NCBI GenBank assembly: GCA_944323675.1
Contig: CALUTK010000006.1
Coordinates: forward strand, 1-45,679
Origin: Candidatus Gastranaerophilales bacterium
GTDB lineage: Bacteria > Cyanobacteriota > Vampirovibrionia > Gastranaerophilales > Gastranaerophilaceae
Direction of reading: 5' to 3'
DNA length: 45,679 nt
Positions 1-45,679 of this stretch are shown piece by piece. The notes under the pieces are model-generated. The model was not told the origin of the DNA and ran no database searches. It worked only from the letters and a program-made list of their open reading frames with translations. Every line of letters starts with the position of its first letter. Position 1 is the first letter of the stretch. The position numbers and the translations under genes are program-made.

Positions 1-467
1 CGCGGAATCAAATGGAAGTAGTTGAAGGCAAAGCCTTCAACCTCTAGTGCTCGCTATCGCGGCAAAGCCGCACGCTCGCATGAAAACCCTCCGGCGCTTA
101 CGCACCACCTCCCTTATAAGGGAGGTGAGGGGGAATTCAGCCCTGCCTACCGGCAGGTTGCCGAAGGTGCACGAAGTTCAATAGTGAGGCTGAAAGGTTA
201 AATGCGTTAGCATTTAACGACATCCATTCGGTCTTGCGCTGCGAAGCAGCGCTATTATATAGCGTGTTTTTCTTTCTTAGCCGATATTCTTTCTTTGCTT
301 GTTTGCCGCCGTTAAACGGGCACGCATACGCATAGCGTATGCTTCTGCCCTCTGGCGGCAATACGCTTTGCATCGCAACAATATCCGGTGCGGGGTTTGG
401 GGCTGCACAAGCCCCATATAATATATAAAACAGACTGGTGCCTTTTGAGCATTAGTCTATTCCCTTA
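1..467. repeat. MITE-like repeat, copy A (truncated by the window edge)
   Basis: This non-coding stretch is an inverted copy of most of the element at 34369-35079. Its right end reads CTATTCCCTTA at 457-467, the reverse complement of the TAAGGGAATAG that opens the other copy. Shared blocks include the stem around 'atggggctt', the GCGCTGCTTCGCAGCGC hairpin near 238-255, the segment around 'gcatttaacgacatccattc' and the block at 25-60. The other terminus lies beyond base 1. A 78-codon frame inside it is not credible because the matching DNA in copy B does not keep it. From 468 to 531 there is nothing more than spacer before the next gene. Confidence 0.8.
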
Positions 468-531
468 TGTTTAATAAATTAAACATCAACATGACTTCCT
501 GCATGTTATATAGAACAAAATATAAATCGCA

Positions 532-1422
532 CTAAGGTTTAACTATCCATACACCGCAAATTCTTAACATTCCCGATTTTTTAGATAATCTAAACTGAAA
601 CATGTGTTTTCGGATATTATATGCCCAGAATTTTATTTTCTCTATCCCGTGAAGATATTTTGAAAGTTTTATTGCTAATTTAAATGGCAAGGTATGGAAT
701 TTATAAATATCTTCAGCCTCTTCAAAGGTAAAATCTGCAAAATCTTTATATAAATCGCAATAAATTTGGGCATCTTCATTTATCATAAGAGATTTGTTAC
801 TTGAACAGCCGCCATATCTGAACATCGCAAGATTTTTATCCAAATGGACTAACTTGTATCCGCCTAAAACAAGACGAATAATCATTTCGTAATCAGATGA
901 AATTTTATATTTTTCATTAAAATATCCAATATCTTTCAAAAGTTGAGTTCTGGTAAACATAACCTGATGACAGAACGGAGTAGAAGAAAAGACAATGCTC
1001 AAATCACCTTTCCATAAAGATGAAGCCCCGTCAGGATATTGATAAGAAACATTTGCATAAGAGGCATCGGCTTGAGTTTTTTCCAGCAATTTAACAGAAT
1101 CACTTATGGCAGACATGGAGGTAAAACAATCATCAGCATTCATAAACACTGTATATTTTCCGTTGGCTTTATCTATGCCTCTATTCATTGCCTGATAAAT
1201 ACCATTATCATTTTCTGAATAAATTTTTATCCAACCCTTTTCCTCATACTCTTTTAAAATTTCCAGAGTACCGTCAGTTGAAGCACCATCAATAATTATG
1301 TGCTCAAAATTTTCATAATCCTGATTGTGAACCGATTCAAGACACTGCCTTAAAAACTTATCTCTGCCACACTTAACCAGATTATACGTAGTTGTAATAA
1401 CTGTAACTAAAGGTCTAACCAT
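532..1422 (-). CDS. Family 2 glycosyltransferase (WcaA-like)
   Basis: This cytoplasmic or membrane-associated GT-A glycosyltransferase of about 296 residues would transfer a sugar from a nucleotide donor onto a growing surface polysaccharide. The N-terminus has the GT2 start (PLVTVITTTYN), then IIIDGASTDGT and the metal-binding NADD motif (DXD equivalent). The 445-residue protein at 4711-6033 shares the same opening, so the two are paralogues. I start it at ATG 1422 rather than the upstream TTG at 1443, because the paralogue also begins just before PLVTV. A TATAAT lies at 1432-1437 on this strand, so the mRNA would have almost no leader, and no Shine-Dalgarno sequence is visible. Donor and acceptor cannot be read from the sequence. 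Confidence 0.85.
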   Translation of the reverse strand: MVRPLVTVITTTYNLVKCGRDKFLRQCLESVHNQDYENFEHIIIDGASTDGTLEILKEYEEKGWIKIYSENDNGIYQAMNRGIDKANGKYTVFMNADDCFTSMSAISDSVKLLEKTQADASYANVSYQYPDGASSLWKGDLSIVFSSTPFCHQVMFTRTQLLKDIGYFNEKYKISSDYEMIIRLVLGGYKLVHLDKNLAMFRYGGCSSNKSLMINEDAQIYCDLYKDFADFTFEEAEDIYKFHTLPFKLAIKLSKYLHGIEKIKFWAYNIRKHMFQFRLSKKSGMLRICGVWIVKP

Positions 1423-1431
1423 CACATTTAA

Positions 1432-1437
1432 ATTATA
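1432..1437 (-). promoter_or_regulatory. -10 hexamer of the GT2 gene
   Basis: A consensus TATAAT on the minus strand ends 9 nt before the ATG at 1422. No well-spaced -35 is obvious (TTGTAA is about 20 nt away). Transcription would start within a few bases of the start codon. Confidence 0.45.
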
Positions 1438-1527
1438 CAACAAATAAAATTAATTGTTACAAAGTTTTCAATTATCCTTTATAAATTATATTTTCTCAGG
1501 TACAATTAAAACTAACAGAGGGCTAAT

Positions 1528-2475
1528 ATGCAAAAAAGTGATAAAATTTTTGTCGCAGGTCATAGAGGACTTGTCGGGAGCGCAATAAAAAGAGAACTTG
1601 AGAGTAAGGGATATACCAATATATTAATCCGCACACATAAAGAGTTGGATTTAACTAATAGTCATGCGGTCCAAAATTTCTTTGAAGAAGAAAAACCTGA
1701 TTATGTAATTCTATCCGCTGCAAAAGTCGGAGGAATTCATGGAAATAATACATATCCCGTTGAATTCTTTACGGAAAACATGAAAATCCAGCTCAATGTA
1801 ATTGAAAATTCATTTAAATACAATGTAAAAAAACTTTTATTTTTAGGCTCAAGCTGTATTTATCCAAAAAATGCACCGCAGCCCATGAAAGAAGAATACC
1901 TTTTATCATCAGAATTGGAAAAAACAAACGAAATGTATGCACTTGCAAAAATTTCCGGCTTAAAACTCTGCGATGCATATAATAGAGAATACGGAACAGA
2001 TTATATATCTGTCATGCCATGTAACTTGTACGGACTTAACGACAACTATGACAGAGAAAATGCACATGTTCTTCCGATGTTGGTAAGGCGTTTCCATGAA
2101 GCAAAAGAAGCCGGCCTAAAGGAAGTCACAGTCTGGGGAACAGGAACCCCGTTACGAGAATTCATGTACGCAGGAGACCTCGCAGAAGCTGTTGTTTTCT
2201 TAATGGAAAATAAATCCGCAAAAGAAATCGGAGACTTTATCAATATCGGGACAGGGAAAGAAGTTACCATACTTGAACTTGCTAATCTGATAAAGGAAGT
2301 AGTAGGGTTTGAAGGAAATATCGTTTTTGATAACACAAAACCCGACGGCACAATGCGAAAACTTATGGATGTTTCAAGAATAAATGACCTTGGATGGCAT
2401 GCAAAAACTTCTCTAAAAGACGGCATAAAAATAGTTTATAAAGATTTTCTTGAAAATCAAAATATAAGACTTTAA
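1528..2475 (+). CDS. fcl: GDP-L-fucose synthase
   Basis: NADPH-dependent GDP-4-keto-6-deoxy-D-mannose 3,5-epimerase/4-reductase, giving GDP-L-fucose in the cytoplasm. The 315 residues match the usual length of Fcl/WcaG. Visible are the Rossmann motif GHRGLVGS (11-18), the conserved FLGSSCIYP segment (105-113) and the catalytic Y137-x3-K141 (YALAK). The gene has an AGAGGG ribosome site and is the first of a plus-strand trio, 28 bp before rmd. GDP-mannose 4,6-dehydratase (Gmd), which makes its substrate, is not in the window and must be encoded elsewhere. Identification is firm. Confidence 0.93.
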   Translation: MQKSDKIFVAGHRGLVGSAIKRELESKGYTNILIRTHKELDLTNSHAVQNFFEEEKPDYVILSAAKVGGIHGNNTYPVEFFTENMKIQLNVIENSFKYNVKKLLFLGSSCIYPKNAPQPMKEEYLLSSELEKTNEMYALAKISGLKLCDAYNREYGTDYISVMPCNLYGLNDNYDRENAHVLPMLVRRFHEAKEAGLKEVTVWGTGTPLREFMYAGDLAEAVVFLMENKSAKEIGDFINIGTGKEVTILELANLIKEVVGFEGNIVFDNTKPDGTMRKLMDVSRINDLGWHAKTSLKDGIKIVYKDFLENQNIRL

Positions 2476-2503
2476 TAAAAAACACAGAAAGATAATCACA
2501 CAA

Positions 2504-3460
2504 ATGCAAAAAATATTAATAACAGGAGCTGCAGGTTTTGTGGCCGGATACTTTACAGAGTATCTTGAGGAGAATAATCTTGAATATGATATTTTAGGGC
2601 TTGATATTCTTGAAGAGCACCGGTGTTCTTATACGCAATATAAATACAAAAAAATAAATCTCAGAGATAAAGATTTAATAAAAGAAGTTATTGAGAATTT
2701 CACGCCAGACTATATTTTACATCTTGCCTCTGTAAGTTCAGTCTCTCAAAGCTGGAACTATCCTGTTGAGAGTTTTGTGAATAATACAAATATATTTTTA
2801 AATATCATTGAAAGTATAAGAGAACTTAACCTTCCGACGCGAGTTCTTTCAGTCGGTTCATCAGAAGAATACGGGAATTATCCAGCTGACAAAATGCCTT
2901 TAAAAGAAGATTATGAACTCAAACCCTGTAATCCATATTCAGTGGCAAGAGTAAGTCAGGAAATGCTATCAAAATTATATGCGGACAATTACGGACTAAA
3001 TATTATAATGACACGTTCTTTCAACCACATCGGACCAAGTCAGAGTGATAAGTTCGTTATTCCGTCATTTGTAAAGCAGCTTTTGAACGCAAAAAATACA
3101 GGAAATATGAGAATAGGTGTCGGGAATATTGAAATTGTGAGAGATTTTCTGGATGTTCGCGACGTTGTAGATGCTTATTATAAAATTTTGACAAAAGGCA
3201 GAATTGGCGAAATCTACAATGTATGTTCAGGTAACGGAATTAAACTAAAAGAAATAATTAACATAGTCGCAAAACAGCTAAATATTTCACCGGAAATTTG
3301 CATTGACAAAAGCAGAATTCGTCCGGCTGACAACTTAACCATTATCGGCGATAATACAAAATTAAAGTCAGAATTAAACTGGTTGCCTAAATATAATTTA
3401 AATCAAACTTTAAAAGACATGCTATCTTATCAGGAGAGAATATATGGGAAAGAAAATTAA
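2504..3460 (+). CDS. rmd: GDP-6-deoxy-D-mannose reductase-like SDR
   Basis: Extended SDR of 318 residues, predicted to reduce GDP-4-keto-6-deoxy-D-mannose to GDP-D-rhamnose. It has the Rossmann TGAAGFVAG (7-15), the SVGSSEEYG segment (116-124), and the Rmd-typical SFNHIGP and RDFLDVRDV blocks followed by NVCSG. The catalytic motif reads Y145-SVA-R149, with arginine where the classical YxxxK has lysine. I believe related database proteins share this, so it may mark a subfamily rather than a dead enzyme. The gene overlaps the start of the next glycosyltransferase by 17 bp, so the two are probably co-translated. A 4,6-dehydratase or other epimerase of the same family is the alternative. Confidence 0.75.
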   Translation: MQKILITGAAGFVAGYFTEYLEENNLEYDILGLDILEEHRCSYTQYKYKKINLRDKDLIKEVIENFTPDYILHLASVSSVSQSWNYPVESFVNNTNIFLNIIESIRELNLPTRVLSVGSSEEYGNYPADKMPLKEDYELKPCNPYSVARVSQEMLSKLYADNYGLNIIMTRSFNHIGPSQSDKFVIPSFVKQLLNAKNTGNMRIGVGNIEIVRDFLDVRDVVDAYYKILTKGRIGEIYNVCSGNGIKLKEIINIVAKQLNISPEICIDKSRIRPADNLTIIGDNTKLKSELNWLPKYNLNQTLKDMLSYQERIYGKEN

Positions 3461-4718
3461 TATATTATTTGATGCATTAACATTGGCTGAAAATGATGAA
3501 AAGACAGGAAATCGAAGCGGCATTTGGTTTACTGTATATAATATATTGAAAGAATTTGCAAAAAATGAAAATGTAAATATATATATCTATTGCTCCAAGA
3601 AAAAATTTGCGGCAAAATTAACAAAAACTCTTAATAAATATTTTCCTGACAATAATTTTAACAAACTTTATATAGACAGTTTAGGCCCTTTGGAATATGA
3701 ACATTCAAAATTAACTTGCGCATATAAAGCGAAAAAGAAATTTTCTACAAAATTAAAATTATTTTTTGTTTCGGCACTAAAAAAAGCATTAAATAAAAAT
3801 GTTAACTACGAAAAATTAACAAAAGATATAGATGTTTATTTTTCACCTGTATACCATATTCCGGATGAAATTAAAAATATAAAATCTATAAAAAAATATA
3901 CTCTTTTGTATGATATTATACCTATTCTTTTTCCTAATTATTTTTCGGATAAAGATATGGATAAATATTGGTTTACACCGGTTTGGAAGCAATTAAATAA
4001 TAATGATTACTACTTCACTATATCGGAACATACAAAAAAAGATTTTGTGGAACACTTTCCGCAAATGGATGCAGACAAAGTAACACCTGTATTACTCGCG
4101 TGTTCTGAAAACTTTAAGCCCGAAAAAGAAAAGACTAAAGCTTCACTTGAAAAATATAACCTCCCGACTGATAAAAAATATATTTTCAGCCTCTGTACAC
4201 TTGAACCTCGCAAAAATCTAATAAGGGCAGTAAAATGCTTTATTGAATTTGTAAACAAAAACAATATAAATGACATGGTATATATTCTTGGCGGAGGCTC
4301 CTGGGATGGATTTATTGAAAAAATGGAAAAAGAAATTCCTGATTTTGAAAAGTATAAACATTTAATTTTAAGAGCAGGATATATTGATGATGAAGATTTG
4401 GCACCATTGTATTCTGGAGCAGAATGGTTTGTTTATACATCTGAATATGAAGGGTTTGGTTTGCCTCCATTAGAAGCCATGAGCTGCGGCTGTCCTGTTA
4501 TTACGTCAAATAATTCATCTTTACCGGAGGTCGTCGGAGACTGCGGAATTATGATTGATTACGACAGCGATGAACAGCACATTAATGCCTATGAAACGTA
4601 TTACTATAACTACAATATGCGAAAAGAAAACGCTGAAAAAGGTTTAAAACGCGCAAAAGAATTTTCATGGAAAAAATGTGCTGATACAATGATTAAAAAA
4701 TTTTATGAAACTATTTAA
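3444..4718 (+). CDS. Family 4 (GT-B) glycosyltransferase
   Basis: A 424-residue retaining GT-B enzyme, related to mannosyl- and rhamnosyltransferases of O-antigen or capsule assembly. The second half carries the GT4 hallmarks: LEPRKNL (donor-binding start of the C-terminal domain) and [17 protein letters not shown], whose E-x7-E carries the nucleotide-binding glutamates. AGGAG lies 8 nt before the ATG, within the end of rmd. Its placement straight after fcl and rmd suggests it may use GDP-fucose or GDP-rhamnose; this is inference. The 3' end overlaps the convergent GT2 gene by 8 bp. Confidence 0.87.
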
Positions 4719-6033
4719 TCTTACGCTCAAACACCTTTAAAAAAGTAAACAGATAATATTTTCTGGTATTATAATTATCAATTATCTTTATTACAGGGAA
4801 TTTTTTAAATAAAAAATAATTCAAAATTCCATAATCAACATTCACTTCAAAGATTGTAAATGTACCGACACGTATTTTATAGCTGCCTTTTATAAATATA
4901 TTTTTTTCTTTTTGCGGATATCTGTATTTAATATCATTAAGAGAATTCAGCTGTGGAATACCTGCACGTTTTAATCTGTGTGGAATTTCTGATACTGTGG
5001 CACAAAACGCATCAATTTCCCTACTTTTACCAACATAAAAACGTAAAGACTTAAATTCTTCAGGAACAGCTATATCAGTGTCTTTATATAAGAAAACCTC
5101 ACAATCATTTCTTTTTGAAATTTGAGTTAATAAATTTTTAGTACTTATATCAGAAAAAGCTCCTATAGGGAAAAGCACATTAATTTTTCTCGGTCTTGGA
5201 ATTATATCTAAGTCACTCTTATTACCTGATTTTGATGTTAAATTATTTTTCATTTTTAAAGCCAAATCAGGATAAACATCTTTTCTAATTTTCGTTAGCA
5301 AAGTATTTTTTATAGATTTTAAATGGTCAATATTATCAGCTTCTTTTTCTGAAATTCCATATCTTGAAATTAAGTGCCTGCGTATAGAATTGCGCCGTTC
5401 TATATACGATAGATCTGTTTCCATAGTCGAAACTCCAATCATACGATATGAAGCAAAATTCAGTGGAACATAAACACCATTTGCACCATCCAAAATCAGA
5501 TTCAGAACAAAATCGTAGTCCGCAGCACTTTTTAAATCAGCATCAAAGTGAACCAAATTTGTTTTTGTAAACATAGTTTGATGACAAAATGGCATCCAAA
5601 CAAAAAACGTTTCAATTGTCGGATACAAATAACCCAAAAATTCATCTTGACCATCTAAACAAACACACGGAGCATAGGAAAAATCGGCATTATTTTCTTC
5701 CAGAGCATTCACACTAACTTCAACAGCTCTATTATCGTGCCAGAAGTCATCGGAATTCAAAAATGCAATGTATTTACCATTAGCATGTGCAACCCCCTTA
5801 TTCATAGCATCATAAATACCGCTATCCGGTTCAGAATAAACTTTCAGCCACGGATAATCTTTAAAAATTTCTAAAGTTCCGTCCGATGACGCTCCGTCAA
5901 TAATTATATGTTCTATATTCGGGTAAGTTTGATTTTTTACAGACTCAATACACTGCCGTACAAATTTTTCCCGTCCATCTTTTATTAAATTATATGTTAT
6001 TGTTACTACTGTGACTAATGGTAATGTGCTCAT
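4711..6033 (-). CDS. Family 2 glycosyltransferase with C-terminal extension
   Basis: A 440-residue protein with a WcaA-like GT2 domain in the first ~250 residues: LPLVTVVTITYN, IIIDGASSDGT and the NSDD metal motif. About 190 further residues contain a sequence (KINVLFPIGAFSD onward) that resembles the start of a second Rossmann-like domain. The start is set at ATG 6033: GGAGG sits 5 nt upstream, and the ATG overlaps the TGA of the upstream GT4 gene (ATGA), a classic coupling. The longer frame from 6048 lacks such a site. The C-terminal region has no recognised function and could be a partial second transferase domain. Confidence 0.83.
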   Translation of the reverse strand: MSTLPLVTVVTITYNLIKDGREKFVRQCIESVKNQTYPNIEHIIIDGASSDGTLEIFKDYPWLKVYSEPDSGIYDAMNKGVAHANGKYIAFLNSDDFWHDNRAVEVSVNALEENNADFSYAPCVCLDGQDEFLGYLYPTIETFFVWMPFCHQTMFTKTNLVHFDADLKSAADYDFVLNLILDGANGVYVPLNFASYRMIGVSTMETDLSYIERRNSIRRHLISRYGISEKEADNIDHLKSIKNTLLTKIRKDVYPDLALKMKNNLTSKSGNKSDLDIIPRPRKINVLFPIGAFSDISTKNLLTQISKRNDCEVFLYKDTDIAVPEEFKSLRFYVGKSREIDAFCATVSEIPHRLKRAGIPQLNSLNDIKYRYPQKEKNIFIKGSYKIRVGTFTIFEVNVDYGILNYFLFKKFPVIKIIDNYNTRKYYLFTFLKVFERKIK

Positions 6034-7184
6034 ACATGCCTCCAGCATTCAAGTATAGGTTCAAAATTATCAAACATCTCAATTGTATTTTTCAAATAAT
6101 TTTCTGTTGAATAAATTAATGCCAGTTCCTTCCCTGATTTAATTAAATCTTTACTGTATCCATTATTCTTGATAGAAATAATTTTTTCCGCAAGTTCTTT
6201 TTCATCAAGAGGATTGAAAAATATACAATTATCCTTGAGTTGAATTCTATGCCCTGAAATATCTGATACAATCACAGGGCAGTCAAGAGCCATGGCCTCA
6301 AGTGGCGGCAGATTATCAGGGCCTAAAAATGACGCATATACTAATGCCAGTGTATTTTTATATAACGCAATAATCTGCTCTTTGGTGATAAATCCTGCAA
6401 ATACAATTTCTTTTTCAAGGTCGAACTCTTTAACTTTTTGTTTTAAATAATTTAAATTTCCCTTGTCCGAACCTGAAAAGACAGCTTTTAAATTTATTCC
6501 GCGTTCTTTTAAGATTTTTATAGTTTTTATAATTCTAATATGATTTTTATGAGCCCAAAATTGAGCCGGGTAAAATATAAATTCGTTTTTTGTCAAATTT
6601 AAATTTTTAATAATTTTATCATCAGCTTCTGTATTAAAAATATAATCAGGCGTCGGAAGTGAATTTATGAAAACTTTATCCTCACTTAAACCATAATAAT
6701 TACAAGTCTTTATTTTTGCATCGAGATTTCCTACTATTACTTTAGAAGCCTTACTTATAATATGCTTATACATTAGTTCCCTATTTTTAAAGATACCATT
6801 AGCTGAAACTTCAGGAAAATATGGAATATCTTTATGCCCATAATCCCATACTGTAATAAAAGTAGGACAATCAACATCTATATATTCAGGACAAAGAGTA
6901 TAAAGCACATCTATATTATACTTTTCCAGAAAATGTTTTAGCAACCCTTTTTTCTTTCGAATCTTCCAAAATAATACACGCTTATGAGTTTCCTGAGAAC
7001 CAAGTCGGATAAACTTCACTCGTTCTGAATCATTGAATAGCAATGAACACTCCGCCTGATAAAAAACATAAAATTGATGTCTGCTCTTGGAGTTTATTAA
7101 TGCATTAAGAAAAGTTGACATAAAAGTATACCCACCACCAGCAGTAGGGACTTGCATTTTACTGATATATATTGCTATTTTCAT
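6030..7184 (-). CDS. Family 4 (GT-B) glycosyltransferase
   Basis: 384-residue GT-B glycosyltransferase. The N-terminus MKIAIYISKMQVPTAGGGYT contains the glycine-rich acceptor-side loop of GT4. The C-terminal domain has YPAQFWAHKNH at the position of the usual PRKN motif, and DNLPPLEAMALDCPVIVS with the donor-binding E-x7-E region slightly altered. AAAGGAG lies 7 nt before the ATG. It is translationally coupled (ATGA) to the downstream GT2 gene at 6033. The two are probably sequential transferases in one repeat-unit assembly line; sugars are unknown. Confidence 0.86.
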   Translation of the reverse strand: MKIAIYISKMQVPTAGGGYTFMSTFLNALINSKSRHQFYVFYQAECSLLFNDSERVKFIRLGSQETHKRVLFWKIRKKKGLLKHFLEKYNIDVLYTLCPEYIDVDCPTFITVWDYGHKDIPYFPEVSANGIFKNRELMYKHIISKASKVIVGNLDAKIKTCNYYGLSEDKVFINSLPTPDYIFNTEADDKIIKNLNLTKNEFIFYPAQFWAHKNHIRIIKTIKILKERGINLKAVFSGSDKGNLNYLKQKVKEFDLEKEIVFAGFITKEQIIALYKNTLALVYASFLGPDNLPPLEAMALDCPVIVSDISGHRIQLKDNCIFFNPLDEKELAEKIISIKNNGYSKDLIKSGKELALIYSTENYLKNTIEMFDNFEPILECWRHV

Positions 7185-7218
7185 TACAATACTCCTTTAA
7201 AATAGCTCCTGCATTTTT

Positions 7219-7953
7219 TCATTTTGCTTCACAAACATAGCAAACACCCCAAGTATCAGCTCCAGGCGTTTTATGAGTTAACCACTCTTTTGATTTTATA
7301 ATTTCAAATCCGTTTCGAGATGCAAATTTTTCAATATCTTCATATGAGAAATATCTCATAGGGTGACATTCCTTTATAATATCAGTTTTGCCTAAATGTT
7401 TATCTGTTACTTCTATTGTATAATTCACTTCAACCATATCTTTTTCTTTAATATGATTAGGTACACAATATCGCACAACTTTTATATCGTCATTTTCCAA
7501 AATTTTTGTTCTTTTTTCCGGGACCTGCGCAAGCACAGCGGGTTTGTGCCAAACATCAAAAATAAATTTTCCGTCTTTATTTAAATGAATCGCAGCTGTT
7601 TTAAAATAATTATTTATATCCTCATCCGAGGTTTGATAACTTGCAACATGAAATAATGAAATGACTGCATCAAATTTTCGACCGGCACGAAAAGACCTCA
7701 CATCCCCCTGTACACAATCTATACCGAGAGACTTTGCCTGTTCGAGCATCGTTTTACTCAAATCAATACCGAACATCTCATAACCTTTAGAAGTTAAAAG
7801 ATTTGCATGTTTTCCGGTACCGCAGCCTAGCTCAAGAACAGTTTTTACATTTCCAAGCAGTTGTGCAATATAGTTAGCTTCCGCGGCATAATCTTTATCT
7901 TTATAGAGTAAATTATAATACATTGAATATGAATCAAAAACTTTTGTCATCAT
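7219..7953 (-). CDS. Class I SAM-dependent methyltransferase
   Basis: 244-residue Rossmann-type methyltransferase. Motif I is VLELGCGTGKHANLL, followed by the acidic residue of GIDLSKTML and motif GDVRSF. The aromatic FHVASYQ segment follows, as in small sugar or small-molecule methyltransferases. The start codon immediately follows the TAG of the upstream aminotransferase gene, and AGGAG lies about 10 nt upstream of the first of two tandem ATGs. The context (DegT aminotransferase, glycosyltransferases) suggests N- or O-methylation of an amino sugar, but that is inference. Confidence 0.82.
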   Translation of the reverse strand: MMTKVFDSYSMYYNLLYKDKDYAAEANYIAQLLGNVKTVLELGCGTGKHANLLTSKGYEMFGIDLSKTMLEQAKSLGIDCVQGDVRSFRAGRKFDAVISLFHVASYQTSDEDINNYFKTAAIHLNKDGKFIFDVWHKPAVLAQVPEKRTKILENDDIKVVRYCVPNHIKEKDMVEVNYTIEVTDKHLGKTDIIKECHPMRYFSYEDIEKFASRNGFEIIKSKEWLTHKTPGADTWGVCYVCEAK

Positions 7954-9075
7954 CTAAAAAAGGCTCCTAACTTCTTTTACAACTCTATCCATATCAGCAT
8001 CGCTTAAACCCAATCCTGATGGAATATAAAACCCTCTTTCATATAAACGAGCTGAAACCGGTCTTTTTATATCATCAGAAATACCAAGTTTTTTAAATAC
8101 AGGCTGCTCATTTAACGGATAAAAGAACGGTCTGCAGCCGATACCTTTATCTGCAAGCTTTTGCATAGCTTCTTTTGCATTAAATTTTACATCGTCATTT
8201 AACACAAGCCCGAAAACCCAGTAATTATTCTCTGCGTAATCCGTTTTATGCACAGGTAATTGCGCAGGAATATCCTTCAACAATTCCTGATATCGTGCGC
8301 CCATTTCTTTTTTCTTCTGAATAGATTTTTCAAGCTTTTCAAACTGGGCATAAGCAACTGCAGCCTGAAGGTTAGACATTCTGAAATTCCAGCCTAAATC
8401 GTAATGAACGAATCTATCCTTAGAAAAACATAAGTTTTTATAATAATTGACTTTTTCAATCAAATCATCAGAAGACGTCATAACCATACCGCCTTCACCG
8501 CAGGCAATGTGCTTATTTGCATAAAAAGAAAATGTCGAAATATCGCTCATTCCGCCGCATTTTTTATTTTTATAAGTCTGTCCGTGTGCCTGCGCAGCAT
8601 CTTCGATAATTTTTAAATCGTATTTCTTAGCAAGCTCAAATAGCTTATCCATATCAGTAGGAAGTCCGTATATATGAACTACCATAATAGCACGTGTTTT
8701 CGGAGTAATCATTTCTTCAATCTTTGATACATCAATGTTCCAGGTAAGTGGATCTGCATCAACAAAAACTGGTTTAAGATTGTTATATACAAGACTTTGA
8801 GCCGTAGAAATGATAGTAAAATTCGGTACAATAACTTCATCATCGTATTCCCAACCGTATCCAGTTTTCATTGCACGAATAGCTACATCAATTGCAACAG
8901 AACCGTTAGCGACACAACTGCCATATTTTTGTCCTGTATAATTGGAAAAATCACTTTCCAACTTCTTCACAAACGGACCTTCTGAAGAAATCCAGCCTGT
9001 ATCAATACATTCATTCAAGTATTTTTTCTCATTCCCATCTAAAAGCGGAGTATTTACCGGTATAAAATTTGACAT
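7954..9075 (-). CDS. DegT/DnrJ/EryC1/StrS aminotransferase (perosamine synthase-like)
   Basis: PLP-dependent sugar aminotransferase of 373 residues. It has GWISSEG near the N-terminus, EDAAQAHG for PLP ring and phosphate contacts, and FSFYANKHIACGEGG with K188 as the likely Schiff-base lysine. The pattern resembles GDP-perosamine synthases, which aminate GDP-4-keto-6-deoxymannose, the same intermediate used by Fcl and Rmd nearby. A UDP-sugar C4 aminotransferase of the same family cannot be excluded. A GAGGGG ribosome site precedes the ATG. It is the second intact gene of the minus-strand run cupin-DegT-MTase-GT4-GT2. Confidence 0.82.
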   Translation of the reverse strand: MSNFIPVNTPLLDGNEKKYLNECIDTGWISSEGPFVKKLESDFSNYTGQKYGSCVANGSVAIDVAIRAMKTGYGWEYDDEVIVPNFTIISTAQSLVYNNLKPVFVDADPLTWNIDVSKIEEMITPKTRAIMVVHIYGLPTDMDKLFELAKKYDLKIIEDAAQAHGQTYKNKKCGGMSDISTFSFYANKHIACGEGGMVMTSSDDLIEKVNYYKNLCFSKDRFVHYDLGWNFRMSNLQAAVAYAQFEKLEKSIQKKKEMGARYQELLKDIPAQLPVHKTDYAENNYWVFGLVLNDDVKFNAKEAMQKLADKGIGCRPFFYPLNEQPVFKKLGISDDIKRPVSARLYERGFYIPSGLGLSDADMDRVVKEVRSLF

Positions 9076-9123
9076 CTAAGCTGCCCCTCTATGTTCAATA
9101 GTATAATAACATAAAGATAAATA

Positions 9124-9519
9124 TTAAAATCTAACTTTATCTGCATCACCTAAATATGGACCTTGCTTGATTTCCACCATTTCGACAGCCTCAAGACACT
9201 TAAAACCATGACCGCCGAACGCCAGAAGGATTATATCCCCGGCATGCAAAGTACTGCTTTCAAGATAGTTTTTCTCATCATCATAAAAATCAACCTGCAG
9301 AGTACCTTTACGAATTACAAGGACTTCTTTTGTATAGTGAACTTCTCGTTTTACAATATTATGAAAATGCCGCTGAATCACTTTACCCTTAGGATGCTTC
9401 ATAAAAGCAATCTGCTGCGAAAAATCATCCGGCGTAAAAAATTCAACCCCATCCTTTGAATAATCACTTCTGATTATTATTGCATATATCTGACCGTTGT
9501 GGATTATCTTTTCTAGCAA
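9124..9519 (-). CDS. Small cupin-fold protein of a sugar locus
   Basis: A 131-residue single-domain cupin. The barrel contains HFHNIVKREVHYTKE (possible metal-binding His and Glu residues) and the second motif GGHGFKCLE. Proteins of this size in polysaccharide loci are often annotated WxcM-, FdtA- or WbuC-like, and may be sugar isomerases or epimerases or have unknown roles. I choose the TTG at 9519 because AGAGG lies 6 nt upstream and the cupin homology begins there. The frame stays open upstream to 9663, but that part has no ribosome site and looks non-coding. A TATACT around 9537-9542 could be its -10. Confidence 0.65.
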   Translation of the reverse strand: MLEKIIHNGQIYAIIIRSDYSKDGVEFFTPDDFSQQIAFMKHPKGKVIQRHFHNIVKREVHYTKEVLVIRKGTLQVDFYDDEKNYLESSTLHAGDIILLAFGGHGFKCLEAVEMVEIKQGPYLGDADKVRF

Positions 9520-9702
9520 AATATACCTCTTAGTAAAGTATAATACAAAAACAATTGAAATAAAATACTTTCGGTCAGAAATACCAAAGAAGTCTCTATG
9601 ACAAGTTGGAATAACGTTTGAATATGCCGCGAGCTTAAACACCATAGTTATACATCCCAGCATATATATGATCCATATTTACTAGGTTTGTGATATATTT
9701 GA

Positions 9703-10630
9703 TCAATTGAGCCAATCCTGCCTCATAACAGTCTCACGCAATTTCCTTGATACGGTTAATCTTAAATCATATTTGAATCGGCTAAAATAGTAATGCGCAT
9801 ACGCTTCAGCACGACGTATTTTAAATTCTTTACTTTTTCTATAAAATCTAAGTAACGCATAAAACCAACGTTCAGATGATTTATGTAAATATATCAATGA
9901 GTTCTATAAAAGTTTATTAGAAGTAGGGTTTTCTGCCCAATAATAGGTATAAGAATCACAATTACCCTGATTTGCTAGGCGTTTATTTAGATAAGCCTGT
10001 GTCATTCGTGAAGGAGGAATCATATGTTCTATAACAGAATTTCCTACATATGCAAACTTATATCCCAAGTTCTTTATTTTTATATTAAGGCCGGTTTCAC
10101 CATCACCTATCCATTCACCAGCCGTGTTTTCAGGATTAAAACCACCGCTTAGAAAAAATACATTTTTGCGCAACATCTGATGGCAACTAAAAACGCCTAT
10201 GTCATCTTCTGATATAATAGTTTCATTGCCTAAATCATTCAAACTAAGCCAACCATTCATTAAATTTTCTTTTACCCAAACAGGAGGTTCTATCTCCCAT
10301 TTTGGAGTAAATAAACACAACATCTTCATCTATATATTTAATATTTTTGCCGGAAATATCCGGTTCAGCTCCTATATACCAATCTTCAATGTTTATACTA
10401 AATTCACAATTTTCTCTCTTTTGAAGCGATGATTTGACAAATTTAAACGCTTCATCGACAACGCCACCATACATACAGCGTTCGTTTTGACCAGAAGAAC
10501 CACGCACAAGTGGACAAATAATACCATGCGGAACAGTCTCAACGCTCAAATCATCAAGTTTATGAATAGGCTTTTTGCTCAATTTGTCAAATTTATTAAT
10601 CATTTTTTCAGCGCAATAATACATATTCAT
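9703..10630 (-). pseudogene. Decayed family 2 glycosyltransferase
   Basis: Three consecutive minus-strand pieces make one GT2-like protein. The first (10630 to about 10312) runs through GAEPDISGKNIKYIDEDVVF. The reading frame then shifts at about 10309-10314, where an extra A in TTTATTT would separate DEDVVF from TPKWEIEPP. The second piece carries typical GT2 C-terminal blocks: HQMLRKNVFFLSGGFNPE, GDGETGL and IPPSRMTQAYLNKR. An in-frame TAG at 9904-9906 then interrupts it, and the sequence continues in the same frame to 9703. The canonical N-terminal start of a GT2 domain is missing as well. Two independent lesions plus the missing start argue for a pseudogene; a sequencing error could explain only one of them. 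Confidence 0.75.
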
Positions 10631-10680
10631 ACAGAATCGCCTTTCTTTGAAGAAGAATAAACACCCACCAAAAATATAAT

Positions 10681-10852
10681 ATGCATCAAAATACTTATTT
10701 TGGTGTATTAATCTACAGAGCTTTGTAATAGCTGAATTTCATTATTAAAATTAAAGACCTTGTGGGCTTTAAATATTGCTTTTAGTGGTTCTTTTTGGTA
10801 AACTATTCTTGTTAAATTTGTACAATACACCAAAATAAGTATTTTGATGCAT
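10681..10852. promoter_or_regulatory. Putative invertible segment with 29-bp perfect inverted repeats
   Basis: Bases 10681-10709 and 10824-10852 are perfect reverse complements, 114 bp apart. Each arm is itself a dyad: 13 bp (ATGCATCAAAATA), a 2-bp centre (CT), then 13 bp whose reverse complement matches 11 of 13. The centre dinucleotide is asymmetric. This is the geometry of serine DNA-invertase crossover sites (hix/gix type). The segment lies between the divergent GT2 pseudogene and the radical SAM gene. A TACAAT at 10821-10826 straddles the inner edge of the right arm and would be altered by inversion. A minus-strand frame inside the segment ends in TAA at the left arm. No recombinase gene is in the window. 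A small MITE with 29-bp ends is the alternative, though no target duplication is visible. Confidence 0.6.
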
Positions 10853-10870
10853 TTATTGAAAGGGGTAAAA

Positions 10871-12139
10871 ATGACATTTGTAAACAACAACGCACCTGAA
10901 GCTCTTGTTGAACTTTGTAAAAAATGGGATGAGGAAAATAAAATATTTTATCTTGGTCCAGAAAATATATTTTTATACAACAATGCCCCTGTAAACTATT
11001 ATGGTGCAGATAATGTATCAAGAGAATGCGGAGAATGGAATATACATTCGGAAAACTGTTTAACTCCACCATATCAGTTTTTAAGAAAAGAAGAAATTGA
11101 AGAAATTGCAGAAGCATTTGCTCAAAATACACACCCGCAAAACGCAACACTTTTTCTCGGGAATAAATGCTGTAGCCGATGTTTTATGTGCTGGTATCAT
11201 GGAGAAGATACCAGTTACTACAACGAATATTTAAAAGACGAGCAGGTGCAAGTAGATTTTAATACGGCAAAAGAATGGATAGATAAACTATGTGAAGCCG
11301 GAATTGAAAATATAAGTATTGCATCAAACGGCGAGACTCTAATGCTCCCATATTGGGAAGAGTTAATGAGATATACTGCGAAAAAAGGGCTAACACAATA
11401 TTTTATTACTAATGGAATGTTTTTTACGGAAGAGGTTGCTAAAAAGTTAAAAGAAATTGGTAATATAACATGCGCAGAAGTAAGCATACATGGAACTGAT
11501 TTTGAAACATGGAGTAAAGTTACAAGAATTAAAAATAAAAAACTATTTGAAAATGTTATTAATACACCACTTTTAATGAAAAAATATGTTACAGATAATG
11601 TTTACATTGCTTTTGTTAAAACAGAAAGAAACATTCACAATTTTAAAGAATTTTTGGACTTTTGGGTACCGAAAGGGTTTCACATAACATCAAAATATAA
11701 ACTAACAGATAATGATATACCTGGAAATAACTATTACAAGCAATTTAATGAGCCTTGCGGATTATGTGCAAATTTATATGGCAATTTATATGTGATGCCT
11801 TCAGGAAAAGTTATTCCTTGTGGAGGTTATTATTTTTGCGGGAATATTAATCCGGATTTTTATAAGAATCTACCAAATATTAAAGATTTAACTCCAGAAA
11901 ATCTCAAAAATTTTAATAAAAGAAAAATTTCTAATACACAAAGATTAGTTTGCTCTGAATGTTTTAATTATTACAGAAGGAATATATCAATTACAAAAAC
12001 TGTGTATGGTTACCCCGCTACATGCGATGGCGTATCTGATAGAATAGCACTCAATCTCAAGAAAAAGAAAACAATTAAACAACGAATTAAAAATGAATAT
12101 AATAGTGCTAAAAAGAAATTAACAAGATTACTTAAATAA
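10871..12139 (+). CDS. Radical SAM protein with SPASM-type C-terminal domain
   Basis: 422-residue iron-sulfur enzyme. C100-x3-C104-x2-C107 (NKCCSRCFMCW) is the radical SAM [4Fe-4S] motif. ASNGETLMLPYWEELM and FITNGM are typical barrel strands. The C-terminal CGLCANLYGNLYVMPSGKVIPCGG and the late CSEC resemble auxiliary-cluster (SPASM/twitch) cysteines. The substrate is unknown; such proteins in polysaccharide loci may modify sugars or small peptides. The start is ATG 10871, preceded by GAAAGGGG; the frame extends upstream into the inverted repeat. Expression could depend on the orientation of the 10681-10852 segment. Its 3' end overlaps convergent pseI by 12 bp. Confidence 0.83.
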   Translation: MTFVNNNAPEALVELCKKWDEENKIFYLGPENIFLYNNAPVNYYGADNVSRECGEWNIHSENCLTPPYQFLRKEEIEEIAEAFAQNTHPQNATLFLGNKCCSRCFMCWYHGEDTSYYNEYLKDEQVQVDFNTAKEWIDKLCEAGIENISIASNGETLMLPYWEELMRYTAKKGLTQYFITNGMFFTEEVAKKLKEIGNITCAEVSIHGTDFETWSKVTRIKNKKLFENVINTPLLMKKYVTDNVYIAFVKTERNIHNFKEFLDFWVPKGFHITSKYKLTDNDIPGNNYYKQFNEPCGLCANLYGNLYVMPSGKVIPCGGYYFCGNINPDFYKNLPNIKDLTPENLKNFNKRKISNTQRLVCSECFNYYRRNISITKTVYGYPATCDGVSDRIALNLKKKKTIKQRIKNEYNSAKKKLTRLLK

Positions 12140-13138
12140 ACAATTAAGTGATAAAGGAGTCCCTCTCAATATATCGCAGAGGGATTTTTTACCGAGTAAT
12201 TGACTATAATATTTTGGATGCAAGCCGTTTCCAGGTCTTATTGCTCGAATATTTTCTTCTGTAAAAATTTCACCTTTCTTTATATCTTTTACTGCATATA
12301 GTGAACGCGCAAAGGTTCGATTTTTTATGTTATAAGAATAATTAACAGCTCCCAAGGCTTTTTCTGCTGTTCTGACAGCTTTTACCATAGAAGAAAACTC
12401 TTCCGGATTAAGAGAAAAGCCACAATCGGCACCGCCTAAGGATCTATCCAGCGTAAAATGTTTTTCAATAACGGTAGCACCAAGCGCCACCGCACAAATA
12501 GGCGGTTCTATATTCATTGAATGATCAGATAAACCGACATTTACCCCAAGCTTGCCAAATCGATCAATCATATCTTTTATTGTAATTAAATTCATATCTT
12601 CAATTCGTGCAGGATATGCTGAGGTACACTTTAAAATTGTTAAATCTCTGTTTCCAGCAGAAAAACAAACGTCAATGGCAGCCTGAATTTCTTCTAAATC
12701 AGAAACGCCTACCGAAATAATCATAGGTTTATTTTTTGAAGCAGCATATTTAATTAACTCATAATCCATAGCTTCAAAACTTGCTATTTTATATCGAGGA
12801 ACATTTATTGATTCCAGAAAATCAACCGCAGTTTTATCAAAAGGGGTTGAGAAAAACTCTATACCAACTTCATCTGCATATTGTTTAAGTTCACCCTGCC
12901 ACTCCCAAGGGGTATACGCTTCTTTATATAAATCATAAAGATATTTACCATCCCAAAGAGTACCGCCATTAATTTTAAAATTATCATTTTTACAATCAAT
13001 AGTCATAGTATCGGCTGTATACGTCTGGACTTTTACAGCATCCGCACCACAATCTTTTGCTTTCTTTATAATTTTTTTAGCTAACTCTTTATCTCCGCAA
13101 TGATTTGCAGACATTTCCGCAATTATATACGTATGCAT
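12128..13138 (-). CDS. pseI: Pseudaminic acid synthase
   Basis: 336-residue NeuB-family enzyme that condenses phosphoenolpyruvate with a 6-deoxy-diamino-altrose to give pseudaminic acid. The N-terminal TIM barrel has KVQTYTADTMT, then DLYKEAYTPWEWQ and FFSTPFDKTAVDFLE, which are characteristic of PseI rather than NeuB. It also has KCTSAYPA, GLSDHS and the metal and PEP region VIEKHFTLDR. Residues from about 280 form the antifreeze-like SAF domain (RSLYAVKDIKKGE). A GAGAGG ribosome site precedes ATG 13138. It is the last gene of the pse operon. An intrinsic terminator for the opposing gene lies inside its 3' end. Confidence 0.92.
   Translation of the reverse strand: MHTYIIAEMSANHCGDKELAKKIIKKAKDCGADAVKVQTYTADTMTIDCKNDNFKINGGTLWDGKYLYDLYKEAYTPWEWQGELKQYADEVGIEFFSTPFDKTAVDFLESINVPRYKIASFEAMDYELIKYAASKNKPMIISVGVSDLEEIQAAIDVCFSAGNRDLTILKCTSAYPARIEDMNLITIKDMIDRFGKLGVNVGLSDHSMNIEPPICAVALGATVIEKHFTLDRSLGGADCGFSLNPEEFSSMVKAVRTAEKALGAVNYSYNIKNRTFARSLYAVKDIKKGEIFTEENIRAIRPGNGLHPKYYSQLLGKKSLCDILRGTPLSLNCLFK
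12160..12190 (+). terminator. Intrinsic terminator of the radical SAM gene, inside pseI
   Basis: The stem TCCCTCT (12160-12166) pairs with AGAGGGA (12178-12184), followed by a T run, 20 bp after the radical SAM stop codon. It sits within the coding 3' end of convergent pseI, so those codons serve two purposes. Confidence 0.7.
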
Positions 13139-13225
13139 AAAATACCTCTCTTATTGAGAATAACATAAAATATCTAAATAATCTGCCTTATTAACTTAAA
13201 ATTTTCACTAAAATCCAAAGTTTAC

Positions 13226-14167
13226 TCATTTATACAAAATAAATTCATCATACATTCTATAAAACTCGACAGGTTTTGCTTCTTCCTCGTATTTATCAAT
13301 TTCTTCATCACAAAAATCTTGAATGCTCCAAATTAAATCCTTAAAATTCAGTTTATGTCTAAATAAGACTGTACTAGAAAAACGAGGATTGATTTCAAAT
13401 ATATAAATGCCACTATCATTCATTCTCAGTTGAACATTTATACTTCCATACAATTCTAAATTTTCAGCAACTTTTACTAATAAAGTCTCTATCCTAGCAT
13501 CATGTATCAGTGCTCCATGCCCTGTAATACCTCCTTGTAATTCACGTTTAAATATTATAGTTCTTATACCCTTATCTCTGCCTCTATACACACCACACGT
13601 ATACTCATCACCTGAAATATATTGTTGAGCAATGTAACCAGGAAACTTTGCTGAATAAAAATTAAAATCCTCTTCATTTTCTGCAATAAATGTTGCTTTA
13701 TTACCACAACCGATTGGATTTTTAATTATACAAGGATACGAATATGGCTTTTTACCAGACTTAATTTTAATTGTCCTAGGATAAGAAAGTCTATTATTTT
13801 TTAAGAATTGAATAGTTGCATATTTATCAAATCCAATTTCAGTAGCCTTCTGTGAAGCCATTAAAATTTGAGCATTTAATATATTCCTAATTCGGTTTTT
13901 ACTAAAATAACGTAATTCAGCTTCTGAAAGAGGAATTATCAAATCAAGACTATATTTCTTCACTAAATTTTCTAATGCTGTCAAATAACTATCTTCTGAC
14001 GCTTTAGGCAAAATTTCAAAAATTTTGCATATATGTGCGCCTGGATTATTAGAAGAGATATCACTACAAATCAAATTATTGATAAAATTTTGTTCCCGTA
14101 AGATTTTATATACAGAAAAACCAATATCTCCACCTATTGCTGTCAATAATATATTTAAACTTTTCAT
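13226..14167 (-). CDS. ATP-grasp (CarB-like) enzyme of the pse operon
   Basis: 313-residue ATP-grasp protein. An N-terminal pre-ATP-grasp Rossmann part (LLTAIGGDIGFSVYKIL) is followed by the ATP-grasp core: YPCIIKNPIGCGNKATF (lysine and glycine-rich loop), QQYISGDEYTCGVY, and the metal-binding end IFEINPRFSST. ATP-grasp enzymes join carboxylates to amines or other nucleophiles. In nonulosonic acid loci they may decorate the sugar with an acyl or aminoacyl group; the actual substrate here is unknown. The ATG overlaps the stop of the upstream SDR by 1 nt, so translation is coupled. The DNA is very AT-rich. Confidence 0.75.
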   Translation of the reverse strand: MKSLNILLTAIGGDIGFSVYKILREQNFINNLICSDISSNNPGAHICKIFEILPKASEDSYLTALENLVKKYSLDLIIPLSEAELRYFSKNRIRNILNAQILMASQKATEIGFDKYATIQFLKNNRLSYPRTIKIKSGKKPYSYPCIIKNPIGCGNKATFIAENEEDFNFYSAKFPGYIAQQYISGDEYTCGVYRGRDKGIRTIIFKRELQGGITGHGALIHDARIETLLVKVAENLELYGSINVQLRMNDSGIYIFEINPRFSSTVLFRHKLNFKDLIWSIQDFCDEEIDKYEEEAKPVEFYRMYDEFILYK

Positions 14168-14832
14168 TATATTAACCGTCCTTTTATATAAGATTCAAAA
14201 ATATCGTAAGCCACTTCGTCCGGGGATTTTAATTTACAGTTGCTTTTAAGTTGTTTAAAATAGCTTAAATCTTTAAAATTTGATTTTCTAATAATTGCCT
14301 GCATATTTGTATCCATAACACCTGGATCAATATGTATAATATTAATATTATTTTCTAAATCTAATACATTCAAAAACATTTTTAAACCTGCTTTAGTTGA
14401 ACAATATAAACTCCAATTATCAATAACCTTATTGTCTGCACCAGTAGAAATATTAATAACCGTCAATAACCTAGGGCGTGATTTCATAATCTGGTTTATT
14501 ATTAATGCAGGCGCGATGAAATTCAAATCTATGACATTTATAATGTCTTCAGCGGGAATATTGGCAATTTTCTCAATAGGATTTATTTTAGAAGCATTAT
14601 TTATAAATAAAACATTATCTTCAAAATGGATATCACTTAAAGCATTTATTGTTTCACTACTATCAGACAAATCAACTTTAATCAAATGTAAATTTTCCAC
14701 ATTACTTTCATCTGAATACTGTTCAGGAAGAAATCTTCTTGATAAAGCCACTAAATTAACATTTTGAGTTTTTAATATATTATATAAAGCCAATCCCAAC
14801 CCTTGAGAAGTTCCTGTTAATATTACTTGCAT
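14167..14832 (-). CDS. Short-chain dehydrogenase/reductase
   Basis: 221-residue classical SDR with the cofactor loop TGTSQGLG (7-14), NNAS, ISTGA and the catalytic Y-x3-K in LYCSTKAG. Shape and position recall PtmA-type SDRs of flagellar-sugar loci, but the reaction cannot be named. It overlaps the upstream TIM-barrel gene by 10 bp and the downstream ATP-grasp gene by 1 nt, in one minus-strand transcription unit. The codons are rich in AAT, ATA and TTA, more AT-rich than the housekeeping genes at the right of the window. Confidence 0.8.
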   Translation of the reverse strand: MQVILTGTSQGLGLALYNILKTQNVNLVALSRRFLPEQYSDESNVENLHLIKVDLSDSSETINALSDIHFEDNVLFINNASKINPIEKIANIPAEDIINVIDLNFIAPALIINQIMKSRPRLLTVINISTGADNKVIDNWSLYCSTKAGLKMFLNVLDLENNINIIHIDPGVMDTNMQAIIRKSNFKDLSYFKQLKSNCKLKSPDEVAYDIFESYIKGRLI

Positions 14833-15596
14833 ATTATCCCTTTCAAAAAATTAGCATCATTATAAAAATCCGATAAAAGAATTTTACTATTTTTTCTTGT
14901 TTCAATAGTAATATTTTTGTCGTCATCAATTATATTTAATATTCTTGTAAAATCAAAATTTCCATCTCCAAAGTGTAAATGTCTATCTGTAATACTACTA
15001 GAATCATTATCTGAAAAATGATAACACTCGGGATTGAATTTATCATTATATTCTTTTATATATGAATAGATATCTTTATTAAGATAGTTGGCTGTACATA
15101 TCGCATGCCCTATATCTAGACAAAAACCACAATTTACTTTCTTTATTATTTTATCAATTTCTTCAATAGTAGCACCTCTACATATTTTGTTACCTATTGG
15201 GGATATATAAGGTTTATTTTCAATTAAAAGTTTAGTTTTAAAATTTTTCTTAATTAAATTTAACTGCCTGATTGTTTCCTCAATATAGCCTTCAATGCCG
15301 CCATGAATGACAACATATATTGCACTTAAACTTTCAGCATATTTCTGTACTTGTTTATATATTTCTAAATTATATTTTTCATTTTCCTTACTTGCCAAAT
15401 TTACCTGATGAATAATATAGGGGGCATGCAATGAGAAAGGAATCCCTAAGCTTTTCCATCTAGCAATTTTATCAAGCGTATCTGGTACAATATAAAGTTC
15501 TATATAATCAAATACACCAGCATTATATAAACGTTTTGCCTCATCATAATAATAATCTGTATTTATTGACCATAGTTTTAACCCAATTTTATGCAT
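14823..15596 (-). CDS. Sugar phosphate isomerase/epimerase-like TIM barrel (copy 1)
   Basis: 257-residue AP-endonuclease-2/xylose-isomerase-like barrel. Candidate metal ligands are in VVIHGGIEG, LLIENKPY, CLDIGHA and DRHLHFGDG, with a final TIETR. It is a close paralogue of the protein at 16355-17119: both open GLKLWSINTD and share IHGGI-G, IENKP and GFCLD-GHAIC-AN. The two copies flank the formyltransferase gene. The start ATGCATAA would overlap the stop codon of a frame-shifted, extended formyltransferase (see the G tract). The substrate is unknown. Confidence 0.77.
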   Translation of the reverse strand: MHKIGLKLWSINTDYYYDEAKRLYNAGVFDYIELYIVPDTLDKIARWKSLGIPFSLHAPYIIHQVNLASKENEKYNLEIYKQVQKYAESLSAIYVVIHGGIEGYIEETIRQLNLIKKNFKTKLLIENKPYISPIGNKICRGATIEEIDKIIKKVNCGFCLDIGHAICTANYLNKDIYSYIKEYNDKFNPECYHFSDNDSSSITDRHLHFGDGNFDFTRILNIIDDDKNITIETRKNSKILLSDFYNDANFLKGIICK

Positions 15597-15716
15597 TGCT
15601 TAACGCCTTATGTTTTAAATTATTAATAGAAAAAAGCATATATAATTGACCTATCCGCTCAATACATATGCTTACTATATATTTAAACAGATAAAATACA
15701 ATATTTGTGGCCTTAA

Positions 15717-16373
15717 CTAAGATTGCCCCCCCCCCCCCGATATCCTTAGTATATACTTTTTATTTCTATACACAAAGTATGCAGGGTATCTTTCGTTATC
15801 TACAACTCGCAAAAGATTAAACTGTTCTTTTATCGTTTTATTTATATCCAATTCGCTATCTTTCGGAGTTCGTCTCAAATAAAAACTTTCTTCACCAATT
15901 TGTGGGACAGGTTCAAAATTTTCATAGCTGTTTACAAACTTAAGACACAATTCTATAGTTTTATATCCCAACAAAGCTTGCCACTCCTCAATTAATTCAT
16001 CTCCTTTTAACTTGATTGAATCTTTAAAGTAAATATCTCCTGCATCACACTTTTCGGAAGCCTCAAATAAAGTTATTGGAATGTCATTCTTTCCTTCTAA
16101 TATCTGCCATGTCATAGGAGACCAACCTTTGCCTTTGGGTAAATCGCTCTCATGAACAACAATATTATGTTTATTTTTTGCAAGAAACTCTTTTGTTACA
16201 ATATTAAAACAACTCAAGAAAAAGGCAATATCACCTTCCGGCAACTCTTCCGGTTTCGAAACGCATAATACATTATGTCCAAGTGCTTCCAGCGCATTTT
16301 TTAAGAATACATTATATTTATTCATCCAACTTGTTTTGTCAGTTAATATAGAAATCAGATACTTTTCAGACAT
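15717..16373 (-). CDS. Formyltransferase-family protein, putatively phase-variable
   Basis: 218-residue protein of the 10-formyltetrahydrofolate-dependent formyltransferase fold. Its core is NIVVHESDLPKGKGWSP, ending in CDAGDIY with the expected aspartate. Relative to Fmt or ArnA, the usual Asn two residues before the His is replaced by Val, although an Asn sits four before; I recall this variant from other nonulosonate loci. It probably N-formylates an amino group on the pseudaminic acid precursor. The last codons (ISGGGGQS) are made by a 13-G tract. With the present count the frame stops just after it. One more G would extend the protein about 46 codons, to a TAA overlapping the next gene's ATG. 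Confidence 0.75.
   Translation of the reverse strand: MSEKYLISILTDKTSWMNKYNVFLKNALEALGHNVLCVSKPEELPEGDIAFFLSCFNIVTKEFLAKNKHNIVVHESDLPKGKGWSPMTWQILEGKNDIPITLFEASEKCDAGDIYFKDSIKLKGDELIEEWQALLGYKTIELCLKFVNSYENFEPVPQIGEESFYLRRTPKDSELDINKTIKEQFNLLRVVDNERYPAYFVYRNKKYILRISGGGGQS
15726..15738 (-). repeat. Homopolymeric tract, 13 G on the coding strand
   Basis: Thirteen consecutive C on the plus strand (G on the coding strand) lie in the last codons of the formyltransferase gene, in an otherwise very AT-rich region. Frames after the tract: 13 G gives Q-S-stop; 12 or 15 G gives G-N-L-S-stop; 11 or 14 G stays open for about 46 codons. Tracts of this length are typical slipped-strand phase-variation switches. 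The count itself could vary between cells or be mis-sequenced. Confidence 0.85.
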
Positions 16374-17119
16374 AACATATCCTCAACAAAATCATTTAAA
16401 TTTGATTGACTATCTTTAACAGTTTCAAAAGTTATTATAGCATCATCAGGCAACATTTGCAAAATTTTATTTAGCTCCAACTCCCCCTGTCCAAGATGCG
16501 GATGAGAATCATATTCTGATTTTATATCAGAAATATCAGTTAAATGAAACATCTTTGGCTCTAATTTCATAAAATCTTTAATGTAATCAAAATAATCAAC
16601 ATTTAAACTATTGGCCGCGCAAATTGCATGACCGAAATCCAAACAAAAACCGCATCCGGAAAACTCCATAACTGTTTTTATTTCTTCAACATTATATCCT
16701 CTGCAGAATTCACCGCCCATCTTATTTGGTAATGCTCGAAATGGTTTATTTTCAATCAAAGCGCGAGAATCTTTTAAGTCAGCTAATTGTTTAGCTGTTT
16801 CATTTATATCCCCGTCAATTCCGCCATGTATAACTATATATGGAACATTTAAACCATCTGCAAATTGTTGCACTTCCATAAATATTTTTTTATTACTTTG
16901 TTTCTTTTCCGCTTTTGCAAGATTAAACCCGTGTGCAAAATGCGGACAATGAATTATAAAAGGGATATTAAGCTTTTGCCAGGTGCTGAGGGTGTCTAAA
17001 GAATCAGGAACAACATATAATTCAATATAGTCAAAAATATTATTATCATAAAGCTTCTTAGCATCTTCATAATAACAATCAGTATTTATTGACCAAAGTT
17101 TTAATCCTCGTTTATTCAT
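16355..17119 (-). CDS. Sugar phosphate isomerase/epimerase-like TIM barrel (copy 2)
   Basis: 254-residue paralogue of the protein at 14823-15596, with the same order of likely ligand motifs: VIHGGIDG, ALIENKPF, GFCLDFGHAICAAN, SHPHLGQGEL and TFETVKD. It overlaps the upstream pseF gene by 8 bp and the downstream formyltransferase gene by 19 bp. Keeping two copies in a compact sugar operon suggests two related reactions rather than redundancy; neither reaction is known. Nothing in the sequence links it to a standard step of pseudaminic acid synthesis. Confidence 0.77.
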   Translation of the reverse strand: MNKRGLKLWSINTDCYYEDAKKLYDNNIFDYIELYVVPDSLDTLSTWQKLNIPFIIHCPHFAHGFNLAKAEKKQSNKKIFMEVQQFADGLNVPYIVIHGGIDGDINETAKQLADLKDSRALIENKPFRALPNKMGGEFCRGYNVEEIKTVMEFSGCGFCLDFGHAICAANSLNVDYFDYIKDFMKLEPKMFHLTDISDIKSEYDSHPHLGQGELELNKILQMLPDDAIITFETVKDSQSNLNDFVEDMLCLKSI

Positions 17120-17804
17120 TATTTAAAACCCTATATTTCAATTCAGCCATTTTCCAGTCATCCAGAGTATCTATATCCTGAATCTGGAGTTCATTCATCG
17201 TATAAAATGTTGTTTTAGACGGAACTAATGTCTTATTCTCTAGAAAACTATCAACATTACCGAAATAAAACATTCCTACATCATGGTACATTGGCTCTAA
17301 ATCCTGAGATCTCGCCTGAGAAAATTCCGGTTCTCTATATTCTATATATTCATCTGAATTAATTTTTAAAGCCCTTTGTATTGGATAAGAAAATCTTACA
17401 ACCGGCATAAGAGCTTCAGCACCGGAAGCAACGAACTTAGTATAGGCATCCTTTAATATAGTCCCAGTTAAAAACGGTACACAAGGATAAATACAACAAA
17501 AATTTTCAAATTCAATATTACGTTTTTTATATTCTGCTAAAACTTCTAATATCACATCTTTAGTTAATGCCATATCGTCTGAATTCTTTTTAGAGCGAAG
17601 AAAAGGTACACTCGCTCCATATTTTTGCGCAATAGAAGATATTTCCTCATCATCAGTCGAAACCATTACTTCTTCAAAAATATCAGAATCTAAAGCAGCT
17701 TGAATTGCATATGCAATCATTGGTTTCCCTGAAAATATTTTTATATTTTTACGTGGGATTCTTTTACTTCCTCCGCGCGCTGTTATTATAGCTATATTGT
17801 TCAT
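17112..17804 (-). CDS. pseF: CMP-pseudaminic acid cytidylyltransferase
   Basis: 230-residue NeuA/PseF/KdsB-fold enzyme that activates the nonulosonic acid with CTP. The N-terminal signature is ITARGGSKRIPRKNIK, then GKPMIAYAIQAAL, VSTDDEEI, and the PseF-like block YREPEFSQARSQDLEPMYHD. It is distinct from the KdsB at 38867. The adjacent pseC, pseB and pseI assign it to pseudaminic rather than sialic acid. Its start overlaps the stop of pseC by 1 nt and its end overlaps the TIM-barrel gene by 8 bp, implying one transcript. Confidence 0.9.
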   Translation of the reverse strand: MNNIAIITARGGSKRIPRKNIKIFSGKPMIAYAIQAALDSDIFEEVMVSTDDEEISSIAQKYGASVPFLRSKKNSDDMALTKDVILEVLAEYKKRNIEFENFCCIYPCVPFLTGTILKDAYTKFVASGAEALMPVVRFSYPIQRALKINSDEYIEYREPEFSQARSQDLEPMYHDVGMFYFGNVDSFLENKTLVPSKTTFYTMNELQIQDIDTLDDWKMAELKYRVLNNE

Positions 17805-18895
17805 TATAATATTCTCTTTATTCTACTTACAATATCTTCTAAATCTTCATTTGTTAAATCCGGATATAAAGGAAGTGAGATACAATGTTCATAGTACTTT
17901 TCTGCATTCGGATAGTCTCCCCATTTATATCCTAACTTTTGATAATAAGGCTGCGTATGCACCGGGATATAATGAACCTGCAAATTTAGCCCAATTTCTT
18001 TTGCCTTATCATAAAAGCTTTTTCTATCTTCTACCAATATTGGATATAAATGAAAACATGCATTTGAATATTCTTTTTCTACAAGATGCGGCAATCTCAA
18101 ATTTCTATTATAATAATCTACAATTTCACGTCTGCGTTTTTTAAATTGTTCCAAACGCTTAATTTGAGAACAGCCTAAAGCTGCTTGGATATCTGTCATT
18201 CGGTAGTTTAAACCTAATTCAACCATGTCATATTTCCAATCTTGAGTATGATGCATTCCATGAGATCTAAAAGCTAAGAGTTTTTTGTATAAAACCTCAT
18301 TATTAGTAGTAACAGCACCACCTTCACCAGTCGTAATTGTTTTGACAGGATGAAACGAAAATACCGTCATATCGGAATACTTACAACTGCCAACTTTTGT
18401 ATCTTTATAATCAGAGCCAATTGCATGAGCCGCATCTTCAATTATATAGACCTTTCTGTCAACAGGAAGTAATTTCTGTATTGCCTCCATATTACAACTT
18501 TGTCCTGCAAAATGAACAGGAACAATGACTTTTGTTTTAGGGGTTAGCTGCTTCTTGATTTCCACAGGATCAATATTAGCAGTTTCAGGTTCTACATCAG
18601 TAAACACAACATTTGCACCACAGTATCTTGCACAATTCGCACTCGCCAAAAATGTCATTGGAGATGTAATCACATCATCATCCCCTCCTATACCAGCTGC
18701 CAGCATAGCAATATGCAGGCCTGATGTTGCTGAATTAACAGCTACGCAATATTTTGCACCAGTATATTCACAGATTGCTTTTTCAAATTCTTTAACTTTT
18801 GGTCCGCAGGTTAAATATGGAGATTGCAAAACGTCTATAACACTTTTAATATCATCTTCTGTAATACTTTGTTTTCCGTAATTATATACTTTCAT
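17804..18895 (-). CDS. pseC: UDP-4-amino-4,6-dideoxy-N-acetyl-L-altrosamine transaminase
   Basis: 363-residue DegT-family PLP enzyme, second step of pseudaminic acid synthesis, aminating C4 of the PseB product. It opens YGKQSITEDDI and LQSPYLTCGPKV, and has NSATSGLHIAM for phosphate binding, EDAAHAIGS, and FSFHPVKTITTGEGG with K185 as the PLP lysine. The length matches PseC. It lies 3 bp after pseB and overlaps pseF by 1 nt. The assignment rests on both motif pattern and operon order. Confidence 0.92.
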   Translation of the reverse strand: MKVYNYGKQSITEDDIKSVIDVLQSPYLTCGPKVKEFEKAICEYTGAKYCVAVNSATSGLHIAMLAAGIGGDDDVITSPMTFLASANCARYCGANVVFTDVEPETANIDPVEIKKQLTPKTKVIVPVHFAGQSCNMEAIQKLLPVDRKVYIIEDAAHAIGSDYKDTKVGSCKYSDMTVFSFHPVKTITTGEGGAVTTNNEVLYKKLLAFRSHGMHHTQDWKYDMVELGLNYRMTDIQAALGCSQIKRLEQFKKRRREIVDYYNRNLRLPHLVEKEYSNACFHLYPILVEDRKSFYDKAKEIGLNLQVHYIPVHTQPYYQKLGYKWGDYPNAEKYYEHCISLPLYPDLTNEDLEDIVSRIKRIL

Positions 18896-18898
18896 ACC

Positions 18899-19891
18899 CT
18901 AAATCTCGCTTATAAGTTTTTTCATTTCCTCTGTGGTAAGCCATCTGTCGTTATTACCGGAATTGTATTCAAAATCATCCGAGACCCTTTTAGCATTCGG
19001 ATATTTATGCTGGATATTATCCATATCAATTTGCGGTAATATTATATAAAAATCCTCATACTCTATGGTATTCGGTGCGTCAGCAGATGTTATCATCTGT
19101 TCATGGATTTTTTCTCCCGGACGGATTCCAACCTCAACTATCTTTTTATCAGGAGCTATAGCTTTTGCCAAATCAGTCATACGCATGGACGGTATTTTTT
19201 TTACATATAATTCTCCACCTTGCATATGTTCTATTGCCTCCAATACCATTTCAACAGCCTGCTCCAATTTCAACCAGAAGCGTGTCATTCTCATATCTGT
19301 AATAGGAAGTTCCGTTGCGCCTTCTGCTACCAGTTTTTTGAAAAATGGAATCACTGAACCGCGGGAACCTGCAACATTACCGTATCTTACAACGGCAAAA
19401 CGAGTATCTTTAAATCCGCAATATGCATTTCCTGCAATAAACAATTTATCTGAACATAATTTAGTTGCACCATAGAGATTTATAGGAGCACATGCCTTAT
19501 CTGTTGACAAGGCAACAACTTTTTTAACACCGCGATCAATAGAGGCTTCAATAATATTTTGTGCACCGAGCACGTTAGTTTTAACTGCTTCAAACGGATT
19601 ATACTCACACGCCGGAACCTGTTTCAAAGCTGCGGCATGCACAACGATATCAACATTTTCAAAAGCTCTCATTAAACGTTCTTTATCTCTTACATCACCT
19701 ATAAAAAACCTCAATTTTTCTTCATGGGGTTTGAATTCAGGCATATTCTGCATGACAAACTGTTTATATTCATCACGGGAAAATACAATCACCTTTTTAA
19801 CATTAGGATATTTCTCAAAAACAGTTTTAATAAACTTTTTTCCAAAACTTCCCGTACCGCCGGTAACCAAAATAGTTTTACCATTTAACAT
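18899..19891 (-). CDS. pseB: UDP-N-acetylglucosamine 4,6-dehydratase (inverting)
   Basis: 330-residue SDR that commits UDP-GlcNAc to pseudaminic acid synthesis by C4 oxidation, C6 dehydration and C5 inversion. It has TGGTGSFGKKF at the nucleotide loop, FSRDEYKQ, HAAALKQVPACEYNP, and the catalytic T130-D131-K132 and Y140-x3-K144. It is first in the minus-strand operon. Its 5' leader contains two strong dyads (19912-19955). A possible -10 (TATAAA) lies near 19963-19968. The GGAAAGG about 12 nt before the ATG is a distant ribosome site. Confidence 0.93.
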   Translation of the reverse strand: MLNGKTILVTGGTGSFGKKFIKTVFEKYPNVKKVIVFSRDEYKQFVMQNMPEFKPHEEKLRFFIGDVRDKERLMRAFENVDIVVHAAALKQVPACEYNPFEAVKTNVLGAQNIIEASIDRGVKKVVALSTDKACAPINLYGATKLCSDKLFIAGNAYCGFKDTRFAVVRYGNVAGSRGSVIPFFKKLVAEGATELPITDMRMTRFWLKLEQAVEMVLEAIEHMQGGELYVKKIPSMRMTDLAKAIAPDKKIVEVGIRPGEKIHEQMITSADAPNTIEYEDFYIILPQIDMDNIQHKYPNAKRVSDDFEYNSGNNDRWLTTEEMKKLISEI

Positions 19892-19911
19892 CTTAACTTA
19901 GAGCCTTTCCA

Positions 19912-19955
19912 CTGGTTTGCATGAATATGCAAACCAGATTTATTCATGAATAAAT
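19912..19955. promoter_or_regulatory. Hairpin plus perfect palindrome in the pseB leader
   Basis: CTGGTTTGCAT (19912-19922) pairs perfectly with 19927-19937 across a 4-nt loop. Directly next to it, 19938-19955 is an 18-bp perfect palindrome ATTTATTCA/TGAATAAAT. Both contain ATTCATG. They lie between tRNA-Phe and pseB and would be in the pseB 5' untranslated region. No T run follows, so these are not ordinary terminators. An operator or RNA leader element is likely. Confidence 0.55.
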
Positions 19956-20013
19956 CGCTTTTATAAATTGAATATACCAAAAACAAAAAATAAAATAAAG
20001 GATATAACAAAAA

Positions 20014-20086
20014 TGCCGCGTCTCGGAATCGAACCAAGGACACAGGGATTTTCAGTCCCTTGCTCTACCAACTGAGCTAACGCGGC
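20014..20086 (-). tRNA. tRNA-Phe (GAA)
   Basis: 73-nt cloverleaf on the minus strand. The acceptor GCCGCGT pairs with ACGCGGC and A73 follows. The D arm is GCTCAGTTGGTAGAGC. The anticodon arm is GGGACTGAAAATCCC with anticodon GAA, and the T arm contains GGTTCGATTCC. CCA is not encoded. It lies downstream of two tandem units that copy its 5' end, and of a good promoter at 20315-20342. Confidence 0.95.
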
Positions 20087-20270
20087 ATTTCTATTTTCAA
20101 TCTATTGGAGTTGGTAGAGCAAGCTCTACTTATTATTAACTCCGTTTCGCTTCGCTCCACTGGGGGAGCTAACGCGGCATTTCTATTTTCAATCTATTGG
20201 AGTTGGTAGAGCAAGCTCTACTTATTACTAACTCCGTTTCGCTTTGCTCCACCGGGGAGCCATCACGATA
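20087..20270 (-). repeat. Two tandem ~92-bp units carrying tRNA-Phe 5' fragments
   Basis: Read on the minus strand, each unit starts like the tRNA gene (GCCGCGTTAGCTC in the near unit, degenerate in the far one). It then diverges into a GTGGAGCGAAGCGAAACGG-like block, a GGAGTT...AACTCC stem enclosing the hairpin GTAGAGC-TT-GCTCTAC, and the AT-rich run that also precedes the real tRNA. The repeat starts lie at plus-strand positions 20074, 20166 and 20257, a period of 91-92 bp. Both units lie between the tRNA promoter and the mature tRNA, so they would be transcribed as a leader. They cannot fold as tRNAs. Confidence 0.8.
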
Positions 20271-20314
20271 TTTCTATTTTTATCTATCACATGCACCTTA
20301 CGGGCACGGTTTTT

Positions 20315-20342
20315 ATTATACTTGCTAAAGATTTCAAGTCAA
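20315..20342 (-). promoter_or_regulatory. Sigma-70-type promoter for the tRNA-Phe unit
   Basis: On the minus strand, TTGACT (20337-20342) and TATAAT (20315-20320) are 16 bp apart. This lies just after the infC stop codon and points into the tandem units and tRNA-Phe. Start of transcription would be near 20308. Confidence 0.75.
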
Positions 20343-20348
20343 GAACTT

Positions 20349-20882
20349 TTATTGGGGACCGAGATATAAGGTTACGTTACGCCCCTCTAATTGGGGCTTT
20401 TTCTCAACTACCAGCGGCTCATCTTTCAAATCTTCTATAAATCTATTTGCAAGGTCAAACGCTAGATTTGAATGCTGCATTTCGCGTCCGCGCATCATTA
20501 TCACAACTTTTACTTTATTTCCTTGCGCAATAAATTTCTGAATACTTTTAATTCTTACAAGATAGTCATGGGTATCTATTTTATAACGGATTTTTACTTC
20601 TTTAACATCTACCGTATGCTGTTTTTTCTTTGCTTCTTTGGCTTTTTTTTCAAGCTCGTATTTATATTTCCCGTAATTCAAAATCTTTGCAACCGGGGGT
20701 TCCTGATTAGGGCTGATTAAAACAAGGTCTAAATCTGCATCATAAGCCATTTTTAAAGCCTTTGAGGTTTCTACAATACCCTTATTCTCTCCGTTTTCAT
20801 CTATCAAGCGTACTTCTTTTGAACGAATGCGCTCGTTCATAATGGTCTTGTCTTTATCCTTTTGTCTGTTATCTATAGCTAT
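20349..20882 (-). CDS. infC: Translation initiation factor IF-3
   Basis: IF-3 binds the 30S subunit, prevents premature 50S joining and proofreads start codons. Its two domains are visible: the N-terminal one with MNERIRSKEVRLIDENGE and LISPNQEPPVAKILNYGKY, a lysine-rich linker, and the C-terminal one with KIDTHDYLVRIKS and MMRGREMQHS. I place the start at ATA 20882, because AAAGGAG lies 8 nt before it and the resulting 177 residues match the family. The GTG at 20930 and the ATG at 20840 lack good ribosome sites. A rare AUU/AUA/AUC start is the known autoregulatory feature of infC. Confidence 0.9.
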   Translation of the reverse strand: MAIDNRQKDKDKTIMNERIRSKEVRLIDENGENKGIVETSKALKMAYDADLDLVLISPNQEPPVAKILNYGKYKYELEKKAKEAKKKQHTVDVKEVKIRYKIDTHDYLVRIKSIQKFIAQGNKVKVVIMMRGREMQHSNLAFDLANRFIEDLKDEPLVVEKKPQLEGRNVTLYLGPQ

Positions 20883-21043
20883 TGTCGTGTCTCCTTTTCT
20901 ATTTTCCAGAATATATCTTAACACAAGCACATAAAATGCGCCAGTAGTCGTATAAAAAATTATGTAACAAAATATTAAGTTAAATTTTTATACCTCAAAT
21001 GCACGTCTTTAAAGGATTTTAGAATATTTAGCAAAAATCCGAT

Positions 21044-21073
21044 TAAAGTTTTAGGATATATATCCGATATACT
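21044..21073 (+). promoter_or_regulatory. Possible promoter with GGATATATATCC palindrome
   Basis: TATACT at 21068-21073 with a weak TTAAAG 18 bp upstream forms a plausible promoter for the small ORF at 21112. The 12-bp perfect palindrome 21054-21065 sits in the spacer, where a repressor could act. The region 20931-21111 holds nothing else recognisable. Confidence 0.4.
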
Positions 21074-21111
21074 ATTTGTAAGACGGAAAAAACTGAATAG
21101 GAGTATTATTT

Positions 21112-21249
21112 ATGATTACAAAAACCCCAGAATGCGAAATTCAAAGCGACATCTGCATGCAAGATTTATCTTTAGTTTCAATGGAAGTTCCGATTCAAGA
21201 AATGTTTGATGAATTTTTGGTATTCATCTCAAAAACAGATTTTGAATAG
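21112..21249 (+). CDS. 45-residue acidic small protein, unknown function
   Basis: An ATG preceded by AGGAG (9-nt gap) opens a 45-codon frame ending in TAG and closely followed by an intrinsic terminator. The unit is therefore a self-contained gene: promoter, ribosome site, frame, terminator. The peptide begins MITKTPECEIQSD, has two cysteines and ends in an acidic, hydrophobic stretch (IQEMFDEFLVF). There is no signal peptide or membrane helix. I do not recognise it. It could be a small regulator or, less likely, a leader of a regulated transcript. Confidence 0.55.
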   Translation: MITKTPECEIQSDICMQDLSLVSMEVPIQEMFDEFLVFISKTDFE

Positions 21250-21283
21250 AGAGTAGCAGAAATTTTTCCAGACACACTATTTT

Positions 21284-21308
21284 AAGAGCCGCCAATAGCG
21301 GCTCTTTT
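21284..21308. terminator. Bidirectional intrinsic terminator
   Basis: AAGAGCCGC (21284-21292), loop CAATA, then GCGGCTCTT followed by TT. A-rich and T-rich flanks on both sides let it end both the small ORF (plus) and the glycosyltransferase gene (minus). Confidence 0.8.
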
Positions 21309-21309
21309 G

Positions 21310-22281
21310 TCAGTTCACCATATTTCGGACACGCTGTCTCAGCTTCTTTTCCGGTATTAAATTTGAAATAAGGCGAAAGAACTTTCTTTTTACCAGTTTT
21401 AAACAGGATTTAAAAACTTCCGACCTGTTAAATGAAGGATTAACTCCGATGAAATGGGGATGACGCAAAGGAAATTCCATTTTATGAGCATTCAATGAAG
21501 CTTTTGAATCAGCTTCATGCGCCGCATTTTCGCTATCAAAACCGATATTTTCAATCATCCCGACAGTCGGACTTATACATAATGCATTTTGACAGTATAT
21601 ATTATAACACCATATCCAAGCCCATGATGTTTGATCATGTGAAGCATGAAGCGAGAAATTATGATTAAGATTTACTCTATCAAAAACATTAACAACATAC
21701 CGTTCTATGGCTTTTTCTTCTTCAAATAGAGCAAAATCTGACATATCTATATCGAAATACTTCCAGGCTCTGCGCCACGATGCCCAGCCCCAGACCCCAA
21801 AATGTTTTGTAAAATCATAACTATATTTGGCATTTGGAGAATAACCTCCATAGCCACCTATTGACATTATTCTTGTGTCATCTTTGAATCTATTAAGCAG
21901 TTCTTCACAATACGGGAAAAAGGATAAATCAGGATAGCAGTCATCTTCCAGAATAATCCCCATTTCTTCATTTTCAAAAAACCATGTTATTGCCTCAGCG
22001 ACAGCGACTTTACAGCCTAAATTTTTATCCCTCTTTAAATATTTAACATCACAGTCCCAATCTACTTTTATAACTTCAAGAGTCTTTTTAATAAGTTCTT
22101 CATCTTTTTCATTTCTGGGACCGTCTAGAGCAACATATAACCGTTTTGGCTGAGCTTTCCTTATTTGAGAAAAGACTTTTGCTGCTAATTCAGGTCTTAC
22201 CCATACCAGAAATAATACTGGTATATCGCCGGAAAAGGCTGTCCTTTCCCCAGAATCCCGTGCTATATCTACGTTTTGCAT
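21310..22281 (-). CDS. GT-A glycosyltransferase
   Basis: 323-residue nucleotide-sugar transferase with a GT-A fold. It has a beta-strand start IPVLFLVWVRPE, YVALDGPRNEKD, LKRDKNLGCKVAVAEAI, and the metal-binding EDD in GIILEDDCYPDLSFF. FGVWGWASWRRAWKYFD is typical of the hemolysin-like or SAM-free glycosyltransferases found in surface polysaccharide regions. GGAGG lies 6 nt before the ATG. The first ~18 residues look non-conserved. It is monocistronic and separate from the sugar island, sharing only a terminator with the small ORF. Donor unknown. Confidence 0.8.
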   Translation of the reverse strand: MQNVDIARDSGERTAFSGDIPVLFLVWVRPELAAKVFSQIRKAQPKRLYVALDGPRNEKDEELIKKTLEVIKVDWDCDVKYLKRDKNLGCKVAVAEAITWFFENEEMGIILEDDCYPDLSFFPYCEELLNRFKDDTRIMSIGGYGGYSPNAKYSYDFTKHFGVWGWASWRRAWKYFDIDMSDFALFEEEKAIERYVVNVFDRVNLNHNFSLHASHDQTSWAWIWCYNIYCQNALCISPTVGMIENIGFDSENAAHEADSKASLNAHKMEFPLRHPHFIGVNPSFNRSEVFKSCLKLVKRKFFRLISNLIPEKKLRQRVRNMVN

Positions 22282-22338
22282 ATTTAACCTCCAAACACTA
22301 TTTTCTTAAAGTAAATTATAACACAAAAATATTGGACT

Positions 22339-22450
22339 TATATCGCAGTTTACATCAGATGCACAAATTTATTTCAGCATCTCTATGTTGTTAGACCCAG
22401 AAACAAGCTCAGGGTGACATGTTTGCTTTTTTAGTGTAAACTGCTATATA
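22339..22450. repeat. 112-bp element with 16-bp inverted ends
   Basis: The 16 bases at 22339-22354 (TATATCGCAGTTTACA) match the reverse complement of 22435-22450 with one difference. Between them lies a common intergenic motif (gacccagaaacaagctcagggtgac). It is probably a decayed MITE in the spacer upstream of rpsU. Confidence 0.55.
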
Positions 22451-22469
22451 AATCCCCATAAATATCATC

Positions 22470-22497
22470 TTGAAATTTTAAAAATTTAGGTTATAAT
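22470..22497 (+). promoter_or_regulatory. Promoter of rpsU
   Basis: TTGAAA (22470-22475) and TATAAT (22492-22497) are 16 bp apart. Transcription would start about 40 nt before the rpsU ATG. Confidence 0.7.
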
Positions 22498-22542
22498 TAT
22501 AATACAGATATACACAATGCACGGAAAGGTGGTGAAATATAA

Positions 22543-22716
22543 ATGGCAGAAGTTAAAGTTGGCGAAAACGAATCTATTGAAAGCGCTTTAAGACGTTTTA
22601 AGAAAAAGATTCAAAAAGCCGGTATCCTTTCCGAAGTTAAAAAACGCGAAAGATACGAAAAACCTAGCGTAAAAAGAAAACGTAAGTCTGAAGCTGCTCG
22701 TAAGAGAAAAGTTTAG
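22543..22716 (+). CDS. rpsU: 30S ribosomal protein bS21
   Basis: 57-residue basic ribosomal protein of the small-subunit platform, near the 16S 3' end. It opens [20 protein letters not shown], the standard bS21 start, continues [27 protein letters not shown], and has a lysine/arginine-rich C-terminus. AAAGGTGG precedes the ATG. It has its own promoter and terminator, so it is monocistronic. Confidence 0.95.
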
Positions 22717-22730
22717 GATTATAAAGAATA

Positions 22731-22762
22731 AAAAAGACCTGATGAAAGTCAGGTCTTTTTTA
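22731..22762 (+). terminator. Intrinsic terminator of rpsU
   Basis: GACCTGA (22736-22742), a 6-nt loop, TCAGGTC (22749-22755) and a run of T, preceded by a run of A. From 22763 to 22936 there is a fragment of the dispersed 'gtcattgcgagc' repeat family and otherwise nothing recognisable. Confidence 0.9.
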
Positions 22763-22936
22763 TTGCAAAAGACAGTGCAATATTCGCCATTGCCTCTTTC
22801 GGGAGAGGGAGGGGACGTCATTGCGAGCACTTTGTTGAACAAAGTACTATTCACAACTCACTTTATTGCAGCGAACATTTAATCTAGTGTCGCAGCTTTC
22901 CGCCAGCTTCTTGTTCAACATACAATCTTCGTACAT

Positions 22937-24004
22937 TTATTTCGTTTCAATAAAGTTTGTATTAGGAATGTATTCGCTTTGAGCCTCAAAATCTATCTTA
23001 TTAATAATAGTAGCGCGTTTTTTGCGGAAAAGCATATCTACAAAGGCTTCCAGTCTTGTGATAAAGCCGGCTTCTCCTGTTTGCTCATCAACAGTCAGGT
23101 GTAGAACAGGTTTACCGAACTGTTTTGCTTTTCTGGTAATTCTTTCAACCATCAGTGAATCCGGGCCGCAGCCAAAGGCATTAAGAGCAATTATACCGTC
23201 GATTTTATTATCTTTCAGGTAATGACCTGCAGTACCGGTCATTTCAAATTCGTTTGCCCAGTAGAGTTTTTCGCCGAGAGCGTTTATCCCTTCCATCATC
23301 TGCTCTGTTGAAAGCTGAAGGGAGGTATGAACTTTTACATCCATACTTTCAAGTTTATCAATAATTTTCATGGAAGCACGGTCATCATAGATGTTATAAC
23401 CATGCGCAACAAGAGCAATTGATATCGGATATTCTTTTGTATCATTTTCAATGAACACTTTACCCTGAAGCGCATAATTCATAGCTTTTTTATAACTCAT
23501 GCCTGATTTTGACATGATATGGAAGTTATTATAAGTTCTCCAGCCGGCTTTTGAGGCTTCTTTAATCTGTTTTTCGTCAGTAATACCAAAAGGAGCCACA
23601 GCCTCTTTCAGAAACTCATAAAGACCTTGATTTTTTTCTGATTTATCAAGAGTAGCTTCTACAAGCGTAAAATCTTTTTTTACGACATTTCTGATTAAAT
23701 CAGGCAGTCCGCGGATTTTAGAACAATTGTAGATTTTATAATCTACAGATTGAATAGACGGGACAAAAATCTTATCAATTCCTTTATCTATAAGGTTAAG
23801 AACATGTCCGACATAAATTTTGATAGGGAGGCAGGTTTCGGTAACGACAAGAGAAGAGCCGGCGGAAAGAGTCTGCTTAGTGGTCACATCCGACAGAACG
23901 ATTTTAATTCCGAGCGCCGTAAAGAATCCGTAATAAAACGGATAATTGTGATAAAAAGACATTGCACGCGGAATACCTATTACCTTGTCGTTATTTTGAG
24001 TCAT
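22937..24004 (-). CDS. DUF2229 / acyl-CoA dehydratase activase-related protein
   Basis: 355-residue protein of the family related to 2-hydroxyacyl-CoA dehydratase subunits (HgdB/BcrC-like, without the activator ATPase). It opens IGIPRAMSFYHNYPFYYGFF, a hallmark of the family, and has conserved cysteines in TETCLPIK, YNCSK and AFGCGPDS that could bind an iron-sulfur cluster. The true function of stand-alone members is not established. It is monocistronic. A structured candidate RNA lies upstream at 24104-24190, and a GGGGAG ribosome site precedes the ATG. Confidence 0.78.
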   Translation of the reverse strand: MTQNNDKVIGIPRAMSFYHNYPFYYGFFTALGIKIVLSDVTTKQTLSAGSSLVVTETCLPIKIYVGHVLNLIDKGIDKIFVPSIQSVDYKIYNCSKIRGLPDLIRNVVKKDFTLVEATLDKSEKNQGLYEFLKEAVAPFGITDEKQIKEASKAGWRTYNNFHIMSKSGMSYKKAMNYALQGKVFIENDTKEYPISIALVAHGYNIYDDRASMKIIDKLESMDVKVHTSLQLSTEQMMEGINALGEKLYWANEFEMTGTAGHYLKDNKIDGIIALNAFGCGPDSLMVERITRKAKQFGKPVLHLTVDEQTGEAGFITRLEAFVDMLFRKKRATIINKIDFEAQSEYIPNTNFIETK

Positions 24005-24103
24005 TTTAGAGAATCTCCCCTTTTGTATTTACTACTTATATAATACTTCAAACTTAAAATAAAGGGAAGTGAAAAGACATAAAACTTAATATACAATTAT
24101 AGG

Positions 24104-24190
24104 AAAAATAAAACAGCCTATGTGTATTTATTTTCTCAACACGCTCCCGCACCTGCTCCCCTCTCGTTTCAAAAACAAACACACATAGGC
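24104..24190 (-). ncRNA. Candidate structured small RNA or attenuator
   Basis: Read on the minus strand, GCCTATGTGT (24190-24181) pairs perfectly with ACACATAGGC (24125-24116). The stem continues about 9 bp inward, including two G-U pairs that would be A-C mismatches on the other strand, so the minus strand is the likely template sense. The apical region is purine-rich (GAGAGGGGAGCAGG...GGGAGCG). A T-rich run follows at 24115-24104. TTAAAC and TAAAAT with an 18-bp gap just upstream could start a transcript at about 24190. No known family was recognised. Confidence 0.4.
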
Positions 24191-24246
24191 GTAATATTTT
24201 ATTATTAATAATACTATTTGTTTAATTTTATGTTACTTTATAAAAT

Positions 24247-25296
24247 ATGGAAAAGATGAAAAAGAAGGCGGTTGTTGCACTGAGCGGCGGGGTTGACAGT
24301 TCCGTCACAGCACTCCTGCTACAAAAACAAGGATATGAAGTTGAAGGGATCACTGGCAGAATGACAAATTCCGAGGCGTCTGATATTGTCTGCGAAAATG
24401 CCGGAAATGTTGCGGAGAAACTCGGAATTAAACATCATATTCTTGATATGAGCGAAAATTTTCAAAAGAAAGTAATAGATTACTTTGAAAATTCTTACGA
24501 AAACGGAGAGACTCCGAACCCCTGTATAGTGTGCAACGAATTTTTCAAATGGGGCGGGATTTTCGATTACGCGATAAATACCTGCGGTGCTGATATTTAT
24601 GCAACCGGTCATTACGCTGAAATAAAATATACTGATGGCTTCTATAAACTTTATCCGGCAAAAGATGAGAATAAAGACCAGCTTTACTTTCTATACAGGC
24701 TCGGTCAAAAAGAACTTTCGAAAACAGTCTTTCCACTGAGCCGCTACAGTAAAGATGAAGTCCGCCAAATGGCTGTTGACTATAACCTTCCGCCAAAATC
24801 TTCAAAAGAAAGTCAGGATATTTGTTTTATCCAAAAGCCGATGACAACAAAAAAATACCTGACTGAAAAATTCGGACTGCGAAAGGGAGATTTTATAGAT
24901 ATTAATACAGGTAAAAAACTCGGTGAACATGAAGGCAGCTACCTTTATACAATAGGTCAGCGCAAAGGTATAGGGATTGCGGCGCCTTATCCTCTGTATG
25001 TAATAAAGATTGATGCTGAAAAAAATATTGTATATCTCGGGAAAAATGAAGATAATTTCAAAACCTCCCTCACTGTGCGCGATTTAAAGCTATCCTATCC
25101 GCCTGAAAAAGAAGATTTCGACGCAATGGTAAAAATCCGCTACAACATGAAAGCGCAAAAAGCAAAAGTGACACTTTCCGGCAGCGAAGCCGAAATAAAA
25201 TTTTATGAACCTGTAAGTTCCGTCACATCTGGTCAGGCCGGAGTGTTTTACGATATCAATGACGGACACCTGATAGGCGGAGGAAGAGTAAGATAG
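24247..25296 (+). CDS. mnmA: tRNA-uridine 2-sulfurtransferase
   Basis: 349-residue enzyme that thiolates U34 of tRNA-Lys, -Glu and -Gln wobble positions using ATP and a persulfide relay. The PP-loop SGGVDSSVTALLL lies near the N-terminus. The two catalytic cysteines are in NPCIVCNEFFKWG and SQDICFI. ATGHYAEI, YTIGQRKG and the C-terminal domain are all present. No Shine-Dalgarno sequence precedes the first ATG. The second ATG (24256) gives a more typical MKKKAVVALSGG start and lies 11 nt after a TATAAA, so the mRNA may have almost no leader. Confidence 0.93.
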   Translation: MEKMKKKAVVALSGGVDSSVTALLLQKQGYEVEGITGRMTNSEASDIVCENAGNVAEKLGIKHHILDMSENFQKKVIDYFENSYENGETPNPCIVCNEFFKWGGIFDYAINTCGADIYATGHYAEIKYTDGFYKLYPAKDENKDQLYFLYRLGQKELSKTVFPLSRYSKDEVRQMAVDYNLPPKSSKESQDICFIQKPMTTKKYLTEKFGLRKGDFIDINTGKKLGEHEGSYLYTIGQRKGIGIAAPYPLYVIKIDAEKNIVYLGKNEDNFKTSLTVRDLKLSYPPEKEDFDAMVKIRYNMKAQKAKVTLSGSEAEIKFYEPVSSVTSGQAGVFYDINDGHLIGGGRVR

Positions 25297-25333
25297 CAAA
25301 AAATTTTATTCAGGAACATTATATCTAAACGTC

Positions 25334-26611
25334 ATGATTATTACCCCGATAAATTATCAAAGAAAGATTGAGCCTATGAGTGTGCAAAGACGCACGCCAG
25401 TAAGTTTTTGTGCGCTAAAATCTGATACGTTCAGCCCCTCTCAAGACTATGAAACCAACAGAAAAGCCCGTGACAAATTCTATGAAATTACTGATTTGAA
25501 CAAATATTACTCAAAATTCGATAGAGATAACATAGACAGAATCTACCGCCTTGATATCTGGAAAGAGAATTTAAAAAGGAATTATTACGATAAAAATCCT
25601 GTACTTGCGCTTCAAATATTTGAAAGCATAACCTCGGCGCTGTCATTGGATAACCATGAGCAACCGCCGATTTTCAACGGAAAAGTATTAAATACAACCA
25701 TAGAATTTTTAAAAGGTACTGAAAATTTTCAATCCGCATTCAAAAAAACATATGAAAATACGCTCAGGCATTATATTATAAGCGGAGAATGCGAAGCCGG
25801 CAAAACTGACACGACCTGGGTTAAAATACCTTCCAAACAAACCGCCCCTGAAAATTTTCATGAAAACCTTGAAAAATTAAAAATCCTCTCAAGCCGCAAG
25901 TGGTGCACCAAAGCAACGCACTCACAAGCCTATCTGGAACAGGGCGATTTTTATATATATTACAGCAATGGAGAACCTAAACTTTTTATCCATGCCGCGA
26001 ATAAAGAGATTAAAACCATACAAAGCGGCGGAAATAGCGGAATTATATCCTACAAATATGCTGACATTATAGAAGAATTCATTAAATCGGAACACCTTAC
26101 TGCAGGCAGAAATGAATTAATAAAACTTCAAAAGGCAAAAGATACAAAAACAAAATTTCTCATATTAAAAGAAACTCTTTCTACCGCAATAAAAGAGAAC
26201 AATCAGGTTGAAATATTTAAAGCAGCCGGAATAGAGACAAAAAGAAACTCAGATGGAACATTAACAATTTCACACTACGGTCAGCCCGATGAAGGATTTA
26301 CATATAAAGATTTAGGAATTGACGAAAACAGGTTGCTAAAAAATGTCACGGAAATAGAAGGGAATGCTGATTTTATCCGCTCAAATGCCACAATAGCGAA
26401 TGACTTAAAGAAAATAGGACAGGATGCAAGCTTTATGTATTCAAAAATCAAATCGCTCAACAATCTTGAATACATAGGGCGTCTTGCGAACTTTTTAAAT
26501 ATGCCGAATTTGACAGTACTGCCGAATCTGCAATACGTTGGGGAAAAACTTGCAATTTCCCGCTCCATAAATATTCCAAAGCTTATAAAAGGGATTGTGC
26601 TTTACTTTTAA
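25334..26611 (+). CDS. PcfJ-like protein with C-terminal leucine-rich-like repeats
   Basis: 425 residues, function unknown. The middle carries SSRKWCTKATHSQAYL followed by GDFYIYYSNGEPKLFIHAA, the pattern seen in PcfJ-like proteins of gut bacteria and their mobile elements. From about residue 340 there are ~20-residue repeats of the type LxxIGxxAxFxxSxIxSLxNLxYIG, a solenoid. The N-terminus has PVSFCALKSD and no clear signal peptide. It lies between mnmA and hydG on the same strand, with no visible ribosome site. Database neighbours would be needed to name a role. Confidence 0.6.
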   Translation: MIITPINYQRKIEPMSVQRRTPVSFCALKSDTFSPSQDYETNRKARDKFYEITDLNKYYSKFDRDNIDRIYRLDIWKENLKRNYYDKNPVLALQIFESITSALSLDNHEQPPIFNGKVLNTTIEFLKGTENFQSAFKKTYENTLRHYIISGECEAGKTDTTWVKIPSKQTAPENFHENLEKLKILSSRKWCTKATHSQAYLEQGDFYIYYSNGEPKLFIHAANKEIKTIQSGGNSGIISYKYADIIEEFIKSEHLTAGRNELIKLQKAKDTKTKFLILKETLSTAIKENNQVEIFKAAGIETKRNSDGTLTISHYGQPDEGFTYKDLGIDENRLLKNVTEIEGNADFIRSNATIANDLKKIGQDASFMYSKIKSLNNLEYIGRLANFLNMPNLTVLPNLQYVGEKLAISRSINIPKLIKGIVLYF

Positions 26612-26627
26612 TTTTCAGGGGACTAAC

Positions 26628-26642
26628 ATGGAGGATATATAG
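26628..26642 (+). other. Four-codon upstream ORF (M-E-D-I-stop) before hydG
   Basis: ATGGAGGATATATAG is a minimal frame with its own AGGGG site 6 nt upstream. It ends 12 nt before the hydG ATG and touches the GGGAGAGG of hydG. It may be chance, because GGAGGATATATAG also occurs as a ribosome-site block before ybaB. Confidence 0.3.
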
Positions 26643-26654
26643 GGAGAGGTAAAT

Positions 26655-28073
26655 ATGTATAATCCGAAATCTAAGAAAGCTGAAGAATTTATATCGCATG
26701 AAGAAGTTTTAGAGTCATTAAGTTACGCTGAGAAAAATAAGCACAATAAGGAACTTATAGATTCAATTTTAGAAAAAGCAAGAACCAGACAGGGACTATC
26801 ACACAGAGAAGCGGCAGTGCTTCTGGACTGTGATATTTCGGAAAAGAATGAAGAAATCTTCAAGCTTGCAAACGAAATCAAACAGGATTATTACGGGAAC
26901 AGAATCGTTTTGTTTGCCCCTCTTTATCTTTCAAACTACTGCGTAAACGGCTGTGTTTACTGTCCTTATCACAAACAGAATTCAACAATACCGCGCCGAA
27001 AACTTTCTCAAGAAGAAATCAAAAACGAAGTAATAGCGCTTCAGGATATGGGGCATAAAAGACTCGCAATAGAAGCAGGCGAAGACCCTGTAAATAACCC
27101 TATTGAATATATTCTGGAATCAATAAAAACAATTTACAGCGTAAAGCATAGAAATGGTTCAATCCGCAGAGTCAACGTAAACATTGCGGCAACCAGCGTG
27201 GAAAATTACAGGAAACTCCACGAAGCAGGCATAGGAACCTACGTTCTCTTTCAGGAAACTTATAATAAAGAATCTTACGAAAGACTCCACCCGACAGGCC
27301 CGAAACACAATTATGCCTACCATACGGAAGCAATGGACAGAGCAATGCAGGGCGGAATTGATGATGTAAGCCTCGGCGTATTATTCGGGCTGGAATCTTA
27401 CAGATATGAATTTACGGCGCTTTTAATGCATGCAGAACACCTTGAGGCAACCTACGGAGTAGGACCGCACGCAATAAGCGTTCCGAGAATTAAAAAAGCT
27501 GACGACATCGACCCATCCGCCTTTGATAACGGGATTGACGACGATATTTTTGCCAAGATTGTTGCCTGCATTCGTATTGCAACCCCTTATACAGGCATGA
27601 TTATATCAACAAGAGAATCCGAAAAATGCAGAGAAAGACTCCTTCATTTAGGGATTTCCCAGATGAGCGGCGGTTCCAAAACAAGCGTCGGAGGATACTT
27701 CAACCCGATGCCGGAAGATGAAAATTCCGCACAATTTGATATTTCTGACAGACGTCCGCTTGATGAAGTCATTAAATGGCTGATGAATCTTGGGTATCTG
27801 CCGAGCTTCTGCACAGCCTGCTACAGAAAAGGCAGAACAGGCGACAGATTTATGGAAATCTGCAAACACCAGCAGATTAAAAACTTCTGCCACCCGAACG
27901 CCATAATGACACTCAAAGAATACCTTGAAGATTATGCGTCCAAGGAAACCAGAGAAACTGGCAACAAATTAATCGCAAAAGAAGTTGAAACTTTAGACAA
28001 CGCAGAAATTAAAAGAATTGTTTTAGAAGATTTGGGAAAAATTGAGCATGGAGAAAGAGACTTCCGTTTCTAA
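26655..28073 (+). CDS. hydG: [FeFe]-hydrogenase H-cluster maturase HydG
   Basis: 472-residue radical SAM tyrosine lyase that makes CO and cyanide for the H-cluster. The radical SAM motif is C96-x3-C100-x2-C103 (CVNGCVYC). The C-terminal auxiliary-cluster motif has C386 and C389 (FCTACYRKGRTGDRF) and C403. The length and C-terminal cysteines separate it from ThiH. GGGAGAGG lies just before the ATG. HydE, HydF and the hydrogenase itself are not in the window. The stop overlaps the start of the prepilin gene by 26 bp. Confidence 0.92.
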   Translation: MYNPKSKKAEEFISHEEVLESLSYAEKNKHNKELIDSILEKARTRQGLSHREAAVLLDCDISEKNEEIFKLANEIKQDYYGNRIVLFAPLYLSNYCVNGCVYCPYHKQNSTIPRRKLSQEEIKNEVIALQDMGHKRLAIEAGEDPVNNPIEYILESIKTIYSVKHRNGSIRRVNVNIAATSVENYRKLHEAGIGTYVLFQETYNKESYERLHPTGPKHNYAYHTEAMDRAMQGGIDDVSLGVLFGLESYRYEFTALLMHAEHLEATYGVGPHAISVPRIKKADDIDPSAFDNGIDDDIFAKIVACIRIATPYTGMIISTRESEKCRERLLHLGISQMSGGSKTSVGGYFNPMPEDENSAQFDISDRRPLDEVIKWLMNLGYLPSFCTACYRKGRTGDRFMEICKHQQIKNFCHPNAIMTLKEYLEDYASKETRETGNKLIAKEVETLDNAEIKRIVLEDLGKIEHGERDFRF

Positions 28074-28797
28074 AAAGAACGGCTTTACGCTTGCCGAAAC
28101 CCTTATAACAACAGGAATTATAGGGGTAATAGCAGCAATAATGTTTAATATAATAACCCCGTCAATAAAAGACTCAACCGCAACCAGCCGGCTGAAAAAG
28201 ACGTATTCATCGCTTCAGCAGGCATTATTACAGGCTGTAGCGGAAAACGGCGAAGTCGAAAACTGGGGAATATCTATGGAACCGGGGCTTGGCGGCGAAA
28301 AAATTCTTTTAAAAAATATCGGGAAACATCTGAATACCGTAAAAATATGCGAAAACGGTTCTGGCTGCTACCCTAACAGAACCTACAAAAACATTGACGG
28401 TTCTTCCTACGTCAACTGGAATATTCTACCTGATCGTTCGGCAGCGATTCTTTCTGACGGGACTATGATAATGTTTAACACTTCATCGGCAAGCAAAGTG
28501 AGCGACTTCGGACAAATTTACGTTGATATCAACGGAGCAAAACCTCCTAATCAGATAGGAGTCGATTTCTTTTACTTTTATATTTTTAAAAACAGCCTTA
28601 TACCATCCGGCGCACCTGCGAAATTCGGAAACGATTTTTTTGTAAAAAACTGTATGAAAAATGCAGGATTTGCCTGTGCCGCATGGGTTATCTATAACGA
28701 AAACCTTGATTATCAGTATTGCTCGGATTTAAGCTGGGAAAAGAAACACCGGTGCAAATATTCTCAAAAATTCTTCAAACACACAGCTGCTTTATAA
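28048..28797 (+). CDS. Type IV pilin-like (prepilin) protein
   Basis: About 249 residues with an N-terminal class III signal: a short basic leader, then G12|F13-T-L-A-E17 followed by a hydrophobic helix (TLITTGIIGVIAAIMF). Cleavage and N-methylation by a prepilin peptidase would be expected. Cysteine pairs later in the chain (CENGSGCYP, CMKNAGFACAAW) suggest disulfides in the exported head. Many such pseudopilins occur in Gastranaerophilales-type genomes. The start is ATG 28048 inside the end of hydG. The 3' end overlaps convergent fmt by 23 bp. Confidence 0.85.
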   Translation: MEKETSVSKKNGFTLAETLITTGIIGVIAAIMFNIITPSIKDSTATSRLKKTYSSLQQALLQAVAENGEVENWGISMEPGLGGEKILLKNIGKHLNTVKICENGSGCYPNRTYKNIDGSSYVNWNILPDRSAAILSDGTMIMFNTSSASKVSDFGQIYVDINGAKPPNQIGVDFFYFYIFKNSLIPSGAPAKFGNDFFVKNCMKNAGFACAAWVIYNENLDYQYCSDLSWEKKHRCKYSQKFFKHTAAL

Positions 28798-29701
28798 TAA
28801 AATCAGTCAACCAAGGGAAACGGTAAAGTTTTAAGTTATCCATTTTTAAAGCTTTGCCGTCACAAGTAGCAACCGTAAGTGACGCCTTATCTTTTGCAAT
28901 AATCTGTCCTGTTTTACCGGTGCCATCGACTATTTCAACGTTATACGGATTCACTATAAAAAACGAATTGCCGCACTCTAGATAAACAGGAAGCCATGGA
29001 TGAAAAGCTTTTATATGCCGGACTAATTCTACTGAAGATTCTTTTTCAAAATTGAGCGTCATATCCTCGGGTTTAACGTTTTCATAGTAACTTGCCTGAT
29101 TTTCATCCTGCGGAACCGGAATAACAAGACCTTCGCCGAGTTTTGTAATAACTTCAGAACATAAAAGTCTTGCCTGAAAAACAGTCTTATTTTTAAGCTC
29201 TTTTCCCGTATCGCCCGACAAAATTTCAACCTCTGACTGAGCTAAAATCGGACCGCGGTCAAATTTTTCCGTCATAAGATGAAACGTCACGCCTGATTTT
29301 TCCTCCCCATGCCAGATAGTCTGCAGATAAGGATTAGGTCCGCGGTACTTTGGTAAAAGCGACGGATGAACATTTACAGTGCCTATTACCGGAACATCGA
29401 TAATCTCTTTTTTAAGTTTTTCTGACCACGTTCCGACAATTACGATATCAACATTTTCCTTAATCAAAAACCGCTTAAATTCTTCTGAATTAGCTGATTT
29501 AAAAGATAAATCACGAAATTTATGTTTTTTTATAAGGGTATATTCCGGAGAACTTTTAAAAAAATCATACAGTTTCAAAAAAAGCGGATGAAACTTTAAT
29601 CTTTCATACCTGAATACACCTGCAATTTCGCAATTTGCAAGCATAACCCCTCTTATAAGATTAGAGAGCATTGAGCCTTTTCCAAGAATAACGACCTTCA
29701 T
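28775..29701 (-). CDS. fmt: Methionyl-tRNA formyltransferase (or related formyltransferase)
   Basis: 308-residue 10-formyl-THF-dependent formyltransferase. The catalytic block is NVHPSLLPKYRGPNPY (Asn-x-His and SLLP), followed by SGVTFHLMTEKFDRGPI with the aspartate, and a C-terminal OB-like domain from about residue 210. The likely job is formylation of initiator Met-tRNA. The neighbourhood lacks def, so a sugar formyltransferase is an alternative. The ATG overlaps the TGA of the matrixin gene (ATGA), so the two are coupled. Confidence 0.8.
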   Translation of the reverse strand: MKVVILGKGSMLSNLIRGVMLANCEIAGVFRYERLKFHPLFLKLYDFFKSSPEYTLIKKHKFRDLSFKSANSEEFKRFLIKENVDIVIVGTWSEKLKKEIIDVPVIGTVNVHPSLLPKYRGPNPYLQTIWHGEEKSGVTFHLMTEKFDRGPILAQSEVEILSGDTGKELKNKTVFQARLLCSEVITKLGEGLVIPVPQDENQASYYENVKPEDMTLNFEKESSVELVRHIKAFHPWLPVYLECGNSFFIVNPYNVEIVDGTGKTGQIIAKDKASLTVATCDGKALKMDNLKLYRFPWLTDFIIKQLCV

Positions 29702-30486
29702 TTCTTACTGTCCCTTTTATTTTTGAGGAAAAACTGTTTCATATCCTCGGATAGTTTCACATTTTGGAGCGACATGTGGTATTTTCTTAAAAGTGCAATA
29801 TTTTCCTGCTCATCAAGCAAATCCCTTTCTGGAATTTTTATATCGTTTTTAACTTTTTCAAATTCACTCGGGGCATTTCTATTCATTACCTTAAAAATAA
29901 TCTCATCAATATCAGAGCCGCCCATAGAGTATTGAGAAGCAATATCAGCAACAGTTGCGCCCTGCGGAAGCCGATAAAGCCAGTTAACTGTAAGAACATC
30001 GCCTTCCGAGACTCTATGCACCCCCTTCTGGTGCGGGGTGTACATAATATCAGTTTTATAAGGACTGTGCCCTAAACCTATTGCATGCCCGATTTCGTGG
30101 AGTATTGTATGATAGACCTCGCTTTCGTCCCCGTAATCTCCGTGGATATACCCGTCAGTAAGTCCGATTGCAACTTCAGCACCATATAGGCGGTTTGCCC
30201 CGTCAAAAGAGAAATAACAATGCCCGAGCGCTTTTCTTTCTACCCTCTTCCAATCCACGTTAACATTAGATTCAAGCAGAGTCTTTACAAAAGTAAAAGA
30301 GACTTTGCCTTTTGTTGCAGTCTGCCATTCTTCACAGGCACGGCGCACCATCCCTCTGTATTTATAATCCTCCCCTTGCTTTGAATAAAACTTCATTGGC
30401 GCTACATAAACTTTTAAAGGCATATAAGTCCACCTCATTAAGCGCCCGTTCTTTAACGATTGTGAAACATAAGTTTTACTCTGCAT
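29698..30486 (-). CDS. Matrixin-like (metzincin) metalloprotease
   Basis: 262-residue zinc protease-like protein. H130-E131-x2-H134-x5-H140 (HEIGHAIGLGH) and the Met-turn M148 (DIMYT) define a metzincin of the M10/matrixin type. The domain spans about residues 20-155; the rest is a lysine-rich tail. There is no signal peptide, which is unusual for a matrixin. The start is ATG 30486: TACAAT ends 6 nt before it, and TTGCAC is 17 bp upstream of that, with no Shine-Dalgarno sequence, so a leaderless mRNA is likely. The last codons overlap fmt. Confidence 0.85.
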   Translation of the reverse strand: MQSKTYVSQSLKNGRLMRWTYMPLKVYVAPMKFYSKQGEDYKYRGMVRRACEEWQTATKGKVSFTFVKTLLESNVNVDWKRVERKALGHCYFSFDGANRLYGAEVAIGLTDGYIHGDYGDESEVYHTILHEIGHAIGLGHSPYKTDIMYTPHQKGVHRVSEGDVLTVNWLYRLPQGATVADIASQYSMGGSDIDEIIFKVMNRNAPSEFEKVKNDIKIPERDLLDEQENIALLRKYHMSLQNVKLSEDMKQFFLKNKRDSKK

Positions 30487-30492
30487 ATTTTT

Positions 30493-30521
30493 ATTGTATA
30501 ATAAAAACAAGGGCGGTGCAA
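30493..30521 (-). promoter_or_regulatory. Leaderless-type promoter of the matrixin gene
   Basis: TTGCAC (30516-30521), 17 bp, TACAAT (30493-30498), then 6 nt to the ATG at 30486. Transcription should start at or beside the A of ATG. Confidence 0.65.
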
Positions 30522-30594
30522 TAAATAAAGGTATCCGACCCGTCAGATGAACGAATTAAAACGGACTACACAGACTAAGGAGGATATATAGACC

Positions 30595-30912
30595 ATGAAT
30601 ATCATGCAGATTATGAAACAGGCTCAGAGTGTGCAGGCAAAACTTAAAGCCTCTCAGGAAGAACTTGCAAAAATGGAATTAACAGGAGAAGCTGCAGGCG
30701 GCGCTGTTAAAGTTACCTGCGATGGTCAGGGAAAATTCAAATCAATTAAATTAGATGCTAATGCCCTTTCAATCAGCAGCGAAACTGCAGAAGAATTGGA
30801 AGACGTAATTACTGTTGCAATCAACCAGGCAAGCGCAAAAGCCACAAAAGAAATGGAAGCTAAAATGAAGCAGGCAACAGGCGGGTTAAATATTCCGGGT
30901 CTCGGTTTCTAA
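30595..30912 (+). CDS. ybaB: YbaB/EbfC family nucleoid-associated protein
   Basis: 105-residue small DNA-binding dimer of the YbaB/EbfC family. It opens MNIMQIMKQAQSVQAKLKAS, has the conserved GEAAGGAVKVTCDGQGKFKSI strand block and a C-terminal amphipathic helix, with a glycine-rich tail. AAGGAGG lies before the ATG. It is paired with recR through a TAATG overlap, as in many bacteria, where the pair acts in DNA repair and nucleoid organisation. Confidence 0.93.
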   Translation: MNIMQIMKQAQSVQAKLKASQEELAKMELTGEAAGGAVKVTCDGQGKFKSIKLDANALSISSETAEELEDVITVAINQASAKATKEMEAKMKQATGGLNIPGLGF

Positions 30913-31508
30913 TGATATACCCGAAATCAATAGCTACATTAATAGAGCACTTCCAGAAATTTCCGTCTGTCGGACCAAAATCCGCACAGCGTATGGCATT
31001 TTACTTACTCAGAATGCCAATATCAGAAGTCAGAAAATTTGCTGAAAGTATTGTTGAAGCAAAAGAAAACACGCACACATGCGAAATTTGTTTTAACCTT
31101 TCTTCAACAAGTCCGTGCGAAATCTGTCAGTCGCCTAAACGAGACCGCACGACTATTTGCGTTGTTGCGGAAACAAAGGATTTAATTGCTATTGAAAAAA
31201 CAAATGAATATAAAGGGCTTTATCATGTCTTGCAGGGGTTAATCTCCCCTATGGACGGTATAGGCGCGGATGACATAAGAATAAAAGAATTGCTTACACG
31301 ATTAACCGATGAAAATGTAAAAGAGGTAATTCTTGCCCTCAGCCCGTCAGTTGAAGGGGAAGCCACAAGCCTTTATTTAAGCAAACTTATAAAGCCTTTC
31401 GGGATAAAAATATCAAGAATTGCCTTCGGGCTTCCTGTCGGGGCGGATTTAGAGTATGCGGATGAAATAACAATCGCCCGCGCTATTGAAGGCAGACGTG
31501 AAATTTAA
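30912..31508 (+). CDS. recR: Recombination protein RecR
   Basis: 198-residue RecR of the RecFOR pathway. It has the HhH-type N-terminus (FQKFPSVGPKSAQRMAFYLL), the four-cysteine zinc finger CEICFNLSSTSPCEICQSP, and the Toprim domain with VVAETKDLIAIEKT and the end block LPVGADLEYAD. Its ATG shares the last base of the ybaB stop. The stop codon abuts the repeat at 31508. Confidence 0.95.
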   Translation: MIYPKSIATLIEHFQKFPSVGPKSAQRMAFYLLRMPISEVRKFAESIVEAKENTHTCEICFNLSSTSPCEICQSPKRDRTTICVVAETKDLIAIEKTNEYKGLYHVLQGLISPMDGIGADDIRIKELLTRLTDENVKEVILALSPSVEGEATSLYLSKLIKPFGIKISRIAFGLPVGADLEYADEITIARAIEGRREI

Positions 31509-31663
31509 TGTCATTCAGAGGGCGAAGCCAGAAAGAATCCAGCTTTTATGGTGTGAAGCGTGATGTGTAAAGAGTAAAGTGACTAATTTTTGTTGAACCA
31601 TTCACTACTCACTATTCACTAAAAAAAGTCTGGATTGCTTCGGCTAAAGCCTCGCAATGACAT
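31508..31663. repeat. MITE-like repeat of the 'gtcattgcgag' family
   Basis: Imperfect inverted ends (about 35 bp): ATGTCATTCAGAGGGCGAAG at 31508 onward, and the reverse complement of the block ending at 31663 (ATGTCATTGCGAGGCTTTAG). The same end motif recurs at 22818, 45340 and 45598. From 31664 to 31748 I see no further feature. Confidence 0.6.
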
Positions 31664-31748
31664 CACATCCCTGCACAACTTGATGGTGAGGAGAAGAAAA
31701 ATTTTCACTCTTTAACGCCTCACTTTTCACAAATTCTCCCCTTAGCTA

Positions 31749-31777
31749 TTGCCTGATTATTAAAAATGAGATAAACT
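31749..31777 (+). promoter_or_regulatory. Leaderless-type promoter of the oppF-like gene
   Basis: TTGCCT (31749-31754), 17 bp, TAAACT (31772-31777), then 6 nt to the ATG at 31784. No Shine-Dalgarno sequence is present. Confidence 0.5.
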
Positions 31778-31783
31778 TCATTT

Positions 31784-32746
31784 ATGAGCGGAAATTTACT
31801 TGAAATTAAAGATTTGTACGTTGAATACAAATCAAATAAAGGGATAATCGGCGGTACAGAAATTATCCACGCCGTGAACGGGGTTAATATTGAAATAAAA
31901 AAAGGGGAGATTCTTGCTGTTGCGGGAGAATCCGGCTGCGGCAAATCAACGCTTGCAAAAGCTGTAATAAGACTTGAAGATTCTAAATCCGGCGAAATAG
32001 ATTTTAACGGAGAAAATGTCTTATCTATGGATAAGAAAGCCTTAAAAAATTTCCGTAAAACAGCCCAGATGGTATTTCAAAACCCTTATTCAAGCTTAAA
32101 CCCTAAGATGAAAATCGGAGAGACCCTGAAAGAACCGCTCAAAATTAATACACAATTTTCAGACAGCCAAATTTCAGAAATAATAAAAGAAAAAATAAAA
32201 AAAGTCGGATTAAGCGAGGATTGTCTCAAATTATACCCGCATGAATTCTCAGGCGGACAGCGGCAGAGGATTGCAATAGCAAGGGCGCTGGTTTTAAACC
32301 CTGAATTCATCCTTGCAGATGAACCCGTCAGCGCGCTTGATGTAAGTATTCAAGCGCAAATTATTAACCTTCTGAAAGAATTAAAAGAGGATTACAACCT
32401 TACATTTATGCTCATAACCCACGATATGAGCGTGATTAAGTATCTTGCGGACAGGGTTGCCATTATGTATTTAGGGGAAATTGTCGAAATAGGGTCAACA
32501 GAAGAAATATTCAATAACCCGAAACATCCTTACACAAAAGCCCTTTTGAGTGCAGTTCCGCAAATTACAGGCGAGACAAAAACGAGAATTATACTAAAAG
32601 GGGAACTCCCCTCACCTGCAAACCTTCCGAAAGGCTGTAAATTTAACACACGCTGTCCAAACTGTTTCGGAACCTGTGAGCACGTTCAGCCGGAAAATAT
32701 CCAAATTTCAGATACTCATTTTGTAAAATGTTTTTTATATAAGTAG
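31784..32746 (+). CDS. Oligopeptide/dipeptide ABC transporter ATP-binding protein
   Basis: 320-residue ATPase of the OppF/DppF type. Walker A is GESGCGKST, the Q-loop is in MVFQNPYSSLNP, the ABC signature is FSGGQRQR, Walker B is FILADEPVSALD, and the H-loop is in LITHDMS. The C-terminal oligopeptide-transporter extension has the cysteine motif C-x5-C-x3-C-x3-C (CKFNTRCPNCFGTC), which may hold a metal. No permease, binding protein or OppD partner is adjacent, so the rest of the transporter is encoded elsewhere. Confidence 0.9.
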   Translation: MSGNLLEIKDLYVEYKSNKGIIGGTEIIHAVNGVNIEIKKGEILAVAGESGCGKSTLAKAVIRLEDSKSGEIDFNGENVLSMDKKALKNFRKTAQMVFQNPYSSLNPKMKIGETLKEPLKINTQFSDSQISEIIKEKIKKVGLSEDCLKLYPHEFSGGQRQRIAIARALVLNPEFILADEPVSALDVSIQAQIINLLKELKEDYNLTFMLITHDMSVIKYLADRVAIMYLGEIVEIGSTEEIFNNPKHPYTKALLSAVPQITGETKTRIILKGELPSPANLPKGCKFNTRCPNCFGTCEHVQPENIQISDTHFVKCFLYK

Positions 32747-32782
32747 CAAAATTTTAGATTCACGAAATTTCATAAATTTGTT

Positions 32783-33562
32783 ATGTACGAACTTACAAGA
32801 ACAGCAAAGCTTCCCATCTCCGCAATACGCGGAAGCGGCCGGCAAAGAGAAATCTTATCCGACAAATATTTCAAAGATTTTTGCAGAAGAATATCTGTTA
32901 AATTAAATTCTGACAGCATAAGTACTGATGAAATAAAAAATGCGTTTATACAAACTATCCCCCATAAAATCGGAATTCAATTCAGAAATATCGGCAAAAA
33001 ATACTGGGATTCCAATTACGCCTATGAAGGAACTACAACGAGCATGATACGCGGGAAAAATAAAAAAGTCAGCGGATACGTTGTAATGCTTCCTCTGGAT
33101 GACTCAAACAAATGCTTAAAACTGGAGAATCTTAACATCCTGCTGCACGAAATGAAACATATATACAACTACATAACAAACCCCAAAATGCTGAATGCTG
33201 GCCTATATACCCCGCAAAAACTGATTGACTTTTACGACGAAAAAATTTATCCGCGCAATGAAATTAAACTGGAAAAACTTGCAGAGCGGACAACAAACGC
33301 TATTAAAAGACGACCATACTACACACAGGTAGATTTTTTGCAATATTGCAGATATGAACTTAAAAATGAAATAAGTGCATTCAATGCAGAAAAATACTAT
33401 AATGAATTACAAAAAGAACATCCCGAAACAATTAAGCGGAAAAGATTTTTTAATGATATAGAGTTTTTCCAGATGAGAGAAAAGCTTTCCATTATCGAAA
33501 ATCTTTTGAAAAAAGAACTCTCAAAACTCCGTGAAGAAAATAAATCCTTGTACTCAAAGTAA
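32783..33562 (+). CDS. Putative zinc peptidase-like protein with HExxH (paralogue 1)
   Basis: 259 residues, no family recognised. H122-E123-M-K-H126 (LHEMKH) is followed by IYNYITNP, and 70 residues later by QVDFLQYCRYELKNEISAF, where E196 could be the third zinc ligand as in gluzincins. The next gene encodes a paralogue with the same spacing. No signal peptide or membrane segment. The C-terminus is a charged helix. A CATAAA ends 6 nt before the ATG, but no -35 or ribosome site is visible. Proteolytic activity is inferred only from motifs. Confidence 0.6.
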   Translation: MYELTRTAKLPISAIRGSGRQREILSDKYFKDFCRRISVKLNSDSISTDEIKNAFIQTIPHKIGIQFRNIGKKYWDSNYAYEGTTTSMIRGKNKKVSGYVVMLPLDDSNKCLKLENLNILLHEMKHIYNYITNPKMLNAGLYTPQKLIDFYDEKIYPRNEIKLEKLAERTTNAIKRRPYYTQVDFLQYCRYELKNEISAFNAEKYYNELQKEHPETIKRKRFFNDIEFFQMREKLSIIENLLKKELSKLREENKSLYSK

Positions 33563-33603
33563 CGTCAAGAATTAATATTCATCAGGCAATTTTACAGCTT
33601 CAG

Positions 33604-34371
33604 ATGTTTTATGACAGTATGATAAAAATCTTACCATCAGTAAAATTGCCGCTTAAACTCTGTAAAGGCAGCTACGCAGAACGTATTGCACTTGCCAAAA
33701 AGCTTAATAATAATTTCTTTAACCACTTGAATGAAAAATTCACAACAAAAGAAGTGCCGTTTGATGTTTTTGAAAAAACACTGAAAGAATGCACTCCTGG
33801 GAAAATTAATGTTAATATTCTAGAATACGACAGATATGGCGGCTATACCTGTTTTGGGCTTAATGACAGTAAAAACGGCATTGATAAATTTCTGATATAC
33901 TTTCGAAAAACACCTTATACAGAAGGCGTCAGATTACTGGAGACAGATATTTCATTACACGAAACAAGCCACTACTTCTGCCACCTTACAAACCCGAAGC
34001 ACTCGGCAAGATCGGTAAAAATGCATGAATCAGGCTTACAGGCAAAAACCGAAGATTTTTACAGAGAACATCTTTATACTAAAAATGAATTTAAAGAAGA
34101 GGATTTAAAACAAAGACTAAATAAATTTCTCAGGAAATTTACAAATGAAGAACAAATTGACTTTTTACAAAACTGCCGTTACAGGATGCTGGAAGAATAC
34201 ATAGCGTTTGACGACGGACAGAGATATCTTGACATAATTCAGGACAGACATCCTGATTTGATTTGTGAAAAAATCTACGCAAGAGAAAAAGAAGTATACA
34301 ATTTTCCAGAAAAAATTAAAATTGTAACAGATAAACTAAAAGAAGTTCTGCAAAACGCCCGGAAGCCATAA
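33604..34371 (+). CDS. Putative zinc peptidase-like protein with HExxH (paralogue 2)
   Basis: 255 residues, a divergent tandem duplicate of the preceding gene. It has KLPLKLCKGS at the N-terminus (KLPISAIRGS in the other), H119-E120-T-S-H123 followed by HLTNPK, and QIDFLQNCRYRMLEEYIAF with E198 aligned to E196 of paralogue 1. The spacing from HExxH to the glutamate is almost the same. The stop codon TAA is formed by the first bases of the repeat at 34369, so the extreme C-terminus may have been changed by insertion. Function unknown. Confidence 0.6.
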   Translation: MFYDSMIKILPSVKLPLKLCKGSYAERIALAKKLNNNFFNHLNEKFTTKEVPFDVFEKTLKECTPGKINVNILEYDRYGGYTCFGLNDSKNGIDKFLIYFRKTPYTEGVRLLETDISLHETSHYFCHLTNPKHSARSVKMHESGLQAKTEDFYREHLYTKNEFKEEDLKQRLNKFLRKFTNEEQIDFLQNCRYRMLEEYIAFDDGQRYLDIIQDRHPDLICEKIYAREKEVYNFPEKIKIVTDKLKEVLQNARKP

Positions 34372-35079
34372 GGGAATAGTCTAGTGCGCAAAAGGCACAA
34401 GTCTGTTTTTATTGTATGGGGCTTATGCAGCCCCACCCCCCGCACAGACATTCTTTTTCTTTTTTGCGATGAAAAGAAAAAGAATGTCAGCCAAGAAAAA
34501 GAAACACGCTATATAATAGCGCTGCTTCGCAGCGCAAGACCGAATGGATGTCGTTAAATGCTGACGCATTTAACCTTTGAGCCTCACTATCGCACTACGT
34601 GCACGTTTGGCAACCTGCCTACGGCAGGTCTGAATAAAAATTACCCTGCCCCCCTTTTTTATCCGCCCCCTCACCCTAGCCCTCAGCACAAGGCATACAG
34701 GGTCGCAAGACTCGTTACCTCGTCTGCTCCCTTTGTATCCCGTAGGGAGAGGGTCTAAGAAGTGAGCTTCCTTGTATGGAAGGTGGTGCTAAACATCGGA
34801 GGGTTTAATGCGAGCGTGCGGCGTAGCCGCGATAGCGAGCACTAGAGGTTGAAGGCTTTGCCTTCAACTACTTCCATTCGATTTTGCGGCGCGAAGCGCC
34901 GCTGTTTCTTTGCGTGTTTTTCTTTTTCGGTTCACTTTTTCTTTTTTCATCGCAATAAAAAAGAAAAAGTGAACGTATCAGGATATTAAAACTAAAAGAA
35001 TGTCAGAGCAGGGCTTAGGGTTCCATAAGCCCCATATTAAAATAGATTAGTGCCTCATGCGTACTTGTCTATTCCCTTA
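34369..35079. repeat. Complete MITE-like element, copy B (711 bp)
   Basis: The left end TAAGGGAATAG (34369-34379) and right end CTATTCCCTTA (35069-35079) are inverted, and similarity continues inward for about 55 bp (both include ATGGGGCTTATG-like blocks). The interior is full of small hairpins (GCGCTGCTTCGCAGCGC; GCGGCGCGAAGCGCCGC) and oligo-A/T blocks (ctttttcttttt / aaagaaaaag). It has no transposase or credible coding frame. Copy A at 1-467 is the inverted equivalent of 34369 to about 34885. It fills the gap between the HExxH gene and smpB. Confidence 0.8.
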
Positions 35080-35091
35080 ATCTATTTGTGT

Positions 35092-35097
35092 TATAAT
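35092..35097 (+). promoter_or_regulatory. -10 hexamer of smpB (leaderless type)
   Basis: TATAAT ends 6 nt before the smpB ATG at 35104. Any -35 would lie inside the terminal repeat of the element ending at 35079, and none is well spaced. Confidence 0.55.
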
Positions 35098-35103
35098 CAA
35101 ATT

Positions 35104-35556
35104 ATGGAGCGACAGGTAATTACAACAAACAGAAAAGCATTTCATGACTTCAATATTTTTGAAAAATATGAGGCCGGAATCGTTTTGACCGGAACAGAAA
35201 TAAAATCCGTCCGCAAAAATGCAATAAACCTTAAAGACAGCTTCTGTAAAATTGAAGATAATGAAGTATTTTTATACAATTGCCACATTTCGCCTTATGA
35301 ACAGGGAAATAGATTTAACCATAAAGCAGAAAGGACAAGAAAACTTCTTTTAACAAAAAAAGAAATTCTCAAAATGCATTCTAAGGTAAAAAAAGACGGA
35401 TATACAATAGTACCGCTGGAAGTTTACATTACAAAAGGCTTTGCAAAAATTCAAATAGGACTTGCAAAAGGTAAAAAACTCCACGACAAACGCGATGATA
35501 TTGCAAAAAAAGACCAGAAACGAGAAATGGACAGAGCCGCCAAAATCAGATATTAA
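35104..35556 (+). CDS. smpB: SsrA-binding protein SmpB
   Basis: 150-residue partner of tmRNA in rescue of stalled ribosomes. It has ITTNRKAFHDFNIFEKYEAGIVLTGTEIKS, the block LLLTKKEI, PLEVYITKGFAKIQIGLAKGKK and the C-terminal KRDDIAKKDQKREMDR tail that enters the mRNA channel. I start it at ATG 35104 (MERQV); the frame upstream runs into repeat DNA. No Shine-Dalgarno sequence; TATAAT lies 6 nt upstream, so a leaderless message is likely. Confidence 0.94.
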   Translation: MERQVITTNRKAFHDFNIFEKYEAGIVLTGTEIKSVRKNAINLKDSFCKIEDNEVFLYNCHISPYEQGNRFNHKAERTRKLLLTKKEILKMHSKVKKDGYTIVPLEVYITKGFAKIQIGLAKGKKLHDKRDDIAKKDQKREMDRAAKIRY

Positions 35557-35637
35557 AATTGTAAATATTTGCGCAACTCTTTTTTTCGTGTATAATAATG
35601 TGGTAATAAGAGATTATTTATTAGGGATATTATAATT

Positions 35638-36504
35638 ATGACGATTCAAGATTGGTTTGAAAAACGTAAAGAAGCTCAAATTAAAAGGCGTGAGCTTGAA
35701 GCTCGTGCAGAAGTTGAACAAAATCCCGACTTATGGACAAAATGTGTTCACTGTGATGCACAGCTTTTAAAAGAAGATTTAGAAAACAATGATATGGTTT
35801 GTCCTGTCTGTGACTACCATTTCAGAATAAATGCAAGAAAAAGAATTAAACAGTTATTTGACGAAAATTCGTTTGAAGAACTTTTCACGGAAATAAAACC
35901 GACAGACCCTCTGAACTTTGTAGATACAGAATCTTACAAAAACAGACTTGCGAAAGCTCAGGAAAAAACAAACCTTAACGATGCTGTTGTAACCGGTATC
36001 GGAGAGATAGAAGGTCATAAAGTTGCCGCAGCGGTTATGGATTTCAACTTTATGGGCGGCTCTATGGGAAGCGTTGTAGGAGAAAAAGTTACAAGAATTA
36101 TAGAAAAAGCTATTGAGCAGCGGATTCCTGTTCTTGCAATCACATCTTCCGGCGGCGCAAGAATGCAGGAAAGCGCATTGAGCTTAATGCAAATGGCAAA
36201 AACTTCCTGTGCCTGCTCAAGACTCGACGATGAAGGTCTGCTTTATATAAACCTTATTACAGAACCGACATTCGGCGGAGTTACGGCAAGCTTCGGGATG
36301 CTCGGCGACATTATTGTTGCGGAACAAGGCGCAAGAGTAGGGTTCGCCGGCAGAAGAGTTATTGAACAAACCATCAGACAGAAACTTCCGTCTGACTTCC
36401 AAACCGCTGAATACCTTTTGAAATACGGTCAGGTTGACGTGGTTTCAAAACGTAAAGATTTAAGAAAAACTCTGGCAAATCTGTTATCAATGCACGGAGT
36501 GTAA
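35638..36504 (+). CDS. accD: Acetyl-CoA carboxylase carboxyltransferase subunit beta
   Basis: 288-residue beta subunit of the carboxyltransferase that makes malonyl-CoA for fatty acid synthesis. An N-terminal zinc ribbon (C-x2-C at CVHC, C-x2-C at CPVC) is followed by the crotonase-like domain with MGGSMGSVVGEKV, TSSGGARMQES and TEPTFGGVTASFGMLGD. It is first in accD-accA-prmA. A promoter TTGCGC-16-TATAAT lies near 35568-35595, about 40 nt upstream. The ribosome site (AGGGA) is weak. Confidence 0.95.
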   Translation: MTIQDWFEKRKEAQIKRRELEARAEVEQNPDLWTKCVHCDAQLLKEDLENNDMVCPVCDYHFRINARKRIKQLFDENSFEELFTEIKPTDPLNFVDTESYKNRLAKAQEKTNLNDAVVTGIGEIEGHKVAAAVMDFNFMGGSMGSVVGEKVTRIIEKAIEQRIPVLAITSSGGARMQESALSLMQMAKTSCACSRLDDEGLLYINLITEPTFGGVTASFGMLGDIIVAEQGARVGFAGRRVIEQTIRQKLPSDFQTAEYLLKYGQVDVVSKRKDLRKTLANLLSMHGV

Positions 36505-36533
36505 GTAAAAGAGATTATTTAAAAGGATACAAT

Positions 36534-37487
36534 ATGACTACAGTATTGGATTTTGAAAAACCTATTATGGAAATACAGGAAAAAATTGAAGAATTAAAAA
36601 AAATAAGTGCGGAGTCCGGCATGGATTTAAATAAAGAAATTGAAACATTTGAACAGCAGGCTGACGATTACAAAAAAGAATTGTACGCAAATCTCAAACC
36701 TGCTCAAAAATTGCAGATTGCAAGACATCCTGAAAGACCAAACTTTCTGGATTATGTAAGCCATATTTGCACTGATTTCATTGAACTTCACGGCGACAGA
36801 ACCGGTATGGACGATAGAGCCATCATCGGCGGCTTAGCTAAAATTGACGGTAAACCTGTCATGATTATCGGAACTATGAAAGGAAAATCAACAAAAGAAA
36901 ACCTTGAATATAACTTTGGTATGCCACAGCCGCAAGGCTACAGAAAAGCCCTCAGGCTATTTAAACATGCCAGCAAATTCAATATTCCGATAATTACGCT
37001 TATTGATACCCCGGGAGCTTACCCGGGTATAAGTGCGGAAGAAACCGGTCAGGGCGGTGCAATTGCTCTTAACCTCCGCGATATGGCAAAGCTTAATGTT
37101 CCGGTTATTGCGATTATTACAGGTGAAGGCTGCTCCGGCGGCGCATTGGGGCTTGCTGTTGCAGATAAAGTTTTCTTACTTGAACACGCTTATTATACGG
37201 TAATCTCACCGGAAGGATGCGCCTCAATTCTCTGGCGTGACGCTTCCCGTGCAGGCGACGCTGCAGAAGCATTAAAAATCACAGCTCCAGACTTGATGAA
37301 ATTTGATATTATCGACGGCGCAATAAAAGAACCGGTGGGTGGCGCGCATAAAGATTACGATTTTGTCTGCGCTGAAATGAAGAAAACCATTCTGGAAAAT
37401 CTTGATGAACTTTCTAAATATTCACCTGAGGAACTAAAAAGCAAACGTTACGACAAGTTCCGCAAAATGGGTGCATTCTTGGAGTAA
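36534..37487 (+). CDS. accA: Acetyl-CoA carboxylase carboxyltransferase subunit alpha
   Basis: 317-residue alpha subunit, partner of AccD. An N-terminal coiled helix region (EKPIMEIQEKIEELKK) precedes the crotonase-fold core with YVSHICTDFIELHGDR, FGMPQPQGYRKALRL, LIDTPGAYPGISAEETGQG and GEGCSGGALGLA. It lies 29 bp after accD, and prmA starts 3 bp after it, indicating one transcript. It would act in the cytosol with AccD as an alpha2-beta2 tetramer. Confidence 0.95.
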   Translation: MTTVLDFEKPIMEIQEKIEELKKISAESGMDLNKEIETFEQQADDYKKELYANLKPAQKLQIARHPERPNFLDYVSHICTDFIELHGDRTGMDDRAIIGGLAKIDGKPVMIIGTMKGKSTKENLEYNFGMPQPQGYRKALRLFKHASKFNIPIITLIDTPGAYPGISAEETGQGGAIALNLRDMAKLNVPVIAIITGEGCSGGALGLAVADKVFLLEHAYYTVISPEGCASILWRDASRAGDAAEALKITAPDLMKFDIIDGAIKEPVGGAHKDYDFVCAEMKKTILENLDELSKYSPEELKSKRYDKFRKMGAFLE

Positions 37488-37490
37488 TTC

Positions 37491-38408
37491 ATGTCATCAT
37501 ATTATGAATTGCAAATAAAAATTAATCCCGAAATGGAAGATATTATTTCAGACATTTGTTTTGAAAATTTGCCATGTGAAGGTGTAGTTCTTGCTGAAGA
37601 AACCTACAAAGATTTAGAGATGATATCCACAACCGAAGGCACTTTGCGGGTATTTTTAAATCCGCAGGATTGTAATTCTGCAGCCGTTTCTGAATCTCAT
37701 GTTAAAAAGGTTCTCTCAGAACAGCGGGAACTCCTAAAATCCCGCGGATTTTCAGATGAAGAACTCGGAAGCTGGGAGTTTGTTTATTCTGAAAAAGAAA
37801 ACGAAGATTGGTCTAAAAAATGGAAAGAGAAATGGGACGTCACCCATGTTTCGGATAGAATCACCGTTGTTCCCGACTGGATTGAATACACGCCGGAGCA
37901 TGAAGATGAAGTTATAATAAAGCTTGAGCCTGGCTGTGCATTTGGAACAGGAACCCATGCTACAACCCAGCTTTGTATGAAAGCAATAGAAAAATATATG
38001 CCTGAAAATGCTGATATTGCAGATATTGGTATGGGTTCAGGAATTCTTGCAATTTGTGCAAAAAAATTCGGTGCAAAATATGTTTACGGCTGTGACAACG
38101 ATGAAACCGTTATCAATGTTGCTAAAGAAAATGCAATTAAAAACAATGCCGTTTGCGAATTTGAGCTTAATACCGCCGACAAAGTAAAGCGACAATTTGA
38201 TTTAGTGCTTGCAAACATTCTCCATAACGTTTTGGCGGAAATTATGGGAGATTTAAAGGCAATAATGAAAGACGACGCCTATATGGTACTTTCAGGCATT
38301 CTTGACGAGAAAAAATCGGTAGTCCTTGACGCCATAAAAAAACATAATCTTGAACTCATTGAAGAAATGCACCAGAATCAGTGGGTTGCACTCGTTGTTA
38401 GAAAGTAG
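37491..38408 (+). CDS. prmA: Ribosomal protein L11 methyltransferase
   Basis: 305-residue SAM-dependent enzyme that trimethylates uL11. The N-terminal recognition domain contains WEFVYSEKENEDWSKKWKEKW. The catalytic domain has FGTGTHATTQLCM, motif I ADIGMGSGILAICAKKFG and the NILHN(V)L motif (LANILHNVL). Its ATG is 3 bp after the accA stop. Assignment is firm; the coupling to fatty acid genes is probably just operon convenience. Confidence 0.93.
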   Translation: MSSYYELQIKINPEMEDIISDICFENLPCEGVVLAEETYKDLEMISTTEGTLRVFLNPQDCNSAAVSESHVKKVLSEQRELLKSRGFSDEELGSWEFVYSEKENEDWSKKWKEKWDVTHVSDRITVVPDWIEYTPEHEDEVIIKLEPGCAFGTGTHATTQLCMKAIEKYMPENADIADIGMGSGILAICAKKFGAKYVYGCDNDETVINVAKENAIKNNAVCEFELNTADKVKRQFDLVLANILHNVLAEIMGDLKAIMKDDAYMVLSGILDEKKSVVLDAIKKHNLELIEEMHQNQWVALVVRK

Positions 38409-38412
38409 GACT

Positions 38413-38874
38413 ATGAATCCATTACAGAATTTTATAGATAATATAATGTCCGGAGATTTAATTGTATTCATTCTGATATTAATGCCTGTTATTGCGGTAG
38501 TTTTAGCTATTTGGGATTTAAAAAGAGAACTTCAGGTTATGAATATATTTTTCAATGAGCCTGCTGATGATGCGTATTTATACGGTAAACAACTTCTAAA
38601 TTCACTTAGACTGCACGGTTCTTTAAAAGGATTTGTTAATTCCGGATTTCCAGTTACTTGTAATATTTATGAAGATTGTCTGATTTTTACCGCAAACAAT
38701 AAATCAATGGTTATTAAGGACTTTAATAATATTAAAATTACTACAGAATTAGCGAAGATATGGTATGTTTTCAGATTAAAACGGGATGAACAGATACTTA
38801 CAATTTCTATGCACCAGAAAGAGTATGAAATTTTAACAAATTTTCTTAATAATAAGGAGACGAATAATGACTAA
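38413..38874 (+). CDS. Small membrane-anchored protein, unknown
   Basis: 153 residues, unrecognised. There is one N-terminal transmembrane helix (DLIVFILILMPVIAVVLAIW), then a soluble part of about 110 residues with alternating strands, which could be a PH-like or similar small fold. The start is ATG 38413, 4 bp after prmA, with AGGA upstream; the frame open inside prmA is not used. It overlaps kdsB by 8 bp, so it lies in the accD-accA-prmA-kdsB transcript. The helix comes first and no cleavage site is evident, so the soluble part may face either side. Confidence 0.7.
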   Translation: MNPLQNFIDNIMSGDLIVFILILMPVIAVVLAIWDLKRELQVMNIFFNEPADDAYLYGKQLLNSLRLHGSLKGFVNSGFPVTCNIYEDCLIFTANNKSMVIKDFNNIKITTELAKIWYVFRLKRDEQILTISMHQKEYEILTNFLNNKETNND

Positions 38875-39601
38875 AACAGCAATAATTATACCGGCACGCT
38901 ACGGCTCATCAAGATTAGAAGGGAAACCGCTTATTGAAGTTAACGGAAAACCTATTATCCAATGGGTTTACGAAAAAGCAAAACAGGCAAAACTTGCAGA
39001 TATAGTTATTGTTGCAACTGATGATGAGAGAATTTTCAACACAGTAAAAGCCTTTGGCGGAGAAGTTGAAATGACATCCACTAACCATAAATGCGGTTCA
39101 GACAGAATAAGAGAAGTTGTTGAACGTCACCCTGAAATCGCTTATATAGTTAACCTTCAAGGTGATGAACCCCTTATTAAGCCGGAAAGCATTGACGATG
39201 TTGCAAGAAATGTTCAAGAGGACGAAAATGCTGATATTTCAACACTTATCAGAGTTCTTACAGATGAATCAGAGATAAACAACCCTAATCTTGTAAAATG
39301 CGTCATAGACAACAACGGTTTTGCACTCTACTTCTCGCGCTCAAAAATTCCTTATGAAAGAAATACAGGAATCGCAACCTTCTACGGACATCTCGGCATT
39401 TACGGCTATAAAAGAGATGCCTTAATTAAAATGACATCACTGCCGCAAACTCCGCTGGAACGCACAGAAAGCCTCGAGCAGCTTCGCGCGCTTGAAAATG
39501 GTATGAAAATTAAAACGTCAGTCGTGGATTTTGTTCCGGTCGGAATTGACACTAAAGAAGATCTTGAAAAATTCAAAAAGATTATTTCTGAAAAGTTATA
39601 A
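38867..39601 (+). CDS. kdsB: 3-deoxy-manno-octulosonate cytidylyltransferase
   Basis: 244-residue enzyme that forms CMP-Kdo for lipopolysaccharide inner core. It has IIPARYGSSRLEGKPL, IVATDDERIF, NHKCGSDRI, NLQGDEPLI and FYGHLGIYGYKRDAL. Kdo activation implies an outer membrane with Kdo-bearing glycolipid, in keeping with the surface-polysaccharide genes at the left of the window. AAGGAG precedes the ATG. Confidence 0.94.
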   Translation: MTKTAIIIPARYGSSRLEGKPLIEVNGKPIIQWVYEKAKQAKLADIVIVATDDERIFNTVKAFGGEVEMTSTNHKCGSDRIREVVERHPEIAYIVNLQGDEPLIKPESIDDVARNVQEDENADISTLIRVLTDESEINNPNLVKCVIDNNGFALYFSRSKIPYERNTGIATFYGHLGIYGYKRDALIKMTSLPQTPLERTESLEQLRALENGMKIKTSVVDFVPVGIDTKEDLEKFKKIISEKL

Positions 39602-39668
39602 AAAGTGCTTGCAATTTTTGTAAAATTAGGTTAAGATAACGTTATAATTATTAACAGAAATCAATAAT

Positions 39669-39683
39669 TTGTAATATTTACAA
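39669..39683. promoter_or_regulatory. Palindrome upstream of the response regulator gene
   Basis: TTGTAA-TAT-TTACAA is a perfect dyad, extended imperfectly to about 39661-39689. It lies ~50 bp before the regulator ATG and ~20 bp after a TATAAT near 39643-39648. It may be an operator, perhaps for autoregulation. Confidence 0.4.
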
Positions 39684-39729
39684 TATTGAAAATTAAGGTG
39701 TTAGATTATTACTAAGTAAGGAAAAGACT

Positions 39730-40479
39730 ATGACAGAAAATGTTGAAATGCCTAATGATTCTGATGACCGTCAAAGAATTTTACTTGCTGATGATGAAGC
39801 AAGTATCAGAAGAATTTTGGAAACCCGTCTTAAAATGGCAGGGTATGATGTAGTAACAGCTGCAGACGGAGAAGAAGCCGTTAATGCATTTAATAAATAT
39901 AATCCGGATCTGGTTGTTTTGGATGTTATGATGCCGAAATTAGACGGATACGGGGTAACAAGAGAAATCAGAAGATCCGCAGATGTGCCGATTATTATAT
40001 TAACAGCCCTCGGCGATGTGTCTGAAAGAATCACAGGACTTGAACTCGGGGCTGATGACTATGTAATTAAACCGTTCTCACCTAAAGAACTTGAAGCCCG
40101 CGTAAAAGCAGTTTTAAGAAGAACCAATAACAGAGAAACAGTTACACCGACAGGTAAAGTCACCAAAAATGTTATTACAACAGGCAATATAAAAATTGAT
40201 ACAGCTCGCCGTCAGGTATTCAGAAAAAATGAAAGAATACGTTTGACAGGCATGGAATTCAGTTTGCTGGAACTTCTTGTAAACAATTCAGGCCAGGCAT
40301 TTTCAAGAAATGAAATATTGCAGCACGTATGGGCATACCCGCCGGATCACAGAATTGATACAAGAGTTGTTGACGTACATATTTCAAGACTGCGCTCTAA
40401 ACTTGAAACAGATCCTGCGAATCCAGAATTAATCCTTACCGCACGCGGCATCGGATATATGTTCCAGAGAATAAGCTAA
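39730..40479 (+). CDS. OmpR/PhoB-family response regulator (RpaB-like)
   Basis: 249-residue transcription factor. The receiver domain (about 15-130) has the acidic pair D21-D22, the phosphoacceptor D65 in VVLDVMMPK, the T in ILTAL, and K in YVIKPFSP. A linker leads to the winged-helix DNA-binding domain with TGMEFSLLELLVNN, HVWAYPPDHRIDTRVVDVHISRLRSKL and ARGIGYMF. The pattern resembles cyanobacterial RpaB, which would suit a Vampirovibrionia host; this is family-level inference. No histidine kinase is adjacent. AAGGA lies upstream, and a clear terminator follows. Confidence 0.88.
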   Translation: MTENVEMPNDSDDRQRILLADDEASIRRILETRLKMAGYDVVTAADGEEAVNAFNKYNPDLVVLDVMMPKLDGYGVTREIRRSADVPIIILTALGDVSERITGLELGADDYVIKPFSPKELEARVKAVLRRTNNRETVTPTGKVTKNVITTGNIKIDTARRQVFRKNERIRLTGMEFSLLELLVNNSGQAFSRNEILQHVWAYPPDHRIDTRVVDVHISRLRSKLETDPANPELILTARGIGYMFQRIS

Positions 40480-40499
40480 ATTTATTAGATTATATAAGC

Positions 40500-40533
40500 A
40501 AAAACGGAATACATTTATAGTGTTCCGTTTTTG
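40500..40533 (+). terminator. Intrinsic terminator of the response regulator gene
   Basis: AAAACGGAAtac pairs with gtgTTCCGTTTT across a 7-nt loop and is followed by more T. Flanking A and T runs could make it bidirectional. Confidence 0.88.
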
Positions 40534-40555
40534 TTATTTAAAGAAAGATTGGTTT

Positions 40556-40969
40556 ATGAATAAAAGTATTCCTATAGTTATCGTTTTAGGTATAATCTCA
40601 TTTTTTATATACCTTGTCACAATGAAAACTACATTAAACTGTGATTTTATGGCAAATACATGTACTATAAACAGGACAGATATATTTAATAACGTATCTA
40701 TTGTTAAGGAATTCAGTCCGTCAAACGTTAAAGAATTCGCGGTCGGACAATACACAGATACAATAAAAGAAAGTACAGGTTCAGGAAAAAGACGTCATAC
40801 AAAGACTAAAAAAGTTGTACGATATACTGTTTTTTATAAAACAATAAAAGGACAGAATGAAGTTTTATTCTCAGCGTTTGAGGATAGAGGCGCTGCAGAG
40901 TCAACTGCAAACGACCTAAACAAAATCTTTGCCCACCGCCAGGGAACAATAGAATACCTGAGACATTAA
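40556..40969 (+). CDS. Small protein with one N-terminal membrane helix, unknown
   Basis: 137 residues. A hydrophobic segment (IPIVIVLGIISFFIYLVTM) follows a short positively charged start, so it is an anchored or exported protein. The rest contains CDFMANTC, a possible disulfide pair, then a basic patch (SGKRRHTKTKKVVRY) and a small beta-rich region. The start is ATG 40556 (MNKSIPIV) with a poor purine-rich ribosome site; the longer frame from 40520 runs through the terminator stem. Function unknown. Confidence 0.65.
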   Translation: MNKSIPIVIVLGIISFFIYLVTMKTTLNCDFMANTCTINRTDIFNNVSIVKEFSPSNVKEFAVGQYTDTIKESTGSGKRRHTKTKKVVRYTVFYKTIKGQNEVLFSAFEDRGAAESTANDLNKIFAHRQGTIEYLRH

Positions 40970-41019
40970 AAAGTTCTGGACAAAAAATATTTACGTGTTA
41001 CTATAAGAAAGTAACGTAT

Positions 41020-41096
41020 GGCGGATATCGTCAAGTGGTTAAGACCTCGGATTGTGGTTCCGATATGCGTGGGTTCGAGTCCCACTATCCGCCCCA
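41020..41096 (+). tRNA. tRNA-His (GTG)
   Basis: Cloverleaf with the extra G-1 typical of tRNA-His at 41020 pairing with C73. Acceptor GCGGATA/TATCCGC, anticodon arm TCGGATTGTGGTTCCGA with anticodon GTG, T arm GGGTTCGAGTCCC, and an encoded CCA at 41094-41096. It is followed directly by a terminator. Confidence 0.95.
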
Positions 41097-41108
41097 TTTA
41101 TCAAATTT

Positions 41109-41128
41109 GCCTCTTCGGAGGCTTTTTT
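41109..41128 (+). terminator. Intrinsic terminator of tRNA-His
   Basis: GCCTC-TTCG-GAGGC followed by six T. The UUCG tetraloop gives a very stable hairpin. Confidence 0.9.
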
Positions 41129-41158
41129 ATTATGTATAAATCTTTTTGAGGATATATA

Positions 41159-42061
41159 ATGGAAATAAGGGTGCTAAAATATTTTTTAACAGTTGCCAGG
41201 GAAGGAAGCATTACAGGAGCAGCAAATTCATTGCACCTCACACAGCCGACTCTTTCAAGACAGCTTCAGGATCTTGAAAAAGAATTAGGCCAGCAGCTTT
41301 TAATACGCGGCAAATATAGAATTTCGCTTACACCTGAGGGAATGATCTTACGCAAACGTGCGGAAGAAATTGTTGATATGGTTGAAAAAACAGAAGCGGA
41401 ATTTCGCTCAATTAACGACATTATTGGCGGCGATATCTACATCGGCTGCGGTGAAACTGATTCTATGAAGCTTATTGCTGAAGTTATGAAAGAAATACAG
41501 GAAGAATATCCTGAAATAAAATTCCATATACACAGCGGTAACGCAGAAGATGTAATTGAAAAACTTGATAAAGGACTCCTGGATTTCGGAATCCTCATTC
41601 AGCCTATTGATTTGTCTAAATATGACCACATAAGTATTCCGCAAAAAGATGTTTGGGGAGTTGTAATGCGTACTGACAGCCCGCTTGCAAAAAAGAAATC
41701 TATTAACCTAGAAGATTTAAAAAATGTTCCGCTTATTGCATCAAGGCAAATGTCAAAAAAATATTCAGCAGACAGCGGTTTTCTGGATTGGTTCGGGGAA
41801 GATTTTGACCGCTTGAATATTACGGCAACCTATAACCTCGTCTATAATGCAGCGATTATGGTAGAAGCCGGAATGGGATATGCAGTTACACTTGATAAAC
41901 TTATCAGAAATATTGAAAACGGCTGTATTTGTTTCCGCCAGCTTGATCCAAAATTAGAATCAGGGCTTGATGTTGTATGGAAAAAATATCAGGTATTTTC
42001 ACCTGCTGCGAAACTGTTTCTTGAAAAAATTCAGCATAAATTTAACTCTTCATGCGAATAA
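41159..42061 (+). CDS. LysR-family transcriptional regulator
   Basis: 300-residue LTTR. The N-terminal helix-turn-helix (about 1-60) reads LKYFLTVAREGSITGAANSLHLTQPTLSRQLQDLEKELGQQL. From about residue 90 the periplasmic-binding-protein-like effector domain begins (GDIYIGCGETDSMKLIAEVM). LysR regulators often control a divergent neighbour, but here the upstream neighbour is tRNA-His on the same strand and the downstream gene is convergent, so the target is not evident. GAGG lies 8 nt before the ATG. It overlaps the exonuclease gene tail-to-tail by 31 bp. Confidence 0.92.
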   Translation: MEIRVLKYFLTVAREGSITGAANSLHLTQPTLSRQLQDLEKELGQQLLIRGKYRISLTPEGMILRKRAEEIVDMVEKTEAEFRSINDIIGGDIYIGCGETDSMKLIAEVMKEIQEEYPEIKFHIHSGNAEDVIEKLDKGLLDFGILIQPIDLSKYDHISIPQKDVWGVVMRTDSPLAKKKSINLEDLKNVPLIASRQMSKKYSADSGFLDWFGEDFDRLNITATYNLVYNAAIMVEAGMGYAVTLDKLIRNIENGCICFRQLDPKLESGLDVVWKKYQVFSPAAKLFLEKIQHKFNSSCE

Positions 42062-42615
42062 GCCCTTGATTTAGCCTCCTCTTTTATGCATTTATAAACA
42101 TTGTAAGTAATCTCGCAATCTTTTAACGCCCTATGGTGCCCGACACTTGAAATATTATAGTGCTCCGCGAGAGATTTTAAATTGTGCTTTTTTATATCGC
42201 AATGTTTTCTTGAAAGTCTCATTGTATCAATAAAATCATTTGAAAATTCTTTTTCAAAATGTCTTTTCCAGTTATCATAAATAAAATTTATATCAAAATT
42301 TACATTATGCCCTAAAAGACAATCATCAGAGACAAAATCAATAAAAGCCGGTAATACGGAAACAATTCCGGGAGCATTTTGCACCATATCGTTAGTTATT
42401 CCTGTTAAATTTGTAATAAAACTATTAATATTTTTTGACGGCTTAACTAAAGAGGAAAAGGAATCAATAATTTTATCATCACGAACCTTCAGCGCTGAAA
42501 TTTCTATAATCTCACACTGCCCAGGTGAAAGTCCTGTGGTTTCAATATCCACAACCGTATAATCAGAAGGGAAGTTTTCTATTTGTTTTCCTTTATTTCT
42601 CACTATTCCTGCCAT
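42031..42615 (-). CDS. DnaQ-like 3'-5' exonuclease (DEDDh)
   Basis: 194-residue exonuclease of the DNA polymerase III epsilon type. Exo I is VVDIETTGLSPG (D and E ligands), Exo II is LLGHNVNFDINFI, and Exo III is GHHRALKDCEITYNVY with the DEDDh histidine and final aspartate. The short length and lack of a clamp motif leave open whether it is a proofreading subunit or a stand-alone nuclease. TATAAT ends 6 nt before the ATG at 42615 with TTGAAA 16 bp further upstream, and there is no ribosome site: a leaderless gene. Confidence 0.9.
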   Translation of the reverse strand: MAGIVRNKGKQIENFPSDYTVVDIETTGLSPGQCEIIEISALKVRDDKIIDSFSSLVKPSKNINSFITNLTGITNDMVQNAPGIVSVLPAFIDFVSDDCLLGHNVNFDINFIYDNWKRHFEKEFSNDFIDTMRLSRKHCDIKKHNLKSLAEHYNISSVGHHRALKDCEITYNVYKCIKEEAKSRAYSHEELNLC

Positions 42616-42621
42616 AATTTA

Positions 42622-42649
42622 ATTATATTAAAAATTTAATAACTTTCAA
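42622..42649 (-). promoter_or_regulatory. Leaderless-type promoter of the exonuclease gene
   Basis: TTGAAA (42644-42649), 16 bp, TATAAT (42622-42627), then 6 nt to the ATG at 42615. Confidence 0.7.
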
Positions 42650-42708
42650 ATTTTATAATACTTTATCTTAAATTTTTGATATAATAAATAAAAAGAAGGA
42701 GGGTAAAA

Positions 42709-43866
42709 ATGAATAACTTTGAATATTGCTGCCCGACACACGTTGTTTTCGGGAAAGGAACAATTGCCAAATTACCGGAATTGATAGATAAAAGCAAAAA
42801 AGTTTTAATGATTTACGGAGGCGGCTCCATTAAAAGAAACGGAGTTTACGATCAGGTAAAAAAAGCTCTGGAAGGGTATAACTTAATTGAATTCGGCGGA
42901 ATTGAGCCGAACCCGAAATACGAAACCTGCCAGAAAGCAATTGATTTGATTAAAAGAGAAGGCGCAGACTTTCTGCTTTCTGTCGGCGGCGGCTCAACAC
43001 TTGACGCGACAAAATTCATTTCTCTGGCCGCAAAATATCATGGAGATGATGCCTATGACGCAATAATGGTTAGAGGAGAAACAGTTAACGAAGCGATTCC
43101 TCTCGGCGATGTTATAACACTTCCTGCAACAGGCTCTGAAATGAATAACGGCGGAGTAATATCAAGACTTGCAACAGAAGAAAAACTTCCGTTTCACAGT
43201 GATTTGGTATATCCGAGATTTTCAATAATTGACCCTGAGGTAACCTTCAGCCTTCCTACACGCCAGACAGTCAACGGAATTGTTGATACGTTTGTACACG
43301 TTATGGAACAGTACTGCACGTATGACGTAAATACCCCTCTGCAGGACGGCTGGGCACTTACTATATTAAAAACGCTTACAGAAGAAGCTCCGAAAGTGCT
43401 TGCCAATCCGACAGATTATGATGCACGTGCAAATATCTTCTGGTGTGCAACATGCGGTCTGAATTACTGGATTTCATTAGGTGCAGTTCAGGATTGGGCA
43501 ACACATATGATAGGGCACGAATTGACTGCGTTTTACGGTATTGATCACGGACAGAGCCTTGCGATAGTTCTACCGCGACTTTTGAAAAACCAAAAAGTTT
43601 CAAAAGCCTGGAAGCTTGCAAAACTTGCACGTGAAGTATTTAACATATCAGAACCGTTTGACATAAAAGCCGCAGACATTGCCATTGAAAAAATTGAAGA
43701 ATTTTTCAATTCAATCGGGATGAAAACAAGACTTGCGGATTATGAAATAGACCCTAAAGACGCGGCTGAAAAAATAAAAGAACGTTTTTCAAAAAGAAAC
43801 ACCGCACTCGGGGAAAAAGGCGCTATAACAGCACAGACCGCATATGATATTCTAATTGAATGCTAA
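42709..43866 (+). CDS. Iron-containing alcohol dehydrogenase (YqhD/butanol dehydrogenase type)
   Basis: 385-residue group III alcohol dehydrogenase, reducing aldehydes with NAD(P)H. An N-terminal nucleotide-binding part has VFGKGTI, YGGGSIKRNGVY and SVGGGSTLDATKF. The metal-binding C-terminal part has the D and H of VDTFVHVMEQYC, then HMIGHELTAFYGIDHGQSLAIV with two histidines. AAGGAGG before the ATG is near-ideal. It suits a fermentative anaerobe. The stop overlaps the convergent HAD gene by 4 bp. Confidence 0.93.
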   Translation: MNNFEYCCPTHVVFGKGTIAKLPELIDKSKKVLMIYGGGSIKRNGVYDQVKKALEGYNLIEFGGIEPNPKYETCQKAIDLIKREGADFLLSVGGGSTLDATKFISLAAKYHGDDAYDAIMVRGETVNEAIPLGDVITLPATGSEMNNGGVISRLATEEKLPFHSDLVYPRFSIIDPEVTFSLPTRQTVNGIVDTFVHVMEQYCTYDVNTPLQDGWALTILKTLTEEAPKVLANPTDYDARANIFWCATCGLNYWISLGAVQDWATHMIGHELTAFYGIDHGQSLAIVLPRLLKNQKVSKAWKLAKLAREVFNISEPFDIKAADIAIEKIEEFFNSIGMKTRLADYEIDPKDAAEKIKERFSKRNTALGEKGAITAQTAYDILIEC

Positions 43867-44552
43867 ACAGCAAGCGGTTCTCTGCTCATAATTTTGTTAA
43901 AATCGGAAAAATCAGTTATAATTTCATCAACAACCGGAATATTTTTATAATAAGAAACAGGTTCAAGAGAAGCTATAGCAACGACTTTTCCGATTTTTGC
44001 ATTATAAGCGGATTCTATACCTGAGAGTGCATCTTCAACAACAACACAATCTTGCGGTGCAAGACCCAGATTCGCAGCAGCCTTCTCATAAATATCAGGC
44101 GCCGGCTTTCCATTAATATTCCCGTCATCATACACGATTTTATCAATAGAAAACCACTTTTCCAGATTAAATTCTTCAATATAAAAATCCACATTATCCT
44201 TATCAGACATAGTAGCAATTGTCATTGGAATATTATTGTCTTTCAAATAATCCAAGAAATCCGCTGCGAACGGAGCAAGATGCGTATTTTCAGCATCATC
44301 ACGGCACATTTGACGATAAACCGCTTCCTTTTCCTTGCCCAATTGTCTGACAAGCTCAGGTGATGGCTTTTCGCCTAAAAGATATGCTAAGATATCTTCA
44401 TTTGTTCTGCCAAACATATATTTTCTCATTTCATCATCTGTAAAAGGATATGAACGAACCCGCTTTGAAAATTCACGCCACGCTTCAAGGTGCTTCTTAG
44501 AATCCCAGAATAAAGTACCGTTAAAATCGAAAATTATCCCTTTATATTGCAT
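43863..44552 (-). CDS. HAD-superfamily phosphatase / phosphoglucomutase-like
   Basis: 229-residue HAD hydrolase with a C1 cap. Motif I is FDFNGTLFWDS, with Asn in place of the second Asp of DxD. Motif II is TIATMS, motif III the lysine of GKPAPDIYEKA, motif IV VVVEDALSGIESA. The DxN form also occurs in a subfamily I recall from clostridia, so it is probably functional; substrate unknown. GAGG lies 5 nt before the ATG. It is downstream of the TPR gene by 11 bp. Confidence 0.85.
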   Translation of the reverse strand: MQYKGIIFDFNGTLFWDSKKHLEAWREFSKRVRSYPFTDDEMRKYMFGRTNEDILAYLLGEKPSPELVRQLGKEKEAVYRQMCRDDAENTHLAPFAADFLDYLKDNNIPMTIATMSDKDNVDFYIEEFNLEKWFSIDKIVYDDGNINGKPAPDIYEKAAANLGLAPQDCVVVEDALSGIESAYNAKIGKVVAIASLEPVSYYKNIPVVDEIITDFSDFNKIMSREPLAV

Positions 44553-44563
44553 GATGACCTCTT

Positions 44564-45136
44564 TTAGTTATTTTCCATAATCTTATTATAATAATCAAGA
44601 TAAATTTGTGCGTCTTTTGGTTTATTCAGCTTTTTATAGGTATACGCAAGATTGTAGTGAAAATCAGCAACTGTAGAATTATAATCAATAGCAAAAAGGA
44701 AATTTCTTCTTGCATCTTTAAGTTTCCCGAGTTTCAAATAAGCACATCCCATATTATAATAAGCGTAAGCAAAATCAGGTTTAAGTTTTAAAACTCTTTT
44801 ATATTCTTCAATAGCCATATTCGGCTTATCCTGTTCAAGGTATAAATTACCCAGATTATAAAAGGCTTTATAAAAATGAGGATCATTCAACGCAGCCTGA
44901 GAGAACATAAAATCTGCATCATCAATCCTGCCCTTATCCTGCAGAATATTACCGAGCAAAAGCCAGTTCATCGGCGTACGGGTTTCCGGCGGAATAGTAA
45001 GCAGAAGATTAAAAGCTTCTTCAATACGGTTTTCGGCATAAAGAAGGTTCGCCTGATCATTAATAAGGGATTCTTCCGCGAACACATTCATCCCCGTAAA
45101 AGCCAATAAAACTAAAACATACACAAATCTCTTCAT
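44564..45136 (-). CDS. Exported TPR-repeat protein
   Basis: 190 residues with an N-terminal signal peptide (MKRFVYVLVLLAFTGMNVFA-E) and then about four tetratricopeptide repeats, for example AFYNLGNLYLEQDKPNMAIE, AYYNMGCAYLKLGKLKDARR and FHYNLAYTYKKLNKPKDAQI. It is probably a periplasmic scaffold. The start is ATG 45136, because TACAAT ends 6 nt upstream with TTGAAA 17 bp before it, and the signal peptide begins there. It heads a two-gene unit with the HAD gene. Confidence 0.85.
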   Translation of the reverse strand: MKRFVYVLVLLAFTGMNVFAEESLINDQANLLYAENRIEEAFNLLLTIPPETRTPMNWLLLGNILQDKGRIDDADFMFSQAALNDPHFYKAFYNLGNLYLEQDKPNMAIEEYKRVLKLKPDFAYAYYNMGCAYLKLGKLKDARRNFLFAIDYNSTVADFHYNLAYTYKKLNKPKDAQIYLDYYNKIMENN

Positions 45137-45142
45137 ATGAAA

Positions 45143-45171
45143 ATTGTACACTAAAAAAGTATTTTTTTCAA
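45143..45171 (-). promoter_or_regulatory. Leaderless-type promoter of the TPR gene
   Basis: TTGAAA (45166-45171), 17 bp, TACAAT (45143-45148), then 6 nt to the ATG at 45136. Confidence 0.75.
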
Positions 45172-45188
45172 AATAACAGCAAAAAAAT

Positions 45189-45278
45189 TTGACACATAAA
45201 AAAAATAGACAATAATGTTGGTGATGTCTCTTTTACTGGTTAGTACCTGCTTCTACTCCTTGGAGCAGGTATTCTTTT
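45189..45278 (+). ncRNA. Candidate small RNA with its own promoter and terminator
   Basis: A perfect TTGACA (45189-45194), with AATAAT 16 bp downstream (45211-45216), would start a transcript near 45223. About 20 nt further, TACCTGCT pairs with AGCAGGTA around a loop containing CTCCTT, and a T-rich run (TTCTTTT) ends it. No coding frame fits. The CUCCUU in the loop could pair with Shine-Dalgarno sequences. No known family recognised. Confidence 0.4.
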
Positions 45279-45283
45279 AAAAT

Positions 45284-45679
45284 GTTCAATAAAAATAAGC
45301 TGTCACGTCACCCCACACACACTTCACTTTTCCAAAAGCTGGATTGCTTCGCTATCGCTCGCAATGACGGCTTCTCCCTCGACTCTTGAAGGGAACTTAC
45401 TCCACTGCAAAGGGGAGATAGGGAGAATTTTTTGCACAACCCTCTCCCCTTGAGGGAGAGGGTTGAATTTGTTAATGAGCGCAAGCGAATTTACAAATTC
45501 GGGTGAGGGGTTAATAAGTGTGAAATGTGAGTTGTTCAATAAAAAAATAAGCTGTCACGTCACCCCACACACACTTCACTTTTCCAAAAGCTGGATTGCT
45601 TCGCTATCGCTCGCAATGACGGCTTCTCCCTCGACTCTTGAAGGGAACTTACTCCACTGCAAAGGGGAGATAGGGGGAT
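45284..45679. repeat. Pair of near-identical ~140-bp direct repeats at the window edge
   Basis: 45284-45423 and 45534 to about 45675 are almost identical (a two-base difference in the A run near the start). Both contain the 'gctggattgctt...cgcaatgac' motif of the dispersed repeat family. Between them is a hairpin AACCCTCTCCC...GGGAGAGGGTT (45438-45464). No gene is present from 45137 to the end. The array may continue beyond the window. Confidence 0.8.

Follow-up and report, generated by a model that had tools for sequence, protein, structure and literature searches.

Inverted repeats and neighboring genes

The window is a 45,679-nt stretch of DNA from a Candidatus Gastranaerophilales bacterium and comprises the whole of contig C6 in a 1.81-Mb assembly that is 95.5% complete. 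It carries a 172-bp inverted-repeat unit between two surface-sugar genes. A repeat search of the window confirmed the two 29-bp perfect inverted repeats enclosing 114 bp that had been described in an initial annotation. The left arm lies at 10681–10709 and the right arm at 10824–10852 (both listed on the + strand), and the arms are 100% complementary across a 114-nt spacer (10710–10823), which is presumed to be the invertible segment. The next longest short-range perfect inverted repeat in the window is 15 bp, and when the window was simulated 60 times under a first-order Markov model, the longest perfect inverted repeat did not exceed 16 bp.

Each arm is itself a dyad that resembles a recombination site. 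The left-arm dyad (10682–10707) reads TGCATCAAAATA CT TATTTTGGTGTA, giving the 26-bp site TGCATCAAAATACTTATTTTGGTGTA, and the right-arm dyad (10826–10851) reads TACACCAAAATA AG TATTTTGATGCA, giving TACACCAAAATAAGTATTTTGATGCA, the exact inverse of the left. The two half-sites within each arm match at 10 of 12 positions in the 26-bp frame. The asymmetric CT/AG center that had been noted for each arm is indeed present, and the centers of the two arms are identical in inverted orientation. The inner half-site is TACACCAAAATA and the outer half-site is TGCATCAAAATA in both arms. The unit is therefore an inverted pair of 26–28-bp dyads with identical central bases. These are TACTTA on the left (10692–10697, + strand) and TAAGTA on the right (10836–10841). 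Judging from the exchange points in relatives, TACTTA is the putative strand-exchange region of an 11-6-11, Xer-like layout.

How often does the site occur? With up to three mismatches, the arm site is found at two places in the window, namely the two arms, where none is expected. A genome-wide search for further copies, as had been suggested, located CAAAATANNTATTTTG in the two arms, once more as an unpaired site on contig C10, and nowhere else. The 211-bp stretch around the unit is single-copy in the genome, and the exact window site has no match among viral contigs.

The right arm is followed by a leader (10853–10870, + strand) with a ribosome-binding-like AAAGGGG, identified by inspection and from the leaders of relatives, ahead of the ATG at 10871. 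A comparable leader lies downstream of the target-side site in genome G289 and at locus L170. The ATG begins a gene for a 422-aa radical SAM protein (10871–12139, + strand; profile and homolog searches). This is the likely target of a switch. No homolog at E 1e-60 was found in the 287 other family genomes, which were searched for a reversed copy of the locus. On the other side, an ORF of 128 aa (10244–10630, − strand) diverges from the unit, with its start 51 bp outside the left arm, and is a possible alternative recipient in the opposite orientation. It overlaps an out-of-frame ORF of 141 aa (9904–10329, − strand) that resembles the remainder of a broken gene. Neither entry in the ORF list has a Pfam or NCBIfam match, and the label “GT2 remnant” given earlier to this side finds no support from either collection at E 0.001. 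Further along, inspection of the translations from 12128–19891 indicates genes for a synthase, a cytidylyltransferase, an aminotransferase, and a dehydratase. By this reading, the genes around the unit resemble a cluster for a surface glycan of the pseudaminic- or sialic-acid type.

Recombinases in the genome of the window

Which enzyme might act on these sites? The initial annotation likened them to serine-invertase sites such as hix. No Resolvase-family (PF00239) protein was found in the genome, and the same family was matched in 10 of 14 control genomes. The hix comparison is thus left without its enzyme, and the site was therefore searched for across the bacterial family. A serine invertase of the Hin/Gin/Mpi kind would fit the outline of a 26-bp dyad with a 2-bp asymmetric center. 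However, given the missing PF00239 protein, and the small tyrosine recombinase genes that adjoin the motif in relatives (see below), we give hardly any credence to such an enzyme flipping the segment.

The genome does have two strong Phage_integrase matches, of 304 and 306 aa, encoded together on contig C37. These look like XerC and XerD. A profile search of the 95.5% complete assembly returned XerC/XerD-type matches only, and none of the ~181-aa recombinases described below. A fragment match on G000:C45 was considered as a small recombinase and rejected, being supported by neither the ORF list of that contig nor the family profile. The unit in the window is called an orphan, rather than a complete member of its family, because the cognate gene is absent from the assembly; it may lie in the missing part. 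The earlier proposal that the recombinase is encoded elsewhere agrees with the orphan copies in relatives.

Could XerC and XerD act on the sites, as they do on pdif modules, making a dedicated recombinase unnecessary? They are the sole clear tyrosine recombinases of the genome, and the sites fit a dif-like 11-6-11 layout. However, dif-like sites of the family (for example, CCGATAACATATATTATGTTAA in this genome) match the arm at only 12 of 24 positions, and the motif in relatives tracks the small recombinase. We consider a role for XerC/XerD improbable. Separately, two dif-like sites lie ~2.5 kb apart in opposite orientation at G011:C7:8271 and 10828, and these are possibly a Xer-dependent element.

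Sites and small recombinases across the family

The motif TRCAYCAAAATANNTATTTTGRTGYA, at up to two mismatches, occurs in 29 of 288 family genomes, and a reversed-pattern control gave none. A site lies ~20–250 bp from the gene for a ~181-aa tyrosine recombinase in G110, G135, G222, G271, G216, and G259. By chance alone, only ~0.1% of sites would be expected no farther than 300 bp from a gene of this type. The window site shares 24 of 26 positions with that of G289, an orphan pair, and 22 of 26 with those of G271 and G216, both recombinase-linked, meaning that the window and the recombinase-linked sites have a site sequence in common.

The small recombinases form a coherent group. Sixteen of them can be aligned end to end, with the catalytic residues R41, H129, R132, H155, and Y164 invariant. 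The gene occupies L149:821-1366 in G271 and positions 6001-6546 at L170. They match Pfam Phage_integrase, their best NCBIfam models are XerA/XerD, and their nearest solved structures are of the XerA, XerH, and XerD types. Two NCBIfam models for FimB/FimE-type “tyrosine-type DNA invertase” match weakly (44.7 and 48 bits, against a cut-off of ~221). Strong inverted repeats are found within 600 bp after the recombinase gene at 19 of 73 loci from GTDB genomes, as against 9 of 892 control windows (p 2e-16), and on the upstream side at 1 of 75.

Not every pair of sites has a recombinase beside it. The pairs in G061, G177, and G289 are orphans, distant from any recombinase gene, which makes action in trans plausible. 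Their core-to-core lengths are 143, 145, and 144 bp, respectively, and that of the window is 144 bp. In G289, the leader beside the pair precedes a gene for a large exported protein and resembles the leader in the window.

Orphan status could also mean that the window holds a stranded relic, i.e. a former switch of the family whose recombinase has been lost and whose segment is locked, serving as an ordinary upstream region if as anything. The lack of a small recombinase in the assembly suits this explanation, as do several species of the same genus that likewise have none, and the weakness of the promoter in the window (see below). On the other hand, the arms in the window have kept full identity along all 29 bp, unlike the arms of many other pairs, whose outer halves have drifted apart, and 4.5% of the genome is absent from the assembly. 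Moreover, site and enzyme go together: at least one small recombinase is present in 198 of the 288 family genomes, with carriage in 26 of the 29 site-bearing genomes versus 172 of the 259 others (p 0.006). We hold a relic to be unlikely, if an outcome to be kept in view.

Some recombinase loci have other arrangements. At L182, L185, L209, L228, and L231, a second ORF of ~175–195 aa with a recombinase-like N-terminus (SPIKxI...IxxI) lies directly downstream of the segment, and the two may perhaps be a FimB/FimE-like pair. At L233 and L240, 26-bp perfect inverted repeats enclose the recombinase gene itself, which would place it inside the invertible segment. L278:3001-6000 and L155 have the same layout of recombinase and repeats ahead of a large PLD-domain/SNF2 helicase resembling the helicases of defense systems. 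Outside the Gastranaerophilales, a relative of the recombinase in Helicobacter sp. 13S00401-1 (L199) is followed by two inverted repeats and by sugar-nucleotide genes. Relatives at ~52% identity include many from Streptococcus phages and more than 2,000 plasmid records.

Opposite orientations in relatives

Both orientations between the same flanks were observed among related genomes for three cassettes, associated with an autotransporter, a glycosyltransferase cluster, and a type IIG restriction-modification system. First, G001, G222, and G271 share the order recombinase, site pair, autotransporter region. G001 has the outer flanks and outer half-sites in common with G222/G271, and the inner segment is reversed along with the inner half-sites, as a 172-bp match that is ~97% identical. 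A promoter-like TTGATA-17-TATTAT faces the recombinase in the G222/G271 arrangement and, after inversion, the autotransporter side in G001. Second, L193 and L195 have flanks that are 98.8% and 97.5% identical, and the 189 bp between them is reversed at 97.4% identity. This segment precedes a heptosyltransferase-type glycosyltransferase cluster. Third, the segment at L286 is reversed relative to L285, L288, and L289, where it lies downstream of the recombinase and ahead of a type IIG restriction-modification methylase. We read this cassette as phase-variable defense, with orientations that differ between species. At all three cassettes, the exchange point falls within the common central bases of the sites. 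We regard site-specific inversion switches of this kind as widespread in the bacterial family.

These inversions also bear on an explanation without recombination, in which the arms would be paired operators or paired, terminator-like RNA hairpins. Each arm is palindromic, and one G061 site with a T-run resembles an intrinsic terminator. However, no terminator-like site was found at the window, and homologous pairs show inversion; we strongly doubt this explanation. The window locus itself is available in one copy, and no reversed copy of it was seen. The idea of an invertible switch put forward in the initial annotation is accordingly supported by homologous cassettes found both ways in relatives, but the locus on which it was based is known in one orientation.

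Promoters and multicopy units

Several segments in relatives contain a sigma-70-like promoter whose spacing from one of the two sites is constant, and therefore inversion would switch the neighboring gene on or off. The promoter faces outward, and the end of its −10 element lies 28–33 bp from one site center in G001, G271, G289, G061, G177, L155, L170, and L287, and the promoters of these eight segments outscore shuffles of the same segment. The promoter of G001 faces the autotransporter side, and that of G271 faces the recombinase. This rule is not general, since 33 of the 42 segments scanned had no promoter above chance in a simple test.

What of the window? Its spacer contains one sigma-70-like site, where 1.7 are expected by chance. 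The best candidate, TTGTAA-17-TAAAAT (10723–10751, + strand), is directed toward the radical SAM gene but is weak (p 0.155) and off the position conserved in relatives, at which no promoter above chance was found in the window (p 0.35). The hexamer TACAAT, earlier suggested as part of an orientation-dependent promoter, is indeed present at the inner end of the right arm; inspection gave it no −35 partner, and a promoter role for it is not supported.

An extreme of copy number is found in G061, where an inverted-repeat unit of 169 bp is present ~55 times by the site list. Almost every unit inspected lies ahead of a pseudopilin gene (FTLAEVLITLGIIG); examples are L062:6503-6671, L062:7053-7221, and L068:1501-1668. 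In every readable copy (~30), a strong promoter is directed away from the pseudopilin gene, such that no change of orientation is seen in this genome. The site at the opposite end continues directly into a T-run and resembles an intrinsic terminator. At a contig end, the unit G061:C29:17249-17417 (L257) is bordered on each side by one and the same outer flank in inverted orientation, which is either a junction of mixed orientation or an assembly artifact.

In genus g24, single palindromic copies of the motif occur in G158, G283, and G296 (for example, L052, L053, L054, and L057), often right after stop codons and 70–200 bp from a contig end. These single sites were kept out of the evidence. 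The multicopy motif in g24 genomes and G061 is what a MITE, or another element with terminal inverted repeats, might leave behind. The initial annotation had held that dispersed copies with target duplications would make the unit a MITE. In contrast, the unit is present once in its own genome with no visible target duplication, and the repeats of relatives bracket inverting segments at fixed flanks. A MITE is very improbable.

Comparison with known systems

How does the unit compare with known switches? In the fimS element of E. coli, a small (~200 aa) stand-alone tyrosine recombinase, FimB or FimE, acts on a short invertible promoter that controls the type 1 fimbria, and the repeats are 9 bp long. 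The systems in relatives are similar in combining a small tyrosine recombinase with a promoter-bearing invertible segment between inverted repeats, close to surface genes. They differ in that the sites are dyads of 26–28 bp rather than 9-bp repeats, and the recombinases score far below the FimB/FimE model cut-offs and closer to XerA-type models. By model score, the recombinase of relatives does not belong with FimB/FimE, and the genome of the window encodes no such protein; nor is there a recombinase adjacent in the window. FimB/FimE and their invertible promoter have been reviewed (PMC11868660).

Xer/dif recombination is similar in the solved structures closest to the small recombinases (XerA, XerH, and XerD) and in the 11-6-11 layout of the site. 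It differs in that the 181-aa recombinase is without the N-terminal half of a Xer protein, the site sequence is unlike the dif-like sites of the family, and the outcome is local inversion. Hin/hix shares the 26-bp dyad with an asymmetric 2-bp center, but it uses a serine recombinase, and the genome has none (PF00239). The invertible capsule promoters of Bacteroides, where one recombinase serves many sites, and other gut invertons are similar in placing invertible segments by surface-polysaccharide genes in gut bacteria. However, Bacteroides Mpi is a serine recombinase, and the enzyme in relatives here is a tyrosine recombinase. The inverton is already a known kind of element, as thousands have been found by PhaseFinder and PhaVa (reviewed in PMC11868660). 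A literature text search, with most subscription papers outside its reach, found no paper that deals with invertible DNA or phase variation in either Gastranaerophilales or Melainabacteria. Hence, the window unit adds to tyrosine-recombinase invertons, a known kind, in a group for which no published report was found.

Functional implications

We think it likely that the unit in the window is an orphan member of a family-wide set of site-specific inversion switches of the ~181-aa tyrosine recombinase type. It probably serves for on/off control (phase variation), with its recombinase encoded elsewhere or lost. The sites, their kinship with those of relatives, and the inversion of homologous cassettes there are observed; for this genome, we infer the identity of the recombinase, its current activity, the promoter, and the target. 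In the proposed mechanism, two inverted 26–28-bp dyad sites flank a segment of ~115 bp, and a FimB-sized, Xer-related tyrosine recombinase (~181 aa) would exchange strands in the central bases and flip the segment. In relatives, the flip would turn a promoter toward or away from the adjacent surface or defense gene. In the genome of the window, the radical SAM gene that starts at 10871 would be the likely target and the divergent ORF starting at 10630 a possible alternative, and the orphan switch would either be worked in trans or have been recently stranded.

What would follow from action in trans? Conceivably, a single small tyrosine recombinase serves numerous orphan switches scattered over the genome, such that a whole set of surface genes undergoes phase variation jointly in an uncultured gut lineage. 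We offer this tentatively, as a possibility that is on balance doubtful. If it is true, the segment in the window would be a two-sided toggle between the radical SAM gene and a divergent gene, in a glycan cluster of the nonulosonic-acid type, and G061, with its ~55 pseudopilin switches, would represent the extreme.

The small recombinases allow a direct in vitro test. Natural inversion is visible among published genomes at three loci, and therefore orientation could be scored in existing metagenomes without culture. The cassettes precede autotransporters, glycosyltransferases, pseudopilins, and a restriction-modification system. The findings point to site-specific DNA inversion as a system at work in the gut Gastranaerophilales, of which hardly any members have been cultured.
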